From positions 1,139,001 to 1,203,000 of the forward strand of contig JABTUE010000001.1 in NCBI GenBank assembly GCA_015075515.1: a stretch of DNA of 64,000 nt. The letters run 5' to 3'. Made by a program: the position numbers and the translations under genes. Positions 1 to 64,000 of this stretch are shown here, in pieces. The notes beneath the pieces were generated by a model. It was given only the letters and a program-made list of their open reading frames with translations. It was not told the DNA's origin and did not search any database. Position 1 is the first letter of the stretch. Every line of letters starts with the position of its first letter. Source of the DNA: Planctomycetota bacterium (GTDB lineage: Bacteria; Planctomycetota; UBA8742; UBA2392).

Positions 1-20
1 CCCGAAGGAAGTTACGCCCT

Positions 21-218
21 ATGGTCAAGGTCAAGGCCCGCAGCTCTGAGTCCGTGGATCAGCTTCTCCGCCGTTTCAAGAAGGCCTGCGAGAAAGAGGG
101 CCTGACCCGCGCCATGAAGCGCGTCAGTTTCTACGAAAAGCCCAGCGTGGTGGAAAACCGCAAGCGCCGCCAGGCACTCAAGCGCAAGCTGCAGGCAACG
201 TTGCTGGCGAACATGTAG
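21..218 (+). CDS. rpsU: 30S ribosomal protein bS21
   Basis: This encodes a 65-residue, highly basic protein with the bS21 pattern: an N-terminal MVKVKAR strand, then the ESVDQLLRRFKKACEKEG helix and a long Arg/Lys-rich C-terminal helix. bS21 sits on the 30S platform near the anti-Shine-Dalgarno region and takes part in initiation. The ATG at 21 follows a GAAGGAAG ribosome-binding site at 4-11. Length and motifs are normal for the family. The ABC transporter genes follow 20 bases downstream on the same strand, so they may be cotranscribed, although no functional link is implied. Confidence 0.95.
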   Translation: MVKVKARSSESVDQLLRRFKKACEKEGLTRAMKRVSFYEKPSVVENRKRRQALKRKLQATLLANM

Positions 219-237
219 ACTGGGCGCCGGGGTCATC

Positions 238-1086
238 GTGCCGGCCGTTGAAATCCGCGACATCCGCAAAACCTTCCGCGACTTTCTGGGCCGTCGGCGC
301 GTGCATGCGCTGGACGGCCTTTCCTTTTCTGTGGCTGCCGGCGAGGTGTACGGTCTGCTGGGCCCCAACGGCTCGGGCAAGACCACCACGTTCAAGATCG
401 CGCTGGGGCTGTTGCGGCCTGACGCGGGCAGTGTGTCGGTGCTGGGCCATGCGCCGGGCACGCTGGCGGCGCGCCGGGCCACGGGTTATCTGCCCGAGGA
501 TTCGGCGCTGCTGCCGTTTCTGACCGCGCGTGAATCGCTGCGGCTGCACGGGGCGCTGGCGGGGCTTTCGCGCGCCGAAAGCCGCCGCAAAACCGACGAA
601 CTGCTGGAAAAGGTGGGGCTGAAACAGGCCGCCGACCGCCGCGTGCTGGGCTTCAGCAAGGGCATGCAGCGCCGGCTGGGCATTGCCGGCGTGCTGATCG
701 GCGACCCGCAGGTGTTTATTCTGGACGAACCCACCAGCGGCCTGGATCCGCTGGGCGCTGTGGAAATGAAGCACCTGATTGCCGACCTGCGCAAACAGGG
801 CAAGGCGGTGCTGATTTCCAGCCACCTGCTGGGCGAACTGGAAAACGTGTGCGACCGCGTGGCCTTTCTGAACCAGGGCCGGCTGATCAGCGCAGGGACG
901 CTCGAAGAGCTGCTGCGCGAAAAAGAAACCCACGAACTGCGCGTTTCACCCGCTGACCCCGACGCGATCATGGCCCTGGAAGCTCTGGCCAAAGAACGCG
1001 GGCTGAAGGTCGTCCGCAGCAAGGCCCCGATGCGCAGCCTGGAGGCATTCTACCTGAGTGTGCTGGGTAAGGACCAGGCCAAGTGA
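238..1086 (+). CDS. ABC transporter ATP-binding protein
   Basis: This 282-residue protein is a single ABC nucleotide-binding domain. The Walker A motif GPNGSGKTT lies at residues 42-50, the degenerate signature FSKGMQ at 139-144 and Walker B ILDEPTSGLD at 161-170, followed by the H-loop in ISSHLLGELE. A C-terminal extension of about 60 residues resembles the accessory domain of ABC-2 type exporter ATPases (CcmA/YhaQ-like). It would power the membrane protein encoded by the next gene. The start is a GTG at 238 with only a weak GGGG upstream. Its TGA overlaps the next gene's GTG (GTGA), which indicates translational coupling. The substrate cannot be told from sequence. Confidence 0.9.
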   Translation: MPAVEIRDIRKTFRDFLGRRRVHALDGLSFSVAAGEVYGLLGPNGSGKTTTFKIALGLLRPDAGSVSVLGHAPGTLAARRATGYLPEDSALLPFLTARESLRLHGALAGLSRAESRRKTDELLEKVGLKQAADRRVLGFSKGMQRRLGIAGVLIGDPQVFILDEPTSGLDPLGAVEMKHLIADLRKQGKAVLISSHLLGELENVCDRVAFLNQGRLISAGTLEELLREKETHELRVSPADPDAIMALEALAKERGLKVVRSKAPMRSLEAFYLSVLGKDQAK

Positions 1087-2273
1087 TTGTCCGCGTGCTT
1101 GCGATTGCGGCAGCCACCCTGCGCGAAAGCACGCGCTCGGCGCCGGTGCGCCTGGCGGCGCTGCTGTTGCTGCTGTGCGTGCCGGTGATGGCGTGGCTGG
1201 TCGGCGACGGCGAAGACGGCCGCGTCTGGGCCGCTCGCACATTTACCGTGGAAGGTCTGCGGCTGGTTCTGCCGCTGGCGGCGGCCGTGGGCGGGGCCTT
1301 TGTCCTGCGCCCGGCGGCCAGGGCGGGCTGGGCGCTGCTGCCGGCCCGGCGCGGCGAATGGTTTGCCGGCGCGGCGCTGGCGGGCCTGGGCATGATACTG
1401 CTCAGCACCGCGCTGTTCGTCAGCGGCGCGGTTGTTATGGCGCCGGGCGAATCGGCGCGCGTGGTGCGGCCCGTGCGCGCCACCGGCCTTGTTGCCGCGC
1501 CCGGCACGGCGACAGGGGCGGCATCACCTGCGGACCGCCACTGGGCCGACCCGAACAAGGGGCAGGCGCTGACGTTCGCCTTTGTGCGCCCGGACACCGC
1601 GCAACTGGCCGGCGAGGTTGAGTTTGAGCTGGTCTGGACCCAGGAAGCCGCGCCGGCGCGCGGTGTGCCCTTTGACGTGTACGTCTTGGCGCCGGGCAGC
1701 GAAGCCGCCCGTGTCAAGGCCGAGGCGCGGTCGCTGTCGCGTCGCCGGGCTTCGTTTTCGGCCGCCATGCCCGCGGGCGATGCGCTGCATGTGCAACTGG
1801 TGCCCAATGACCCGGTACTGATCGTCGGCGTGGCGGAACAGGGCATCTTTCTGGATGGCGGCCGGGTCTCTCCGCTGCCCGGCATTTTGTGGCTGGCGCT
1901 GCTGGCGGTTGCCGCCGCGGCGCTGTGCATGGCAGTCAGCCTTTGGTTCCGCAGTTGGTCCACGGCGCCCACGGCCGCGCTGGCGGGTCTGCTGCTGCTG
2001 GCGGCACTGACACTGCTGCCGGGCATCGCGCCCACGGGGCGCATGGCCGCCGACCGGCGCGCCGCCGTTGAATCCGACAAGGATGCGATGCAAGTTCTGG
2101 AATCCGCCGCCGCGCAATTGCCGGAACTACTGCCCTCGGCAGCCTTTGACGCTTACCTGCGCGGCCGCGAGGTTGTGCCCACGCCGGGTGAAGCCGCCCG
2201 GCGCGGGCTGATTGCGCTGGCGCTGCTGCCTTTAGGCGCCGTTACTTTCCGCCGGCGCCAGATCGCGCGCTAG
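1083..2273 (+). CDS. ABC-transporter-associated integral membrane protein
   Basis: This 396-residue protein starts at a GTG overlapping the ATPase stop codon. Hydrophobic segments lie at about residues 24-42, 58-77 and 94-117. A long soluble region of roughly 150 residues follows, then two more membrane spans at about 265-288 and 297-315 and a last one near 375-390. This fits an ABC-2-like permease with an extracytoplasmic insert. The overlap with the ATPase gene is the main evidence for partnership. I do not recognise a specific family, and substrate and direction of transport are unknown. Confidence 0.7.
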   Translation: MIVRVLAIAAATLRESTRSAPVRLAALLLLLCVPVMAWLVGDGEDGRVWAARTFTVEGLRLVLPLAAAVGGAFVLRPAARAGWALLPARRGEWFAGAALAGLGMILLSTALFVSGAVVMAPGESARVVRPVRATGLVAAPGTATGAASPADRHWADPNKGQALTFAFVRPDTAQLAGEVEFELVWTQEAAPARGVPFDVYVLAPGSEAARVKAEARSLSRRRASFSAAMPAGDALHVQLVPNDPVLIVGVAEQGIFLDGGRVSPLPGILWLALLAVAAAALCMAVSLWFRSWSTAPTAALAGLLLLAALTLLPGIAPTGRMAADRRAAVESDKDAMQVLESAAAQLPELLPSAAFDAYLRGREVVPTPGEAARRGLIALALLPLGAVTFRRRQIAR

Positions 2274-2276
2274 CTT

Positions 2277-3590
2277 TTACTCAAGCCGCGCCGCCGCGTA
2301 GATCGCAGGGTCAAACGGGCTGGGCTTGCGGTCCACCATGATCTGCAATGTCGGGGTCTCGCGTTTGCCCCTGGGCGTGGCGCTTTGTTCAAAGGCCGTC
2401 AGGCTCCAGGTATGGGCGTTGTCCACCAGCCCGTCGTAACGGCACTCGTGCAGAACACGCAGCAGGCCCCACGTGCTGCCCGAGCGGTCCACCACCCCGT
2501 TTTCTTTGCGTGTGGCGGGCCCAAACGAGCGCAGCACGCACCCGCCCGATTCGTTGCGCCACGAGAAAGCCTCAAACTCGCCGTCGCGCTCGCTGGAGAT
2601 CACGCGGCTGCCCATCTCAAAGGTCACCTTGCCCCACAGCGGCCCGTGCACGATGCGCACCAGAAACGGCACATGGATGCGGTCGCGATCGGGCGGAAAC
2701 AGCGCGTCACGCAGGGCGGCACAGGCCGCCAGAAAATCGGCCCGGCCCGTCGGCGGCGTAAAGAACCGCGTGCCCTTGATCTCAGCCACCACCAGCGCGT
2801 CAAACCAGCGCTGCTGGCGCCACAGCACGCCGTCCTGCGGGTTGATCAGCCGGCTGAGTTCAGCCACGTCGGCGTCGCGCGTGTCCTGCGGGTTGAATGG
2901 AAAGAACGGCGCCACCCTGGCGCGCCAGGGTGTCACCACCTCGTCCTTCCAGGCGTTGCCAGCGCGGTCGGCTTCGGCCTTGAAGGCGTTGAAATAGCCC
3001 TGCCAGGCCGTGCTGTATTCGCGCTGGGCCAGGTTCAAGTCCCCGGCGGCGCGCGCGCCTGCCCCGCGGTGCAGGGCCTCGGTGGCCTTGCGGCCGGCCT
3101 CGGTTTCGGGCACGCCGGAGCGCGACAGATAGGTAAGCCACGCCACCGAGGCCAGCTCGGCGTCGGCAATTACTTCCGGCACTGCCGGTTCGTTGTGGCG
3201 TTTGTCGAAGAACCACATGCCCGCGCGCGTCGCCACATAATAGCCCGCCAGACCAAGCGCCAGCGCGACCAGCACAATCCAGCCGCGCGAGCGCCGCGCC
3301 GGGGAAGCAGGTGCCGGCGCGACCGGCCCGCCGGCGGCGATCTGGGTCTGCGCAACCCAAGGCCCGCCGGTGCTGGCCGGGGCCGAACTTTCGGGCGCGC
3401 GGCCCGAGGCCACCGCGGCGGCTTCGTCCAGTTGCGCCAGTTCGGCGCGCAAGGTGGTCTGTTCGGCGGGCGTGGCGGCGGCAATGCGGGCCAGCAGGGC
3501 TTCGCGCCGCGCCGCGTGCTTGACCCGCACGTGTTCGTCGCTGGCGCCCAGGTACAGACCCAGAATGCGGAAGGCGTCTTCGCGTGTCAC
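2277..3590 (-). CDS. Membrane-anchored protein with a J-like N-terminus
   Basis: The gene probably starts at the GTG at 3590, giving 437 residues; a longer open frame upstream lacks plausible protein character. Residues 1-45 (VTREDAFRILGLYLGAS then a basic helix) resemble a J-domain-like fold but lack the HPD motif that activates DnaK. An Ala/Pro-rich linker is followed by one transmembrane segment near residues 110-130 and a long, probably periplasmic C-terminal region. The last 100 residues (VTFEMG, then WGLLRVL) faintly recall the C-terminal domain of TssM/IcmF proteins. That resemblance is weak and no other type VI secretion gene is present. Function is unknown. Confidence 0.6.
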   Translation of the reverse strand: MTREDAFRILGLYLGASDEHVRVKHAARREALLARIAAATPAEQTTLRAELAQLDEAAAVASGRAPESSAPASTGGPWVAQTQIAAGGPVAPAPASPARRSRGWIVLVALALGLAGYYVATRAGMWFFDKRHNEPAVPEVIADAELASVAWLTYLSRSGVPETEAGRKATEALHRGAGARAAGDLNLAQREYSTAWQGYFNAFKAEADRAGNAWKDEVVTPWRARVAPFFPFNPQDTRDADVAELSRLINPQDGVLWRQQRWFDALVVAEIKGTRFFTPPTGRADFLAACAALRDALFPPDRDRIHVPFLVRIVHGPLWGKVTFEMGSRVISSERDGEFEAFSWRNESGGCVLRSFGPATRKENGVVDRSGSTWGLLRVLHECRYDGLVDNAHTWSLTAFEQSATPRGKRETPTLQIMVDRKPSPFDPAIYAAARLE

Positions 3591-3751
3591 GCGCGCAAGC
3601 CTAGCGAATTTGCCCGCCACCCATAGCCCCGGCCCGGCGGTCGTGGTTGCGGCCAATCGGCAAGAGCACGCGGGGTCTTTGCGGGGTTGCAAAGGCAGGA
3701 TGAACAAAAGGCGACAAAACCACCGGCATGACCGCGCGGTGATAGTCGGTG

Positions 3752-3760
3752 TGGTATAGT
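3752..3760 (+). promoter_or_regulatory. Extended -10 promoter for candidate small RNA
   Basis: TGGTATAGT is a good extended -10 element (TGn plus TATAGT at 3755-3760). No convincing -35 hexamer is found 16-18 bases upstream, which is common for extended -10 promoters. It would start transcription at about 3767, just before the structured region described next. Confidence 0.4.
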
Positions 3761-3766
3761 CCAAGC

Positions 3767-3950
3767 GTTGACAACATGAGATTGCCGGCTCCTGTGGGCT
3801 GTCTCCTTTTAAGGGGGGGAGATGGTTTTGGAGCCGGAACGCGCAGTCGGGCGGGATCGTGACTTCGGTTTTTAAGGGGGACTGAAGTTATCTCTGTTCG
3901 CCTGCGCACCTTATGAGCGGGCCGTCCTTTCGGGCGGCCCGCTGTCGTTT
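3767..3950 (+). ncRNA. Candidate structured small RNA with twin TTTTAAGGGGG elements
   Basis: This noncoding stretch lies between two minus-strand genes and has a plus-strand promoter-like element and a terminator. Two hairpins are visible. The first pairs CCGGCTCC (3784-3791) with GGAGCCGG (3830-3837), with an inner TCTCC/GGAGA stem. The second pairs ACTTCGGT with ACTGAAGT (about 3861-3889, one G-U). The apical parts of both carry the same TTTTAAGGGGG sequence. A strong GC hairpin at 3916-3943 ends the unit. The layout suggests a small regulatory RNA of about 180 nt with two identical exposed sites. It matches no RNA family I recognise (not tmRNA, SRP, RNase P or an evident 6S RNA). Confidence 0.45.
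3916..3943. terminator. GC-rich intrinsic terminator hairpin
   Basis: AGCGGGCCGTCC pairs with GGGCGGCCCGCT around a TTTC loop, with one G-U pair. On the plus strand it is followed by GTCGTTT and would end the candidate small RNA. On the minus strand it lies just past the stop of the coiled-coil gene, so it may work in both directions. Confidence 0.6.
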
Positions 3951-4926
3951 ACGCCGTGACCGTGTAGTCGCGCAGATCGCGCGACAGCGCCCGCAGGTAC
4001 ATCGCCAGCACAAACCCCACACATTGCGCGCCGGGGGATTCCTTCTTCAGTTCAAAGCGCAGACCCAGGGTACGCCCGGCGTCGTCATCCAGAGTGATCA
4101 GCAGCTCGCCCCAGTCGCCCTCGCCGGCCCGCACCCGGATGTTCCGGCGCTGGCCCCGCGAGTATTCGGGGTTGGTTGCGTGGCTGAAGTAACGGTCCAG
4201 AAACTCGCGGTCCAGTTTGGCGAAAAAATCCGAAACAATCTCCGCGTGGCCGTGCTGGCTCCAGTTCACGTTCAGCGCGCCGGTGTTCTTCACCCAGTGC
4301 TTGAGCTGGTCCTCCAGCCGGTTGGCCACTACCTCGGTTTTGCGCACGTTGCTGCGCGTCAACAGCATGGTGCGGGCGCGCTGTTCGTGGCTGCGCCTTT
4401 GCGTGGCTTCGATCTCGGCACGCAGGCGGTAAAGCTCCCTGCCCTGTTCCTGCACCTGCTGTTTCAGGGCGTCACGCTGGGCGTCCACCTCTGCCAGCAG
4501 CTCTTCGGCGGCCTGCAACTCGCCCTGCAACTGGCCCAGTTCCTGGTCGTGGACGCCCAGTTCGCTTTCGTGGCGGCCCAGCTCGCGGGCCTTGTCCGCC
4601 AGTTCCTGCGCGCTGGCCAGCGCGATTGTCACACCCGCGTCGCCCCTGGCGCCGATGGCGCCAAGACCCTCCAACAGACGCCCGCGTTCGGCCAGGGCCT
4701 TGTCACGCTGGGCCTGCACCGCCGCAATGCGCGCCTTCAGCTCCTGCAGCACCTCCGCCTGGGCCTGGCGCGTGGCGTCCAGTTCCGCAATATCCGGCGC
4801 CGCCTGCGGCCCGGCCGCGGCCTTGCGCCCCCGGGCCGTCTGCCACGCCCGGCCGATCCAGATGCCGGCGGCAACACCCAGGCCGATCACGCTCCCGCGC
4901 ACAATCGTTTCCACAATGTCAGCCAT
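3949..4926 (-). CDS. Membrane-anchored coiled-coil protein
   Basis: This 325-residue protein has a short N-terminal hydrophobic segment (about residues 9-27, with GLGVAAGIWIG), a charged linker, and a long Ala/Glu/Gln-rich coiled coil from about 45 to 175. A globular C-terminal domain of about 140 residues follows and ends near YLRALSRDLRDYTV. The N-terminal anchor suggests attachment to the inner membrane with the coiled coil in the cytoplasm. It is divergently arranged with the MamK-like actin gene (160 bases between starts), so a structural partnership with that filament is a reasonable guess. No named family was recognised. Confidence 0.75.
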   Translation of the reverse strand: MADIVETIVRGSVIGLGVAAGIWIGRAWQTARGRKAAAGPQAAPDIAELDATRQAQAEVLQELKARIAAVQAQRDKALAERGRLLEGLGAIGARGDAGVTIALASAQELADKARELGRHESELGVHDQELGQLQGELQAAEELLAEVDAQRDALKQQVQEQGRELYRLRAEIEATQRRSHEQRARTMLLTRSNVRKTEVVANRLEDQLKHWVKNTGALNVNWSQHGHAEIVSDFFAKLDREFLDRYFSHATNPEYSRGQRRNIRVRAGEGDWGELLITLDDDAGRTLGLRFELKKESPGAQCVGFVLAMYLRALSRDLRDYTVTA

Positions 4927-5085
4927 GGCCGCAATCTACCCCTGCTCTACGCGCCCGCCATACCGCAAGCGCCCGGCGCCAGCGGCACGGGTGTCTAGCC
5001 GGAACACACTGCGTGGCAGGCCAGCCTTTTCCCAAAGTTGCCGCCACGCCCGTGCCGATTCTGTTGCATCGGCCCGGAGACCGCC

Positions 5086-6159
5086 ATGCTGCCCAACGCC
5101 AACGCCCCCCAATCCAAGCCCGAAGCCGGCGTACTGTTCGTCGGCATTGACCTTGGCACCAGCCACACCGCCATTGCCGCCAGCAACGGCAACCGTTGTT
5201 CCATTGACAGCATCGTGGCCTACCCGCGCGACGTGATTTCGCAGAAGGCGCTGGGCAAGGACAAGCTGTTCGGCGCCGAGGCCTGGCGTCACAAGCATGC
5301 CTGTGACGTGTACCGCCCGATGCAGAAGGGCGACGTGAAGTACGCCGAACTGGACGGCGCGCTTAACCGCGACCCGGCCCGCCAGCAGCAGGCCGTGCGC
5401 GATCTGATGCAGCACGTGCTGCAACTGGCCAAACCCCGCCCCGACGACCTGGTGTACGCCGTGATCGGCGCCCCCGCCCAGGCCAGCATCCACAGCCAGA
5501 AGGCGCTGCTGGATGCCGCCCGCGGCGTGCTGGACTGCGTGATGATCTGCAGCGAACCCTTTGCCGTGGCCTACGGCCTGCAATTTCTGACCGACACGCT
5601 GGTGATTGACATCGGCGCCGGCACCACCGACCTGTGCCGCATGCACGGCAGTCTGCCCGCCCCCGAAGACCAGATCACCGTCAGCGCCGCCGGCGACGCT
5701 GTGGACCGCAAGCTGTTTGAACTGCTCAAGGCCGCGTACCCCGAGGCCAGCTTCACCGTCAACATGGTCAAGGGGTTCAAGGAAAAGTTTGCCGCCCTGG
5801 CCAAGGTGGACGAACCCGTCCGGGTGACCTTGCCTGTGCGCGGCGTGCCCCGCGAGTTCGACATTACCGCCCAGGTGCGCCAAGCCGTGGAAAGCATCGT
5901 GCCCGAGATTGTGGGCAGCCTGCACCAGTTGATTGGCGACTACGACCCCGAGTTTCAGGCCGCCATGCGCAACAACGTGCTGCTGGCCGGCGGCGGCAGC
6001 CAGATCATCGGCCTGGACAAGGCGATTGAACGCAAGCTCAACGAACTGGGAGGCGGCCGCGTGACGCGCGTGCAGGAACCGGCGTTTGCCGGGGCCAACG
6101 GCGCGCTGCACCTGGCCCAGGACATGCCCGCCGAGTTCTGGCAGCAGCTTGACGCCTGA
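5086..6159 (+). CDS. MamK-like bacterial actin
   Basis: This 357-residue protein belongs to the actin/Hsp70 ATPase superfamily. Phosphate-1 motif GIDLGTSHT lies at residues 20-28, phosphate-2 DIGAGTTD at 175-182 and the adenosine-binding LAGGGSQIIGL near 300-310. Beyond the superfamily motifs, stretches such as IDLGTSHTA, YPRDVI, SEPFAVAYGL, GPAPEDQ-like PAPEDQIT and the C-terminal PAEFWQQL match magnetosome MamK proteins as I remember them, rather than MreB, ParM or FtsA. MamK forms cytoplasmic filaments that position magnetosomes. No other mam gene is visible, so this may be a MamK homologue used for another task. The ATG at 5086 has a GGAG site at 5076-5079; a longer upstream frame is unlikely. 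A terminator follows. Confidence 0.85.
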   Translation: MLPNANAPQSKPEAGVLFVGIDLGTSHTAIAASNGNRCSIDSIVAYPRDVISQKALGKDKLFGAEAWRHKHACDVYRPMQKGDVKYAELDGALNRDPARQQQAVRDLMQHVLQLAKPRPDDLVYAVIGAPAQASIHSQKALLDAARGVLDCVMICSEPFAVAYGLQFLTDTLVIDIGAGTTDLCRMHGSLPAPEDQITVSAAGDAVDRKLFELLKAAYPEASFTVNMVKGFKEKFAALAKVDEPVRVTLPVRGVPREFDITAQVRQAVESIVPEIVGSLHQLIGDYDPEFQAAMRNNVLLAGGGSQIIGLDKAIERKLNELGGGRVTRVQEPAFAGANGALHLAQDMPAEFWQQLDA

Positions 6160-6183
6160 CCCGCCACGGACGCACCGATCCGC

Positions 6184-6221
6184 AACCGCCCCCGCGCCGG
6201 GTTCAAGCCGCGGGGGCGGTT
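6184..6221 (+). terminator. Intrinsic terminator after the MamK-like gene
   Basis: AACCGCCCCCGCG (6184-6196) pairs with CGCGGGGGCGGTT (6209-6221), a 13-bp perfect stem 24 bases after the stop codon. The T-tract is short. Confidence 0.65.
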
Positions 6222-6321
6222 CGTTGCGGCACGGGCTGTTCCAAAATCCCGCGTTTTTCTAGCCCCGGTCGCATCGGTGTGGTACGGTTGCCTTTGGCGA
6301 TTCACTCACACAGGAGCAGCC

Positions 6322-7553
6322 ATGAGAATCCTTTGCCAGGGGGCGATTGCGCTGGGCTGATCCTGGCTTGGTTGCCCCAGGCCGAGGCCCAAAGTACTTT
6401 GACACGTTGCTGGACGCATTTTACCTGTACGCGGGGCCGCCGGCGACACTGGCGCCCAAAACCCAGGCGACCATGGGCCTGCAACTGAACGCCTTTCACG
6501 CCGCCTGTGTCAGCGCGGGGATTTCCAACCCGTCGGATACCAACTACTACGCCAGCAACGGCATCAACCCTGATCCGGCTGGGGTACAGGAACGCTAAGC
6601 CCGGGCAGCGGTGACCCGGACAACTCGATTCTGATTGCCACCGGCGGCACTGGCGCCAATGCCACCGGCACCTGTGATCGCGACTATCGCGGCGTGGACG
6701 TCAAAGGCGCAACGGATCCAAGTCAACTTCGCCAGCGGCGCCGGCGGCTCGGCCAGTGCCGACAACCAGGGCGGCAACACCGGCCACGCCGAGGGCCTGG
6801 GGCGGCAACGGTCGGATTCACGCTGGTGGCTTTGCCTATGCGGAATGCGTGCCTGGCAGCGCCCATGCCTATGGTGGTACCGCGTTCAACGGTGTCGGCG
6901 GCGCGGCCGATGCCTACGGCTACGACGTGGCGTATGCCTATGGCGGTGATACCACCGGCGCCCTGGCCGAAGAGCGGATCAGCCGCAGGCGGCGCAGTGG
7001 GTGGAACGCATACGCGTTTGCCACCTCGGGTGATGCCACCGCAACCGGCGGAAATGGGGTAAGCGCCGGAGGCGAAGCCCGCGCCGGGGGCGATGCAAGC
7101 AATCCCAGCATCGGCGCAGGCGGCGGCGACGCCACAGCCTACTCCAGCCACGCAAACGCGGAGGCCTACGGCGGTGTAGGTGCTGGCGCGGGCGTCGGCG
7201 GCTCGGCCTATGCCGAGGCCGACACGTCTACAGGTATCAGCGCAAGGGCATACGGCGGTGTCGGCGCGACCGGTGGATTCGCGTTTGCCAAAGCACGCCA
7301 AAATGCCCGTGCCTATGGCGGCAACGCCAGCAATGGCTCCAACGGGGATGGCGGGAACGCAACGGCGTACACCGAGATTGGTGACACGACTGGCCAAGGC
7401 TGGGAAGCCTGGGCGATTTGTGGCGACGGGGATGGGGGAGGAGAAGGTGGCAAAAATGCGCTGGCTTGGGGTGGCACGGGAGTAACAGCGTACTACACGT
7501 TGCCTTGGTCAGCGGGCAATCCAACCAAAGGGGCGGAGCAGAAAGCCAGGTAA
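6322..7553 (+). pseudogene. Gly/Ala-rich secreted protein gene broken by several frameshifts
   Basis: A gene begins at ATG 6322 behind an AGGAG site (6311-6315), but its reading frame changes repeatedly. The signal peptide starts in frame 1 (MRILCQGAIA) and continues in frame 3 (GLILAWLPQAEAQ). Frame 2 follows (YFDTLLDAFYLYAG), then frame 1 (NSILIATGGTGANATG), frame 2 (QVNFASGAGGSASADNQGG) and frame 3 from about 6800. There is another excursion into frame 1 near 6970-7000. After that, frame 3 is clean to TAA at 7551-7553. The mature part is a low-complexity Gly/Ala/Tyr repeat with AYGG units. Every segment still reads as sensible protein, which points to indel sequencing errors or very recent decay. 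The stop overlaps the region just before the next gene's start. Confidence 0.6.
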
Positions 7554-7567
7554 TGGAGACTCCGCCG

Positions 7568-9667
7568 ATGCTTCGTCTATTCTCAACGCTCTTGCTCTTG
7601 GTCGCCGCCAGCCCGCTGGTGGCAACCGCCCTGCATGTTTCTGCGGCGACCGGGTCATCGGTCAACGTGCCGCACTACTACACGGGAAACGGCAACGGTT
7701 TCCTTATGGGCGAATTTTCTGTCTCTAATCCCCACACCACAGGGCTGGTGCTTCACAGCATTACAACAACCGCACTTGGCAGCGGAGATGATTCCACCGG
7801 CTTTTCCGAAATCGGCCTGTACGTGGACGCGAACAACAACGCGGGTTTCGAGTTTGGCATTGATCGGCGATACGGTCAGGCCTACGTGGCCTATCCTGCC
7901 GACAATGGAAGCCTGACCTTTTCTGAGGCTCTGGCTTTCTCGCCCGGAGAGACCAAACGGTTTCTGATCGTGGGCAAGCTGGGAGGTGCAGCACCCCCGG
8001 CCTACAACAATGCCTTTCACACCATCGTTCAGTCCATTGACGCAACGGGCGGCATGCCGACGGGCGTACCCACAACGTTCATTCGGGGAGCCGCCGTAAT
8101 CAACGTGCCGACCCCGCTGCGCCTGGAATACAACGTGACCGGCAGCGCGCCTCCGTACACATACACATTTCGCTTGGTTCTCGACAATCACGATGGCTCA
8201 TGGGTTCCAGGGCAGGAGTGGAGCAGCATCGTCTTCGGGCAAGCGGCATTCGAAGCGGGTGGCACGACCCCCTTTGCCGGGTGGACTGGCAATGCAGCCA
8301 GCCTGCCGGTCGGGCCGTTCACGATCTTCAGTTGGGCCACCATGTCCGTCGGAGGTGTGAGTTACAACGGACCAGGTTTGGTCGACAACGTCTCCCCGAC
8401 AGATTACTGGATGCCATCGGCTGTCGGTGACTATCTGACATGGTCGGGAACTGTGGGGACATTTCTCGACGAAGGCCAGATGTCCTGGAGTATGCATAGG
8501 TTTGGTGGTCCAACTGTTGCAGGCTCCGCAAACATCGAACCAGCTTACCGGGTCGGGGATTACATCCGTGTGGTGGCTGTGCCTGCGGCCGTTGTGAGGC
8601 CGGGGCCGCTTGAGACTGGCTCGGGCGCCGGGTTTCTTGTGGGCGCGTTTGATGTGATTGCCCACAGCAATGCCGCGACCTTGAGCAGCTTGACCTTGGC
8701 TGCTTTGGGCACGGGTGACGATTCTGCCGCATACTCGGACATTCGCCTTTACGTGGACGCCAACGGTAACGGGGCTTTTGACCCCGGTGTGGACACGCCC
8801 TTTGGCGCGTCGTTCACGGCCTTTGGGGCCGATGACGGCTCGCTGACGTTCAACGACACGCTGAATCTCGCCATCAACGAAACCAAACGCCTGCTGGTGG
8901 TCTGCAAGCTGAACGGGTCAACACCCGCCAGTTACGGCCAGACCTTTGCCGCGCGAATCACGGCGATTTCCGGCACAGGCCAGAACCACTCCGGCCTGCC
9001 CACGGCGGCGGTTGCGGGCATCCGCATCCACGCCCCGGCGATTGGCGTGACCAGCACGGGCATGAAACTTTCGGCCTTTGCCAACGGTGTGGGGCCGGGT
9101 GGCCTGGGCCTGAGCGTGGCCGATTTCGTGCTGGCCAACAACGCGGTGGGCGCGGCGGCACTGGGTTCGATCACCGTCGCCGCGGCGGGCTCGCTGTTTG
9201 ACCAAAGCGCGTTTTCCTTCGTCGCGCTGTACGAGGACAGCAACGCCAACGGAACCTTTGACGCCGCCGACACGTTGTACGGCACGGCCGCGGCGGCTTT
9301 TCCCGGCGATGACGGCAGCCTGGCGTTTAGCGGGGTGATGAACTTTGCCCCGGGCCAGTCACGCCGCCTGTTTCTGGTGGTGAAGCTCAACGGCGGCGCC
9401 GCCGTCGGCGACGACTTCTGGGCGCGGGTGACGGCGTTGGGTGTCGGCGGCGGCGTTGAAGTGGCCGCCACCGGCGCGCTGGTTCACGGCCTGACGATTG
9501 TGCCGGGCAGCGACCCCGCCGGCCTTCAGCCCGGCGGCGGCAAGAACGGCGACAAGGGCAGCGGCGGCTGTGTTGCCGCCGCCCCCGGCGCCGCGGCCGC
9601 GGTCTTGGCGGCTCTGGCCGTCTGGGCCATCACCCGCCGCCGTCGGCAGAATTTCCGCCTGCCGTAG
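7568..9667 (+). CDS. Secreted surface protein with repeated domains and C-terminal sorting tail
   Basis: The likely start is ATG 7568, behind a GGAG at 7556-7559, giving 699 residues; an in-frame ATG at 7553 is the alternative. A signal peptide (MLRLFSTLLLLVAAS) is followed by three related modules of about 130-150 residues. Each contains GSGDDS-like or LGTGDDS turns, LYVDANxNGxFDxGxD (a dockerin/EF-hand-like Asp loop), DDGSLTF and an ETKRxLxVxKLxG strand. The C-terminus has GGGKNGDKGSGGC, one hydrophobic helix and an RRRR cluster. This layout is typical of GlyGly-CTERM, Synergist-CTERM or MYXO-CTERM sorting signals, in which a Gly/Cys motif is processed and the protein is held on the cell surface. 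The binding partner is unknown. Confidence 0.75.
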   Translation: MLRLFSTLLLLVAASPLVATALHVSAATGSSVNVPHYYTGNGNGFLMGEFSVSNPHTTGLVLHSITTTALGSGDDSTGFSEIGLYVDANNNAGFEFGIDRRYGQAYVAYPADNGSLTFSEALAFSPGETKRFLIVGKLGGAAPPAYNNAFHTIVQSIDATGGMPTGVPTTFIRGAAVINVPTPLRLEYNVTGSAPPYTYTFRLVLDNHDGSWVPGQEWSSIVFGQAAFEAGGTTPFAGWTGNAASLPVGPFTIFSWATMSVGGVSYNGPGLVDNVSPTDYWMPSAVGDYLTWSGTVGTFLDEGQMSWSMHRFGGPTVAGSANIEPAYRVGDYIRVVAVPAAVVRPGPLETGSGAGFLVGAFDVIAHSNAATLSSLTLAALGTGDDSAAYSDIRLYVDANGNGAFDPGVDTPFGASFTAFGADDGSLTFNDTLNLAINETKRLLVVCKLNGSTPASYGQTFAARITAISGTGQNHSGLPTAAVAGIRIHAPAIGVTSTGMKLSAFANGVGPGGLGLSVADFVLANNAVGAAALGSITVAAAGSLFDQSAFSFVALYEDSNANGTFDAADTLYGTAAAAFPGDDGSLAFSGVMNFAPGQSRRLFLVVKLNGGAAVGDDFWARVTALGVGGGVEVAATGALVHGLTIVPGSDPAGLQPGGGKNGDKGSGGCVAAAPGAAAAVLAALAVWAITRRRRQNFRLP

Positions 9668-9736
9668 TTCACGACAGCGGGTTTGTCGCGGCCTTGGCGC
9701 TCGACAATCGGGCGGCGTTGCACCACAATTCGGCCC

Positions 9737-11170
9737 ATGCCCACCAGCATCGAAACGCAGCTTACCGCTGACGGCTTTCCGGTCTTTGCCCACGAGGTGG
9801 TTGACCACGCCGCGCGTGACGCCGCGTGGCTGCTGGTGGCCGAGGGCAAAGCCGCGCTGCGCTGCGCGCTGGTTACCGGCAGCCACGGCGCGGGCAAGAC
9901 CACGCAACTCAAACTGATGGATTATCACCTGCGCGAGGCCGGGGCATCAGTGAGCTGGTTTTCGGCCTGGGCCCACAAGGAAGACGTGGATCCGTTTGCC
10001 AGCATTCTGTTCGCGCTGTGGGACCAGCTTGACATCCGCGGCAACGCCACGGCACCGGCGCCGGAACAGGTCGAGGCCGTGATCGGCGCGGCGATGCGGC
10101 GCAAGGGCTACCCGGCCAACACCACCAACATCCGCGCCCGTGAAGGCAGCGAGGGCGCCGAACGCGCCATGCTGACGGCCGTGGACCTGATTTCGCAGCT
10201 TGTGGTCCGCAGCCAGCCGATCGCCGAACTGGCGCACGCCTCGCGCCTGATGACCGACGCCGCCAGCCTGAGCGAAGACCGTTTCCAGCAGCAGAAGCTG
10301 CTGGAACGTTCGCGCAGCTACCTGTTCCCGCGCCGGCTGCGCGAACAGATGGACGCGATTGTGGCGCACCTGCGCGCCCGCACCAAAGACCCGCACCTGC
10401 CGGCGTTTCTGTTCGTGGACGACCTTGACCGCTGCCCGCCGAAACTCGGGCTTGCGCTGCTGGAGGCGCTGGGACGGTTCTTTTCGGTGCCGGGGCTGGT
10501 GATTGTCGTGGCTCTGGACGAGGCCGTGGCGCGGGCGTGGGTCACCAGCGCCTATGAGGGCAACGTGGACGGCCGGGCGTACATAGACAAGCTGTTCGAC
10601 CGCCGCATTCTGGGCGTCGAGGAACGCGCGCGCGTGATCTGGGCCCAGATTCTGGGTGTCGAATGGCGCATGGCCGAATGGGACATGCTGGTCGGCAAAG
10701 CTCACCCCGAAATGGCCGACCGCGCCGTAATCTCGGCCACGCGCCTGTTGCGCATTCACGGCGGCAGCGATATCCGCAAGGTGCGGCGCTCGCTGGCCGA
10801 GGTGCGCACGATCATCAGCGACGCGCGCGAGTTCGTCAGCAAGGTCACGCTGATGCCCGATGTGGTGCGGCTGGGCGTGCTGTGCGGCTATCTGGTACGC
10901 GAGCGCCACCCGCGGATTGTGGAACGCATCGCCGATATGCGCCTGCTGGACGCGCGCGTCGAAGTAATCGAAGAAATGATGTCCATCGCGCCGGCCTGGG
11001 CCACCGAAGACAGCGACGACGCTCTGGCGTGGTTGCGCGAGTTTCTGGAACTGAAGCCCGACGACGAGCGCGAGATCGGCTACATTCTGGACATCCGCCA
11101 CTTTCTGCCCACCGACGTGCTGATGAAAGTGGGTGCCCAACTGGTGCTGCTGGGCATGGGCCTAGGGTAG
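9737..11170 (+). CDS. KAP-family P-loop NTPase
   Basis: This 477-residue protein has Walker A GSHGAGKTT at residues 48-56 and Walker B LFVDDLDRC at about 225-233, the DDLDR form typical of KAP NTPases. VVALDEAVARAWV follows as a sensor-like segment. The family is often membrane-linked or found with defence and signalling genes, but no membrane span stands out here. ATG 9737 was chosen because the upstream extension is Arg-rich and implausible. Its last nine bases overlap the convergent HEAT-protein gene. Function cannot be assigned more precisely. Confidence 0.8.
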   Translation: MPTSIETQLTADGFPVFAHEVVDHAARDAAWLLVAEGKAALRCALVTGSHGAGKTTQLKLMDYHLREAGASVSWFSAWAHKEDVDPFASILFALWDQLDIRGNATAPAPEQVEAVIGAAMRRKGYPANTTNIRAREGSEGAERAMLTAVDLISQLVVRSQPIAELAHASRLMTDAASLSEDRFQQQKLLERSRSYLFPRRLREQMDAIVAHLRARTKDPHLPAFLFVDDLDRCPPKLGLALLEALGRFFSVPGLVIVVALDEAVARAWVTSAYEGNVDGRAYIDKLFDRRILGVEERARVIWAQILGVEWRMAEWDMLVGKAHPEMADRAVISATRLLRIHGGSDIRKVRRSLAEVRTIISDAREFVSKVTLMPDVVRLGVLCGYLVRERHPRIVERIADMRLLDARVEVIEEMMSIAPAWATEDSDDALAWLREFLELKPDDEREIGYILDIRHFLPTDVLMKVGAQLVLLGMGLG

Positions 11171-13522
11171 ATAGCCGTCCTGCTTGAGCCGCGTCTTGAG
11201 GCCGTCCAGCGCGTTGGCAAACGCCGCGGCATCCAGGCCCTTGAGCGCCACGCGGTCGTATTTTTCGGGATGGGCCTTGCGCAGCACCGCCAGCAGCATC
11301 TCGGCCATGGCGTCGCGGTTGTCGGACTGAGCGGTGTTGGCGGCCAGTTTTTCCAGCGCCGCCAGCACGTACTGGTCGCGCAGCGGGCCGTTGGCGTGCT
11401 CTTCCAGTTTGCGTCGTTCTTCGTCGTCGAGACCTTGACGGATGCCGCGTTCGACGCGCGCGCCCAGATCGGCGCGCACCGACGCGTTGACGGTGGCCCG
11501 GAACTGGGCAAAGGCCGGGCTTTCGCTTTCGGCGCGGGTCAAGGCCGAGGCCAGTTCAACGGCCAGGCGACCCACGCGCAGGGGTTTGACCGCGAGCTTG
11601 GGTTCCAGGGCCTTGGCGATAATCGAAACGCGCGATGGCCGCAGCACCAGAATATAGCCCAGGGCGTCTTTTTCGCCGTAGTCGCAGTCCATTAACTGCT
11701 GGATCAGGTCCACGTGTTCCTGGGGCGTCGAATACAGCCGCGCCAGGAGTCCGCGCAGGGCGTCGCGCAGGTTGCGGCGCTGTTCCGGCGTGGGCGGCAG
11801 CACGGCGTCCACGCTGCGGGCGCGCTCGATCAGCCGGCCCTTGATAGTTTCAACCGGCTCGGGGGCGAGTTCCAGGGCTTCGCACAGGCCCAGCAGGTTG
11901 ACCAGCATGGCTTCGGCGCCGGGGTCGGCCAGCAGGCGGGCGTAGAGCGCGGCCAGTTGTTCGCTTTCGGGCGGGGTGGTCAGCAGGCTGCGCAGGGGCT
12001 CGCGCGCGCTGGGAACGTCCAGTGCCTGGCGCAGCGCGGTAAGCGCGCTGTTGCTGGCGCCGCTTTCGGTGCGGATCAGGCGGAACAGGGCGTTGACACA
12101 GGCGGAAACGTCCACACGGCGCAGACGCGCCAGAAACTGCAGGGTGTCGTTGGCGCGGGTGGCCAGATCCACAAACCGCTTGCGGGCCGGGGCTTCCAGC
12201 GTGCCTGAAAGCTGGTCGGCCAGCAGATTCAACAGGCGCGCGAGCTGGGCCAGTAAAAGGTCGCGGTTGGGCCCGGTGTCGTCGGTTTCCAGCACATAGC
12301 GCACCTGCCCGATTGCGGTTTCCAGCAGGGCCCCGCTGCGCGTGGCAGCAACATCAATTTCGGCCGACAGCACCCGCGCCAGGCGCGGCGCGGCGATCGG
12401 CGAGTTCAGGCCCTTGACCAGTTCCAGCTTCAGATCGGCGGAAATACCGTTGCTTTCCAGGGCGCGGTCAATCTGGGCAAAGGCCAGTGCTACCTTGGCC
12501 GCGCCGGCGGGGCCGGACCCGCGCGGTTCGGCCAGCGCCACGGCGCAGGCGCGGCGCACGCTGTCGGCGGCGGCGACGTCGTTCAGCACACCGCCCAAAG
12601 CTTCAATCGGCGCGCGGGCGCCGTCTTCGTCCAGACTGGGCAATAACGCGCCCAGAAGGCGTGCGGCTTCTTCGCGCACCACGTTGTACTTGCTGTTGCG
12701 AAGATGGTTGACCAGCGCCGCCGCGTCCTGGGCATCGCGGGTGCGCATGGTCTGCAGCAGCGTGGCGTGCAGTTCGCGCTCGAGTTCGGCGGCGCGGGTT
12801 TCGGCGGCGCGCCGGGCCTCGGTTTCGCGGTCGCCGATTTCGGCCATCAGGTCGGTTTCCGACTTGGCGCCCAGCCAGACCTTCCATTCCGCCGGGGTTT
12901 CCAGATTCAACAGCGCCAGTCGCTTCAGCGCGGCAATGCCCGCGCCCTGCAGTTCAGAACCGTTGTCATGCACCAGCCCCACCAGGTGCGGAATCACGCG
13001 CGCCGCCCCCCGCAGCCCGCCGATCCGCGAGCCCGCTACGGCAACAGCCGTTGCCCGATCTGTGGCGTTTTCACCGGCCAGCAGCTTTACCAGCGCGTCG
13101 GCCCCGGCCAGCCCGTAAGCGCGCAGGGCCTGAAGCGCCGGCCGCGCCGAATCGCCGGCCTCGCCCGCAGCCGTGATCAGCACCGGCAAAAAACATTCGC
13201 GCCGGGCGTGTTCGTGGTCGCGGATCCAGGCCGCCAGGTCGCCAAACGTGTCTTCGGGTTTCTTGTTGCGCAGAATGGACAGCAGCGGATCCGGGTCGCG
13301 TTTGAGTGTTTCGGCGCGGCGCAGCGTGGCTTCAAACGCGGACTGGCGCGCGGCCTTGTCGGCCGCGGCTTCGATAAGCCGGATTTCCTCGGCAAAGGGG
13401 TCACCCTCAAGCTGCAGGCTTGCAGGTGATTTTTCCGCGTTGTCCTGTGCCGGCAGCATGCCGGCCCAACCCGCCATCAAGCCGAGGAGCACCAGCGCCC
13501 AAAGGGGCACAGCGCCTCGCAT
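11162..13522 (-). CDS. Secreted HEAT-repeat-like protein
   Basis: This 786-residue protein starts at ATG 13522 with a signal peptide (MRGAVPLWALVLLGLMAGWAGMLPAQ). The rest is almost entirely alpha-helical with Ala/Leu/Arg-rich helix pairs, e.g. ARPALQALRAYGLAGADALVKLL and VIPHLVGLVHDNG, the pattern of HEAT/Armadillo solenoids. It probably forms a long curved scaffold in the periplasm or on the cell surface. No catalytic motif is seen. It converges with the KAP gene with a short tail overlap. No named family was recognised. Confidence 0.7.
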   Translation of the reverse strand: MRGAVPLWALVLLGLMAGWAGMLPAQDNAEKSPASLQLEGDPFAEEIRLIEAAADKAARQSAFEATLRRAETLKRDPDPLLSILRNKKPEDTFGDLAAWIRDHEHARRECFLPVLITAAGEAGDSARPALQALRAYGLAGADALVKLLAGENATDRATAVAVAGSRIGGLRGAARVIPHLVGLVHDNGSELQGAGIAALKRLALLNLETPAEWKVWLGAKSETDLMAEIGDRETEARRAAETRAAELERELHATLLQTMRTRDAQDAAALVNHLRNSKYNVVREEAARLLGALLPSLDEDGARAPIEALGGVLNDVAAADSVRRACAVALAEPRGSGPAGAAKVALAFAQIDRALESNGISADLKLELVKGLNSPIAAPRLARVLSAEIDVAATRSGALLETAIGQVRYVLETDDTGPNRDLLLAQLARLLNLLADQLSGTLEAPARKRFVDLATRANDTLQFLARLRRVDVSACVNALFRLIRTESGASNSALTALRQALDVPSAREPLRSLLTTPPESEQLAALYARLLADPGAEAMLVNLLGLCEALELAPEPVETIKGRLIERARSVDAVLPPTPEQRRNLRDALRGLLARLYSTPQEHVDLIQQLMDCDYGEKDALGYILVLRPSRVSIIAKALEPKLAVKPLRVGRLAVELASALTRAESESPAFAQFRATVNASVRADLGARVERGIRQGLDDEERRKLEEHANGPLRDQYVLAALEKLAANTAQSDNRDAMAEMLLAVLRKAHPEKYDRVALKGLDAAAFANALDGLKTRLKQDGYLP

Positions 13523-13719
13523 CGTGTCTGCCTTATTCGTGGGGAACCCGACCGCGATCCCCCGCCACCGACCCCGTGCATTAAACGGCAAAGCGACGCC
13601 GGATGCGAAACAATCTTTCGTGTGTTTTTCGGGCCAACGGCGTGCCAAACGCCGCCGGTTACCGCCGGGTATCCGGCCGGCCGTGGCCCTTGCGCCGGCG
13701 GCTGCTACAACAGGCACCC

Positions 13720-14214
13720 ATGCCGCGCGCCTTCATCGGGCTGGGCAGCAACCTGGGCGACCGCGAGGCCAACCTGGCCGCGGCGCTGGACGCTTTGGGC
13801 CGTGTGGCCGGTGTGCGGCTGGCGCGGGTTTCGTCACTGATAGAAAGCGAACCGGAAGGGTGCCCGCCCGGTTCGGGGCGGTTTCTCAATGGAGTCGCGG
13901 CGATTGAAACGTCGCTGGGCCCGCGCGAGCTGCTGGCGGCGCTGCTGGAGATCGAGCGCGGTCTGGGTCGCGACCGCGCCGGCCGGCCGCGCAATGCCCC
14001 GCGTACACTGGACCTTGACCTGCTGTTGTACGCCGATGCCGTGGTTTCGGGGCCGGGGCTGGAACTGCCGCACCCGCGCATGCACCAGCGGGCGTTTGTG
14101 CTGTGGCCGCTGCTGCAGATTGAGCCCCGCGCGATTGACCCGCGCAGCGGCGAACCCTGGGCCGCGGCGCTGGCGCGGTTGCGGGATGGTGCGCCCGGCG
14201 CCGCGGGGCTGTAG
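13720..14214 (+). CDS. folK: 2-amino-4-hydroxy-6-hydroxymethyldihydropteridine pyrophosphokinase (HPPK)
   Basis: HPPK transfers pyrophosphate from ATP to 6-hydroxymethyl-dihydropterin in folate synthesis. The 164-residue length is typical. Diagnostic motifs are FIGLGSNLGDREANL near the N-terminus, the FLNGVAAIET segment, the ELLAALLEIERGLGRDR helix, the signature PRTLDLDLLLY with its metal-binding aspartates, and PHPRMHQRAFVLWPL. The start ATG 13720 places GLGSNLGD close to the N-terminus as usual. panC follows after 9 bases, so two vitamin pathway genes form a small operon. Confidence 0.95.
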   Translation: MPRAFIGLGSNLGDREANLAAALDALGRVAGVRLARVSSLIESEPEGCPPGSGRFLNGVAAIETSLGPRELLAALLEIERGLGRDRAGRPRNAPRTLDLDLLLYADAVVSGPGLELPHPRMHQRAFVLWPLLQIEPRAIDPRSGEPWAAALARLRDGAPGAAGL

Positions 14215-14223
14215 GCTGGCGTC

Positions 14224-15057
14224 ATGCTGACCCTTACAAGCATTGATGCCCTGCGCCAGTGGCGAACCCGCCAGACCGGCAGCGTGGGCTTTGTTCCGAC
14301 CATGGGCGCGCTGCACGACGGCCACGCCAGCCTGATCCGGCGCAGCGCCGTCGAAAACACGGCCACGCTGGTCAGCATCTTTGTCAACCCCGCCCAGTTC
14401 GGGCCCAACGAAGACCTGGACAAATACCCCCGCACGCTCGAGGCCGATCTGCGCCTGTGCGCGGCGGCCGGCGCGCAGGCCGTGTTTACGCCCGACACCG
14501 CCATGATGTACCCGCCGGGCTTTGCCACCTGGGTCACCGTCGAGGGCCTCACCGACAAACTGTGCGGCCGGTCGCGGCCGGGTCACTTTCGCGGCGTCAC
14601 CACCGTGGTGACCAAGCTGTTCAACCTGGCGCAGCCCGCGCGCGCGTACTTCGGCCAGAAGGACGCGCAGCAGGCGCTGGTACTCACGCGCATGGCTCGC
14701 GAACTGAACATGCCGCTGGAGGTCATCACCTGCCCGACTGTGCGCGAGCCCGACGGCCTGGCCATGTCCAGCCGCAACCGCTATCTTGACGCCGACCAGC
14801 GTCGCCGCGCCCTGGCGCTGGTGCGTTCATTGCGCGCCATCGAGGCCGCCTTTGCCGCCGGCACGCGCGACGTGCCGACCTTGCGCCAGACCGGCCTGGA
14901 CGTGCTGACGCCCGAGGTAGACCGCGTGGATTATCTTGAGATCCTGGACGCCGGCGACCTGTCCGAAATCGCCGTCGTGCAGGGCAAGGCCCTGTGCGCC
15001 GTGGCAGCCTTTGTGGGCACCACGCGTCTGATAGACAACGTGCTGCTGGGGGCCTGA
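14224..15057 (+). CDS. panC: Pantothenate synthetase (pantoate-beta-alanine ligase)
   Basis: PanC joins pantoate and beta-alanine using ATP, the last step of pantothenate synthesis. The 277-residue protein carries PTMGALHDGHASLIRR (HxGH at residues 31-34), FVNPAQFGPNEDLDKYPR, the GHFRGVTTVVTKLFN loop, YFGQKDAQQ and SSRNRYL (the KMSKS equivalent), all in the expected order. Length is normal. It lies immediately downstream of folK with no room for a separate promoter. Confidence 0.96.
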   Translation: MLTLTSIDALRQWRTRQTGSVGFVPTMGALHDGHASLIRRSAVENTATLVSIFVNPAQFGPNEDLDKYPRTLEADLRLCAAAGAQAVFTPDTAMMYPPGFATWVTVEGLTDKLCGRSRPGHFRGVTTVVTKLFNLAQPARAYFGQKDAQQALVLTRMARELNMPLEVITCPTVREPDGLAMSSRNRYLDADQRRRALALVRSLRAIEAAFAAGTRDVPTLRQTGLDVLTPEVDRVDYLEILDAGDLSEIAVVQGKALCAVAAFVGTTRLIDNVLLGA

Positions 15058-15064
15058 CGCGGCG

Positions 15065-15454
15065 TTACTTCAGCCGTTGCAGGCGGCCCCTGCGTTTGAC
15101 GATGTTCTTGTAGTCCCACTGGATGTCTCGCGCCTTGGCCAGCCAGCGCCGGAGCAGCTTTTTGTCCACCTGTTCCGCCGCGGTGTAGCGCGCCTCGGCG
15201 GCCTTGAAGCTGCCCTCTTTGGCCAGGCCGTCTTCGTCAAAGCTCTGGCCGCTCCAGAACAGCAGCCGCACGCAGTGCTTGAGCCTGCTGTAGCCGACCA
15301 CCGGGTTGCCGTCGAGAAACCAAACCGGGTGGGCGTGCCAGATTCTGTTTTCGGCATCGGGCAGGTGGCGGTCAATCTGTTCGGCCAGCAGGCGGCAGAT
15401 CGCGGCCTCGGCCGGCGTCTGGGCATCGTTGTAGGCGGCAACGTCGGGGTGCAT
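15065..15454 (-). CDS. DUF1801 (YdhG-like) protein
   Basis: This 129-residue cytoplasmic protein has the DUF1801 pattern: an N-terminal helix leading to ENRIWHAHPVWFLDGNPVVGY, then VRLLFWSGQSF and a C-terminal helix ending KNIVKRRGR. DUF1801 proteins are small alpha/beta proteins of unknown biochemical role, related to frataxin-like folds. The gene lies 12 bases from the DUF4256 gene on the same strand and is probably cotranscribed with it. Confidence 0.8.
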   Translation of the reverse strand: MHPDVAAYNDAQTPAEAAICRLLAEQIDRHLPDAENRIWHAHPVWFLDGNPVVGYSRLKHCVRLLFWSGQSFDEDGLAKEGSFKAAEARYTAAEQVDKKLLRRWLAKARDIQWDYKNIVKRRGRLQRLK

Positions 15455-15466
15455 GGCGGTTTCCGG

Positions 15467-16048
15467 TCAGAGCTTCAGCAGCCCGCGAAAGGCCCGTGCA
15501 GCGTAATACGATTGGGCCCCGTTGTGATAGACAAACACATGGCCGTAGCGCCGGTCGCAGAACAGCGCACCGCCCAGCGCCCGGATGTCCGGCGGGGTTT
15601 TGACCCAGCTTGACGTGGTGGTGTCGAATTCGCCCAGGCTCTGCAACCGCCGGTATTGTGCCTCATCAAGCAGTTCTATGCCCATGGCCTGGGCGGTCTC
15701 GACGGCGCTGCCCTGGGGTTTGTGTTCTTTGCGGGCCCTCAGCGCCGGGCCGTCATAGCACAGGCTGACCCGGCCTTTGGGTGTCTGGGGCGAGCAGTCG
15801 GCAAACAGATACTGGCCGGTGTCAGGATCCAGGCCGATCACGTCGGGTTCGCCGCCGGTGCGTTCCATTTCATGCAGCGACCACAGCTTGTCCGGCGCGG
15901 CCGTCAGTCGCGCCCGCACGTCGGCCCAGGCCAGACCGTCATGGCGGTTCGGGTTGGCCTCAAAACGGTCCTGCAGCGTCTTGAGCAGCGCCTCGCGTCG
16001 GGCCGGTGGCAGGGCTTTGCTGGCACGGGTGCGTTTCATGGCGGGCAT
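15467..16048 (-). CDS. DUF4256 domain protein
   Basis: This 193-residue protein matches DUF4256. It contains LWSLHEMERTGGEPDVIG, DCSPQTPKGRVSLCYD, AQAMGIELLDEAQYRRLQ and the C-terminal DIRALGGALFCDRRYGHVFVYHNGA with YYAARAFRGLL. The family is widespread and uncharacterised. Start could be ATG 16048 or ATG 16039; neither has a clear ribosome-binding site. It is upstream of the DUF1801 gene in a likely two-gene operon. Confidence 0.8.
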   Translation of the reverse strand: MPAMKRTRASKALPPARREALLKTLQDRFEANPNRHDGLAWADVRARLTAAPDKLWSLHEMERTGGEPDVIGLDPDTGQYLFADCSPQTPKGRVSLCYDGPALRARKEHKPQGSAVETAQAMGIELLDEAQYRRLQSLGEFDTTTSSWVKTPPDIRALGGALFCDRRYGHVFVYHNGAQSYYAARAFRGLLKL

Positions 16049-16089
16049 TATGCGCCGCGCGCCTGGTGCGACAATACTGGTGCGGCCGG

Positions 16090-17619
16090 CTAATCCGGCG
16101 GGGGCTCGTCGCCGTTACCGCGGTCAATGACCAGTTCCGGCAGCGCCGCGCGCAGCGCGGATTCGCCGCTTTCACTCACCCCGCCCACGCCGGCCAGCAC
16201 CAGCCGCCGCAGCGCGGAAAGCGCCTTGAGGTGTTCCATGCCCGCGTCGGTGACGGCCTGGCCGGACAGGTTGAGCTCCGCAAGATTTTCCAGACCCGCC
16301 AGATGGCGCAAGCCCTCGTTGGTGATGCGCATTTTTTTGCCGCGTTCCATGCCCGGCGGGGCGGGCATGCTGCCGTCCACGGCCAGACTCAGGTGCCGCA
16401 GTGTTTTCATCTTTCCGATCACCTGCAGGCCCTTGTCGCTTACGTTGGGGCAGGCGTTCAGCGCCAGATGCACCAGCGGCGCGTCCACCAGACCCAGCAG
16501 CGCGGTGTCGGTGGCGGCCTCGAGGTTTTCCAGAATTAGCAGGCGCAGACCTTCGGCCTTGGCCAGGGCCTTGAATGCCGCGTCGCTGAACTTGGCCTTG
16601 GGTGCGGGCTTTGCGGGCTGGCGGGGCGGGCGAGGTGTGCCCTCTTCAAAATCGCCGTCGTCGCCCATGTCCAGCCCGCCCGAAGCTTCCACGTGCGCGA
16701 TGCTCAGGCGCGACAGGCTGCGGCATTTGGCCAGTTCGGCCAGGCCGGCATCGCCGAACGCGACGCGCCCCTGGTACTGCAGGGCCTTAAGCGATTTGGA
16801 CTTGCCCAGCGCCCCCAATGCCGCGTCGTCCAGGCCTTCACACATGCTGAGCGAGAGTTCCTGAAGTCCCTTGAGCCCCGCAAGCTGACGGGTCACGGGT
16901 TCGTTCACGGCCGCAAGCCCCAGCAGCATGACCAGCCGCAGGTTGTTGCACTTGGCCAGGCCCTTGAAGGCGTTTTCGCCGGCCTTGCCGCAGTAGCTGA
17001 GGGTGAGTTCTTCAAGATCCTTCATGCGCGGGCCCAGTTCGGCCAAGGCGTCGCCGGCGTTGCGCAGGCTGCCGAGGTCCAGGCGCTTCATGGCGGTCAT
17101 GCCGGCCAGTTGCTTGAGCCCGGCGTCGGTGATGCCCTGGTTTTCGCGGCGGCCGAAATCGTCCCAGTGGTCGCCGTGCAGGATCAGCCAGGTGACTTTC
17201 TTAAGCCCGGCCAGTTCGCGCAGGCCGCGGTCGGTGATCTTGACGCAGCGTTCCAGCCCCAGCCATTCCAGTTCGGCCAGCTTGCCAATCGGGGTACAGG
17301 CGGCGTCGGAAAGGTTGGTGCAGTCAATCTGAAGATTGCGCAGCGTCTTGAGCTCGGCCAGGTGTTTGACCCCGGCGTCGGTGTATTCACCCTCGAGCGT
17401 CAGCGATTGCAAACCCTTGAAGCGCTTGAGTGATTCCAGCGCCGCGTCGTCCATACGGTAGCCGTGCAGGTGCCTGGTGTCAGCGGGCAGGTTCAGCACA
17501 TCGGCCCGGCTGGAGGCATTGACCCAGCCCTTGCTGTCGTTGGGGTCAGGCAGGGGCTCGGCCTGGGCACGCAAGACACCGGCCAGCAGCAGCACAAACA
17601 CGGGCAGCAGACGCGTCAT
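16090..17619 (-). CDS. Secreted leucine-rich repeat protein
   Basis: This 509-residue protein starts at ATG 17619 behind a GGAG site and has a signal peptide (MTRLLPVFVLLLAGVLRAQA). It then carries about 14 leucine-rich repeats of the cysteine-containing/RI-like type, e.g. LTLEGEYTDAGVKHLAEL, LGLERCVKITDRGLRELAGL and LNLSGQAVTDAGMEHLKAL, with the recurring ITDxGLxxL phrase. A Pro/Lys-rich linker interrupts the repeats near residue 320. It is probably a periplasmic or surface protein-interaction scaffold. The ligand is unknown. Confidence 0.82.
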   Translation of the reverse strand: MTRLLPVFVLLLAGVLRAQAEPLPDPNDSKGWVNASSRADVLNLPADTRHLHGYRMDDAALESLKRFKGLQSLTLEGEYTDAGVKHLAELKTLRNLQIDCTNLSDAACTPIGKLAELEWLGLERCVKITDRGLRELAGLKKVTWLILHGDHWDDFGRRENQGITDAGLKQLAGMTAMKRLDLGSLRNAGDALAELGPRMKDLEELTLSYCGKAGENAFKGLAKCNNLRLVMLLGLAAVNEPVTRQLAGLKGLQELSLSMCEGLDDAALGALGKSKSLKALQYQGRVAFGDAGLAELAKCRSLSRLSIAHVEASGGLDMGDDGDFEEGTPRPPRQPAKPAPKAKFSDAAFKALAKAEGLRLLILENLEAATDTALLGLVDAPLVHLALNACPNVSDKGLQVIGKMKTLRHLSLAVDGSMPAPPGMERGKKMRITNEGLRHLAGLENLAELNLSGQAVTDAGMEHLKALSALRRLVLAGVGGVSESGESALRAALPELVIDRGNGDEPPPD

Positions 17620-17762
17620 GGCAACTCCGGCGGCAGGGGACACGGGGTGTCACGATGATACGCGCCGGGGGCACCCGGCGTTACGGCCCAAATTCGCGCC
17701 GTAACGCAAACCGGTGAAGGCGGCACCCGGCCTTCGCGTTGTCGGGAAACACGCCAAATCGA

Positions 17763-17786
17763 ACCCGGGCGCCGTGGCGCCCGGGT
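17763..17786 (-). terminator. Intergenic GC hairpin
   Basis: ACCCGGGCGCC pairs with GGCGCCCGGGT around a GT loop. It lies in the gap after the FG-GAP protein gene and could terminate it. Confidence 0.5.
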
Positions 17787-17805
17787 GCTTTCGCCCGCAG
17801 ATGGG

Positions 17806-18930
17806 TCAGTTTTCGGCGCCTTTGGCGGGGGCGGCCTTTTCGGACTTCTGGCGCCAGGCCCAGACATAGGGCTTGCGGCTGGCCGTGGCCTCGCGCGAGG
17901 GCCGGTCGCCGGGTTTGACCTCGTCTTTCCACAGTGAATAGCCGCCGACAACCAGATCCAGCCTGCCGTCGCCGTCAAGGTCGGCGACATCAAGATACAG
18001 GCCGGCGTCAGGCCGGGTGGCGCTGCTGGCGGTTTTGGGGCTGGCCTCGATCAGCACTTTGGCGGGCTCAAAGCGCGGTTCGCCTTTTTTGCCGGTGTTG
18101 CGGAAGAGCAGCACGGAGCCGCCCTTGCCGGCGCCCCAGGCGTCGCCAAAGGTGCCCAGCACGATGTCGGCCAGGCCGTCGCCGTCCCAGTCCACAAAGC
18201 GCGGGGCGGTGATTTTGTCGCCGGCGTCCAGCGGCTTGTCGCCGACCATGACGGATTCGGGTTTGCCGGTGAATTTGGGCTCGGCGTTGCTGCCTTCGTT
18301 GCGCACCAGGAAAAGGCCCTTGCCGTAATCGCCCAGAATCAGGTCAAAGTCGCCGTCGGCGTCCCAGTCAAAGGCCACGGCAGAGATGCAGTGCGCGTCG
18401 GGTGCCTTTCCGCCGGTGCGGTCGGATTTGGTCCACTGTTTTTTGTCCCAGTCGTAGTACTGGGACAACCACATGCGCTTGCCGTCTTTGTCGAGGATGG
18501 TCTTTGGGGCCTGAAAGCCCTTTTCACTGCCGAAGCTGACCCAGGGGCTGCCGTCAAAGGTGGCCGTGACGATGTCGGCGTGTCCGTCGGCATTGAAGTC
18601 CACGAACTGTGGCTGCATGCCGATGCATCACCAGTTGTTGAACTTCAGGGGCTTGCCGTCGGCGCCGTTGAGCGTCTTTTCTTCGCCCCAGCCGTCTTTG
18701 CCGCCCCTGCACCAGGTGAGGTTGCCGAACAGGTCGCCGATCACCAGATCTTTGACGCCGTCGCCGTCCACATCGTGCAGCGCCGGCGAGGGATAATACC
18801 GCTCGCGGCCGTTGAGCACGTGGCCGATTGGTGAGTCGTTGGCCTTGAGTATGGTCGGCGGTTCAAAGGTTTGCGTGGGCAGCGCAACGGTGGTCACCGC
18901 ACAGGCCGCCACAAGTGAGGCTCGCAGCAT
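17806..18930 (-). pseudogene. Secreted FG-GAP/VCBS repeat protein interrupted by an in-frame TGA
   Basis: From ATG 18930 (AGGAGA site upstream) the frame encodes a signal peptide (MLRASLVAACAVTT) and FG-GAP/VCBS repeats, with calcium-binding DVDGDGVKDLVIGD, DFNADGHADIVTATFDG, DWDADGDFDLILGDYGKG, DWDGDGLADIVLGTFGD and DLDGDGRLDLVVGGYS. After about 100 codons (LKFNNW) there is one TGA at 18628-18630. The same frame then continues without a break as CIGMQPQFVDFNADG to TGA at 17806. The total length, about 374 codons, is normal for a small beta-propeller. Explanations are a sequencing error, a recent nonsense mutation, or recoding of TGA. I recall family members with Cys next to this Trp, which is the basis for considering selenocysteine, but no selenocysteine genes are in the window. 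Confidence 0.65.
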
Positions 18931-19000
18931 GGGTTCTCCTGGTTCAGGGGACACGCCGGGGGTGACCATTGTACGAGCCGAAAGCCCGCGGGCGAAAAGG

Positions 19001-19029
19001 AAACGGCCGGGGCGGGGCCCCGGCCGTTT
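19001..19029 (-). terminator. Intrinsic terminator after nrdJ
   Basis: AAACGGCCGGGGC pairs perfectly with GCCCCGGCCGTTT around a GGG loop, 15 bases past the nrdJ stop. Read on the minus strand it is followed by TTTCCTTTT, a good T-tract. Confidence 0.8.
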
Positions 19030-19043
19030 CTCGTGCTGAACTG

Positions 19044-22000
19044 TTACGAGCAACCCATGCTGTTGCCGCAGTTCAGGCACTTGTAACAGGCGCCGTTGCG
19101 CACGGTGATGTGGCCGCACACGTCACACATGGGGGCGTCGCCCATCATGGATTCCAGGTGGTCGCTCAGGGCGTTGCCTTTGCGCCGGCCTTTGGGTTTG
19201 GCGGGCAGAACCGGCTTTTCAGCCGGGGCAGCAGCCGTCGTGTCCAGCACGCGGGCGGGTTCTCCGGCGTGGCCGAGATCCACGTGGTCGCCCTGCTGGG
19301 CCAGCAGGGCCGGGCCCTGCGCGGTCTCGGGTTGCACGTGCAGGAAATCCGTGCGGCCGCAGTAGTCATAGCCCAGCGTGCGGAACACCAGGTCAATCAC
19401 GCTGGTGGCCATCTTGATGTTTTCGTGGCCTTCCACGATGCCCTGGGGTTCAAAGCGCGAGAAGATGAAGGTGTTGACGAACTCTTCCAGCGGCACGCCG
19501 TACTGCAGGCCCTTGCTGACGGCAATCGCAAAGCAGTTCAGGATGCTGCGCAGCGTTGCGCCTTCCTTGGACATATCCAGGAAGATTTCGCCCAACTGGC
19601 CGTCTTCGTACTCGCCGGTGCGCACGTACAGTTTCTGGCCGCCGATCTTGAGCTCATAGGTAATGCCGTTGCGGCGTTTGGGCAGCGGGCGGCGGTGCAG
19701 ACCCTTGGCCGGAAGCGGCAGTGTCACGGGTTTGATGTCGGCCGGCGGGGCGGCGACTTCGGTGACCGGGGCCTTCGCTTCGGGTTCCTGTTTGGCCGCT
19801 TCCTTCTTCTTGGTGGTGCTCAGCACCTGGCTGTGCTTGCTGCCGTCGCGGTAGATCGCCACGGCCTTGAGCCCCAGATCGTGGGCCTGCAGATAGGCGT
19901 CCTTGATGTCTTCGACGCTGACTTCGTTGGGCATGTTGATGGTCTTGCTGATCGCGCCCGAAATGAACGGCTGGGCCGCGGCCATCATGCGCACATGGCC
20001 CATGTGGTGAATAAACCGCGTGCCGTGCTTGCCGCAGCGGTTGGCGCAGTCAAACACCGGCAGGTGCTCGGGCCGCAGGTGCGGCGCGCCCTCGATCGTC
20101 TGGCGGCCGCAGATGTGGTCGTTGGCCGTGGCGATCTGTTCGTCGGTGAAGCCCAGCGCGTGCAGCAGGTTGAAGTCACGGGCCGTGTATTTTTCCTTTT
20201 CAAAGCCCAGGCGCTTCATGGTTTCATCGCCCAGCGTCCAGGGCGTGACGGCAAAACCCAGTTCCAGCGCGCCCTGCAGCGCGTGCTCAATGCGCGACAG
20301 GTCGGCGTCGTTGAGCCCCTTCTGCTTCAGCGTGTCGGTGTTGATGTACGGTGCGCCCTTGAGCGTAAGTGTGCCGACAATGTATTCGACAATCGCTCTG
20401 GCCTGGCGCTCGTTGTAGCCCAGGTTGCGCAACGCCGGCTCGACGGACTGGTTGACAATCTTGAAGTAGCCGCCGCCGGCCAGCTTCTTGAACTTCACCA
20501 GCGCGAAGTCGGGCTCAATGCCGGTGGTGTCGCAATCCATCAGCAGGCCGATCGTGCCCGTGGGCGCGATTACCGTGGTCTGGGCGTTGCGGTAGCCGTA
20601 CTTCTTGCCCTGGTCCAGCGCGCGGTCCCAGCATTCCCGGGCGGCATCCAGCAGATAGCCCGGGCAGTGTTCGGGCTCAATGCCTGCGGGCGCGACCTTC
20701 AGCGATTCGTACTCACTGGCCGGCGCGTTGTAGGCCGCGCGACGGTGGTTGCGCATCACGCGCAGCATGTCCTTGGCGTTGCGTTTGTATCCGGGGAAAG
20801 GCCCGTGGCCGGCGGCCATTTCGGCGCTGGCAGCGTAGCTTTCGCCGGTCATGATCGCCGAAAGCGCGCCGCACACCGCCAGCGCGCGCTTGCTGTCGTA
20901 AGGAATGCCCGAAAGCATCAGGCACGTGCCCAGGTTGGCGTAGCCAAGACCCAGCGTGCGGTAGTCGTAGGACTTCTGCGCGATTTCCCGGCTGGGAAAC
21001 TGCGCCATCAGCACGCTGATTTCCAGCGTGATCGTCCACAGGCGCGTGGCGTGTTTGATTGCATGAACGTCAAAACTGGCGGTCTTTTCGTCAAAGAACT
21101 TCGTCAGGTTCAGGCTGGCCAGGTTGCAGGCCGTGTCGTCCAGAAACATGTATTCGCTGCACGGATTGCTTGCGTTGATGCGGCCGTCCTGCGGGCAGGT
21201 GTGCCAGTCGTTGATGATCGTGTCGTACTGCACGCCGGGGTCGGCGCAGCCCCAGGCCGCCGAGGCAATCTGGTCCCACAGCTCGCGGGCCTTGAGTGTC
21301 TTGGAAATGTGGCTGCGGTCAGTGCGCCAGCGCAGGTGCCAGTCGCCGTCGTTGCGCACGGCGTCAATGAACTCGCTGGGCACACGCACGCTGTTGTTGC
21401 TGTTCTGGCCGCTGACGGTGCCGTAGGCCTCGCCGTTGAAGTCGGCGGGAAAGCCGGCGTCAATCAGGATCTTGGCCTTGCGTTCTTCGGTGACCTTCCA
21501 GTTGATGAACTGCTCGATGTCGGGGTGGTCAAGGTCCAGGCACACCATCTTGGCGGCACGGCGCGTGGTGCCGCCGGATTTGATCGCGCCGGCGGCGCGG
21601 TCGCCGACGCGAAGGAATGACATGAGCCCTGAAGACTGGCCGCCGCCGGACAAAGGCTCGCCTTCACCGCGCAGGGCGCTGAAGTTGGTGCCGGTGCCGC
21701 TGCCGTATTTAAAGAGGCGCGCCTCGCGGGTCCACAGATCCATGATGCCGCCCGAACCCACCAGGTCGTCACGCACGGCCTGGATGAAGCACGCGTGCGG
21801 CTGCGGGTGGGTGTAGGCGTCTTCGGATTCCTTCAGCACGCCGGTGTCCGGGTCTACATAGTAATGGCCCTGGCCCGGCCCGGTCAGGCCGTAAGCCCAG
21901 GCCAGCCCGGTGTTGAACCACTGCGGGCTGTTGGGCGCCGCGTACTGGTGGATCAGCATGTGGGCCATTTCGTCGTAGTAGGCCTGGGCGTCCTGGGGTG

Positions 22001-22487
22001 TGCGGAAATAGCCGTACTTTTCGCCCCAGTGGCGCCAGCAGCCCGCCAGACGGTGCACCACCTGGCGCGCGCTGCGTTCAGGACCCAGCACGATGTTGCC
22101 CTCTTCGTCGCGCAGGGGTTCGCTGTTCAGAGGGTCGGCGCCCTCGGGGTACTGGGGTACCTGGGCCTTGCGGAAGTACTTGCTGATCATGATGTCGGTG
22201 GCCAGTTGCGACCAGTCGGCCGGAATCTCGGCGCCGTCCATCTTGAAGACAATGCTGCCGTCGGGGTTGGTGATCTTGGTGGACCGGCGCGCGTACTTCA
22301 CGTCGGCCAGAACGTTCTGGCCCTCGCGCGTGAACACGCGCGGGACGGTGACGCCGCTGGGGCAGGTCTTGGCCGTGGAGGCCATGGTGGCGGCCCTGGT
22401 TCCGTTGGGCTCGCGGCGTTCGGTCACGCCCTTGCGGGTCTTGCGTGTGGTGTTGCCCGTCGCCACGGAGCCTGTCTTCTTCTGCAT
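19044..22487 (-). CDS. nrdJ: Adenosylcobalamin-dependent (class II) ribonucleoside-diphosphate reductase
   Basis: This enzyme reduces ribonucleotides to deoxyribonucleotides using a cobalamin-generated thiyl radical. The 1147-residue protein carries the class II landmarks in order: FTREGQNVLADVKYARRST near the N-terminus, GTGTNFSALRGEGEPLSGGG, GDRAAGAIKSGGTTRRAAKMV, LDLDHPDIEQFINWK, NPCSEYMFLDDTACNLASLNL with catalytic residues, and QTTVIAPTGTIGLLMDCDTTG. The tail CDVCGH-x7-CYKCLNCGNSMGCS is the Cys-rich C-terminus typical of long B12-dependent enzymes and probably takes part in disulfide exchange. ATG 22487 has an AGGAAGG site. It lies behind a good promoter with possible NrdR boxes. No nrdR or class I genes are in the window. 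Confidence 0.95.
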   Translation of the reverse strand: MQKKTGSVATGNTTRKTRKGVTERREPNGTRAATMASTAKTCPSGVTVPRVFTREGQNVLADVKYARRSTKITNPDGSIVFKMDGAEIPADWSQLATDIMISKYFRKAQVPQYPEGADPLNSEPLRDEEGNIVLGPERSARQVVHRLAGCWRHWGEKYGYFRTPQDAQAYYDEMAHMLIHQYAAPNSPQWFNTGLAWAYGLTGPGQGHYYVDPDTGVLKESEDAYTHPQPHACFIQAVRDDLVGSGGIMDLWTREARLFKYGSGTGTNFSALRGEGEPLSGGGQSSGLMSFLRVGDRAAGAIKSGGTTRRAAKMVCLDLDHPDIEQFINWKVTEERKAKILIDAGFPADFNGEAYGTVSGQNSNNSVRVPSEFIDAVRNDGDWHLRWRTDRSHISKTLKARELWDQIASAAWGCADPGVQYDTIINDWHTCPQDGRINASNPCSEYMFLDDTACNLASLNLTKFFDEKTASFDVHAIKHATRLWTITLEISVLMAQFPSREIAQKSYDYRTLGLGYANLGTCLMLSGIPYDSKRALAVCGALSAIMTGESYAASAEMAAGHGPFPGYKRNAKDMLRVMRNHRRAAYNAPASEYESLKVAPAGIEPEHCPGYLLDAARECWDRALDQGKKYGYRNAQTTVIAPTGTIGLLMDCDTTGIEPDFALVKFKKLAGGGYFKIVNQSVEPALRNLGYNERQARAIVEYIVGTLTLKGAPYINTDTLKQKGLNDADLSRIEHALQGALELGFAVTPWTLGDETMKRLGFEKEKYTARDFNLLHALGFTDEQIATANDHICGRQTIEGAPHLRPEHLPVFDCANRCGKHGTRFIHHMGHVRMMAAAQPFISGAISKTINMPNEVSVEDIKDAYLQAHDLGLKAVAIYRDGSKHSQVLSTTKKKEAAKQEPEAKAPVTEVAAPPADIKPVTLPLPAKGLHRRPLPKRRNGITYELKIGGQKLYVRTGEYEDGQLGEIFLDMSKEGATLRSILNCFAIAVSKGLQYGVPLEEFVNTFIFSRFEPQGIVEGHENIKMATSVIDLVFRTLGYDYCGRTDFLHVQPETAQGPALLAQQGDHVDLGHAGEPARVLDTTAAAPAEKPVLPAKPKGRRKGNALSDHLESMMGDAPMCDVCGHITVRNGACYKCLNCGNSMGCS

Positions 22488-22659
22488 AGTGTGCCTTCCT
22501 GAAAATAGGGCGCGAGCGGCCTGGGGCCGCCGGCGCGGCATGGGAAAAGTCGCAGAAGCGCCCCCGTGGCCGAGGTAACGGCCGTTCGGAAGAAGCAACT
22601 GCTAGTAGGTTTCAGAGTTTGAAGTTTAGACGCCGGGACCTTCCCGGCGTCGTGGGGGC

Positions 22660-22687
22660 AGTATACCCCGCGTGAAGGGGTGGTCAA
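22660..22687 (-). promoter_or_regulatory. Sigma-70-type promoter of nrdJ
   Basis: On the minus strand, TTGACC (22687-22682) and TATACT (22665-22660) are separated by 16 bases. Transcription would start near 22653. The leader then contains an ACGCCGGGA/TCCCGGCGT hairpin at 22630-22650 before the nrdJ ribosome-binding site. Confidence 0.6.
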
Positions 22688-22693
22688 GGAAAA

Positions 22694-22709
22694 GCCCAAA
22701 ATATTGTGT
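22694..22709 (-). promoter_or_regulatory. Possible NrdR box next to the nrdJ -35 element
   Basis: Read on the minus strand, ACACAATATTTTGGGC matches 13 of 16 positions of the NrdR box consensus as I remember it (ACACWATATATWGTGT). It lies 6 bases upstream of the -35 hexamer, where a repressor could act. Confidence 0.4.
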
Positions 22710-22835
22710 TGTTGTCGCAAGTTCATACAGGCACAGGTATGACAGATGATTTCCACGCCATCAACGCCAGTCCACCAACTTCCCACTGAGCAATGTCGGC
22801 AATCTCACATTGCAACTTTTGGCGGTCTAGCCAAT

Positions 22836-22851
22836 ACACTATATATGGTAT
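22836..22851. promoter_or_regulatory. Second possible NrdR-like box
   Basis: ACACTATATATGGTAT matches 14 of 16 positions of the same consensus. It is 142 bases from the first site, whereas NrdR boxes usually come as close pairs, so this could be a chance match in an AT-rich stretch. The rest of 22488-22994 holds nothing else I can support; no cobalamin riboswitch is evident. Confidence 0.3.
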
Positions 22852-22994
22852 ATTCAATTTCTGACGCTCCGGGCGCCCGCTTCATTCCACAAACACTGGC
22901 CTGACATCCACCGCCTGCAACCACCGGTTGTACGCAAGAATCCGACAGCGTTAGGTTGCTCGCCCCAAGGCGACTACCCCCACCGGGAAAACCC

Positions 22995-24554
22995 ATGCCC
23001 AGATGTCTGCCCGTCCTTGTCTGTCTGCTGCTGCTTGCTGCCTGCGGATCCAGTAGCAATGACTCCGGCTCCGGCGGCGCCGCCCCGACACTGCCCTCTG
23101 AAGTCAACAGCATCGCCCCCGCCACCGTTGTCCAAGGCAACCCGGCTATCCTGACCATCCAGGGCGTGCGCTTTACCGGCACCACCACCGTCAACCTGGC
23201 CGGGCCGTCACCCGCCACACTGGTTTTTCGCGTGCTGTCCGACACCACGCTCGAGGCTGACCTTTCCGCCGGCCAGCCCGCCGGCGTCTACACGTTGACC
23301 GTGACCACCCCCGCGGGCAGCAACACCGGCTCGCCCGCGCTGACGATTCAGGCCTCCGGCGGCGGCCCGACACCGCCCTCGGTGGGCGGCATCACGCCGA
23401 CGCGCGCCCTGAACGACCGCGCGACAACCCTGACCCTGACCGGTTCGGCGCTGGCAGGCGCAACGGCCGCGGTGCTGGGCGACCCCGCCGCCACGGTGCT
23501 GCCGATTACCGGCACGACCAGCACGACGGTGACCGTTACGCTGCCCGCCGGTGTGGCCCCCGGCGCCTGGACGGTGTCCGTGACCACCCCCGGCGGCACG
23601 GCCGGTTCGGCCCCGGCCACCGTCACGGTGCTGGATCTGTTGAACCCCGACACCGCCGGCGCCTTTGCCGCCGGCTGGCGCGACGGCACCATGCCCGGCG
23701 CCCACGGCGACACGCCGGCGTTTCGCCTGTACTACCCGGCCCAGAGCGCTGCGCAAAACGCTGCGCCCGACAGCCTGGGCGCGCCTTACCCCTGTGTGGT
23801 GTACAGCCACGGCTTCAAGGCGCCGGTGTTTCCCGGCGGCATTGACTACACCGCCAACGCCTTCCTTGCCGCGTGGCTGGCCGGCCACGGCTATGTGGTG
23901 ATCTGCCCCGACCAGTCGCCCAACAACGACCTGTTCGGCACGGCGCAGCAGAACTGCCAGCGCGACGCCGACGATGCCCGCGCCGCGATCAACCATCTGG
24001 CCCAGTTGAACGGCACCGCCGGACACCCGTTGCAGGGCCTGCTGGACCTTTCCCGTGTGGCCGTGGGCGGCCATTCGCGCGGCGGCTGCGCCAGTGTGAT
24101 CGCCTCCAGCGACGAAGTCGCCGCCCTGGGCGCCGGCGCGCGCATCAAGGCCTGTTTTCTGTTCGGGTCACCCAGCCGCGACTCACAGGTCAGCGGCACG
24201 CCCATGCTGAACTTCGGCAACTTCAGCACCATCCCGCTGCTGGCTGTGGCCGCAAGCAACGACGGCGTGGCGCCGCTGGTCAACCAGCAGGAGATTTTTG
24301 CCCTGGCGGGTTCGCCCTCCATGCTGTTTCAGATCATCGGCGGCAATCACAGCCAGTACAAAGACAACGCCACCCAACTGATCGGCGACAGCGCCGCGAC
24401 GATTGCCCTGGCCGTGCAGCACGCGGTGTGCCGGCGCTATGTAACGGCCTGGCTGGGCAAACACGTCAAGGGGCTGGCCGCCATGAACCCCTACATCGGT
24501 TCGGGCGCCCAGGCGGCATCCGACACGCGCATCAACACCATCACCGTCAAGTAG
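22995..24554 (+). CDS. Lipoprotein with two IPT/TIG domains and an alpha/beta-hydrolase domain
   Basis: This 519-residue protein begins with a lipoprotein signal (MPRCLPVLVCLLLLAAC; lipobox LAAC). Two Ig-like IPT/TIG domains follow at about residues 30-120 and 125-215 (VNSIAPATVVQGNPAILTI and GGITPTRALNDRATTLTL). The C-terminal half is a serine hydrolase of the chlorophyllase/dienelactone hydrolase type. It has YSHGF (oxyanion region), nucleophile elbow GHSRGG, an Asp near AASNDGVAP and a His in GGNHSQY. It probably acts on an ester at the outer membrane or cell surface; the substrate is unknown. An upstream in-frame extension lacks a signal peptide, so ATG 22995 is preferred. Confidence 0.85.
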   Translation: MPRCLPVLVCLLLLAACGSSSNDSGSGGAAPTLPSEVNSIAPATVVQGNPAILTIQGVRFTGTTTVNLAGPSPATLVFRVLSDTTLEADLSAGQPAGVYTLTVTTPAGSNTGSPALTIQASGGGPTPPSVGGITPTRALNDRATTLTLTGSALAGATAAVLGDPAATVLPITGTTSTTVTVTLPAGVAPGAWTVSVTTPGGTAGSAPATVTVLDLLNPDTAGAFAAGWRDGTMPGAHGDTPAFRLYYPAQSAAQNAAPDSLGAPYPCVVYSHGFKAPVFPGGIDYTANAFLAAWLAGHGYVVICPDQSPNNDLFGTAQQNCQRDADDARAAINHLAQLNGTAGHPLQGLLDLSRVAVGGHSRGGCASVIASSDEVAALGAGARIKACFLFGSPSRDSQVSGTPMLNFGNFSTIPLLAVAASNDGVAPLVNQQEIFALAGSPSMLFQIIGGNHSQYKDNATQLIGDSAATIALAVQHAVCRRYVTAWLGKHVKGLAAMNPYIGSGAQAASDTRINTITVK

Positions 24555-24572
24555 CCCGCGCGGCAAAAACAG

Positions 24573-24600
24573 AACCGGCCCGGATGGTTCCGGGCCGGTT
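24573..24600. terminator. Bidirectional terminator between convergent genes
   Basis: AACCGGCCCGGA pairs perfectly with TCCGGGCCGGTT around a TGGT loop. On the minus strand it is followed by CTGTTTTT and would end the GspF/PilC gene; it can also serve the hydrolase gene on the plus strand. Confidence 0.8.
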
Positions 24601-24615
24601 GCGGTTTGCGGCGCG

Positions 24616-25884
24616 CTACTTGCTGCCCTTGGCCGCGGCGCGCGACAGGCCGAAGATCGGCAGATAGATGCCCAGAATCACCACCAGCACCACCGCGCCC
24701 AGCGACACGATCAGCGCCGGCTCGATCATGCTGGTGATCGCGCCCACTGTGGCCGACACTTCGTCTTCGTAGTATTCGGTAACGTCGTTGAGCATGTCCG
24801 GCAGTGAACCCGAATCTTCGCCCACCTTCACCATCTTGGTCATCAGGCCGGGGAACATGCCGCTTTCCGTCAGCGCCTGGTGCAGGCTGTAGCCCTGGAT
24901 CAGTTTCTGGCGAGCGTCCAGAACCGCCTGTTCCAGAATCAGGTTGCCCAGCGTCTTGGCCGTGATTTCCAGCGACTGGTCCAGTGTGATGCCGTTCTTG
25001 ACCAGCGTGGACAGTGTCATGGTAAAGCGGCTTACGCCTGACTTGACCGCCAGCGGCCCGAACAGCGGCATTTTCAGCACCAGCCGGTCCCAGCTTTCCG
25101 CGCCCTGCGGCGTTCGCCGCCAGAAGATGAACGCCGCGATCGCGCCGATCACCGCCGGCACCGTGATCCACCAGAAGCTGACGATCGCGTCCGAAATGAA
25201 GATCAGCACCTTGGTCAGCACCGGCAGGTCGGCGCCGAACTGCTTGAACAGGTCGGCAAACTGCGGCACCAGAAACGTGAAGATGCCGCCCACGATCAGC
25301 ACGAAAAACCCGGCCACAAACTTGGGGTACGCCGTGGCCGACTTGATCTGGCTTTGCAGCTTGTAGCGGCGCTTGAAGAACACGCCCAGTTGCTCCAGGA
25401 TCGTGTCCAGCGAGCCCGAAACTTCGCCCGCCTCGACCATGCTGCACATCAGGAAGTTGAAGATGTGCGGGTGTTTTTTCAGCGCGTCGGAAAACTTCGC
25501 GCCGGCCTCGACGTCCTGCATCACGCTCAGCAGCGCGGTCTTGAACTGCGGGTTGTCCATTTCCGCGGCGATCGTTTCCAGCGAATCCAGCAGCGAAAGA
25601 CCGGCGCGCAGCATCGTAGACATCTGGCGGCAGAACGCCGCCATGTCCGAAACCTTCACCTTCTTCTGGAACAGGCCGCCCTGGCTTTTGGCGCGCGCCT
25701 GCACCTCTGTCGGCGCCGCGGCGCCCGGGCCGCCCGCGGCCTGCCCGCCCTCGGACTTCACGCCAATCACAGTAAGGCCGGACTTGCGCAGTTCGGCCAC
25801 CAGGTCGCCCACGCTGGCGGCGTCCTTGACCTGGCTGATGGTACGCCCGGATGCATCACGGGCCGTCACGGTATACAGCGGCAT
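24616..25884 (-). CDS. GspF/PilC-type inner-membrane protein of type II secretion or type IV pili
   Basis: This 422-residue protein is the polytopic platform protein of the T2SS/T4P superfamily. It starts MPLYTVTARDASGRTI with the short N-terminal domain. It then has two homologous T2SSF domains at about residues 75-200 and 275-400, e.g. FCRQMSTMLRAGLSLLDSLE and FTMTLSTLVKNGITLDQSLE. Hydrophobic spans lie near 175-200, 225-245 and 385-410. Its role is to hold the assembly ATPase against the pseudopilus or pilus base. No ATPase, prepilin or secretin gene is nearby, so the rest of the machine must be encoded elsewhere. Confidence 0.93.
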   Translation of the reverse strand: MPLYTVTARDASGRTISQVKDAASVGDLVAELRKSGLTVIGVKSEGGQAAGGPGAAAPTEVQARAKSQGGLFQKKVKVSDMAAFCRQMSTMLRAGLSLLDSLETIAAEMDNPQFKTALLSVMQDVEAGAKFSDALKKHPHIFNFLMCSMVEAGEVSGSLDTILEQLGVFFKRRYKLQSQIKSATAYPKFVAGFFVLIVGGIFTFLVPQFADLFKQFGADLPVLTKVLIFISDAIVSFWWITVPAVIGAIAAFIFWRRTPQGAESWDRLVLKMPLFGPLAVKSGVSRFTMTLSTLVKNGITLDQSLEITAKTLGNLILEQAVLDARQKLIQGYSLHQALTESGMFPGLMTKMVKVGEDSGSLPDMLNDVTEYYEDEVSATVGAITSMIEPALIVSLGAVVLVVILGIYLPIFGLSRAAAKGSK

Positions 25885-25953
25885 AGAAACCCCGGAGTTG
25901 GTCAGGCAGAAGTACGCCCCAGTATAGCCGGGGCGATGGCCGGGAAAACAGCC

Positions 25954-27120
25954 CTAATCGGCCAAGGCGGTTTCAACCACCGTGACACGGTTGCGGCCCT
26001 CGCGCTTGGACCGGTACAGCGCCGTGTCGGCACGTGCAAACACCGTGTCTTCATTTTCGCCCGGCGCGACGTGGGTGGCGCCGATGCTTACCGTCACGGG
26101 CCAGTGCGACAGCAGCGGCGCGCCCGCCACGGCCGCACGCACGCGCTCGGCCACCACGTTCAGCACCGTCGCCGGGGTTTCCTCCAGCAGCGCGGCGAAT
26201 TCCTCGCCGCCCCAGCGGAAAACTTCGTCCGTGCCCCGCAGCTCGCGCTTGAGCACGCCCGCCAGCCCGCGCAGCACGTCGTCGCCCGCGGCATGGCCGT
26301 GGGTGTCGTTGACGCGCTTGAAGTGGTCAATGTCCAGCAGCAGCACGCACAGCGGCGCCTTGGTGCGGGCCTGGCGTGCCCGCGCCCGCGCAAACGACTG
26401 GCCGAACGCGCGCCGGTTAGGCAGGCCCGTCAGCGCGTCCAGCAGTGCCAGCTCGCGCAGGCTTTCGGCCTGGGCGCGCGCCCGCGTGTAGTCTGACCGC
26501 ATGCGCGTGAACGCCGACAACAGCGCGATGAACACCGGCGGCGCGACCACGCCGTTGAGCAGGAACTCAACCTGGATGAACTGCATCAGCGGCCGGTTGT
26601 TCAGGGCCAGAAACACCACCAGCATGCACAGGCTGACCAGGTAATAACCCACGGCAAAGCGCCACGAATAACGCGACGGCAGCAGAAAGATGAACAACGC
26701 GCTGCACAAAATGATCCACGGCGACCAGCCGAAGTAGTAGCGGTCATCAAAGCCGTTGCGCGCCAGATCCGCCAGCAACTGGCCCTGGCCCACCAGCACA
26801 ATCCCTGGCCCCAGCACCAGCGTGGCCGCCCGCACCCGCGCCACGTGTGCCGGCGGGCAACGCCACAGCCATGCCATCAGACCCACAAACCCCGCCGCCG
26901 ACGGCACCAGCACAAGCCGTTCGTACCAGCGCGCGGCGCCCGGCAGCTCCGAGGCCAGCCAGCCCGCCAGACACGCCACCGCAAACAGCGGCAGCAACAG
27001 CAGAAGCAGACGCTGCTCGCGGCGCTGGGCCCGCAGCAGCAGCGAGGGTTCCGAACCCAGCGCGTCGGTGGTCACGCGCATCGGGTCAGCCGGCTGCACG
27101 GGCGTGGTGGGTTCGTCCAT
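25954..27120 (-). CDS. Membrane-bound GGDEF diguanylate cyclase
   Basis: This 388-residue protein has about six hydrophobic segments at residues 40-205 and then a GGDEF domain with LALLDALTGLPNRRAF, LLLDIDHFKRVNDTHGHAAGDDVLR and the active-site signature RWGGEEFAALL. The GGEEF form is catalytically competent. It should make cyclic di-GMP at the inner membrane in response to an unknown signal. ATG 27120 has a GAGAGG ribosome-binding site; an in-frame ATG at 27147 is possible but less well placed. Confidence 0.92.
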   Translation of the reverse strand: MDEPTTPVQPADPMRVTTDALGSEPSLLLRAQRREQRLLLLLLPLFAVACLAGWLASELPGAARWYERLVLVPSAAGFVGLMAWLWRCPPAHVARVRAATLVLGPGIVLVGQGQLLADLARNGFDDRYYFGWSPWIILCSALFIFLLPSRYSWRFAVGYYLVSLCMLVVFLALNNRPLMQFIQVEFLLNGVVAPPVFIALLSAFTRMRSDYTRARAQAESLRELALLDALTGLPNRRAFGQSFARARARQARTKAPLCVLLLDIDHFKRVNDTHGHAAGDDVLRGLAGVLKRELRGTDEVFRWGGEEFAALLEETPATVLNVVAERVRAAVAGAPLLSHWPVTVSIGATHVAPGENEDTVFARADTALYRSKREGRNRVTVVETALAD

Positions 27121-27285
27121 GAGGCCTCTCAGCAGTGTGACTTGCATTATACACCGCTGGCGCTCGCGCGCGCCATTTTGCCCGCCCCGTGCGGATCCAT
27201 GACAGACTGCAAGCGCAGCCAAGGGCCGGCGTGTCGAGGCCGGTGGCGCATAGGCCGCGCCGGGCGCGGCTGTTATGCTGCGGCC

Positions 27286-28536
27286 ATGGCCCGCAAGTCC
27301 ATTCTTGCCTTTGCCGCCGTCGGCCTGCTGGCCGCCGCGGGCATGGTTGCCACGGCGCTGGCCCTGGGGCGGTTTGACGGCCGCCTTGACCCGGTGCTGG
27401 ATGCGCTCAAGGGCGCCGACGCGCCCGACCCGGGGCCTCTGCCCGCACTGAAGCTTGTGGACGCCTTTCCCAAACTGCGCTTTGACCTGCCGCTGTGGTT
27501 TGGTCACGACGGCACCGGCAGCGGCTGGCTTTATGTCGTGGAACAGGACGGCCGCATCTGGCGCTTCAGGCCCGAGGCCGAAACCAAAGAACTGTTTCTG
27601 GACCTCAGCACCGTCGTGCCCGAGCGCCGCCGACGCCACAACGAAGAGGGTTTACTGGCCCTGGCCTTTCACCCCAAGTTCAAGGAAAACCGGCATTTTT
27701 ACGTGAACTATTCGCAGCTCAAGGGTACCAGGCCGCGCCGGGGCGTGCTGTCGCGCTTTACCGCAAGCAAGGACGGCCAGCCCACGGATCCGGCAACGGA
27801 AAAGGTCATTCTTGAGGTCGAACAGCCCTGGGGTAACCACAACGGCTGTTCCCTTAACTTCGGAGCCGACGGCTTTCTGTACGCCAGCTTCGGTGACGGC
27901 GGCGCCGCCAACGACCCCCACAACCACAGCCAGAACCTGGCCACGCTGCTGGGCACTGTGTTGCGGCTGGACATTGACCGCGAAGAAAACGGAAAACCCT
28001 ACGCCGTGCCGCGCGACAATCCGTTTGTAGGCAAGGACGGCGCCCGTCCCGAAATCTGGGCCTACGGGCTGCGCAATATCTGGCGCATGGCCTTTGACGC
28101 CGAAACCGGCCTGTTGTGGGGCGGCGATGTCGGCCAGAACGCCTTTGAAGAAATAGACATTATTGTCAAGGGCGGCAACTACGGCTGGAACCGGCGCGAG
28201 GGTTTTGCCCCGTTCCAGAACGGCGAAAAGGCCGCCGACATGATTGACCCGGTCGTGGACTACCCCCGCGACAAGGGCATCAGCGTTACCGGCGGCGTGG
28301 TTTACCGCGGCAAGGTGATGGAAAAGCTGAGGGGCGTGTATCTGTACGCCGACTACGGCAGCGGCCGGCTGTGGGGCGTTGAATACGACCACCAGGAAAA
28401 GAAAGTCAAACAGCACGAACTGCTGCTGCATGTGCGCAACGCCGCGATCAGCAGCTTTGGCGAAGACCCCGCCGGCGAAGTTTACGTGTGCGGACACCAC
28501 AGCGGGCGTATCTGGCGGCTGGAGGCCGAAAAGTAG
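27286..28536 (+). CDS. Glucose/sorbosone dehydrogenase-like beta-propeller (GSDH family)
   Basis: This 416-residue protein has an N-terminal signal or anchor segment (ILAFAAVGLLAAAGMVATALAL). A six-bladed propeller follows, as in PQQ-dependent soluble glucose dehydrogenases and HHIP-like proteins. Family motifs are EEGLLALAFHP, NHNGCSLNFGADGFLYASFGDGG, NPFVGKDGARPEIWAYGLRNIWRMAFD, GDVGQNAFEEIDIIVKGGNYGWN and YADYGSGRLWG. It probably oxidises a sugar in the periplasm. Its TAG overlaps the GTG of the following SDR gene, so the two are coupled. The cofactor PQQ is inferred from the family only. Confidence 0.88.
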   Translation: MARKSILAFAAVGLLAAAGMVATALALGRFDGRLDPVLDALKGADAPDPGPLPALKLVDAFPKLRFDLPLWFGHDGTGSGWLYVVEQDGRIWRFRPEAETKELFLDLSTVVPERRRRHNEEGLLALAFHPKFKENRHFYVNYSQLKGTRPRRGVLSRFTASKDGQPTDPATEKVILEVEQPWGNHNGCSLNFGADGFLYASFGDGGAANDPHNHSQNLATLLGTVLRLDIDREENGKPYAVPRDNPFVGKDGARPEIWAYGLRNIWRMAFDAETGLLWGGDVGQNAFEEIDIIVKGGNYGWNRREGFAPFQNGEKAADMIDPVVDYPRDKGISVTGGVVYRGKVMEKLRGVYLYADYGSGRLWGVEYDHQEKKVKQHELLLHVRNAAISSFGEDPAGEVYVCGHHSGRIWRLEAEK

Positions 28537-29375
28537 TGGATCTGCAACTGGCCGGCAAGGTTGTGTTTCTCACCGGTGCGTCGGGCGGCATCGGTCGCGC
28601 CCTGGCGCGCGTGTTTGCCGCCGAAGGCTGCCGGCTGGCCCTGCACGCGCACGCCAACATCGCCTGGCTGCGCGAGTTCATCACCGCCCAGAACTGGCAG
28701 GATCGCGCCCTGGCGCTGGCCGCCGACGTGGCCGACCCCGACGCCGTCCACGCCGCCATGGACGCCGCCGCAAAGCACTTTGGCCGTGTGGACATCTGCG
28801 TGGCCAACGCCGGCAAGTGGCCCCAACCCGACGAAATGATCCACCAGATCAGCGTTTCGCGCATGCGCCACACCATTGATGTCAACCTGTACGGCGCGAT
28901 CTGGACTGCCCGCGCTTTCTTTTCGCACCTGAAACCGCGTTCGGACAACCACGGCGCCAGCCTCACGTTCATCGGCAGCACCGCCGGACGCTTTGGCGAA
29001 CGCGGCCACGTGGACTATTCACTTTCCAAGGCCGGGCTGTACGGGCTGGTGCGCACGCTCAAGAACGAGATCACACAGCTTGACCCGTTTGGCCGCGTGA
29101 ACATGGTCGAGCCCGGCTGGACCGTCACCGAAATGGCCCGCGAAGCCCTGGACCGCGAAGGCACCATCCGGCGTGTGGTGAAAACCATGCCCCTGCGCCA
29201 GCTTGCCCGCGCCGCCGATATCGCGCGCGTGGTGGCGGTGCTGAGTTCGCCCGCCGTTTCGCGCCATATCAGCGGCGAGGTTGTCACTGTCGCCGGCGGC
29301 ATGGAGGGCCGCCTGCTGTGGGGCGACAACGATATTGACGAGGCCGCCGTCCGCGCCCGCGCCCGCGAGTCGTAA
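28536..29375 (+). CDS. Short-chain dehydrogenase/reductase
   Basis: This 279-residue Rossmann-fold oxidoreductase has the nucleotide motif TGASGGIGRAL near residue 12, a VANAG element, catalytic Ser in FIGSTAG and the YxxxK pair in YSLSKAG. GWTVTEM follows. It resembles FabG-like classical SDRs. The GTG start at 28536 overlaps the stop of the sugar dehydrogenase gene by one base, which suggests that both act on related sugars or ketones. Substrate and NAD/NADP preference are not evident. Confidence 0.9.
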   Translation: MDLQLAGKVVFLTGASGGIGRALARVFAAEGCRLALHAHANIAWLREFITAQNWQDRALALAADVADPDAVHAAMDAAAKHFGRVDICVANAGKWPQPDEMIHQISVSRMRHTIDVNLYGAIWTARAFFSHLKPRSDNHGASLTFIGSTAGRFGERGHVDYSLSKAGLYGLVRTLKNEITQLDPFGRVNMVEPGWTVTEMAREALDREGTIRRVVKTMPLRQLARAADIARVVAVLSSPAVSRHISGEVVTVAGGMEGRLLWGDNDIDEAAVRARARES

Positions 29376-29426
29376 GCATGCAAGGTTGCGCCGTGTTGGG
29401 TTGCAAAGCCGCGCGCCGGCCGCGGT

Positions 29427-31094
29427 TTACGGGGCCGCCACGGGCAGTTCCAGAACGGCTTTGGGGCCGTGGTGGTCCAGCGTGATGTCGGCGTCCTGGG
29501 CGGTTTTTTCATCCCAGGCGTCGGCGCCGGTGTGGCCGTTGCGTTCGTACCGCGGGGTGCTGCCGCCGGTGAGAATCAGCTTGAGCCGGTGTCCCTTCTG
29601 CCAGGTGTAGGCGTGGGGGGCAAAGCGCAGCGCCAGTTCGACGCCTTCGCCGGGCCTGGCCGGTTGCACACTTTTGCCGTCGCGCAGCTTGGCGCGCAGG
29701 ATTGTTTCCGAGACCAGAAAGCTTTCGCCCCTGGCGTTGGTATCCACCAGCCGCGCGTGCAGGTCGTAATCCGGCCGGTTGCACCAGACGCGCACCTTGA
29801 GAACCACCTCGCCGCGCACGGCCATCGGTGCCTCAAGTTCCGGCGTGGCGTAGACCAGAACGTCCTTGCGGCGCTCAAGCTCGGTCACGTTTTTGGGCCC
29901 GTGGGTCATGGGCGGCAGGTTGCGGCCGCCGATGCTGGGGCTGGCCTGGCGCGGGTCGTAGTGGAAGCCGCGGCCGGGGGCGGGGCCTTCGGGGGCCATG
30001 CGCGGCTCGGTGGTGACAATGTCACCATCAATGGTCAGCCAGCGGGTCTGGGCCTTGCCGGCCAGTTTGTCCCAGCTTTCGCCGGTGACCCAGCCGGTGT
30101 GACACTGAAAGGCGTGCACGCGCGGCAGCTTGTCATAACCGTTGTCGGTCTTGCCGCGCAGGAAGTAGTCAAAGAACCGCATGGTGATGTTCGTGCTGTA
30201 GTCCTCGGCGGCTTTGAACTCGAGGTCGCCCTGTTTGGGGACGTCAATCTGGGTGTGCGACCACGGGCCCATGACCAGCCGGGTGTGTTTGCGCGCGGAT
30301 TCGCCGCCTTTGGTGACCAGGTCGTGGTATTGCTCGAGAATCTCGCGCGGGTAGTTGTCCCACCAGCCGCTGATCAACAGGCAGGGCACGCTGATCTTTT
30401 CGGGCGTGTAGCTCTGGTTGCGCACGATGCGCCAGACCGGCTTGTCGGGCGTGCGCACGGCCGTGGCGGCTTCGCTTACGCCAAAGCCCAGCCCGTCCAG
30501 TGTGCGCACGTGGGATTCCAGCAGCACGCCACCCTCGTAATAGGACTCGTAGCGGTTGCCCTGAAAGGCAATCAGCGGCGCACAACAGACCAGGTGCGGC
30601 GGCTGTTCGGCGGCGGTGTCGAACTGCTGTTTGCCCAGCGCCGACCCGCCCCAGGTGCCGACCTTGCCGTCGCACCAGGGCTGGGCGGCGCACCATTCCA
30701 CGCAGTCGTATCCGTCCAGCCCGCGTTTGTAGCCGCGCTTGATTTCCTTGCCGGCTTCGCGGCTGCCGTAAAATCCGCGCCAGTCCACAAACACGTAGGC
30801 GTAGTTGTCGCGGTCGAAGCGGGCAAAGGCTTTCTCACTGCCGCGGCCGGCCTCGGATGTGTTGTCGCCGTATTCGCGGCCCATGCGGTCCTTGTTGTAG
30901 GGGGTCTGAACCAGGACGCAGGGGTACTTGCCGCGGGTCTTGGGCAGCAACACGTTGGCGGCCAGGGTCTGGCCGTCGCGCATGGGGATGCGGGCGTTTT
31001 TGATTTCTGTCAGCCAGGGCGTTTCGGGCGCGTCCTGGGCGACAACGGTCAGCGGCAGAACGAGCAGGGCGGCACACAGCAGGGCGGCACGCAT
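29427..31094 (-). CDS. CocE/NonD family hydrolase (X-Pro dipeptidyl-peptidase type)
   Basis: This 555-residue secreted hydrolase starts MRAALLCAALLVLPLTVVAQ (signal peptide), with a GGAG site before the ATG. Peptidase S15/CocE features are IPMRDGQTLAANVLLP, PCVLVQTPYNKDRMG, the nucleophile elbow GTWGGSALG, LLISGWWDNY and a C-terminal jelly-roll domain (about residues 350-550; VWCNRPDYDLHARLVD). Such enzymes cleave esters, amides or X-Pro dipeptides. The export signal suggests an extracytoplasmic role. The exact substrate is not predictable. Confidence 0.9.
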   Translation of the reverse strand: MRAALLCAALLVLPLTVVAQDAPETPWLTEIKNARIPMRDGQTLAANVLLPKTRGKYPCVLVQTPYNKDRMGREYGDNTSEAGRGSEKAFARFDRDNYAYVFVDWRGFYGSREAGKEIKRGYKRGLDGYDCVEWCAAQPWCDGKVGTWGGSALGKQQFDTAAEQPPHLVCCAPLIAFQGNRYESYYEGGVLLESHVRTLDGLGFGVSEAATAVRTPDKPVWRIVRNQSYTPEKISVPCLLISGWWDNYPREILEQYHDLVTKGGESARKHTRLVMGPWSHTQIDVPKQGDLEFKAAEDYSTNITMRFFDYFLRGKTDNGYDKLPRVHAFQCHTGWVTGESWDKLAGKAQTRWLTIDGDIVTTEPRMAPEGPAPGRGFHYDPRQASPSIGGRNLPPMTHGPKNVTELERRKDVLVYATPELEAPMAVRGEVVLKVRVWCNRPDYDLHARLVDTNARGESFLVSETILRAKLRDGKSVQPARPGEGVELALRFAPHAYTWQKGHRLKLILTGGSTPRYERNGHTGADAWDEKTAQDADITLDHHGPKAVLELPVAAP

Positions 31095-31119
31095 GAGGTC
31101 TCCGTGATTGCGCGCAAGT

Positions 31120-31287
31120 TTAGAGCTTTTTCATGGTTTGTATGCAGGGGTTCCGCGCCGCGCCGGGCAAGCAGACCAAGGAGCGCGAGCGCAGACGTGG
31201 CTGGAGGCCACGTTGAGAGAGCGCGACGCAGGGATGCGACGCCCGCCGCAAGCGGAAGCCTGTAGACGAACCATGAAAATGCTCTAG
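31120..31287. repeat. MITE-like element with 22-bp terminal inverted repeats
   Basis: The ends TTAGAGCTTTTTCATGG.. (31120-31141) and its inverted copy ..CCATGAAAATGCTCTAG (31266-31287) match over 22 bases with three differences, and similarity continues inward around CAGG..TTCCGC. An internal ACGTGGC/GCCACGT hairpin lies near 31193. The 168-bp unit has no plausible gene and fills most of the gap between the CocE and E1 genes. It could be a miniature transposable element or a structured intergenic repeat; no second copy was noticed in the window. Confidence 0.5.
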
Positions 31288-31332
31288 CCCCGGCCCGGCG
31301 CGGGGGTGACCGCAAAAACAGCGGTACGGGGA

Positions 31333-33597
31333 TCAGAAGGCGGCTACGGCCTCGATGGTCTGTTTGATCCAGCCGGGCTGGGGCAGCACGGCGGCCTCCA
31401 GAACGGTCGAGAACGGCACGGGGCTGAAGCGTGCCCCGACGCGCTCGACGGGCGCGTCGAGATACCGGAAGGCCTTTTTGGCGATCAGGGCCGCCACTTC
31501 GCCGCCGAAGCCGCCGAATTCGGGGCCTTCGTGGGCGATCACCACGCGGCCGGTTTTCTGCACCCAGTGCAGGATGGTTTCTTCGTCCAGGGGCACCAGC
31601 GAACGCAGGTCAACCACGGCCACGGAAACCGGCCCGCCGGCGCGATTGCCGGCGTTGCCCAGGGCCGCCGGTTCGTGCGGGTGGGTGCCGCTGCCGTCGC
31701 TGGACCGGTGGTCGCCGGTGTCGGCGGCGCGAACCATTTCCGGCGCGCGGCGGTCGGCGCCGTCGGGGTTGCCGCGGGAACTCACGCGGCGGTCGGTGCC
31801 GACGCCGGCGCTGCCGGCGCCGGCCAGTTCCTCGGCGGCCTTGAGCGCCATGTGCACGGCGTTGCCGTAACTGAACACCACCACGTCGCTGCCCTGGCGG
31901 CGCACGCGGGCCTTGCCGAATGGAACGTGGAACTCGTTGGGGATGTGGGCGCGTGTGCGCGGGTCGTTGTACAGGCCCTTGGGTTCCAGAAACAGCGTGG
32001 GCCCGCGCGATTTCATGGCCGTGCGCATCAGTCCGTAGGCGTCATCGGCAAAGGCCGGGTAGACAATGCGCACGCCGGGAATGTTGCACAGGCTGCCCTC
32101 GATGGTCTGGCTGTGGTACAGGCCGCCGCCGATGTAGCCGCCGCTGGCCAGGCGGATGATCACGTTGGGAGTGAATTGTCCGCGCGTGCGGTAATAGTCG
32201 TGGGCGCATTCGACGAACTGGTCCATGGCGGGCCAGAAGTAGTCGGCAAATTCGGCGCCCTCGACGACCACGCGGATTTTCGGGTTCAGGCGCGAAAAGC
32301 CGTTGGCCGCGCCCATGATCCAGTTTTCGGCGATCGGGGCGTTGAACACGCGGCCGGGCCCGAACTCTTTCTGCATGCCTTTGGTGACCAGAAAGATGCC
32401 CTCTTTTTCGCGGTTGGCGATGTCCTGGCCCCACAAAAACGTGTCGGGGTTATCCCTGAACTCACGCCGCAGCGCCGCATTGATGCCCTGGCGCAGTGTC
32501 AGGCCCATGCCCTTTTTGGCCTCGAAGTGTTCGACAAAGTCGTGGTCGGCCGAATCGGGCACGCCGTTGCCCCCCGGTTCATGCGCGGGTGCGAACACGA
32601 ACTCGGTGGCGGTTTTCGGGTCCGGCCGCGGCGCGTTTTCGCCGTAAGCGCGGGCGGCCTCGAACTCGGCCTTGGCCTCGGCGGCAATCGCGTCCAGCCG
32701 GGATTCGGAAACGCCGGCTTCTTCGGTCAGCCACTTGCGGAAGACGGGCAGCGGGTCGCGGGCTTTGGCCTCGGCCAGTTCCTTTTCATCGCGATAGAGA
32801 ACGTGGTTGTCGCTGTTGCTGTGGCTGCCGATGCGCACGCAGAAGGCGTAGACAATCGCGCAGCCCTTGCCGGTGCGGGCGTATTCTGTGGCCTCGTGCA
32901 TGGCGGTAAAGCAGGCGATCACGTCGCGGCCGTCCACGCGCCAGATGCGCGCGCCGGCCAGACCGGCAAAGTTGTCGGCCAGACATTCGTTGGCGGATTG
33001 ATCGCGCTTGGGCACGCTGATGCCGTAGCCGTTGTCCTGGATCACGGTGACCACGGGCAGGCGGTCCTTGCTGATGGCGTTCAGGGCCTCGTAGACGTAG
33101 CCCTCGCTGGTGCTGGATTCGCCGAAGCTGCAATAGACCACGCTATCGGTGCCGTACTTCTTGATCGCAAGGCCCAGGCCCGCAGCGTGCTGGATGTGGT
33201 TGGAGACGCAGCTTGAGACGTTATGAACGTTGATCGCGGGCTTGGCGAAGTGGTTGCTCATGTGCCGGCCGCCGCCGGCGATGTCTTCGTCGCGGCTCAG
33301 GCCGTTGAGAATGGCTTCTTTGGCCGTGATGCCGGCGGCCAGCGCGGTGGTCAGGTCGCGGTAGTACGGAAACAGGTGGTCCTTGCCGGGGCGAAAGGTG
33401 GCGCCCAGGGCAAGCTGGATCGCGTCGTGGCCGGCGTTGGGGGCGTGATAGGACCAGCCCATGGCCTTGCGCAGGAAGTTGGGGGCTTCGTCATCAATCA
33501 GGCGGCCGAGGTTAAGCAGAAACCAGGCGCGTTCGTGACCCACGTAGTTGGGGGGCAGGTCAAGGTTTTTGGGCGGCGCGGCTTTGGTGCGGGCCAT
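31333..33597 (-). CDS. Fused E1 alpha/beta subunits of a 2-oxoacid (branched-chain type) dehydrogenase
   Basis: This 754-residue thiamine-diphosphate enzyme joins E1-alpha (about residues 1-370) and E1-beta (about 385-754) in one chain. The alpha half has YRDLTTALAAG, GRHMSNHF and FGESSTSEG-x7-ALNAI-x18-GYGIS. The usual GDG of the ThDP motif reads GES, so cofactor binding may differ or rely on nearby residues. The beta half has FLWGQDIA, FNAPIAENWIMGAANG, VVEGAEFADYFWPAMDQ, RLASGGYIGGGLYHSQ and HEGPEFGGFGGEVAALI. Between KAAEELAGAG and VAVVDLRSLVP there is an insertion of about 55 residues rich in Asp/Arg/Gly that the family lacks. E2 and E3 genes are not adjacent. It probably decarboxylates branched-chain 2-oxoacids or pyruvate. 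Confidence 0.85.
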   Translation of the reverse strand: MARTKAAPPKNLDLPPNYVGHERAWFLLNLGRLIDDEAPNFLRKAMGWSYHAPNAGHDAIQLALGATFRPGKDHLFPYYRDLTTALAAGITAKEAILNGLSRDEDIAGGGRHMSNHFAKPAINVHNVSSCVSNHIQHAAGLGLAIKKYGTDSVVYCSFGESSTSEGYVYEALNAISKDRLPVVTVIQDNGYGISVPKRDQSANECLADNFAGLAGARIWRVDGRDVIACFTAMHEATEYARTGKGCAIVYAFCVRIGSHSNSDNHVLYRDEKELAEAKARDPLPVFRKWLTEEAGVSESRLDAIAAEAKAEFEAARAYGENAPRPDPKTATEFVFAPAHEPGGNGVPDSADHDFVEHFEAKKGMGLTLRQGINAALRREFRDNPDTFLWGQDIANREKEGIFLVTKGMQKEFGPGRVFNAPIAENWIMGAANGFSRLNPKIRVVVEGAEFADYFWPAMDQFVECAHDYYRTRGQFTPNVIIRLASGGYIGGGLYHSQTIEGSLCNIPGVRIVYPAFADDAYGLMRTAMKSRGPTLFLEPKGLYNDPRTRAHIPNEFHVPFGKARVRRQGSDVVVFSYGNAVHMALKAAEELAGAGSAGVGTDRRVSSRGNPDGADRRAPEMVRAADTGDHRSSDGSGTHPHEPAALGNAGNRAGGPVSVAVVDLRSLVPLDEETILHWVQKTGRVVIAHEGPEFGGFGGEVAALIAKKAFRYLDAPVERVGARFSPVPFSTVLEAAVLPQPGWIKQTIEAVAAF

Positions 33598-33690
33598 GGC
33601 GGTCTCTTGCGCTCAAACAGGCGCCCGGCAACACCCCGGGCGGAAGGATGTTTCTATCAAAAACCGTGGCGTCAAGCGACACGGGGGCGA

Positions 33691-35244
33691 TCAGACGGGT
33701 TGTCCGAACGCCGCGTCGAGTTCCGCCCGGTCGCGCGGCTCAAGATCAGGCAGGCACTGGCGGCGCATCTCAAGCGCGGCCTCGCGGTTGCCCGCGCGCA
33801 ACAGGCATACGGCAAGCTGGGCCATGGCCCAGGGCAGAAAGCGAGACTCGCCCTGGGCACGCAGAAAGTCCACGGCGGCGCGCAGCGTGCTTTCAGCCTC
33901 GGCCAGGCGGCCGGTGCGCGTCCATACAATCGCCAGATTGGCGCGCACAATGTGAAACAGCAGCCTGTCGCCGGCCTGTTCAAGCACTTCAGCGGCGGCG
34001 GCGTAGCCGCGTTCGGCCTCGTCGAGTTGCCCCGCGTTGTCGGCTACTTCGGCCAGATAGGCCAGACAGTGACCCTCAAAGGCCCGCATGCCGTCGCGGC
34101 GCGCGCAGCCCAGCGCGGCCGTAAACAGTTCGCGCGCGCGTTCGAGATTGCCGCGCCTGCGTGCCGCCGACCCCAGGTTGCCCAGCACCATGCCCTCGTG
34201 GCCCAGCGTGCCGGTTTCGTGAATCACCGCCAGTGCCTCGTTCAGGGTGGCTTCGGCCTCCATGAGCTGGCCGGTGTCCAGCAACAGCGACGCCAGATTG
34301 GCCAGTTCGATCTGCGCGCGGCGCAACTGGCCGTTGGCGCGCAGCGCGGCGATCGCCTCGCGGTAGATGGTGGTCGCGCGGGCCAGGTTTCCGCCGCGCG
34401 CCAGTGCAAAGGCCAGCACGCACAGGTCCGCCGCCAGCCCGAAGCGGTCACCGGCGGCACGATGCAGCGCCACCACCTGTTCGGCGGTTTCACGGGCGCG
34501 CGCCAGATCGCCCACGTCGGCCCAGTGCAGCGCGTACTGGCTGAGTACCCGGCGCAGAATGTTGTTTCGCGGCAGGTTCGCCGCCAGCGCCGCCGCGTGA
34601 TCCAGGGCATGGCGCACCTGTTCCGGCGCGGCGTGGCCGCGCAGGGACGACGCGATGTCCAGGGCCACGCGCGCCGACAGATCCGCGTCGCCGGCCGCGA
34701 CCGCGGCCGGTTCTGCCGCACGCGCGTGAGCCAGCGCCGCGTCGTGCCGGCCCTGCTCGCGCAGGGCCTTGCACGCCAGAGTGTGCAGCCGCGCGCGTGC
34801 GGCTGCCTGCGGCGCCGGCAAGCCGCCCAGCGCGGTTTCACAACTGTGCACTGCCTCGGCCAGGCGGCCGTCCAGCCACTGGCTTTCGGCCAGACTGCAG
34901 ACCGCCTGTTCACGGTCGGACTGTGAGGCCGCCGGGTGCGCGGCAATCCGCGCGCACAGCACCCGGGCCTGTTCCAGCCGGAAGCTGTCCAGCGCCCCGC
35001 GCGAGGCCAGCCCCAGATAGCGCAGTTCGCGCGGCGCGAAATCAGGGTTGTCGGCCAGGCGCGCGTGTTCGGCCAGTTCCAGCGCGATTTCAGCCCGGCC
35101 GCCCTCGGGCACCGCGGATTCAAGCGCCCCCAGCGCCAGGCTGTGCAGATCCGCGCGCTGAGCCGGCGGCAGCAATTGGTAAGCCGCGTCACGCAGCAAC
35201 GCGTGCCGGAAAAGGTAGGCCTGCTCGGCTGCAGGGGCGCCCAC
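33691..35244 (-). CDS. TPR-rich protein, probably an N-terminally truncated regulator
   Basis: The protein (517 residues from GTG 35244; a TTG at 35271 is also possible) opens with AYLFRHALLRDAAYQLLPPAQRADLHSLAL. This segment normally follows an AAA/STAND ATPase domain in large serine/threonine kinase or adenylate-cyclase regulators. The rest is a TPR solenoid, e.g. ERGYAAAAEVLEQAGDRLLFHIVRANLA. The ATPase and any kinase or cyclase part are missing, and the upstream DNA belongs to arfB. It therefore looks like the surviving 3' end of a larger gene, whether expressed or not. No clear ribosome-binding site was found. Confidence 0.6.
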   Translation of the reverse strand: MGAPAAEQAYLFRHALLRDAAYQLLPPAQRADLHSLALGALESAVPEGGRAEIALELAEHARLADNPDFAPRELRYLGLASRGALDSFRLEQARVLCARIAAHPAASQSDREQAVCSLAESQWLDGRLAEAVHSCETALGGLPAPQAAARARLHTLACKALREQGRHDAALAHARAAEPAAVAAGDADLSARVALDIASSLRGHAAPEQVRHALDHAAALAANLPRNNILRRVLSQYALHWADVGDLARARETAEQVVALHRAAGDRFGLAADLCVLAFALARGGNLARATTIYREAIAALRANGQLRRAQIELANLASLLLDTGQLMEAEATLNEALAVIHETGTLGHEGMVLGNLGSAARRRGNLERARELFTAALGCARRDGMRAFEGHCLAYLAEVADNAGQLDEAERGYAAAAEVLEQAGDRLLFHIVRANLAIVWTRTGRLAEAESTLRAAVDFLRAQGESRFLPWAMAQLAVCLLRAGNREAALEMRRQCLPDLEPRDRAELDAAFGQPV

Positions 35245-35280
35245 GCGCGGATTGTAACAGGATTGCGGCAACGCCCGACG

Positions 35281-35697
35281 CTATTCGTCCCAGTCCACCT
35301 TGCGGCGCAGTTTTTTGATGGCCCCGCGGTGCTTGCGGGCCTGTTTGCGGCGCTGCTTGCTGGCTTTGGTCGGTTTGGTGGCGATGCGTTTTTTGGGCGG
35401 GCTGGCGACGGCAAGGATCATTTCGGCCAGCCGCCGCAGGCAGATCTGCCGATTCTCGTGCTGGCTGCGGGTTTCGTCGCAATCAATCAGCAGTTCGCCG
35501 GCGTCGCTGATGCGCGACTTGTATTGCGTTGCAAAGCGGGTCTTCACGTCATCGGGCAGCGCGCGTGTGGCGGCGACATTCCAGTGAAGCTGGGCGCGGC
35601 TGTTGACCTTGTTGACGTTCTGGCCGCCGGGGCCGCCGCTGCGCGCAAAGGTGAACTTGAGCTCGGAATCCGGAATCTCGAACTTGCCGGCCTGCAT
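35281..35697 (-). CDS. arfB: Alternative ribosome-rescue factor ArfB (peptidyl-tRNA hydrolase, class I release-factor-like)
   Basis: This 138-residue protein has the catalytic FARSGGPGGQNVNKVNSRAQL segment with the GGQ motif, then RISDAGELLIDCDETRSQHENRQ and a Lys/Arg-rich C-terminal tail. ArfB enters ribosomes stalled on mRNA without a stop codon and hydrolyses the peptidyl-tRNA, with the basic tail lying in the empty mRNA channel. Length is typical. ATG 35697 is preferred; the longer open frame upstream overlaps the divergent regulator gene. Confidence 0.93.
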   Translation of the reverse strand: MQAGKFEIPDSELKFTFARSGGPGGQNVNKVNSRAQLHWNVAATRALPDDVKTRFATQYKSRISDAGELLIDCDETRSQHENRQICLRRLAEMILAVASPPKKRIATKPTKASKQRRKQARKHRGAIKKLRRKVDWDE

Positions 35698-35738
35698 GAC
35701 GCCTCGCGCGCAAGACACGCAAACGTTAGCATCCGGCC

Positions 35739-36146
35739 ATGGAGCCGGAAGAACAGGCCCGCAAGCTTCTGAAGGCCAAAGGCCTGCGTGTGACAGGCAC
35801 GCGCCTGGCACTGGTCAGCGCACTGATGCGCGCCCCCGAACCCGCCAGTCTGGAAACCGCGCACAAACTGTGCGGGCACTTCGGGGGCGACCAGGCCACG
35901 GTGTACCGCAACCTGCAGGCGTTGACTGCCGCGGGCGTACTGCGCGCCGTAAAGGGTGTGGGCCGGCGCGAGATGTTTGAACTGGCCGCGCACCGCCACG
36001 GACACGCGCACCTGGCCTGCACAAAGTGCGGCCGCGTCGAGTGCATGGAAATGAACGACCTGCCCGCCCGGCCCGCCAGACCCGCGGGCTGGAGCATCAG
36101 CGATGTCAGTGTGACCGTGTGGGGCCTGTGCCCCGCTTGCCGTTGA
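35739..36146 (+). CDS. Fur-family metalloregulator
   Basis: This 135-residue protein has the Fur winged helix (GLRVTGTRLALVSALMRAP and DQATVYRNLQALTAAGVLR) and the metal-binding dimerisation region (HRHGHAHLACTKCGRVECME). A second Cys pair lies in the C-terminal CPAC, forming a structural zinc site. Whether it senses iron, zinc, peroxide or manganese cannot be decided from this. It is divergent from arfB with 41 bases between starts, so both promoters must lie in or overlap that short gap. Confidence 0.9.
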   Translation: MEPEEQARKLLKAKGLRVTGTRLALVSALMRAPEPASLETAHKLCGHFGGDQATVYRNLQALTAAGVLRAVKGVGRREMFELAAHRHGHAHLACTKCGRVECMEMNDLPARPARPAGWSISDVSVTVWGLCPACR

Positions 36147-36155
36147 CGGCGGATC

Positions 36156-36354
36156 CGTCAGGCGCGGGTCTGGTTGAAGAACCGTCATTCAGAAACGGCT
36201 GGTGGGCCCGGCGGGATTCGAACCTTCAAACAGTCCTGGGGACTGTTTGAAAAGCGAAGCAGGGCGGCCCAAGCTCGCCCCAAGGCGAGCGACGCCGCCC
36301 GTAAGCGAAGCGTCAGGCGCGGGTCTGGTTGAAGAACCGTCATTCAGAAACGGC

Positions 36355-36379
<25 letters not shown>
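36156..36379. repeat. 69-bp perfect direct repeat carrying the tRNA-Ile2 3' end
   Basis: The sequence at 36156-36224 is repeated exactly at 36311-36379. In the second copy the last 25 bases are the 3' end of the tRNA gene (T arm, acceptor strand and CCA); in the first copy they are a tRNA fragment. The 86 bases between copies hold a perfect TTCAAACAGTCC/GGACTGTTTGAA hairpin, a GGGCGGC/GCCGCCC stem with a GCTCGCC/GGCGAGC stem inside it, and two AAGCGAAGC words. This is what an attachment-site duplication or a remnant of an integrated element would leave. Confidence 0.75.
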
Positions 36380-36430
<51 letters not shown>

Positions 36431-36483
36431 ACACAAACTGCTAAACTTGCTGTAGCCATATACCCCTGCTACAACAGCCTTTT

Positions 36484-36508
36484 AGGAGGTTTTCCAGCCA
36501 AACCTCCT
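36484..36508. other. Possible tyrosine-recombinase core site or hairpin
   Basis: AGGAGGTTT and its exact inverse AAACCTCCT flank the 7-base spacer TCCAGCC. Nine-base arms around a 6-8 base spacer is the geometry of a tyrosine-recombinase crossover site. It sits between the tRNA and the recombinase gene. A simple RNA hairpin is an equally possible explanation. Confidence 0.3.
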
Positions 36509-36620
36509 CATCCCAGCCGATTGTACGTTCGGTGCGATTTTCCGCACCGGCAGCAATCTGGCGTCGGGAATCATGTACGAATCGTGTACCAAGAAAAGTT
36601 TCAAAAATCTGGAGGCAACC

Positions 36621-37970
36621 ATGCCCAAACCTCGTGCTGGAGCCCGCCTCAAGTTTTGGCGCGGCGATTGGTACCTGTTTTACCGCGATGACGCGGCAGG
36701 CGGAATAGAGCGCCGTCGCCTGTGCAGCGAACTAGGTGCGACTAACGCGGCTGCACGCCGCAAACTGGTAAAGGAGTACCAACTCAAAGAGCAGGTGCTG
36801 CTGGCGGAACGCACCCGCAGGGGTGGTGTGCTTGCCTTCGACACACCGCTTCTGAGTGCCCTTGAAGCCTATCTCGCTGATGTTGACGAGCGGGAAAAGG
36901 TGCGCAGGTTCAACCCGGACTCCCGTGAAGGGCTTACCCGTGAGAGCGCGAAGCAAATGCGCTTCACGGTCAAGACTTTTGTTGAGTGGCTGCGTAACAC
37001 AGGGAGGGCGAACCTGACCACGGGAGAACTGGAGGCTACGGTCCTCCGTCGCTTCTTCGATCATCTCGCTTCGACAGAGACCAAGCGAGGGAATCGCCCG
37101 ACAAAGCGCCGCCCTGCAACCCTGAACAAACACAAGCGGCACGTGCGGGCCGCCCTGAGCCACATCGACCAGCAGCGACCTCCAAGGTTCCCGGACTTCC
37201 AGCCACTGGTTCTTGCCACCAAGCAGAAAGCTGGGGACACCTATCCTCCGAGATCGTTCTCCAGCCGCGAAATTGCGAGTTTCCTCAAGGCAGCCATCGA
37301 CTTGGAGGGAGAGAATCACCCAGCAGCATTCCTCGGACGCCGTGTTGGCGCAGTAGCGAGTGGCGAAACAAAGCGTGTTGCCAAACCCCAGACGCCTGTG
37401 TCGGCCCTGTTTCTTTTGCTCGCCTTGACTGGCTGTCGGTTGGACGAGGCGCTGAACCTGAGATGGGATCAAGTCGATGTCGAAGAGGGCGTCCTTCGAT
37501 TCCGGCGCACCAAGACCGGGCCGTACCGCTTCTTTCGCCTGCTGGATGCCCCAGAGCGCGTTGTCATCAAAGAATTCAAGCGACTCCTCTTCGTTTGGTG
37601 GGAGATGGCGAAAAGATCGCCCACTAAGGCCCAAGGCTATGTCCTCCCGCATGGTACTCGTCCTGCCCCCTATCTCTCGCGGCCCGATTGGGCAATGGTT
37701 GACGATCATGCTGGTCGTCCCAAGATTGGTCCCCAGGCGCTCAGGCAGAATTTCGTCAGCTATGGCGCATCTCTGGGGGTGCCTGCTTCGGTCATGGCAA
37801 TGTGGGTAGGCCACGGAGCACAAGTGGCAGAGAAGCACTACCGAACGACCGTGAGGAACCGGGTGATTGCGGACAGCTTCGAGGACGCGATGGGTTTGAC
37901 ACCGATCATTCGAGACATGGTTGAGTTGATCGGCAAGCTCACTCACGTGTGGCCGCCAAAACCGAGATAG
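36621..37970 (+). CDS. Tyrosine recombinase/integrase
   Basis: This 449-residue protein has an SAM-like core-binding domain (about residues 70-190) and a catalytic domain. The first catalytic Arg lies in LTGCRLDEALNLRW, the Lys in RRTKTG, Arg-II in PQALRQNF, the His in WVGHG and the nucleophile Tyr in EKHYR. The usual His in the H-x-x-R box appears as Gln (PQALR), a tolerated but uncommon change. ATG 36621 follows a perfect GGAGG at 36611-36615. Its position 190 bases from a tRNA gene with a duplicated end, and the change in base composition beyond it, mark it as the integrase of a genomic island. Confidence 0.88.
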   Translation: MPKPRAGARLKFWRGDWYLFYRDDAAGGIERRRLCSELGATNAAARRKLVKEYQLKEQVLLAERTRRGGVLAFDTPLLSALEAYLADVDEREKVRRFNPDSREGLTRESAKQMRFTVKTFVEWLRNTGRANLTTGELEATVLRRFFDHLASTETKRGNRPTKRRPATLNKHKRHVRAALSHIDQQRPPRFPDFQPLVLATKQKAGDTYPPRSFSSREIASFLKAAIDLEGENHPAAFLGRRVGAVASGETKRVAKPQTPVSALFLLLALTGCRLDEALNLRWDQVDVEEGVLRFRRTKTGPYRFFRLLDAPERVVIKEFKRLLFVWWEMAKRSPTKAQGYVLPHGTRPAPYLSRPDWAMVDDHAGRPKIGPQALRQNFVSYGASLGVPASVMAMWVGHGAQVAEKHYRTTVRNRVIADSFEDAMGLTPIIRDMVELIGKLTHVWPPKPR

Positions 37971-38218
37971 ACGCCGGTTCCGGCGGACTCCATCAATCAG
38001 TCTTCTGCTTTACGAGCCGTTGACCAACAGTGGGCGGCTGGAGCCCGCACTTGTGGGAAGGTCATCAGCCCCACCAGTGGTTGCGAGCACAGCTTACCGT
38101 GAACCCGGCACCCCGTCCTTTGGCCATCGCGGTTCATGTCGCACGAGGTGGTATCCTGCTTTGCATGAACCTGGCTCCTGTTTGCCGGGTTACGCGACTC
38201 AAGCTCGACGGAGGCGTC

Positions 38219-38863
38219 ATGTCTATGACGGAGAGGCAGGTGCTGGATTGTGTCTTGCCAAAGCTGGAGGGTTGGCTGATCCGGGAGCACGATGTGCAGG
38301 GTGTCATGTCGTGGCGCGAGAAGGTAGCCAGCGATGGTCGTCGTGCTGACGGACTGGTTGTTGGCATGTTCGACGACGGTGAGACTCTTACCGTGTCGGT
38401 AGAGGCAAAGTCCCGCACCACGATCCACCAGCTAGTCAGCGAGTACAAGCGCGGCAACCACGTGCTTGAGGCCGTGGGAGTAGGGTTGTTCGCTGCCGCA
38501 TTCAACCCGATTGCGGGACTGATTGCGTTCGGAGCGGACCTGATCTTACGAAGGACGGCCCACACCCAATCAGACGCCGCCAGCCAGTGCATCGGCTACC
38601 CCGGTGACCTGAAAATCCTCGCAGTGCCCGACGACGTGTTCAACGACTATCCTGCGGTTAGGAAGGACTTGCGTAGGCTCTGCGAGCACCTTGGGCTTGG
38701 ATTGGTCCGCGCACGGCCTGACGGAACGATGTCTTGGCTCTGTAAGCCGGAGGAGGTCGATAACGACGGCTGGGACGACGACGAGTGGCTCGACCAGTAC
38801 CTAACAGCAGATCAGATGAGGTGGGAACTCAGGCAGTACCTTGATGAAAGCAGCTCAGTTTGA
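38219..38863 (+). CDS. Putative PD-(D/E)XK-like nuclease-fold protein with a hydrophobic segment
   Basis: This 214-residue protein starts at ATG 38219 with a GGAGG site. Residues 20-70 contain IREHDVQGVMSW, an acidic RRADGLVVG strand and then VSVEAKS. This D...ExK spacing is that of restriction-endonuclease-like folds. A hydrophobic stretch at about 85-115 (VGLFAAAFNPIAGLIAFGADLIL) could be a membrane hairpin. The C-terminus is acidic (NDGWDDDEW). It may be an accessory nuclease or a sensor of the island. I do not recognise a named family. Flanking gaps (37971-38218 and 38864-39110) show no gene. Confidence 0.55.
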   Translation: MSMTERQVLDCVLPKLEGWLIREHDVQGVMSWREKVASDGRRADGLVVGMFDDGETLTVSVEAKSRTTIHQLVSEYKRGNHVLEAVGVGLFAAAFNPIAGLIAFGADLILRRTAHTQSDAASQCIGYPGDLKILAVPDDVFNDYPAVRKDLRRLCEHLGLGLVRARPDGTMSWLCKPEEVDNDGWDDDEWLDQYLTADQMRWELRQYLDESSSV

Positions 38864-39110
38864 GTTTCCGCAAAGTTGTGGGACGCCCCAGACCATTGGC
38901 GGGCTGAGTGATCGCGATTGGCCTGGGAATGCCGGTTATCGATATCAGCCACTGCGCTGACCGCCGTTCAGCGGGCTCCCGTCTGCCGGTAAGGCGTTCA
39001 CGCGCTGGTTCACCTCATCAATGCTATCCGGTTCTCCATACCTTCAACGAGCTTCGCGTTCGTGCCGTCAAGATGACATGCCTGTGGGCATGGAGTGCGT
39101 CGCTGCTGGC

Positions 39111-42100
39111 TCATGCATTGCGAAACGGCGTCAGCAGGTCGTCGCGCAGCTTGAAGGCTGCCGAAGAGCCAAAGTCCACCAGCGCGTTCAGCAAGTCAAT
39201 GGCGGCACCACGAATGGTAGGGTTGGCACGAATTTCGACGTTGCCGCCGTAGATAAGCCGCAACAAGACGGTTTCGAGATAGAACTGTGCCCCCCGCGAG
39301 AGGACCGTCGGACCTGCGGCGTTGACCTTCTGCGCAACATCAACTATGGCTCCGGGCAGCGCCGTGGCTCCCACCTTCGCCAGAAGCATGGAATAATGTG
39401 CTAGTGCGCTGGAACTGGCTGGCAGCCGCCGAAAGAAGTCTGCCAAACGTTCCTCGTAGCCGACCAAAGGTTCCCACTTCCTCGCGTCTGCCTTCCATTC
39501 GACGCCGAGAAACAAGCCACCAAGCAAGTCATTGAAGTGATTCCACTTGGCTCTCGCTGGATCAATTTGAAGGTATTTATCAGCAAGCGATTGCCAGACA
39601 CTCCAGAACGCCACCGACGGTGCAGTACGATCCTGCGCGTGAATCCATGCCTTTAGAAGATCGGCTATCTGCTCAGTCTCGTGTTCAAGCCTTTCGATCA
39701 GGGGACTGAGAAGGCCGACCGCTACAGCTTCACTTTGCCTAACTGCAAAGTACGTCAGAGCGGCGAACAGAGAGTGCTGCAACTGGAGGCTCAAACGGCT
39801 CTCGCTTCGCCGCCGTCTCTCGCGCTGCTGATCTTCGTCCCAGCAGGCGCAGATCACTTCCACCAGATGCTTCATCAACGGCAAGGCGAGTGCGTCAGAG
39901 GGGTTGTTCATGAGCACCCGGATGGCGCAAAGGGCCGCTCGATGTTTGACCTTGTCCGTAGGATCGAGGGTGACTACTGTTGCCTCCGGCATCTCGTCGC
40001 CATTGGTTAGCAGGTCTCGTACCCGGCGGATGGCAGCACTTGCTTCTGCCTCCGTTACAGGACGCGCGGCAGAACTCGATTCTCCGCCCTGACTGTCTGA
40101 CGAGACGGTGCCGTCGTCATCCTCCTCGACGATCCCGGCGGAGGCGCGGAAAGACTCGGAGTGCTCCCATGCCAACATTCGAGTTGTGATGTCCTCAACG
40201 GCTTTCCGATGCTCTTCAACTACATTCAGGCAGGCGAGTCCTACCTTTCGGTCCACTGGCCAAAGGTGTTCCGCGACACCCATTGCGGTCTCGAATACAG
40301 GTTCGCGCTCGGAATGCGTCAATGCGATGGCAAGACACCGAAGGACGCGGTCGCGCCAAGCCTCACCTTGGCTCAGTGCAGCGGCCTTCGCCACCGCACG
40401 GGAGATTGGCTTACGTCCAAGCAGTACAGGAGCCCTGACCGAAGCGTGGAGCCATTGCCCTTCCATTGATTCGTTGGCGAGGCAGACTTGCTCGATGCAC
40501 CAACTTCTTTGTACGTGATCCAGTTCGTTCCAATGCTCCAGCACGCAGACCGATGCGACCATGAAGTACGCTTCGGGATCATGCATCATGTTCAGCGGGC
40601 CTGGGGGCACCGCCGCGTTCCGAAGCTGCATTGCCTCGCGAAGCACAGTGCCCCAGTCGCTGCCATCGTGCTTGCGGGGCCTGTCGCTTATCTCGCCTTG
40701 GTCGGCCGCCCACACCCATAGCTTGCCCAGCCTTTCGAAGTGCTCCACATGTGGCCGATCGCGGTTTACGACGGCCGCCACGTCCTCTGGTGGGGCCGAT
40801 GGCCGCAAAGCCACGGTCGTTTCGTCAATTCGTTCAGCAACCTCGAAGTTGCGGAAGTCCATTTCGTGAAGTTGCTTCTTCCAAAAGATCGAGTCTTCCG
40901 ACTGACTGTGGTCGGCGTTGGCCTCCGCAACATAGTCGTCGATGAGGTGACAGACAGCCTCGGACATGTTGGTTTGCTGGAGCAAGACAACAAGGCCAGA
41001 AAGCACGTGTTTGCGATGCGGCAATTGTGCCGAGATTTCACGGTCGGCTTCATGAAGTGCGTGATCGCGGTTCAAGCCGGTTAGAATGTCGAGCTGGCCT
41101 CGATGATCGTGAGCCCAGCGAGAATAATCCATTTGAAACAAGGCGCGATGAGAAAGGACAACCAAGCCAGCCTCGCCGCATAGTCGAGGGTGCGCCAAAC
41201 AAACGCTTGCAACGACCGCCGTAGCCGCAACGTTATTGCTGCCTTTTAGAACTTCCATCAGGCGAGCAGGGAGTGTGGTGTCCTTGGCATCGCCTAGCAG
41301 CAGCAACCACTTCTCCAACGCCATCAGTGCGCTCTGTAGCACGTCGGGTCCAACGGAGATCGCTCTGTACAGCCCCCAGAGAAGATCGTTGGCCCACTGT
41401 CGCAACTTGGTCCCATCGGGGCAACGTAGTTCGATCTCTCGCGGCGGCACGACATAGCCTCTCGGGTCGGGGTGCTCTGCATAGTGCTGCGCCGACCGAT
41501 TCAAGAGCGAGAGAACAAACTTCAGCCCCCGTTCTGGGTGAACCGTGAGGAGGTTCCAGAACGGCCCTTGGACCGCACTAGAAGGAAAACACGCATGATG
41601 CATGTCGTGATTCAGGCCAAACAGCGCGTCGATCTCCAAGTGACCACTGCGCCGATAATGTTCGAGCCCCTCTCCCGTCGGTTGGAGTAAGTAGTTGGCG
41701 ACCTCCAACGTGAGGTCTGGGAGATCGCGGCAGACAATGGAGCCCGACGACGAACTCCAAATGTCGGCCAGAAGGTCGTCCTCGATTCGGCGGCCGTATG
41801 GGTCCTCAATGGCTTCCTTGACCATCGCTCGCAGGCTGCCCTCCGCCGCCTTGGGAACGCTCATGAGCACGCGGAGACACGCCCTTCGCAGGTCACGAGT
41901 GTCCCGATCCCTCCTGTCGCGGGAAGGCAGGAATCGCAGGGCAAGCTTTACGACAGCTTCAACGCCACCCGGATAGCGTTGACCGAGCACTGTGAGAGCA
42001 CACCAGTCCTCAAGAAAGCCGAGGACGAAGTTACTGTCCGTCGGGCGTAACTGGTCGATGCCTTCTGCTAACAAACCCGGAACGACGTGCCACGCCGATC

Positions 42101-44204
42101 CAACCGGCACCTGAAAGTAGCTGTGCTTTGATCCAAGAGAACGTTTGCAGGCCACCCGAAGCAAGTGAACCGCGACTCGAAGGAGTCGCAAGCCGTCCCG
42201 AAGGAAGACGGCCTTGTTTCTTTCGATGAACTTGCCTCCGGGTTCGGACAGCAAGATGCCGACAATTGTGTCGTCTCGCCAATGCCTTTCCAGTGACGTG
42301 TCTTGTAACCACCGCAGGGCTTGGGAATCAAACGGGTTCTCGGCGCGATTGAGGCGGTCAACCAGCCAGACTCGGTAGGCTCGTCGCAGGGCCGGACTCG
42401 TCCCGACTGCCTCGAAGAACTGAGGCGGTGAGTTTGTGTACTGGAGGTACAAGTCGTCCAGCCAGTGAAGCAAAGCCCAATCTTCCAGTACATCATGTGA
42501 TGGTGCCACGAGCGTGCCGCCACCATCCGGCGAGGCCAGTAGGCCGTCTCCCAACAGCTTCTGCACCACATCTGCGTCAGCCCGCTCACTGCGGACAAAC
42601 TGTTCGAGGTTCACTGCGCGTCTCTTGCAGACCTCTTCAAAGACCGCCCCACGGCGAGCAGGCATACCACCGGCGGCTTCGGAGTCTCGACGGACAAGCT
42701 CGTGCCACACTTTCGACCGAAAAGCGAAGGCCGTTTCGGGTAGCGTGGCCGTATCGGCCCAATTCAATTGCGCTGCCTTGTCAATCCAAAATGGATTCTT
42801 CATCAACGGGCGAAGGTTGGGGATAGAAAGGGGTCGTTGGAGGACAGGTATGCTTTGGGCTAGTTCGTCCAGTTCGCGGTCGTTGAGCAGCGGAACTTGC
42901 ACCTCTTGGAACGAAAGACCGGACTCTGTGAGCAGCGCACTCTTGACGTTTTCGGCGGCATGGCTACGGCAGGTAACGAGTAGTTTCCAGCCCGGATGTT
43001 TCTTGAGGTGCCGCAGCAGGTCTGCAAATGCCTCTCGGGTTGACTTCTCCAGCAGGCGTTCGACACTCTCAATCCAAATCACTCGTCTAGGGTGTAGCGA
43101 GTAGGCCTGTTCCAGTTCTTGAATCGACACGCCATACGGTCGGAGTGCATCGTTGACGTGGCCCTCGGCGAACCGTTCGGCACGGAAAGCAAGTCCCAGC
43201 GAGCCCTCTGCCATTGCGTCGAAGGCGAATCTCGCAACCGCAGACTTGCCCGACCCAGCATCGCCGGTTACCAGGGCTACACTATCAGCCTCAAGTGTGG
43301 CCAAGACTGCTTGCACATGGATAGCGCGGGGCAGCGTCAAACTGCCATTGATTGCGATCTTCACGCCCTGCACGACGATTTCGGAATCGTCAGTGAGCTT
43401 CGCAGCCGCAGTTCTGCGCTCGTTCGGCATCGGCGCATAGGACCGTTGTAGACTGTCCGGGAGGTCCTCACGTCTAAAGCTCTTCGCTGTCTGAGCTGAT
43501 TGCGTGGCCAAAGTGACCAGCTCGTTCCACGCTGTTCGGGCCGAATCACTTCCTTCGGTCCTGTGCGCCTCCAAGAGGGCAATCAGCATCGTTTCCATTG
43601 CGCTCGGCTCGACCGCCAAATCCAGTACGACGAAATCGAATGCCCGCAAGAAGTCTCGCAATTCGGTGTCCGGCACTAGCCCACCGTTCGCGGTCGTCAG
43701 AATGTCCGAAATGGTGCCGTAGTAGTTTCGGGCCTCCTTTGGAAGAAATCCGGTCAAGTCGAGCCGATGAAGAAAGTCCTCGGTTGAAAGCGAGGATCGT
43801 GCGTGGTCCAACAGGGAGCGGGTACCTTTCAGGAAGGTTTCCGAGCCTCTTTGGACTATCAGAGCAATTCGATCCCTACTCCTCCTGAAGTTCGCGTTCT
43901 TGAAGTCGCGAAAGGCGCGTCCAAACGTCGCAACGCAGTCGTCGTCGCTCGGGATCAGCGAGAAAGCCTTTTTGACTTGGATAAGGACGTGCTGCTGGGT
44001 TGGTTCGCCGTCGTCCACCTTCAATAGCAAATCGTCAGTGCTCCACCCAAGGTGCCCGCATTGCAGATGAACCTCGACAAGCCTTCCTTTCGCGGCGAAC
44101 GGCGGTGTTCGCCCGATAAGGAGGAAAAGCAACATGGCCGCGTTGGCGTGAAACTCGAAGGCCGTACCACCTCCTCCGGTTGAGACAGGGCTCGAAACAG
44201 GCAT
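39111..44204 (-). CDS. Giant nuclease-STAND NTPase, Avs-like defence protein
   Basis: This 1697-residue protein has three parts. Residues 1-130 open with STGGGGTAFEFHANAAMLLF. Then come DDLLLKV and VLIQVKK, a D...QxK arrangement resembling PD-(D/E)XK or Cap4-type DNA nucleases. Residues 270-500 are a STAND/NACHT NTPase with Walker A GDAGSGKS (314-321) and a Walker B-like RVIWIESVERLL (374-385). The last ~1100 residues are a helical solenoid likely to sense a target. This is the layout of antiviral STAND (Avs) proteins, in which binding of a phage protein triggers oligomerisation and nuclease activity. ATG 44204 has a GAGGAG site; it lies 35 bases after res on the same strand. The family looks conserved, but its exact trigger is unknown. 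Confidence 0.75.
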   Translation of the reverse strand: MPVSSPVSTGGGGTAFEFHANAAMLLFLLIGRTPPFAAKGRLVEVHLQCGHLGWSTDDLLLKVDDGEPTQQHVLIQVKKAFSLIPSDDDCVATFGRAFRDFKNANFRRSRDRIALIVQRGSETFLKGTRSLLDHARSSLSTEDFLHRLDLTGFLPKEARNYYGTISDILTTANGGLVPDTELRDFLRAFDFVVLDLAVEPSAMETMLIALLEAHRTEGSDSARTAWNELVTLATQSAQTAKSFRREDLPDSLQRSYAPMPNERRTAAAKLTDDSEIVVQGVKIAINGSLTLPRAIHVQAVLATLEADSVALVTGDAGSGKSAVARFAFDAMAEGSLGLAFRAERFAEGHVNDALRPYGVSIQELEQAYSLHPRRVIWIESVERLLEKSTREAFADLLRHLKKHPGWKLLVTCRSHAAENVKSALLTESGLSFQEVQVPLLNDRELDELAQSIPVLQRPLSIPNLRPLMKNPFWIDKAAQLNWADTATLPETAFAFRSKVWHELVRRDSEAAGGMPARRGAVFEEVCKRRAVNLEQFVRSERADADVVQKLLGDGLLASPDGGGTLVAPSHDVLEDWALLHWLDDLYLQYTNSPPQFFEAVGTSPALRRAYRVWLVDRLNRAENPFDSQALRWLQDTSLERHWRDDTIVGILLSEPGGKFIERNKAVFLRDGLRLLRVAVHLLRVACKRSLGSKHSYFQVPVGSAWHVVPGLLAEGIDQLRPTDSNFVLGFLEDWCALTVLGQRYPGGVEAVVKLALRFLPSRDRRDRDTRDLRRACLRVLMSVPKAAEGSLRAMVKEAIEDPYGRRIEDDLLADIWSSSSGSIVCRDLPDLTLEVANYLLQPTGEGLEHYRRSGHLEIDALFGLNHDMHHACFPSSAVQGPFWNLLTVHPERGLKFVLSLLNRSAQHYAEHPDPRGYVVPPREIELRCPDGTKLRQWANDLLWGLYRAISVGPDVLQSALMALEKWLLLLGDAKDTTLPARLMEVLKGSNNVAATAVVASVCLAHPRLCGEAGLVVLSHRALFQMDYSRWAHDHRGQLDILTGLNRDHALHEADREISAQLPHRKHVLSGLVVLLQQTNMSEAVCHLIDDYVAEANADHSQSEDSIFWKKQLHEMDFRNFEVAERIDETTVALRPSAPPEDVAAVVNRDRPHVEHFERLGKLWVWAADQGEISDRPRKHDGSDWGTVLREAMQLRNAAVPPGPLNMMHDPEAYFMVASVCVLEHWNELDHVQRSWCIEQVCLANESMEGQWLHASVRAPVLLGRKPISRAVAKAAALSQGEAWRDRVLRCLAIALTHSEREPVFETAMGVAEHLWPVDRKVGLACLNVVEEHRKAVEDITTRMLAWEHSESFRASAGIVEEDDDGTVSSDSQGGESSSAARPVTEAEASAAIRRVRDLLTNGDEMPEATVVTLDPTDKVKHRAALCAIRVLMNNPSDALALPLMKHLVEVICACWDEDQQRERRRRSESRLSLQLQHSLFAALTYFAVRQSEAVAVGLLSPLIERLEHETEQIADLLKAWIHAQDRTAPSVAFWSVWQSLADKYLQIDPARAKWNHFNDLLGGLFLGVEWKADARKWEPLVGYEERLADFFRRLPASSSALAHYSMLLAKVGATALPGAIVDVAQKVNAAGPTVLSRGAQFYLETVLLRLIYGGNVEIRANPTIRGAAIDLLNALVDFGSSAAFKLRDDLLTPFRNA

Positions 44205-44239
44205 AAGCTCCTCTCGCTCAACGGTGACTGGTAGATGCC

Positions 44240-47050
44240 CTACGCTCCGGTTGTTGTCCGGGCAAGGTAATCCGCGATGTCCCTTGGTGAGAACGACACT
44301 GCGCTTTGCCAGCGACCGAAGCCGCCGTGGGTGTTTACGGCGCGAACCCATTCCTCCAGTGCGGCTCGTTTGGCGCGGTCCTTGGGCGAGTCCTGCCCTT
44401 TTACTTCCAGGATCAGCATCATCCCGTTCTTGAGCCGGATCAGGAAGTCAGGGCGGTAGCGATGCCGCACCCCCTCGAAGACGTACTGCACCTCGAAGCC
44501 GAGGTGGTCGTTTTTCACCCAAGCTGCAACGTGGTCGCTGCGCTCGATATGGAATGCCTCGCTGGCTTCCCATGCGCTGTCGTACACGCAGTGGCTGATG
44601 TGGCTGTGCTTGGTCGGCCAGCAGGGTTTGCCGGTGTACCACGCCTGCATGTCGCCGGTGCTGCGGATTGGCTTCTCGGGATCGAACTGCGGCTCCAACG
44701 CCTCCACGTTCTGGAACTGCACGAGTTGCCGCAGGTGCTCGAACACCCGGTTCATGTTCAGCGTCAGCACCAGCCGCTTGCGTAGCTCGTCCTGTTCAAA
44801 CAGTACCGGCGAAATCACGATCTTCTTCGACGCCATGAACTGGTCGGCAATACCTATCAACTGGGCCAGCAACATCTCGCGGCTGCCCTTCCAGTTCGCG
44901 GAGAAGCTCTCGAACAGGTCGGCAGCGGTCTGGAACACGACCCGCTGCATCCGCTGCTTCCGTGCAAGTTCCTCAAGCTGAATCTGGGTGATCTTCGACA
45001 GATCGGGTTTGCCGTCTACCGTGGGAGCCATCTCCGCAAGGACGCGGGTTTCCAGCGCGTTGATCTCCAGGGGCGGCACTGACGCCAGTTCGAGCGTTAG
45101 CTTGGGTTTCAGCACCACATCCACGCGGATGATGTTGGGCCAACTGATCTCGAAGCCCTGTTTGCTGGCCAATGGCTCCACGCGGGTCTTGGGCGTCGGC
45201 GGTGGCGGCGGGGCACCTTCGCCGCCTTCATGTGGAAGAAACGTGAACGGCACGCCGAAAATGTTGACGTGCTCGGCACGGAACATCGTGCGGCCATGTT
45301 CGTCCTGATATGGGTCGTAGCTCGTGCGGCGAAGGCCGCGCCCGACAACCTGCTCGCAGAGCAACTGGCTGGAGAACGCCCGCAGGCCCATGATGTGCGT
45401 GACGGTCTTGGCGTCCCAACCTTCCGACAGCATCCCCACGGAAATGACGTTTTGAATCTTCTCGCCGGGCTTGCCCTCGCGGCCAACAGTGTCCACTTGT
45501 TGTCGCAATAGCTCGGCCTGCTGTTTCTTGGTCAACTTCCTCGCCTTGGGTACTTCCTCGTCGTCGCTGTCCTCCTCTGCCTCACCGTTCGCCTGCACCT
45601 CCACGACCTCGGCTTCGGCCTCTGCTTTGTCGAGCACCTTGCTGTCGATGTGCAGGGCTCTCTCCGGGTCGCAAAGCTCTTGAATGTCGATCTTGGCGTG
45701 GTCGAAGGCGTACTTCACCCGCGCCGCAGTCTCCGTGCGGTTAGCCACGGTAATCATAACCGGCGGCACCGGGTGTCCCGCCTTCTCCCAGTCTTGTTTC
45801 GTGTCCAGCCAGTCCTTGCCCAGCAGGTAGTAGGCGTTGCGCACCAAGTCCGGCAGCGGCTCGTGCTCCTCGGCCTTCTGGAGCGCGTCCTTCACATGCC
45901 GGTAGATGTGGTACAGCTTGCTTTTGTAGCTCTGGGCGTCCGGCAAAGCGTCGTCGCGGATCACGACTCGCGGCGTCTTCACAAGGCCGGACTCAATGGC
46001 GTCATTTAGGCTGAAATCGCTGACGATCCAGTTGAACAGTGCTTCTTCGCTGCTCTTTTTCCCGCTCGGAACAAACGGCGTGGCCGAGAAGTCGAAGCAG
46101 CGCATGATTCCGCAGACGCCGTGGATGCGATCCAGTCCGCCAAGCCACTTCGTCGCTTCGTCGATCTCGTCCTTCGACACACCCTGCAACTTCTCGCCCT
46201 GCTTGATGCGCCATGCGTGGTGCGCCTCGTCGTTCAGGACGATCAGGTTCTTGGCCTTGGCCATCTCGCCCAGCACGCCAGCCACGTAGGCTCGGTCGCT
46301 CTTAGCACCGCGTTTGTCCACTGTGCGGCGCTTGGCGATCTGCTCTTCGCTTTCCCAGTTCAGCGTGTGCCAGTTCTCGATCAGGACGTTGCCCTGCCGC
46401 AGTTTGTCGCGCAGGGCCTGAGGCACCACGTTGAACTCGTCGTAGTAGTTGCCCGGCCCGGCCAGATGCAGCACGGCCAGTCGGTTCTTCACCGTCAGGC
46501 CGGGGGCGACCACGAGCACGTTCTTGGAGAATCGAGTGTCCTGCGGGTAGGTGACTTTGTTGAGCACCTGCCACGCGATGGTCATCGCCATCACGATGGT
46601 CTTGCCTGCGCCGGTGGCCATCTTGCAGCACAGGCGCTCAAACGGCCCGCCATCGCCATCGAGGAAAATGCCTTGCTTTTCGGCAGGCGAGGCTTCCACC
46701 CACCAGATCAGCGTCTCAATTGCCTCAAGCTGGCAGAAGAAGAAACGGTGGTCTTCGCGTTCGCCAGGATCGACCCAGTGCTCCAGCAGGCGCTTGGAGA
46801 TACCCGAAGCGCCGGGCCAGCCGCGAGTCCGCCAGTCGTCCACACGCTCCCGGATGCGATTGACGGTTTCAAGCTCGCGGAAAATGCCGGGGTCGTCAAA
46901 GCTCTGGCTGTCCTCGGTGGCCACCACGTAGCCCGCAGGCCGCCGTCCTTCTTTGAGCTTGAACTGCTGGGTCTCGCGCTCGTAGGTCCAATGGCAAGCA
47001 GGCCGCTCAAACGGCGAGTTGATGATTAGTTGGTCAATTTTGCCCGCCAT
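44240..47050 (-). CDS. res: Type III restriction enzyme, Res subunit
   Basis: This 936-residue SF2 helicase-nuclease has Walker A MATGAGKT (144-151), the DEAH-type motif NDEAHH (274-279), motif III FSATPF (322-327) and a C-terminal helicase domain with VGMLSEGWDAKTVTHI and QVVGRGLRR. A C-terminal PD-(D/E)XK nuclease follows with YRPDFLIRLKNGMMLILEVKG. With Mod it translocates along or diffuses from recognition sites and cuts unmodified DNA. An acidic, Lys-rich linker (EEDSDDEEVPKARKLTKKQQ) lies between the helicase lobes. It starts 3 bases after the AlbA_2 gene, in the same operon, but is separated from mod by several inserted genes. Confidence 0.95.
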   Translation of the reverse strand: MAGKIDQLIINSPFERPACHWTYERETQQFKLKEGRRPAGYVVATEDSQSFDDPGIFRELETVNRIRERVDDWRTRGWPGASGISKRLLEHWVDPGEREDHRFFFCQLEAIETLIWWVEASPAEKQGIFLDGDGGPFERLCCKMATGAGKTIVMAMTIAWQVLNKVTYPQDTRFSKNVLVVAPGLTVKNRLAVLHLAGPGNYYDEFNVVPQALRDKLRQGNVLIENWHTLNWESEEQIAKRRTVDKRGAKSDRAYVAGVLGEMAKAKNLIVLNDEAHHAWRIKQGEKLQGVSKDEIDEATKWLGGLDRIHGVCGIMRCFDFSATPFVPSGKKSSEEALFNWIVSDFSLNDAIESGLVKTPRVVIRDDALPDAQSYKSKLYHIYRHVKDALQKAEEHEPLPDLVRNAYYLLGKDWLDTKQDWEKAGHPVPPVMITVANRTETAARVKYAFDHAKIDIQELCDPERALHIDSKVLDKAEAEAEVVEVQANGEAEEDSDDEEVPKARKLTKKQQAELLRQQVDTVGREGKPGEKIQNVISVGMLSEGWDAKTVTHIMGLRAFSSQLLCEQVVGRGLRRTSYDPYQDEHGRTMFRAEHVNIFGVPFTFLPHEGGEGAPPPPPTPKTRVEPLASKQGFEISWPNIIRVDVVLKPKLTLELASVPPLEINALETRVLAEMAPTVDGKPDLSKITQIQLEELARKQRMQRVVFQTAADLFESFSANWKGSREMLLAQLIGIADQFMASKKIVISPVLFEQDELRKRLVLTLNMNRVFEHLRQLVQFQNVEALEPQFDPEKPIRSTGDMQAWYTGKPCWPTKHSHISHCVYDSAWEASEAFHIERSDHVAAWVKNDHLGFEVQYVFEGVRHRYRPDFLIRLKNGMMLILEVKGQDSPKDRAKRAALEEWVRAVNTHGGFGRWQSAVSFSPRDIADYLARTTTGA

Positions 47051-47053
47051 CGC

Positions 47054-48958
47054 TCAGTTGCCCCCTCGTTTGGGTGGTGCACTCCTGACTGTAGAGCGGT
47101 ACGCCTGTTGGGGATGGTTGGGCTCCTCAGGGTGGACGTATTCCAGCTTTCCTGAGTCAATCATGGGCCTGAGGAACTTGCTGAGGAGATAGAACGTCGT
47201 TCGCCCCAGCAGCCTGCGAAGTTCTGCGATTCTGCGGGGTCGGATGGCGCATAGCGCCACAATGATGTTCTCAAGCGCCTCTGGCTTGGCTCGCCTCCCA
47301 AGACTCTCGATGGCCGCCTCCAACTCGGCTGGAACGTCTGTCACATCTCCGTTAGTTGGGGAGTTCTCGCCCTTAGTTGGGGAGTTACCTGTCTTAGTTG
47401 GGGAGTTCCCACCGCTTAGTTGGGGAGTTCCCGCCTTCGCTCGCAGTCTAAGGGAGTCCACGAATCGCTGGGCTGGCTCGTAGTAGGTCGCGTTGCCTTG
47501 GCCTCGCCGCTCGATCAATTCGTTGTGGTGGAGACGCTGTAGACCCTTGCTGGCTGCCAGCGTGTCCACGCTGTTGATGGCTCTGTAGAGCGAGTTGTTG
47601 AGCCCGCCGATCTCTCGCAGCACGATGAGCGCCTTCGCGTCCTGCTCGCTCAGCTTGAGGTCTTTGAAGGATGCCAGCCACTCGACATCGGCTGGGTCAA
47701 GGAGATGGTGGGTCAACAACGTGACCGTAAACGAGTCCCGCACTCGATCCGACAGGAAGGCAGGTGCACTGAGGTTTGCATCAAGCATCAGTCGCCGCAT
47801 CGTGCTGATGCCCGTACCCTTGTTCTCGGCCAAGTTCAGTTCATGCAGCACGGCGGCAATGTGCGGATTGCGCGTCGGAGAGCCTGGGGTCCCCAGCCGC
47901 TCTTCCGGCACGAGCGAATAGCCCGGATTGCGCACTTCAAGGCGGTTCGCAAAGCGGATGATCTGGAGCGGTTCCCGGAAGCGGTAGTTACGGTGCATCA
48001 CTGCATTGACGACGGCTTCGCGCACGACCTTGTAGGGGATGTCAGGAATGTCCTTGCGGAATGGTGTGCCCTCCGGCAGCGAGAACGCCTTGGGTATGTC
48101 GTCGAACACCTGAGCTACAATTCGAGGGATGCTCAGTACCAAAGGCTCAAGAAACTCGACGCTGCTGTATCGCTCTTCGGGGTTTTCAACCCAGATGCGC
48201 CCAGGTACGCGGATGTAGTCCACCCTGTGCATGGGATACAGCCGCCGCAATGCCAGCGGCTTGCAGAAGAGGATTGCCCCGGCGACGGTAACGCGGAGGT
48301 CCTTGCCTTCGCGGCGGACTGCCCCGAGCGCCTGCAAGAGTTCGTCGTCGTCCACCGCCAACTCGGGGGCGTCGGGCTTGACCTCCTTGCGTAGCCGTCG
48401 GTACTCCGCCACAGCTTTGGGGTCGATGTCGTTCAGCGTCGCGTCCGCGACAAGGCTCTGGTCGAAAGTCCGGCCTTGGCGTGCGGCGAAGAACTCCTCA
48501 ATGTCCTCGGCGGTGCACTTGATGTCGCTGCTGCCGATGCGCCTGAAACTTCCCTGCTGGACGCCCTTGGCTTTGATGAACACGGGCTTCGCGTGTACTT
48601 CTGCCTCAGGGATGTGCGCGACGACGATCTTTTTACCCTCGACCGTGTGGATCGCCGTCTCTGGCGACACGGGTGGCTCCATGTCGTTGCGGCACTGTGT
48701 CACCAGGTCGCTTTGAAGCTGAGCGGCGTCAGCCAAGCCGACGACGCTATAGCTTGGCTCGAACATGTTGAGCCTGCCGCCAGTGGGCTTCTCTTCCACA
48801 CCAAGCATGAGATAGCCGCCGTCCTGTCCCGGCTCGTTCGAGAACGCGGAAATCGTCTCAAGCACAGCCTTGCCGATGGCGCGGCCATGCTTGACCTCGA
48901 TGCTCACGGACTCATCGCCCGCAAGCAGCTTCTCCCATAGTTCGTCAAACGTCAGCAT
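47054..48958 (-). CDS. AlbA_2 (Schlafen-type) / GHKL ATPase domain protein
   Basis: This 634-residue protein has an N-terminal AlbA_2 (Schlafen AAA_4) domain at residues 5-135 (ESVSIEVKHG, AFSNEPGQDGGYLMLGVEE, RIGSSDIKCTAEDIEEF). A RecG-C-like GHKL ATPase domain lies at about 230-415 (IPYKVVREAVVNAVMHRNY, NPGYSL, LAENKGTGISTMRRLM). Winged-helix segments and a tail with GNSPT repeats follow. Such proteins are common accessory or regulatory genes in restriction and defence loci and are thought to act on DNA or RNA. It sits between the ABC-3C module and res, 3 bases from res. The tail repeat is described separately. Confidence 0.8.
   Translation of the reverse strand: MLTFDELWEKLLAGDESVSIEVKHGRAIGKAVLETISAFSNEPGQDGGYLMLGVEEKPTGGRLNMFEPSYSVVGLADAAQLQSDLVTQCRNDMEPPVSPETAIHTVEGKKIVVAHIPEAEVHAKPVFIKAKGVQQGSFRRIGSSDIKCTAEDIEEFFAARQGRTFDQSLVADATLNDIDPKAVAEYRRLRKEVKPDAPELAVDDDELLQALGAVRREGKDLRVTVAGAILFCKPLALRRLYPMHRVDYIRVPGRIWVENPEERYSSVEFLEPLVLSIPRIVAQVFDDIPKAFSLPEGTPFRKDIPDIPYKVVREAVVNAVMHRNYRFREPLQIIRFANRLEVRNPGYSLVPEERLGTPGSPTRNPHIAAVLHELNLAENKGTGISTMRRLMLDANLSAPAFLSDRVRDSFTVTLLTHHLLDPADVEWLASFKDLKLSEQDAKALIVLREIGGLNNSLYRAINSVDTLAASKGLQRLHHNELIERRGQGNATYYEPAQRFVDSLRLRAKAGTPQLSGGNSPTKTGNSPTKGENSPTNGDVTDVPAELEAAIESLGRRAKPEALENIIVALCAIRPRRIAELRRLLGRTTFYLLSKFLRPMIDSGKLEYVHPEEPNHPQQAYRSTVRSAPPKRGGN
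47351..47429 (-). repeat. Four tandem 21/22-bp repeats inside the AlbA_2/GHKL gene
   Basis: The 15-base word (C/G)TTAGTTGGGGAGTT occurs at 47351, 47372, 47393 and 47415, so periods are 21, 21 and 22. The 21-bp units encode GNSPTK-like peptides. The unit that is 22 bases away is read in a different phase as GTPQLSG. Gain or loss of a 21-bp unit would keep the frame. Confidence 0.85.
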
Positions 48959-48974
48959 CCCTGTCCTTGGCTAG

Positions 48975-49214
48975 CTACAGTCGCCACTCCCATGTCCAGC
49001 CTTCTGCCGCAGCTTGGAAATGGACCTGATTGGACCCGCGAAATGGACCTGTTTGGACCCGAATTGGAGGTAATGAGCGGTCGAATTGGAGGGAATTGGC
49101 GGTCGAATTGGAGGTCGGTGCGGCTTCCTTGCACAGGCCGGTGGTGCGCTTGAACTCCAAGGCTTCGGACTCGCCAGTCTTGGTCAGTTCGCGGATGTTC
49201 GCTTCCTTCAGCAT
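48975..49214 (-). pseudogene. Truncated AlbA_2 domain gene with repeat tail
   Basis: ATG 49214 (GGAGAGATGAG upstream) opens 79 codons. The first ~28 (ELTKTGESEALEFKRTTG) match the start of an AlbA_2/Schlafen domain. The frame then passes directly into repeat-derived sequence (TSNSTANSLQFDRSLPPIR). The DNA has two copies of GCGGTCGAATTGGAGG (49077-49092 and 49099-49114) and two of a TGGACCTG(A/T)TTGGACCCG unit (about 49021-49060). It looks like a second AlbA_2 gene whose body has been deleted, leaving its head joined to its repeat-rich tail. Confidence 0.6.
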
Positions 49215-49351
49215 CTCATCTCTCCGGCGACAGAGCCGCCGCGTTCAAGCCAAACCACGCGATCCAATTGGCCTTCAAAGGCCGCAAGTGGCGCTTGCGC
49301 CGCATCGTCTTCGGGAATGAACGCGGCCAATGGCTCCCCTCCCGAGTCGTG

Positions 49352-51100
49352 TCAAAAACGGATGCCAAGCAGTCCGCCATCAGGACTGTCGTCGGTCAGC
49401 CGCAGTCGAACGAACTTCTCCACTTCAAACGCTTCGGGATAGTCTTCTGCCCTAGGCAACTTGTCGGAGTTGAACATGCAGATGTACTGGTATCCGAGGC
49501 GTGCGCTCTCTTTCGCCGCTAGATGGAGCGCACGAGCAACTTGCCGTTCATCCACGTCTGCAAACAGCGGACTATCATGGATAAGAAACCCCGGAGAGCG
49601 GTCACGCGTACTCCATATGTTTGCCAGAGTGAGGTCGTAACAAAAGACCTTCATTTGTTTCACACCCTCGCTCTGCTGGCGCTCAATCTCCACGTCCAGA
49701 GTCAGACCACTCGGTCGTATGTTGAGGACAAGGCTACCCGGAGCCTCGTAAAGCGCCTCTGAGTATACGTTGAACGCTTCCATAGCCTTCTTGCGATGTG
49801 GCTCTCTGTCCTCAAAATCATTCCGAGCCCGCAGGGCTAACTGCTCCTTTTCGATCTTCAGTTCGCTTCGACCCGTATCCAGTTTCTTCCAGTTCGCAAT
49901 TCGCTGGACAACGCTGTTGAGGTCTGCCTCTAGTTTGGTCAACAGGCTCTGCAACTGGGTAAACTCGTCAAGCGCTCGACCCTCACGCAGGACAGCCAGT
50001 CGATGAGATCGTTCGAAGGACAAGGTCTGCAACTGCTCTGTTCGTTTGTTGATAGCGGCATCCAATGCGGATATCTCACCAGCCAAGAAGCGTTGGCGAT
50101 TGACAAGCACCTGCCTGTGAAAAATCCGAACGTCCTCCAGGCGCTTTCGAACGGCTTCTGAAAGATCGACTCCGGCCTGTGCGTAGAGTGCCTCAATCTC
50201 ATCGTCGATGGGGGCCTGTTCCTCTTTCAGTGCCGACGCGTACATGTCACGCTGACGCCGATCTTCAATGTTCTGGTTTGTGGCATTGTGAATCTCTTTG
50301 GTAAGCCGGTTGGCCTCTTGTTCGATGGCTCTGTATTGTTCCACCACGCGGAAGTCTCTTAGCTGCGCTGCTTGCTTGTCCCGCTGCACCTCAAGCTGAA
50401 CCCGCTTCGCTTCAAGTGCGCCCAAATCCTCTCCGATCAATCCGACCATGACGCCACTCTCGACGAGCTTCTTCAGTTCACCAAGCTGCTTGTCGCGCTC
50501 ACGCAGGACTTGCAGTTCTTGAGAATGACGCCACTCAAGACCTAGTAGGTACGCGTTCGCCACCTGACGTTGCCAGACCTGCTGCTTGTCGAATGTCTCA
50601 AACGGTTCGGTGTATGCGTGCGATGTGTTCCGGGCAAAGTACGGCAACAATGCTCGAAATGTTGGTCCAAATTTGTCCACTCCTTTTTCCGCACTCAGCC
50701 GAAACATGAGCTGCCCAAGGACCAGTTTCCACTCGCCAACTTTCATCGTCCTTTCGCCAGACTTCTTCTCCTTCTTTGGTTGAATCGGCCAGTCTGAGGT
50801 ATCTCCATCGATCACGACCCTCCCCGACGACGGACCCACACGCCGCGTTACCCGGATCAACTTGCCGAGCAAGTCGAGGTCAAGCATGAAGGCCCAATTG
50901 TTTAGCTGAGGTGCAGTCAATTCTGTGCCGTCACTGCCCAAACAGAAGTGCACGATGTGAACTATCGTGGACTTACCTAGACCGTTGCGTGAATCCTTGG
51001 AGCTTGAGGCTTCCGTGCGGTCCGCAAGTACGATGTTGAATCCGGGCTCAAAACGAGCGGTCCGAAAAGTCGGCTGGTCGCTTGAAACGCGATGGATCAC
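49352..51100 (-). CDS. ABC-3C system ATPase (DUF2326, RecN/SMC-like)
   Basis: This 582-residue ABC ATPase has Walker A RNGLGKST at 38-45, a long coiled coil from about 185 to 400, and a C-terminal half-domain with LTLANIWSTRDRSPGFLIHDSPLFADVDERQ, the Walker B/D-loop region typical of DUF2326. This is the ATPase of ABC-three-component (ABC-3C) systems, predicted by comparative genomics to be conflict or defence modules. Its GTG start overlaps the stop of the middle-component gene (GTGA). No stop or frameshift interrupts it. It presumably senses or loops DNA and activates the HNH effector encoded two genes upstream. Confidence 0.88.
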   Translation of the reverse strand: MIHRVSSDQPTFRTARFEPGFNIVLADRTEASSSKDSRNGLGKSTIVHIVHFCLGSDGTELTAPQLNNWAFMLDLDLLGKLIRVTRRVGPSSGRVVIDGDTSDWPIQPKKEKKSGERTMKVGEWKLVLGQLMFRLSAEKGVDKFGPTFRALLPYFARNTSHAYTEPFETFDKQQVWQRQVANAYLLGLEWRHSQELQVLRERDKQLGELKKLVESGVMVGLIGEDLGALEAKRVQLEVQRDKQAAQLRDFRVVEQYRAIEQEANRLTKEIHNATNQNIEDRRQRDMYASALKEEQAPIDDEIEALYAQAGVDLSEAVRKRLEDVRIFHRQVLVNRQRFLAGEISALDAAINKRTEQLQTLSFERSHRLAVLREGRALDEFTQLQSLLTKLEADLNSVVQRIANWKKLDTGRSELKIEKEQLALRARNDFEDREPHRKKAMEAFNVYSEALYEAPGSLVLNIRPSGLTLDVEIERQQSEGVKQMKVFCYDLTLANIWSTRDRSPGFLIHDSPLFADVDERQVARALHLAAKESARLGYQYICMFNSDKLPRAEDYPEAFEVEKFVRLRLTDDSPDGGLLGIRF

Positions 51101-51324
51101 TGTCCCCTCCTTACAAGCAGCCCATCCTGAAGTTCAACAGCGCCCAAAATGTGCAATAGTGTCAGTGCCAGAACGAACCGTCTAAAGTTGTGCACCTCTT
51201 TCCGTTGCTTTGCGACCTCCCACAACGCTGAAACTGTGGCGGGTTGCCCCAGCAACGCAAGGATCACTGCGCCTGCGCCAAGCAGGCTGTTGCGAGGGAG
51301 CAGATGCTTATTGGGAAGTATCAC
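51097..51324 (-). CDS. ABC-3C system middle component (MC6-like)
   Basis: This 75-residue protein begins MILPNKHLLPRNSLLGAGAV and continues with LLGQPATVSALWEVAK, FRRFVLALTLLHILGAVEL and DGLLVRR. This matches the small middle-component family of ABC-3C systems (type 6 as I remember it), a winged-helix-like adaptor between ATPase and effector. It starts at GTG 51324, overlapping the HNH gene stop (GTGA), and its own stop overlaps the ATPase start (GTGA). These overlaps fix the start and imply coupled synthesis of the three proteins. Confidence 0.85.
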   Translation of the reverse strand: MILPNKHLLPRNSLLGAGAVILALLGQPATVSALWEVAKQRKEVHNFRRFVLALTLLHILGAVELQDGLLVRRGQ

Positions 51325-52076
51325 TTGTCAAAAACCTCACACCGCTCAAAAAGATAAACCAAAACGGCAATGGCAGCCGCACGCTGACCCGCAGTCGTCA
51401 TGCCGTGTGTGGCGAACGTACACATCGAGTCGAAGCGCTCGTCGCCAGTGACGCCTTCCTGAACTAGGCGGTAATACTCTTGGAGAAACCCCGCTTTCAG
51501 CCGCTCGGCAAACGTAGAGTCGTTCATTGAGAACGACTCGATGAAGGCTGACACTTCTCCTGCTAACGCAATCCCCTGTCGAATCACCATTCGGGAGCCG
51601 TCGGTAAGTTTGTTCTTTACAATCTTGGCGTCCGGCGATGTCAGCGTCATGTCGGACGTTGGCGTTGATGGTTGATTCTCGATAAGCCATTTCGTGGCGA
51701 TCTCAAGCTCCACAAACGTCACCGTCCTGAACTCGGCGAGAAGAGCCTTCAACACCTTGGCTTCATGGGCCTGCTTTACGTCCAAGAGATTCGTCGTGGG
51801 GTACTCATGTGCGCCGCCTTTTTTGTCGATCTTCGTGTGACAGGTTGGGCACAGGTAAATCAGATTGCTGACATGGTCGCGCTCTGCGTCGGACATGGAC
51901 TTGTCGTAGCGTTCCGCGCCCGGGTTCTCGCCAGCAATATGCGCCGCCTCTCCGATGCTCTCTATGTCACCGACACTCGATTGTTCGATTGTCAGTTGGA
52001 CATGACACCCCGGAAGTGCGCAGATTCCGCCGCTTCGAAAGGCAAGCACCCGCTTCGTTCTGTCCGTGGCGCTCAT
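51321..52076 (-). CDS. ABC-3C effector: HNH endonuclease with ABC-3C C-terminal domain
   Basis: This 251-residue protein has an N-terminal HNH nuclease (about residues 5-100) with GGICALPGCHVQL, EAAHIAGE, SNLIYLCPTCHTKID and zinc-binding Cys pairs. The C-terminal ABC-3C domain (about 140-250) has ERLKAGFLQEYYRLVQEGVTGDERFD and AAAIAVLVYLFERCEVFDK. In these systems the variable N-terminal domain is the toxic or DNA-cutting effector. Here it would be a nuclease released or activated by the ATPase. ATG 52076 overlaps the stop of the 60-aa ORF upstream (ATGA). Confidence 0.88.
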   Translation of the reverse strand: MSATDRTKRVLAFRSGGICALPGCHVQLTIEQSSVGDIESIGEAAHIAGENPGAERYDKSMSDAERDHVSNLIYLCPTCHTKIDKKGGAHEYPTTNLLDVKQAHEAKVLKALLAEFRTVTFVELEIATKWLIENQPSTPTSDMTLTSPDAKIVKNKLTDGSRMVIRQGIALAGEVSAFIESFSMNDSTFAERLKAGFLQEYYRLVQEGVTGDERFDSMCTFATHGMTTAGQRAAAIAVLVYLFERCEVFDK

Positions 52077-52255
52077 GGTACGACCTCGCCGGAGAAAGAC
52101 TTCGGGAGCAGTACGCCTCCGTCGAGCGCGACCGTTCGGCCCTCATGTTCGGCAACAGCGTATGGTGCGACCAGTGGGAGGAGGTAAGAGGACGCGCTTC
52201 GGTCGTCGAGACCGAACTCCTTGCGCCATTTCTTGTCGTCGCCCTGAGCCACCAT
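52073..52255 (-). CDS. Small coupled ORF between mod and the ABC-3C module
   Basis: This 60-residue ORF has ATG at 52255-52253 overlapping the mod TAA (TAATG), and its TGA overlaps the HNH gene ATG (ATGA). The peptide (MVAQGDDKKWRKEFGLDD, then SSYLLPLVAPYAVAEHEGR, then VALDGGVLLPKSF) has no signal peptide or membrane span and matches no family I know. Coupling on both sides is the argument that it is translated. It may be a real small component, or simply a reading frame that carries ribosomes from mod into the inserted ABC-3C genes. Confidence 0.6.
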   Translation of the reverse strand: MVAQGDDKKWRKEFGLDDRSASSYLLPLVAPYAVAEHEGRTVALDGGVLLPKSFSGEVVP

Positions 52256-55185
52256 TACCCAACCTCCATCACCCGCAGGGACTCGATCCCTCGGTCATCG
52301 ATGATCTTCACCGCGATGGTGCGTTCTTTGCCGAGCGCGAACGGGAGGCTTACTGTGCCCCGGTACTGCTCAATCAGGTCGTCGTCCAGTTCGGCCTTGA
52401 GGCTCTTGGCTAACTTGGCCCAGCCTTCTTCTTTTCCCGCCATTGGGAAAAACACCTGCCTTGGGTACAGGCTGCGCCCGTCGTAATCGGTGTCGAGCAT
52501 CCACATGGCGATCTTGTCCGCGCCGCCGCCGTCCACTTTGCCGGTGCGCGGGTCGTAGTAGTCGAACCCCGCCACCTCGACGACGTACATGCCCTCCAGG
52601 CTCGCCTGCTCGGCCTTGCGGCGCTTTTCGTCGTTGGGCAGTTGCTTTTCCAGCAGCGCCTTCTGGGCCTTGATTTCATCCTTGCTCAGCTTGCGCACGG
52701 TCACGTCCGGCTGGCCTACCAGCCAGAAGCTCTCGTTGCTTGCCCGCTTCTTCTTCAAGTCCTCGGTCAGCAGGTCGGTGTTCATTTGCACCTTGAGCAC
52801 CTGCATCCCGATCTTTTCCGGCTTGAGTTCGTCAATGTCCTTGGCGGCCTCGGGGTCGAACTGGAACGACGCGAACAGCACGATCTGCGGACGCGGCTTG
52901 AGGTTGTACGCCTCGTCAATCGCCTTCTCGACCTGCCGCTGCTCCAGCGGCGCGTGTTCCGGCCCGAACGAGATCACCACGCGCTGTGCGCCCACACTGG
53001 CCGCAGTCAGTTTGCGGGTGTTGGCCCCGGCGACCTTGCCGGTGTCTTTCTTCGGCGTGGCGTCGCCCGCGCCACGGGTTTCGGCCTCGGCGTGGAGCCA
53101 GCGTGTGCCAGCCAGGGGCTCAACGCGGCTGAAATGGAGCATGGCCCCGCCCTTGGCGCGGATGCCGCATTTCAGGAGTTCGTCGCGCCATTCCTGCTGG
53201 CGCAGCGTCTCGCCGGAGCGTGCGACGGAGGCGTCTGCCACGGGCTCGGTGAAGCCGATCAGGTTGCGGGCCTGCGGGTCTTCCATGCCGGGCAGGGTCT
53301 TCTTGCCATCGAGGTTGACCAGCTTCTTGCCGCCACGGGCCAGTTCATCCGGCGCAATCGCGGCGGGAGCAGGCACGGCTTCGACAGTGAAAGGGCCGGT
53401 GACGCGGACCTTGGTGTTGTCAGGAATTGGAAAGTCGTACAGCGTTTCGTGTTCACCGTGTCGCCGAATAGCCTCGGTAATGGCCGTAAAGGACATGCCC
53501 GCACGGATTTCTGGGTTGTGTGCGATAGACTTGAGTGTGACGTGCGGGACGGTCTCGTATTCAAATCCGCTGTTCACACCTTGGTCTGGTTGCGCCAACT
53601 GGAAGTACGGGAAGTCGGCCAACATGAGTCGTTGCTTCGCCAAGCTAACAGCAACACGGCTGGAGTCGCATGTGATCCAGCGCCTACCCCAATGCTCCGC
53701 GACGATTGCGGTCGTCCCTGATCCGCAGGTAGGGTCCAGCACCAGATCGCCGGGGTCGGTAGACATCAGGATGCAGCGGGTCAGCACCTTGGGGTGAGTC
53801 TCAACGACATAGCGCATATCTGAGGGCGCAGACGTGTCATCCCAAACGTTGGACAGTGGCGAGACGGGGTAGTCGGAGTACCGCAGGAGGTACCGTAAAG
53901 TGTCACCGCCCGCGTAAGGAATGAGCCGCTTTGCATGGGCGAGGCGCTCCATTCCCTCTCGCGGGGTCTTCCAGGACCTGCCCGACGGCGGGCTGTACGT
54001 CTTGCCTTCAAATTCAAAGTCGTAGATGCCCGTGTCGAAGCTCCCCGTTGGATAGAGGCTGATTAGCTGGCCGACATCGGTGCCAGCGGGCAGTTGCTTG
54101 TGGTCGTCCACTTCCGCTCGCGACATCTTGCGAGTCGTTCCGTCAGGCATCACAGCAACGTTCCAGTGCGTGTCTCCCTGCACCGACCCCTTTTGAAACA
54201 GGGGTCGGTACTTGACCTTATCCTTGTCGAGCGCGTACCAGACCAAGTAGTCGCACATGCCTTCGAGCAGTCGTCCACCTAGAGGCATGGTCTTCTTGCG
54301 GAAGCTGATCTGTTCAATGAAGTTATCCGCGCCAAACACTTCATCCATCAATTCGCGGACGTGATGGACGTTCTGGCCAGACATTTGAACGAAACACGAT
54401 CCCGTTTGCGCTAACAACCGCCGGGCCAACAGCATCCGGTCGCGCAGGTACGTCAGATAGCTATGGATGTGGAGTTCCCAGGTGTCTCGGAAGGCTCGAA
54501 GGGTCTCGGGCTCCTGCGACAGGTCGTCATCCTTCCGGTCCTTGACTTCTCGCTTGTTCACGAACGGCTGGAAGTTGCTGCCGTAGGTGATTCCGTAAGG
54601 CGGGTCGATGTAGACCATCTGCACCTGCCCGCCGAGCCCCTCCTTTTCCAGCAGGCTGTTCATCACCAGCAGCGAGTCGCCCGCGATCAGGCGGTTCGAC
54701 CAGCCGTGGGCGTGGCGGTAGAAATCAATGGCGTCGCGCAGGCCAAGTTTTTCCGACGGGCGCTCGAACAGGGCGAACTGCTTGGGGCCACCGTTCTTGC
54801 GCTTGATGGCCTGGATGATGGTGAGCGGGTCAATGCGCTCATGGACGTGCAGGCTGACGCTATCGACCTCGAAGCTGGTGTGCTCGGCCTTGCCCGCCCA
54901 GTGAAGCTGGGGGTCAAGGTGCGGGTCGTAGGCGTAGGTCTTCTTGGCGGGCGTTTTGTCGGGGTCGGTCGAGGCATTGATGAGGCCGACATCGGGGTTG
55001 TTCAGGCGCTTGGCTTCGTCGTGGTCGTACTGCTCGATCTCGCGCTTTTTCAGCGACCCGCCAGCCTTGGGGCCACGCTTAGCCTGCGCGGCCTTGGTGC
55101 GCGGCGCAGCCTTGCCAGTCCCGTATGCCGAACGCTGGCCTGCATTGGCTGCCTGCTTGCCCCTGCCAACAGATTTCCGCCCCAT
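52255..55185 (-). CDS. mod: Type III DNA methyltransferase, Mod subunit
   Basis: This 976-residue beta-class adenine or cytosine N-methyltransferase has the catalytic DPPY at 194-197 in MVYIDPPYGITYG. The target-recognition region lies between about 280 and 460, and the AdoMet-binding LDPTCGSGTT is at about 483-492. This order (DPPY before the AdoMet motif) is the type III Mod order. An extra ~400-residue C-terminal region with QIVLFASFQFDPEAAKDI makes it longer than classical Mod proteins. It both protects host DNA and gives Res its specificity. ATG 55185 precedes a Lys/Arg-rich N-terminal stretch; no strong ribosome-binding site was seen. Confidence 0.93.
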   Translation of the reverse strand: MGRKSVGRGKQAANAGQRSAYGTGKAAPRTKAAQAKRGPKAGGSLKKREIEQYDHDEAKRLNNPDVGLINASTDPDKTPAKKTYAYDPHLDPQLHWAGKAEHTSFEVDSVSLHVHERIDPLTIIQAIKRKNGGPKQFALFERPSEKLGLRDAIDFYRHAHGWSNRLIAGDSLLVMNSLLEKEGLGGQVQMVYIDPPYGITYGSNFQPFVNKREVKDRKDDDLSQEPETLRAFRDTWELHIHSYLTYLRDRMLLARRLLAQTGSCFVQMSGQNVHHVRELMDEVFGADNFIEQISFRKKTMPLGGRLLEGMCDYLVWYALDKDKVKYRPLFQKGSVQGDTHWNVAVMPDGTTRKMSRAEVDDHKQLPAGTDVGQLISLYPTGSFDTGIYDFEFEGKTYSPPSGRSWKTPREGMERLAHAKRLIPYAGGDTLRYLLRYSDYPVSPLSNVWDDTSAPSDMRYVVETHPKVLTRCILMSTDPGDLVLDPTCGSGTTAIVAEHWGRRWITCDSSRVAVSLAKQRLMLADFPYFQLAQPDQGVNSGFEYETVPHVTLKSIAHNPEIRAGMSFTAITEAIRRHGEHETLYDFPIPDNTKVRVTGPFTVEAVPAPAAIAPDELARGGKKLVNLDGKKTLPGMEDPQARNLIGFTEPVADASVARSGETLRQQEWRDELLKCGIRAKGGAMLHFSRVEPLAGTRWLHAEAETRGAGDATPKKDTGKVAGANTRKLTAASVGAQRVVISFGPEHAPLEQRQVEKAIDEAYNLKPRPQIVLFASFQFDPEAAKDIDELKPEKIGMQVLKVQMNTDLLTEDLKKKRASNESFWLVGQPDVTVRKLSKDEIKAQKALLEKQLPNDEKRRKAEQASLEGMYVVEVAGFDYYDPRTGKVDGGGADKIAMWMLDTDYDGRSLYPRQVFFPMAGKEEGWAKLAKSLKAELDDDLIEQYRGTVSLPFALGKERTIAVKIIDDRGIESLRVMEVG

Positions 55186-55467
55186 ACCAACCCCAGAATT
55201 TCCCGCAACGCTAAGTGGCCGAACAGCATACACACCCGTGCGACATTCCCGCCGCCGCAGGCCAAGCAACGCCCGGCGTCGAAGCTCCGGCGCGTCAGGC
55301 CCGGCAGAAAGTGGGTGTGCAGCGAAAGCGTTTTACCAAGCCAGAGACGACCGGCCTAGAAGCACATCCAAAGGCCGGAAAATGGGGGTTTCGTGGGGCA
55401 AAAGAAGCTGTTGGAGGCTACGTCAGGCCGCTTACTGCCGATCAGAAACAAAGCCCGTTCAGGACCG

Positions 55468-55968
55468 CTACTCCTCGAAGATGACGCCGGGAAACGCATT
55501 TCGAGCGATTACGAGTTGCTTCTCGAACTTGCCGCGTTTTCCCGGCACGTTCACGTAAGCCCTGAGGCTCTTCCCCTGCTGCGCAGTTACGCAGACGACG
55601 TAGGTCGATTCATCCTCGCCCTTTGCCTCACGTCGCGCAGTCACGAGGTCTTGAAGCTGTTGGTACGAGATGCAGCAGATTTCACGCGCCCGAACACAGA
55701 CCAGAACTACAAAGGTCCGCTCGTTCGCTTCGGCAATGCGATCCAGTTCTTCGAGGTGTTCGGTGGTGAAGCCGAACCTGTACTCGTTGAAGCGGGACTT
55801 CGGTTCGTTGCAATACTTGAAGTAGGCGGCGATGTTGTCGTTGATTCGGTAGGCGACCTCACTCTTTTTCCCACCAACATTCAGGGCGTTGATGGCTTTG
55901 AAGGTTGGATGTTCGGCGATTTGGATCAGGCCCGCCCCGTGGTACATGTGATCGTCGTGGATGTGCAT
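55468..55968 (-). CDS. Conserved hypothetical protein upstream of the type III operon
   Basis: This 166-residue protein starts MHIHDDHMYHGAGLIQIAEHPTF and continues with INDNIAAYFKYCNEP, YRFGFTTEHLEELDRI, LVCVRAREICCISYQQLQDL and VVCVTAQQGKSLRAYVN before RNAFPGVIFEE. The conserved-looking His/Asp cluster and the C-x-x strand pattern suggest a compact alpha/beta fold, but I cannot name the family. It is the first gene of the minus-strand array, 282 bases before mod, and may belong to the defence locus. The gap to mod (55186-55467) shows no gene. Confidence 0.65.
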   Translation of the reverse strand: MHIHDDHMYHGAGLIQIAEHPTFKAINALNVGGKKSEVAYRINDNIAAYFKYCNEPKSRFNEYRFGFTTEHLEELDRIAEANERTFVVLVCVRAREICCISYQQLQDLVTARREAKGEDESTYVVCVTAQQGKSLRAYVNVPGKRGKFEKQLVIARNAFPGVIFEE

Positions 55969-56019
55969 CCGAATTTCTCTCCGGCTTCGACTCGTTCATT
56001 TCGCGCAGCAGGTGCTGAA

Positions 56020-58551
56020 CTACGGTACTGCCTGTGCAGAGCCGATTGCGGTGATGCCGACCGTATGCCTTTCCAGCGGGAAATTGACCGCCGATGTGGT
56101 CGAGCCGCCGACTACAGTTACAGGCGTGGGGATGGTCATTGACGGGTATGCCCCGACCAAATCGTTGTGTGTCAGGGAGCCGCTCGTGTCCCGGTCTACG
56201 AATCCGACAAGCACGTAGTCCGTCGGGTCCAATCCCGAGATGGTGTAGTTGAAACCTGAGGCCGCGTCCGTGAACGCCTCTCCATCGGGCTGCCCAGTGG
56301 TTGCATTGACTGCTCGGACGCGAACTTGGTAGGTCACCGCCTTGGGAGCCAGCTTGTTCACCAGAACCGCAATCACGATGACAGGAGCACTGGAGTCGTT
56401 TGTGGAGACTGATGCGACCGCATAGTAGAGATTGCCGTTCGTCAGCAGACCTTGGTTGATCGACAGCACCACCAAGACCTGTGTGCCGTTCTGTTGCAGC
56501 GACACGCCCAACCAGTTCTCCGTGCCGAAGTGCAGCGCCTGCGGGTTGGACACGCTCAATGTACCGCCACCGATGTTGACGACGCTTGTGTAGGCTGTAG
56601 TCGCCCCAGCAGGGACGAGCACAACGCTGTTGGTGACCGCCGCAGTCGGCGGATTCGCGGGAAGGGTTCCGCCTGCGGCGACAAGCGCAGCCTCTGCCCG
56701 CACGAGTCCGAATCCGTACTCTGCGTCGTAGCCAGAGGTACCGAGGTCAAGGGCAGTCCCGGTCAGCAACGTCCGAACGTTCGTGGGCGTCAGTGCGCCG
56801 TTCACAGCGAGCATCAACGCGGCCACGCCCGCCACATGCGGCGCAGCCATCGACGTTCCCTGTAGCCACTGGTACTTGTTTACGGCGGGCGTCACGGTGT
56901 CGTCGCGCCAAGTGCTGAACACACCGTCCTGCGTGGAGAACGGGAAGGTTACTTGGCCCCCAGGCGCACAAACGGTCGTGCCGCTGGTTGTGTTGCTGTA
57001 GATCGCTCGGGAGTAGTTGCGATTGATAGCTCCGACCGCGATGACCTCAGTGTAGGAAGCTGGGAAATTCGGCGTATTGTCCTGCTGAGCGTCATTTCCG
57101 GCCGCGGCTATGATCGTGCAGCCCGCGTTGAACGCCGCAGTTATTGCGTTCTGATACACGGTCGTGCTGCCCTTGCCCCCGAGCGACATGTTGATGACGT
57201 GTGCGCGATTGGGCGGCAGGGTGCCGCTGACGTTGGTCAGGCGAGCGGCATACAGAACGGCCTCGGCAATGTCGCTCTGCGCGCCACCAGCCGCGCCTAG
57301 CACACGAAGTGGCATGATCCTGCAATTCCAGTCAACCCCTGCACCGCCAACGCTGTTGTTCGACGCAGCGCCGATGGTCCCGGCCACGTGAGTTCCGTGA
57401 AAGCTGGAACCCTGTCCGGGCTTATCGCCAGGATCGTCCGGGTTGCTGTCGATGCCGTTGCCGTCGAGCGCGTTTTGCGGATCGGAAATGAAGTCGTACC
57501 CGCCGATGAGCCGCCCTGCGAGGTCTGGATGGCCGAGCACGATGCCGGTGTCAATCACTGCGACAATCACCGAAGCGGAGCCGGTCGTGATGTTCCACGC
57601 CGCTGGAAGGTTCATGGCGTTGTAGTGCCACGACTGGTAGGCGGAGAAATGGGGGTCGTTCGGGGTGAGGTAGTGTTCGCAGATGAAATCGGGCTCGGCA
57701 ACCGCAACGTCGGGATGGAGCGACAAGTGCGCGGAGAGATTTGCCAACTCGACTAGGTGTGGCAGCGACGAGCGCAACGGGTCGAGCGATGCGGGTTGCT
57801 GCCGTTGCGCGACGATAGCTCCGCCTGAGAGCGCCCGAACAGGGGTAAAGCCGACCGAGGCGAGGATGTCAACGTAGGCTTGCAGGCTGACGTTCTTTTC
57901 AAACGTGACCAGCAAACGATCGGGCACAGCCTCATGCCCAGCGAGAGCGACCTCCATTGCGTTGTACTCTTCTTTGTAATAGTCAGGCCCCGGCTGCATC
58001 ATCATAAGGGGGCTGCCACTCAAGACCGTCACGTCCATTCGCCACTGCGTGCCTGCCCCCGAAAACAGGGTAAGGTCGAAAATGATTGTGGCCCCAGCAC
58101 CGCCAGCGACGGAAAAGTTCCCGAACTCCGGGTTGGTGGTGCCGTTGAGGGTCAGTAGGTTTGTTGTGCTCGCCCCGTCGAAACGGCTGACTGTGAGGTC
58201 AACGTCTTGGTTTGTCCCGTCAAGCCAACTTATCTTGACGTGGTAGGTTGCCCCGTTGCCTTCGGTGAAAGTAACGCGGTCCGCTGTGTCGCTGCTGGAA
58301 AGAGTTCCGAGCACGAACAGAAGCTCTCCAGCCTTCGGGCCGGTGACCTGCAACGGGCTCGCGGTTGTGGAGTCAGAAGCCTCCGCGCCAGTGACAACCG
58401 GATACTCAGCGAAGGGTGTGATCGTGCCCGAGATGGCCCCTGTTGGCGATCCACCCCCGCCGCCAGAGCTTCCACCTCCGCCGTCGTCATCTCCTGCACA
58501 GCCAGCCAGCATCATTGCGACAAAAACCGCCGACAGTAAGCGGAGTTGCAT
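56020..58551 (-). CDS. Secreted subtilisin-like (S8) serine protease lipoprotein
   Basis: This 843-residue protein has a lipoprotein signal ending LAGC, an Asp/Gly-rich linker, and a pre-peptidase-like domain at about 60-190. A propeptide-like region with VPDRLLVTFEKNVSLQAYVDIL follows. The S8 catalytic domain is at about 290-580, with Asp in AVIDTGIVLGHPDLAG, His in HGTHVAGTIGA and Ser in QGTSMAAPHVAGVAALM. The C-terminus has beta-sandwich domains, including one with DRDTSGSLTHNDL. It would be a surface-anchored or secreted protease. ATG 58551 is preferred because it gives the signal peptide. It lies in island-like DNA but its link to the defence genes is unclear. Confidence 0.88.
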   Translation of the reverse strand: MQLRLLSAVFVAMMLAGCAGDDDGGGGSSGGGGGSPTGAISGTITPFAEYPVVTGAEASDSTTASPLQVTGPKAGELLFVLGTLSSSDTADRVTFTEGNGATYHVKISWLDGTNQDVDLTVSRFDGASTTNLLTLNGTTNPEFGNFSVAGGAGATIIFDLTLFSGAGTQWRMDVTVLSGSPLMMMQPGPDYYKEEYNAMEVALAGHEAVPDRLLVTFEKNVSLQAYVDILASVGFTPVRALSGGAIVAQRQQPASLDPLRSSLPHLVELANLSAHLSLHPDVAVAEPDFICEHYLTPNDPHFSAYQSWHYNAMNLPAAWNITTGSASVIVAVIDTGIVLGHPDLAGRLIGGYDFISDPQNALDGNGIDSNPDDPGDKPGQGSSFHGTHVAGTIGAASNNSVGGAGVDWNCRIMPLRVLGAAGGAQSDIAEAVLYAARLTNVSGTLPPNRAHVINMSLGGKGSTTVYQNAITAAFNAGCTIIAAAGNDAQQDNTPNFPASYTEVIAVGAINRNYSRAIYSNTTSGTTVCAPGGQVTFPFSTQDGVFSTWRDDTVTPAVNKYQWLQGTSMAAPHVAGVAALMLAVNGALTPTNVRTLLTGTALDLGTSGYDAEYGFGLVRAEAALVAAGGTLPANPPTAAVTNSVVLVPAGATTAYTSVVNIGGGTLSVSNPQALHFGTENWLGVSLQQNGTQVLVVLSINQGLLTNGNLYYAVASVSTNDSSAPVIVIAVLVNKLAPKAVTYQVRVRAVNATTGQPDGEAFTDAASGFNYTISGLDPTDYVLVGFVDRDTSGSLTHNDLVGAYPSMTIPTPVTVVGGSTTSAVNFPLERHTVGITAIGSAQAVP

Positions 58552-59201
58552 GACTACCCCCACTCCAAAGGTTGTCCCGAGACCGAGTAAATCGCCGATA
58601 GGATACGCGAGCCCATACGACTCTGGAAAGCGGAAAAGGTCACCCAACGGCAGATTTGATATGACCGCACGAAGCCTGTTCACGGGTCGAGGGCATCCCA
58701 AAGACTCGAACCAACTTTTGCTCGATGGTTGCTTGGTGGCAAGAGGACCGACGAGCCAACTACCGTAGACAGAGGAAAACGACGAGCGTGTAAACTGGGA
58801 TACCGTATCCCAAGCGTCAAGTGGATTGCCGTGGCACTTCCTTGAGGCATTGGCCCCAAGCGGTTACGCTGGCAGCAGGTTTGGAGACTTGATTGATGGG
58901 TTGATCCGGCACTGCCGGAAAAGACGAACGCAATCGCGCACACAACAGCTTTCTGCGGCCAGAGCAAATCCGCCAGATTTCATATGAGACCGCAGAGCGT
59001 GGTGCGCCCCGAAAGGGGCGGCCCGTTCTGCTTCTCATGGGCTCCTGGCGGAGCCTGCTCTGGGGCGGTTCGGTGTCCGCCCTGTCTTTTTCACTCATGG
59101 TGACCGCAGCACGGGTGAGTTCCGGGCGCGGATTCCCGTTCCGCGCTCACTCACGGAGAGGCGTCCTCTCCGCGTGCTTTCAGCGGGAGTAGGAATGGAA
59201 A
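58552..59201. other. 650-base intergenic region with hairpins
   Basis: No convincing gene lies here, though a short minus-strand frame (58817-59098) is open. The region contains a stable CGCCCC-GAAA-GGGGCG hairpin at 59005-59020 and GGGCTCC/GGAGCC-like pairing nearby. The last 80 bases before the lipoprotein gene fold as GTGAG../..CTCAC with an inner GCGCGGA/TCCGCGC stem, then GGAGAGG-CGT-CCTCTCC. The leader of the next gene is therefore structured. Promoters for both divergent genes should be here but none is clear. Confidence 0.5.
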
Positions 59202-59720
59202 ATGGACTGCAAGGGCACACGCACTGCAACGCACCTGATCGTGCTTCTCACGCTGTCACTCTCCGTGCTTACCGGCTGCGCGTCGGGACCCGCGCCGGTT
59301 CCGCGTCTTCAAACGTCTGCGCAGGGGTACTCCGCAGACTTTGATCGAGCGTGGAACGCGGTCAACGACGTGCTCACGGAAAAGCGCCTGCCGATCAAAG
59401 CCATCGAGAAGGATTCGGGCCTGGTCACCACCGAGTTTGTGAGTAGCGGAGGTCGCTACATCTACTGGGGCAAGAAGAACGACGCCGGGCAGGAAATGTC
59501 CACGTGGGCGGAAAAGACCCGCTACTTCCTGAACATCCGGGTCCGCAAACGCGAAGACGGTGGCACGACGGTCGATGTCCTGCCGCACTTTGAGTACATG
59601 CGGTACGAGTACAACTCCGTCCTAAAGCGAAGCGTGGAAGCTGGCTGGGAGGCGTGCGAATCCCACGGCGACGTTGAAACGGGCCTCTACGACGCTCTGA
59701 GCGCCAAGCTGGGCCAGTAG
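59202..59720 (+). CDS. BamC-like lipoprotein
   Basis: This 172-residue protein has a lipoprotein signal (LIVLLTLSLSVLTGC) and a single alpha/beta domain: YSADFDRAWNAVNDVLTEKRLPIKAIEKDSGLVTTEFV, then a beta-rich stretch with LNIRVRKREDGGTTVDVLPH. The D-x-A-W-x-A-V helix followed by an edge strand is reminiscent of BamC/NlpB and related outer-membrane lipoproteins. It is probably anchored to the inner face of the outer membrane. A role in outer-membrane assembly is only suggested by resemblance. A GGGAG lies before the ATG. Confidence 0.65.
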   Translation: MDCKGTRTATHLIVLLTLSLSVLTGCASGPAPVPRLQTSAQGYSADFDRAWNAVNDVLTEKRLPIKAIEKDSGLVTTEFVSSGGRYIYWGKKNDAGQEMSTWAEKTRYFLNIRVRKREDGGTTVDVLPHFEYMRYEYNSVLKRSVEAGWEACESHGDVETGLYDALSAKLGQ

Positions 59721-59736
59721 GCCGCTGGAGGCGCAC

Positions 59737-60525
59737 ATGAGCGTGCATGTACTGCGCTGCCCCAACTGCGGGGCGGATTTGGACGTGGCGGACGGGCTGG
59801 AAGTTGTTCGCTGCAAGTTCTGCGGTGCCCGTTGCCGCATGGACTGGCGTGGCGCCAACCCGGTGCTCACCAAGGAAGCCCAGGAAATCGCAGATGCCCT
59901 TGCGGCCATAGACTTCGACGAACTTGAGCGCGATCTGAGCAAAATCAACGCAATGATGGATGAAGACGACCATCGTAGGAGCCTGCTTGACGCAGCGAAT
60001 GAGCGCCTCGGTACAGACGAGCAACTGGACCAGATGGCATTGAGGGTTGTCGCATCCGGCAACGCGGAGGCGTTTCTGGCTGGTATCGAGAACATGGGTG
60101 ACCACGGCGGCGACCCTGTAACGCTGATGGGGCAGAATCTGGCGCATCGCCTAGCCATGCGTGTGCGGCGGGCGCAAGCCGCGCAACCCCTAGCACCACA
60201 GTCAGTCCGCCTGACCAAGGAAGCACCCCGCCCGGACTTCGCTGCATTGGCCGTGGAGGAGGCCGCCACGGCTGAACTGATACGCAAGCTGAAACTCTGG
60301 CGCTGGCTTCCTTGGGCGGGGCTCGTGCTTGTTCCCATCCTGGTGGTGGGCTTGGCAGTCATCGTCACAGTCGTGCTCGCTATGACGCTGCCCAAGGAAT
60401 CAAAGGGCCAGTGGCTGACTTGGCTGCTGGCGGCGGGATTGTTCGGTTCGCCGGTACTGGGTCTGGTTTGGCTCTGGTTTGGCCTGCGGCGCAAGAAGAG
60501 CCTGATTCGAGCCCTGAGCCAGTAG
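59737..60525 (+). CDS. Zinc-ribbon membrane protein
   Basis: This 262-residue protein starts with a zinc ribbon (CPNCGADLDVADGLEVVRCKFCGARC), then a charged helical region, and ends with two transmembrane segments at about 185-215 and 225-245 followed by a basic tail. Zinc-ribbon membrane proteins of this kind are common and poorly studied. ATG 59737 has a GGAGG site. It follows the lipoprotein gene by 16 bases, so they probably form one transcript. Confidence 0.7.
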   Translation: MSVHVLRCPNCGADLDVADGLEVVRCKFCGARCRMDWRGANPVLTKEAQEIADALAAIDFDELERDLSKINAMMDEDDHRRSLLDAANERLGTDEQLDQMALRVVASGNAEAFLAGIENMGDHGGDPVTLMGQNLAHRLAMRVRRAQAAQPLAPQSVRLTKEAPRPDFAALAVEEAATAELIRKLKLWRWLPWAGLVLVPILVVGLAVIVTVVLAMTLPKESKGQWLTWLLAAGLFGSPVLGLVWLWFGLRRKKSLIRALSQ

Positions 60526-60681
60526 GCGTCTCACGGACTCACTGCTGAGTCAACTGTTGAAGGCGCTTGTGCCCCCCAGGCCACGCCTGACGACCACAGA
60601 AGTTTTCCTATCGACGACCGGCTGCCGCCTCGGGCGACGGCCTGCTGGTCATTTGGAACCACGCCCGATGAGGAGCAGGTC

Positions 60682-60993
60682 ATGCAGGAGTTCATTGTGG
60701 AGTTCTACACGGAGGTTCTTGTGGCCGGTGAGCGCGATCCGCAACGGGTTTCGCTAGCCACGTGCATCTTGACGGGCAACGGCAGCACGCAGGTCCAAGC
60801 AGAGGCGGAGACGCTGCTGGATGGCGTTGCGGCCAACGCCGTCGATGCCTACTGCGATGCGCTTGAGCCTGGGAATGTGAACGTGGAGGTCACTCCCTTG
60901 GAAACGTTCCTTGAGCGCCTGCGCGTTGCGGCAGCCATCGTGCGCAACGATCAGGCCGAGGCGATCAACCGCCACGAACACGAGGAAGAGTAG
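60682..60993 (+). CDS. Hypothetical protein, 103 residues
   Basis: A small acidic soluble protein (MQEFIVEFYTEVLVAGERDP to a C-terminal HEHEEE) with alternating strands and an Ala/Glu-rich helix. It has a good AGGAGCAGG ribosome-binding site and ordinary codon use, so it is probably real. No family was recognised. The gap before it (60526-60681) shows no gene. Confidence 0.55.
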   Translation: MQEFIVEFYTEVLVAGERDPQRVSLATCILTGNGSTQVQAEAETLLDGVAANAVDAYCDALEPGNVNVEVTPLETFLERLRVAAAIVRNDQAEAINRHEHEEE

Positions 60994-61025
60994 GCGCGAG
61001 CAGCACAGACGGAGCCCTTCAACCA

Positions 61026-61052
61026 GCCGCCGCGTGGCGGCGTTCTCTTTTT
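61026..61052 (+). terminator. Intrinsic terminator
   Basis: GCCGCC-GCGT-GGCGGC is followed by GTTCTCTTTTT, a good rho-independent terminator for the upstream small gene. It ends 14 bases before the next start codon. Confidence 0.6.
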
Positions 61053-61065
61053 CGGGAGCATCAAC

Positions 61066-61314
61066 ATGGAAGATGATCTCAAGCGGTTCGATATGGATTC
61101 CATCAGCGCGGCGTTTTACGACTTCATTTCGAGCGGGAAGCCCCAGCGGCTTGGCAAGTTTTTCAGGGACGCCAAAGGCATCCGCTGGCGGTACATCGCT
61201 CGAAAGAAGGACACCTACATCGCCAGCCACGGCGAGTACGGCGCGGTGATGGTCATCGAAGGCCAAGATGACGGCACCTTCAAGGTCACGATTGAACTCA
61301 AGCGGGCGACTTGA
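61066..61314 (+). CDS. Hypothetical protein, 82 residues
   Basis: A small basic protein (MEDDLKRFDMDSISAAFYDF) with predicted alpha then beta structure, ending TFKVTIELKRAT. A GGGAGC lies upstream of the ATG. It sits between the terminator and an inverted-repeat element. The family was not recognised. Confidence 0.55.
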   Translation: MEDDLKRFDMDSISAAFYDFISSGKPQRLGKFFRDAKGIRWRYIARKKDTYIASHGEYGAVMVIEGQDDGTFKVTIELKRAT

Positions 61315-61331
61315 CAGTCCACGGGCGCGTA

Positions 61332-61450
61332 GGCGACTAACGCCTCGCGCCTAAAAGCCCCAGAACCCCGTGAAACGCACCTCGGCTCGCTTCGCTCGCC
61401 GAGGTGCGACACGCGCCCCCGCGCCTTTCAGGCGCGAGGCGTTCGTCGCC
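61332..61450. repeat. 119-bp inverted-repeat element with a nested stem
   Basis: GGCGACTAACGCCTCGCGCC with T (61332-61352) and its inverse at 61430-61450 match at 20 of 21 positions. Inside, GCACCTCGG (61377-61385) pairs with CCGAGGTGC (61399-61407). The sequence can form a large cruciform or RNA stem and may be an attachment-like, REP-like or terminator element. It underlies the 5' part of the next open frame. Confidence 0.65.
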
Positions 61451-61672
61451 CACCTCAAGCACGCGAAGTTCAGGAGCAGAAGGAACGGCCACTCTGTCCC
61501 GGTGGAATTTCCTACCCGAAGGATGCTGAACAACTTTCAGCGGGCGACAAAGGAGGCTGCGGAAAAGATTGAGAACACCCTGAACCTCACCGGCATCAGG
61601 GTCCATCACGTCGTGCGAGCCATCTTCCGTTGCTGGCTCGACAAGAAGTTTCAGGTCACTTTCACCAACTAA
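61370..61672 (+). CDS. Hypothetical basic protein, up to 100 residues
   Basis: The frame opens inside the inverted repeat, which encodes an Arg-rich stretch (MKRTSARFARRGATRAPAPF). The C-terminal half (MLNNFQRATKEAAEKIENTLN, then HHVVRAIFRCWLD) reads like a real helical protein. The true start is therefore uncertain; in-frame GTG 61502 or ATG 61524 are alternatives. It precedes the next gene by 15 bases. Confidence 0.4.
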   Translation: MKRTSARFARRGATRAPAPFRREAFVAHLKHAKFRSRRNGHSVPVEFPTRRMLNNFQRATKEAAEKIENTLNLTGIRVHHVVRAIFRCWLDKKFQVTFTN

Positions 61673-61687
61673 CGAAGGAGATTGGAA

Positions 61688-62512
61688 ATGAACAAGGCTA
61701 TGCAGGAAACCACGTTGGCGACTCAGGCGGATTTCCGCCCTGAGCTTCTGCTGACCGGCGCATTGGTTTCCGGCACGCATCCGGTCAGTAAGCCGGGTGG
61801 CCTGCTCAACCGCGTCTGGTTCCTGTTCGACCAAGCCCAGAACGGCAAGATCAGCACCGACCGGGTGCGTGAAATTGTCGCTGGCTTGCCGAACTTGCGC
61901 CAGATCGTCGAGCAGTACATCGACCCGACGACCGGAAAACCGCGTGCCGAGTGCGCTGACGGCGCAGTAGTTGCCATGAAGGAGGAGACTGCGTGCTTCG
62001 GCAGGAAGTGCGGCTTCGCTTCCGGCTGCTTCCTCCAGTGTTCTCTGGGTCCGTCACACTCACAGGACGGCAAGCCGCTGGGCGCTGTGGGTAAGGCTCC
62101 GGCGTACAACACTGCGGGTCAGGCTCTTGGCCCGGAGCAGTACGAGGGCGTGCTCAAGGTGGACGAGAACGGCAAGCCGAGGGAGCCGCACCGTCACCGG
62201 GACAACTCGTGCCTCACCCTGAGTCTGTTCCTGCGGCTGATCGGGGTGCCACCGGCTCCGACCGCGCAGTTGGGTGACGCACTGTGGGACGTGCTCCCGC
62301 AGGCCCTGACGGCTGTGGAACAGGGTCTACAGGCCCAGCCGTTGCCCACACCGCAGGCTGCTGCTCCGGCTGCCCCGCCCGCACAGTCACCGATGGCATC
62401 GCTCGTGGGGGACAGCAATCGCGCAGAGAAATTTCTCTCACGCGAACCCGGAGCCTGCGAAGTGCTTGATTCATTCAAGATGCGGGTTGACGCCCGCTGG
62501 AGGCACCAATGA
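61688..62512 (+). CDS. Hypothetical protein, 274 residues
   Basis: The protein (ATG 61688, AAGGAG upstream) has a possible zinc-binding cluster, CFGRKCGFASGCFLQC, near residue 100. A His-rich EPHRHRDNSCLTLSLFLRLIG segment and a Pro/Ala/Gln-rich tail follow. Its TGA overlaps the next gene's ATG (ATGA). No family was recognised. Placement among island cargo genes suggests a mobile-element function. Confidence 0.55.
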   Translation: MNKAMQETTLATQADFRPELLLTGALVSGTHPVSKPGGLLNRVWFLFDQAQNGKISTDRVREIVAGLPNLRQIVEQYIDPTTGKPRAECADGAVVAMKEETACFGRKCGFASGCFLQCSLGPSHSQDGKPLGAVGKAPAYNTAGQALGPEQYEGVLKVDENGKPREPHRHRDNSCLTLSLFLRLIGVPPAPTAQLGDALWDVLPQALTAVEQGLQAQPLPTPQAAAPAAPPAQSPMASLVGDSNRAEKFLSREPGACEVLDSFKMRVDARWRHQ

Positions 62513-63516
62513 ACCGACGAGCCGTAGCATTGCGCGTGCTCTGTGAGCGCAAACTGGCTAGGCAGTTTCAAGAGGCAACCCGAGGCATGAGAGCGGCGCA
62601 GGTCGGCGTGCACGTGCAATCAATCATCGCTGCGGCATTGTTGAACCCGAGTTTCGTCGTGGAGGAAATTACGAAGGGCCGGGCGATGGCTCTGCAATGC
62701 AGCACCAATCGAATCACGCACCGGCCGATGCTGCTGACGCTTCCGTGCGCCGACCGGACAGAACGAGAGACCCTTCGCCGCTTGGTGCTGGCATTGACGT
62801 GGTTGGTTGCCGCTCAGATTGACGGGCCAATTCTGCCGGACTCTTCGAGCGTCGTCAGGGCGCTGCTTGGAGCTTGGCTGAACATCACCGTGCTGAACCC
62901 GGCCCACAACCGCAGCAAGGGCGTAGGGGATCAGCCCGCTCACGAATCGACCAAGGGGAAGACGGCCCGCACACCGAGGACGGGCAAGAAGGCCCGCTCC
63001 GAGGGTGTCACCATGCCACCTCGTCGGAAAAAACCGTATGGATGGACAAGGAGTGCGGATCGATCTGTGCCCCATCCCGATTTTCCCGCAGTGTCATCAG
63101 TGCCAGTCGATTGGAGACCCGGAGGAAAAGGCCGCCCGCCTGTTGGTTCCTACCAGAGCGAGGACGGCAAGTGGCATCTTCCAAAGGGCTTCAAGTTGAT
63201 TGACGGGCAGGTCTATCCGCCGATGGCACTGTTCCGCGATGCTGCGTCGAGGCGGAAACACCAACGCGATGCTGACCGGCAATCACGAAAACGCCGCACA
63301 CGCAGGTCAGCCTCAGAGGCAAGGGTGTCAGAGCAGGCTGCCAGCGAGCCTGAGGCCAACCTCCAGCCAACGCCAAAGGTTCCAGACGCAACTATTCCCC
63401 AAGCACCGGAAGAGCAACCGCCACAGAGTTCGGAAAGAGAATCCCCACGGGAAGCACCGCCGCCAGCAGCCGCCGGGGTGGCCGAAAATCCACAATCGAA
63501 CAACCGCGACGCCTGA
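62509..63516 (+). CDS. Hypothetical protein, 335 residues
   Basis: The protein begins with a helical region (MNRRAVALRVLCERKLARQF, RLVLALTWLVAAQIDG). From about residue 145 it becomes basic and Pro-rich, with KGKTARTPRTGKKAR, GRPPVGSYQSEDGKWHLP and a low-complexity C-terminus. The basic middle could bind nucleic acid. It is translationally coupled to the preceding gene. No family was recognised. Confidence 0.5.
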   Translation: MNRRAVALRVLCERKLARQFQEATRGMRAAQVGVHVQSIIAAALLNPSFVVEEITKGRAMALQCSTNRITHRPMLLTLPCADRTERETLRRLVLALTWLVAAQIDGPILPDSSSVVRALLGAWLNITVLNPAHNRSKGVGDQPAHESTKGKTARTPRTGKKARSEGVTMPPRRKKPYGWTRSADRSVPHPDFPAVSSVPVDWRPGGKGRPPVGSYQSEDGKWHLPKGFKLIDGQVYPPMALFRDAASRRKHQRDADRQSRKRRTRRSASEARVSEQAASEPEANLQPTPKVPDATIPQAPEEQPPQSSERESPREAPPPAAAGVAENPQSNNRDA

Positions 63517-63570
63517 TGCTTTCCGGTCAGTGGCGCGTGACAGGTACCAACGGCCGGGCTTTCCAAGTGG

Positions 63571-64000
63571 TCAATCCGGCATCGCAACCCAATGGCCAAC
63601 CAGCCGTTCGGCTAGCTTGTCTAGCCCATTTGCAAGGAGGTATGCGATGACGTGAGGGAGAGCCCCCGCTACTTTCCGTCGGCGTCGTGCGTCACCTTGG
63701 CCCGACGCACTGAGTCGTACCGCATGAACGAAATCTACCCATGCCATACGCTGAGCCTTCTTGGGGAGCTTCTGCTCCGGGACACGTTCCTTACCGGAGA
63801 AGTGCTTTGTCTGTTGCTTCGCTTCTTCGGAGAGCCGGTAGTGTCTGTGGTGCCTCGTGGCAACGAGGAACTCCTCGGCTTCGGCTACAGTTAGGTCGGC
63901 GAAACAGCGAGGAAAATCTACCCCGTATCCGTGGACAGCCCGATGCTCTTCTGTTTTGCGGGGCGAAGGGTGCAGTGGAGGACGGGTCAAGTATCGAGCT
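63571..64000 (-). CDS. Hypothetical protein, 5' end beyond the window
   Basis: An open frame runs from the right edge to TGA at 63571; no stop is met towards the edge, so the start lies outside or at the TTG near 63990. The visible part (AEAEEFLVATRHHRHYRLSEEAKQ, RMAWVDFVHAVRLSASGQGD) is helical and basic. It converges with the preceding plus-strand gene. Function is unknown. Confidence 0.45.
   Translation of the reverse strand, partial: ARYLTRPPLHPSPRKTEEHRAVHGYGVDFPRCFADLTVAEAEEFLVATRHHRHYRLSEEAKQQTKHFSGKERVPEQKLPKKAQRMAWVDFVHAVRLSASGQGDARRRRKVAGALPHVIAYLLANGLDKLAERLVGHWVAMPD

Follow-up and report, generated by a model that had tools for sequence, protein, structure and literature searches.

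The window analysed here is a 64,000-nucleotide stretch of the planctomycete contig JABTUE010000001.1, in which an actin gene and a gene for a membrane-anchored coiled-coil protein are divergently transcribed (Table 1). The open reading frame of the actin spans positions 5038-6159 on the forward strand, and the ATG at which the family alignment begins is its likely start. Motifs DLGTS, DIGAGTTD and AGGGS are intact in the actin, and an alignment with 19 relatives showed that the nucleotide motifs are kept across all of them. The first strand begins after about 15 residues, and the disordered N-terminal extension of 30-50 residues that is typical of BeeR (PMC11929497) is absent. The coiled-coil protein has an N-terminal hydrophobic stretch (Kyte-Doolittle value of 1.64 at residue 4), a pair of long helices and, at its C-terminus, a small alpha/beta domain; a fold search with the protein returned nothing at E <= 0.001, and the C-terminal domain was without a confident match. 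A second copy of this domain, 60% identical, is located elsewhere in the genome (G000:C4:488319-488654, locus L046).

Table 1. Features of the actin locus and the candidate adaptor gene of the host genome (window positions unless a contig is named).
Feature	Coordinates	Strand	Basis or remark
MamK-family actin, non-magnetosomal planctomycete branch, 357 aa	5086-6159	+	NCBIfam score, PDB matches, model, presence in the family
Membrane-anchored coiled-coil protein, 325 aa, family-specific	3949-4926	-	In 13/16 family genomes, unlinked in relatives
Intergenic stretch of 159 bp separating the divergent starts	4927-5085		Arrangement absent in relatives
Candidate adaptor ortholog (L195), 283 aa	G000 contig C3:490514-491365		N-terminal membrane segment(s), coiled coil, C-terminal helix

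Three further genes of the window are of note. A 749-residue protein (7418-9667, +) starts with a signal-like segment, contains repeats of the motif DxNxNGxFxxGxD, matches GEVED below threshold and has at its C-terminus a membrane/basic tail that resembles a sorting signal. A KAP-family P-loop NTPase (9683-11170, +) is convergent with the gene for an 850-residue protein (11162-13717, -) that lacks a Pfam match and by eye resembles helical repeats.

The actin belongs to the MamK family

MamK is known for organising magnetosomes. A first-pass annotation of the window had judged the actin to resemble MamK more than other bacterial actins, and profile and structure comparisons bear this out. The actin scored 407.4 bits (E 4e-122) against the NCBIfam MamK model NF040964, a marginal pass of the cut-off of 400, and it missed the cut-offs for BeeR (192 versus 530 bits) and MreB (72.8 versus 293 bits). 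Its top matches among solved chains in the PDB were the MamK filaments of Magnetospirillum (E ~1e-80), followed by BeeR (E 2e-33), and the fold of its AlphaFold model (pLDDT 88) matched MamK structures 5ljw and 5ljv first, BeeR fourth and MreB next.

The actin is present in all 16 genomes of the host family at 75-94% identity, with no neighbouring gene conserved family-wide, and in 125 of the 342 Planctomycetota genomes sampled, which places it in 36 of about 87 families. Short pieces whose similarity to the actin is confined to its C-terminal part occur in genomes of relatives (G010:C15:212517-212582, G002:C31:21933-21998, G006:C8:2929-3096, G013:C89:40202-40369 and G011:C58:9702-9872). All five are 54-82% identical to the actin, the full gene lies within about 6 kb in three of the relatives, and the pieces are probably remnants of partial duplications.

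Magnetosome genes and phylogeny

One possibility is that the actin is a magnetosome MamK whose magnetosome gene cluster was either lost or left out of the assembly. The narrow pass of the MamK cut-off and the 91.7% completeness of the genome leave some room for this reading, and magnetotactic Planctomycetota are on record (PMC12713370, PMC7449369). Nevertheless, the absence of mam genes remarked on in the first-pass annotation extends past the window. The magnetochrome domain (PF18509) was absent from the host genome in a search that was positive in three magnetotactic genomes (Magnetospirillum, a magnetococcus and a zetaproteobacterium), which was a repeat made with these genomes after the controls of a first round had stayed silent. 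The domain was also not found in 20 relatives in that first round, whose controls were silent, and the host genome has no match to MamQ at E <= 10. Moreover, retention of the actin in every genome of the family argues against a stranded magnetosome gene.

Phylogeny argues in the same direction. In a tree of 46 rows, MamK-type actins split from MreB at 100/100, with the window actin deep in a Planctomycetota group and bona fide magnetosome MamK in a 100/100 clade of its own; BeeR, which falls inside the MamK-type part, and the archaeal row have long branches and are placed unsurely. A constraint joining the family of the window actin to magnetosome MamK was rejected (AU p = 3.5e-5). In addition, both kinds of actin occur in one magnetotactic zetaproteobacterium (L145, genome G350), which has MamK-family actins at C2:21559-22566 and C40:21638-22639: one shares its contig with magnetochrome genes, and the other, on a different contig, adjoins a gene encoding the helix described below. 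A magnetosome role for the window actin is thus very improbable. Of the two outcomes that the first-pass annotation named as refuting its reading, a place outside the MamK clade applies to magnetosome MamK proper but not to the wider family, and a lack of conserved linkage between the two genes applies fully, as shown in the next section. The actin is a member of the MamK family in the wide sense rather than a magnetosome MamK proper.

The divergent coiled-coil gene is a chance neighbour

The divergent arrangement that drew attention to the locus is real at the window, but it is not conserved. Among the 13 family genomes that have both genes, the two are adjacent only in the window genome; in the 12 relatives they are on separate contigs in 11 and 283 kb apart in G014. 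Contig breaks do not account for the separation, since in a relative of the same genus both genes are well inside their contigs, the closer end being ~55 kb away for the actin and 18 kb away for the coiled-coil gene. We therefore rejected the divergent pair as a unit, the linkage being absent in relatives.

It could be argued that the coiled-coil protein is nonetheless the true partner of the actin and that linkage was merely lost in relatives. A membrane anchor followed by a long coiled coil would suit such a partner, as would the joint presence of the two genes in most genomes of the family (13 of 16). The coiled-coil protein, however, was not found in the three remaining family genomes, all of which keep the actin, or in any of 44 other planctomycetes, whereas the actin is phylum-wide; the genes are on separate contigs even within the genus, and the docking helix described below was looked for in the protein and is absent. 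Partnership is therefore improbable, and the filament-partner role that the first-pass annotation had suggested for the protein fails with it. The coiled-coil gene is a chance neighbour of the actin and no required part of its system.

A recurrent upstream partner in Planctomycetota

In distant planctomycetes, a different gene recurs directly upstream of the actin. The proteins it encodes are coiled-coil, signalling or membrane proteins that carry a helix of ~20 residues, which in many Planctomycetota stands at the end of a coiled-coil protein. The hallmark of the partners is a C-terminal module (A3) that ends in the helix, with the consensus K-K-x-L-M-x-x-I-F-x-A-N-L-x-L-Q/R, in which the Asn is invariant in all 21 seed sequences. 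The remainder of the protein is variable and contains GGDEF, receiver or no known domains.

Module and actin are closely associated. All 68 of the 342 Planctomycetota genomes with the A3 module are actin-positive, and the 22 module families all fall within the 36 actin families; the hypergeometric P is 3e-37 by genome (uncorrected) and ~2e-11 by family, both values ignoring finer phylogeny. Among 91 module copies, 67 have an actin within 2 kb, and 66 of these are upstream of it in the same orientation; the remaining 24 are unlinked yet confined to actin genomes. A point against a general link is that the A3 profile detected no module in 14 families out of the 36 with the actin, although one of the 14, the host family, has a diverged probable ortholog. 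The first-pass proposal that a coiled-coil partner helps to position some other compartment was a sensible idea applied to the wrong gene, the conserved neighbour elsewhere being a different coiled-coil gene.

A candidate adaptor in the host genome

The host genome gave no match to the A3 profile, and no helix-bearing adaptor is encoded next to its actin. From a borderline A3 match in a relative (G003) we arrived at a family of coiled-coil proteins with an N-terminal membrane anchor, which is present in 12 of the 13 host-family genomes searched and has the C-terminal consensus ARxGFLxAMLDANxxLRKQI (longer form ARxGFLxAMLDANKTLRKQIK). When these 12 proteins were scored with the helix matrix described below, the best window was the C-terminal helix in 11. 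The member from the host genome (Table 1) follows a RusA-like gene, as do, by eye, the protein of G003 and a related protein of G016, a genome of the same order. In the host copy the helix is aligned but has a weak matrix score, below 2.6, versus 5-15 for most orthologs. Because the gene is unlinked and its helix scores weakly, its role in the host genome rests on the orthology chain through G003 and G016, and we regard it with moderate confidence, from sequence, as the best candidate adaptor of this genome. The full-length profile A2 matched only the N-terminal part of another host protein, of 391 residues (G000:C1:760178-761353; L156:9179-10354), which was set aside as adaptor evidence since its domain also occurs in genomes that lack the actin.

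The helix at actin loci of other phyla

A 20-residue helix matrix trained on planctomycete partners only was used to score actin loci from other phyla. An actin-adjacent gene was the top scorer in 9 of 10 non-planctomycete loci, the top scores at L140 and L146 being unconvincing motif matches. The summed best score of the actin-adjacent genes over the 10 loci was 154.6, versus 18.4 +/- 13.4 for matrices with shuffled columns, which preserve composition and of which 0 of 2000 reached the observed value; the motif had been spotted by eye in several of the loci before the scoring. Every open reading frame scoring above 18.0 among 9171 was adjacent to such an actin, an additional copy at the locus concerned or a sequence retrieved by the partner search itself. 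At three magnetosome mamK loci, the adjacent gene was not the top scorer and the helix was absent. Second MamK copies in Magnetococcales (L255, G354:C28; L256, G349:C146) lie beside MamJ-like and FeoB-like GTPase genes by eye and have no helix, which marks them as the magnetosome type; they had been examined as extra out-of-sample cases.

The gene picked by the matrix was the one next to the actin in Zetaproteobacteria, Nitrospirota, Acidobacteriota, Omnitrophota and a methanogen. Clear cases are a zetaproteobacterial protein of 112 residues with one transmembrane segment, an Omnitrophota protein of 164 residues and, in Methanolobus, a 604-residue coiled-coil protein that ends in the helix (L149:5516-7330). 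The gene for this protein is on one side of the Methanolobus MamK-like actin, and genes that resemble those of chemotaxis (CheW-like by eye) are on the other. In Nitrospirota and Acidobacteriota the helix is carried by a membrane-anchored peptidoglycan amidase (Amidase_3), near the N-terminus and before the membrane segment, and is predicted to be on the cytosolic side of the membrane. These amidases provide the strongest hint that the helix meets the filament.

An alternative is that the helix is a self-assembly element or a cap for coiled coils, so that actin and adaptor would be linked in function without direct docking. The terminal position that the helix has in coiled-coil proteins from many Planctomycetota is what such a cap would predict. 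The same helix, however, stands beside actins on the N-terminus of membrane-anchored amidases and in small proteins with one transmembrane segment and no long coiled coil, and the composition-keeping shuffles fall short of its score. We consider this alternative rather unlikely, and prefer docking of the helix on the filament.

Proposed mechanism

We propose, with a probability of roughly 0.6, that the actin forms a general MamK-type filament that is coupled by the docking helix of adaptors to membrane or signalling cargo in a positioning system unrelated to magnetosomes. As family and fold suggest, the actin would form ATP-dependent filaments, and these may serve a positioning system that is common in Planctomycetota. 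Adaptors with an amphipathic helix of ~20 residues, usually close to one terminus, would tie the filament to its cargo by docking of the helix directly on the filament. In most lineages the gene of the proposed adaptor stands directly upstream of the actin, and in the host family this linkage appears to have been lost.

A different possibility is that the filament, in the manner of MreB, places peptidoglycan and envelope enzymes rather than a compartment. The Amidase_3 partners of Nitrospirota and Acidobacteriota favour a cell wall role, as does a CpsD-like ATPase (envelope polysaccharide type) encoded within about 1.2 kb at 11 of the 67 loci. Since partners elsewhere have GGDEF domains, receiver domains or nothing recognisable, envelope cargo would not be universal, and the host genome has its own MreB. 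A dedicated cell wall role therefore seems somewhat unlikely; that some of the cargo is envelope-related is plausible.

A MamK branch that is non-magnetic and phylum-wide, together with a predicted docking tag, makes the origin of MamK and its use outside magnetotaxis testable. It also follows that the NCBI MamK label alone does not imply a magnetotactic organism. Our search of the open-access literature turned up neither the adaptor nor the helix.

Comparison with known systems

Planctobacterial MamK has been mentioned previously (PMC7203096), and a MamK-related actin of non-magnetotactic bacteria has been described in BeeR of Verrucomicrobiota (PDB 8r2n; PMC11929497). BeeR resembles the window actin in this respect, but it is far more distant than MamK, at 26% identity, and the accessible part of the same report describes no partner for it. 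MreB shares the actin fold, and the amidase partners of some lineages suggest a common link to the envelope; the window actin, however, is only 27% identical to the MreB of its own genome and represents a separate gene and clade.

Networks of actin and coiled-coil proteins are known for magnetosomes (PMC12748827). In Solidesulfovibrio (formerly Desulfovibrio) magneticus RS-1, Mad28 and the coiled-coil proteins Mad20, Mad23, Mad25 and Mad26 show that MamK-like actins and coiled-coil proteins can position structures along the cell, as we suggest here, although this network is magnetosome-specific (PMC12748827, PMC12713370).

The closest likeness is to MamK itself (PDB 5jyg, 5ljv, 5ljw), with which the window actin shares sequence family, fold (39% identity in the fold alignment) and nucleotide motifs, so that it probably forms filaments. 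It differs from MamK in belonging to a separate clade and to a genome without magnetosome genes, and in that the conserved actin neighbours in its relatives are helix-bearing adaptors rather than MamE, MamJ or MamL. More tentatively, at a little short of even odds, MamK-type actins may form a general-purpose cytoskeleton for positioning that is widespread among bacteria and also present in at least one archaeon, with cargo set by a portable docking helix on otherwise unrelated membrane, signalling and amidase proteins, and magnetosome MamK may be a specialised branch in which the helix was replaced by MamJ-like linkers.
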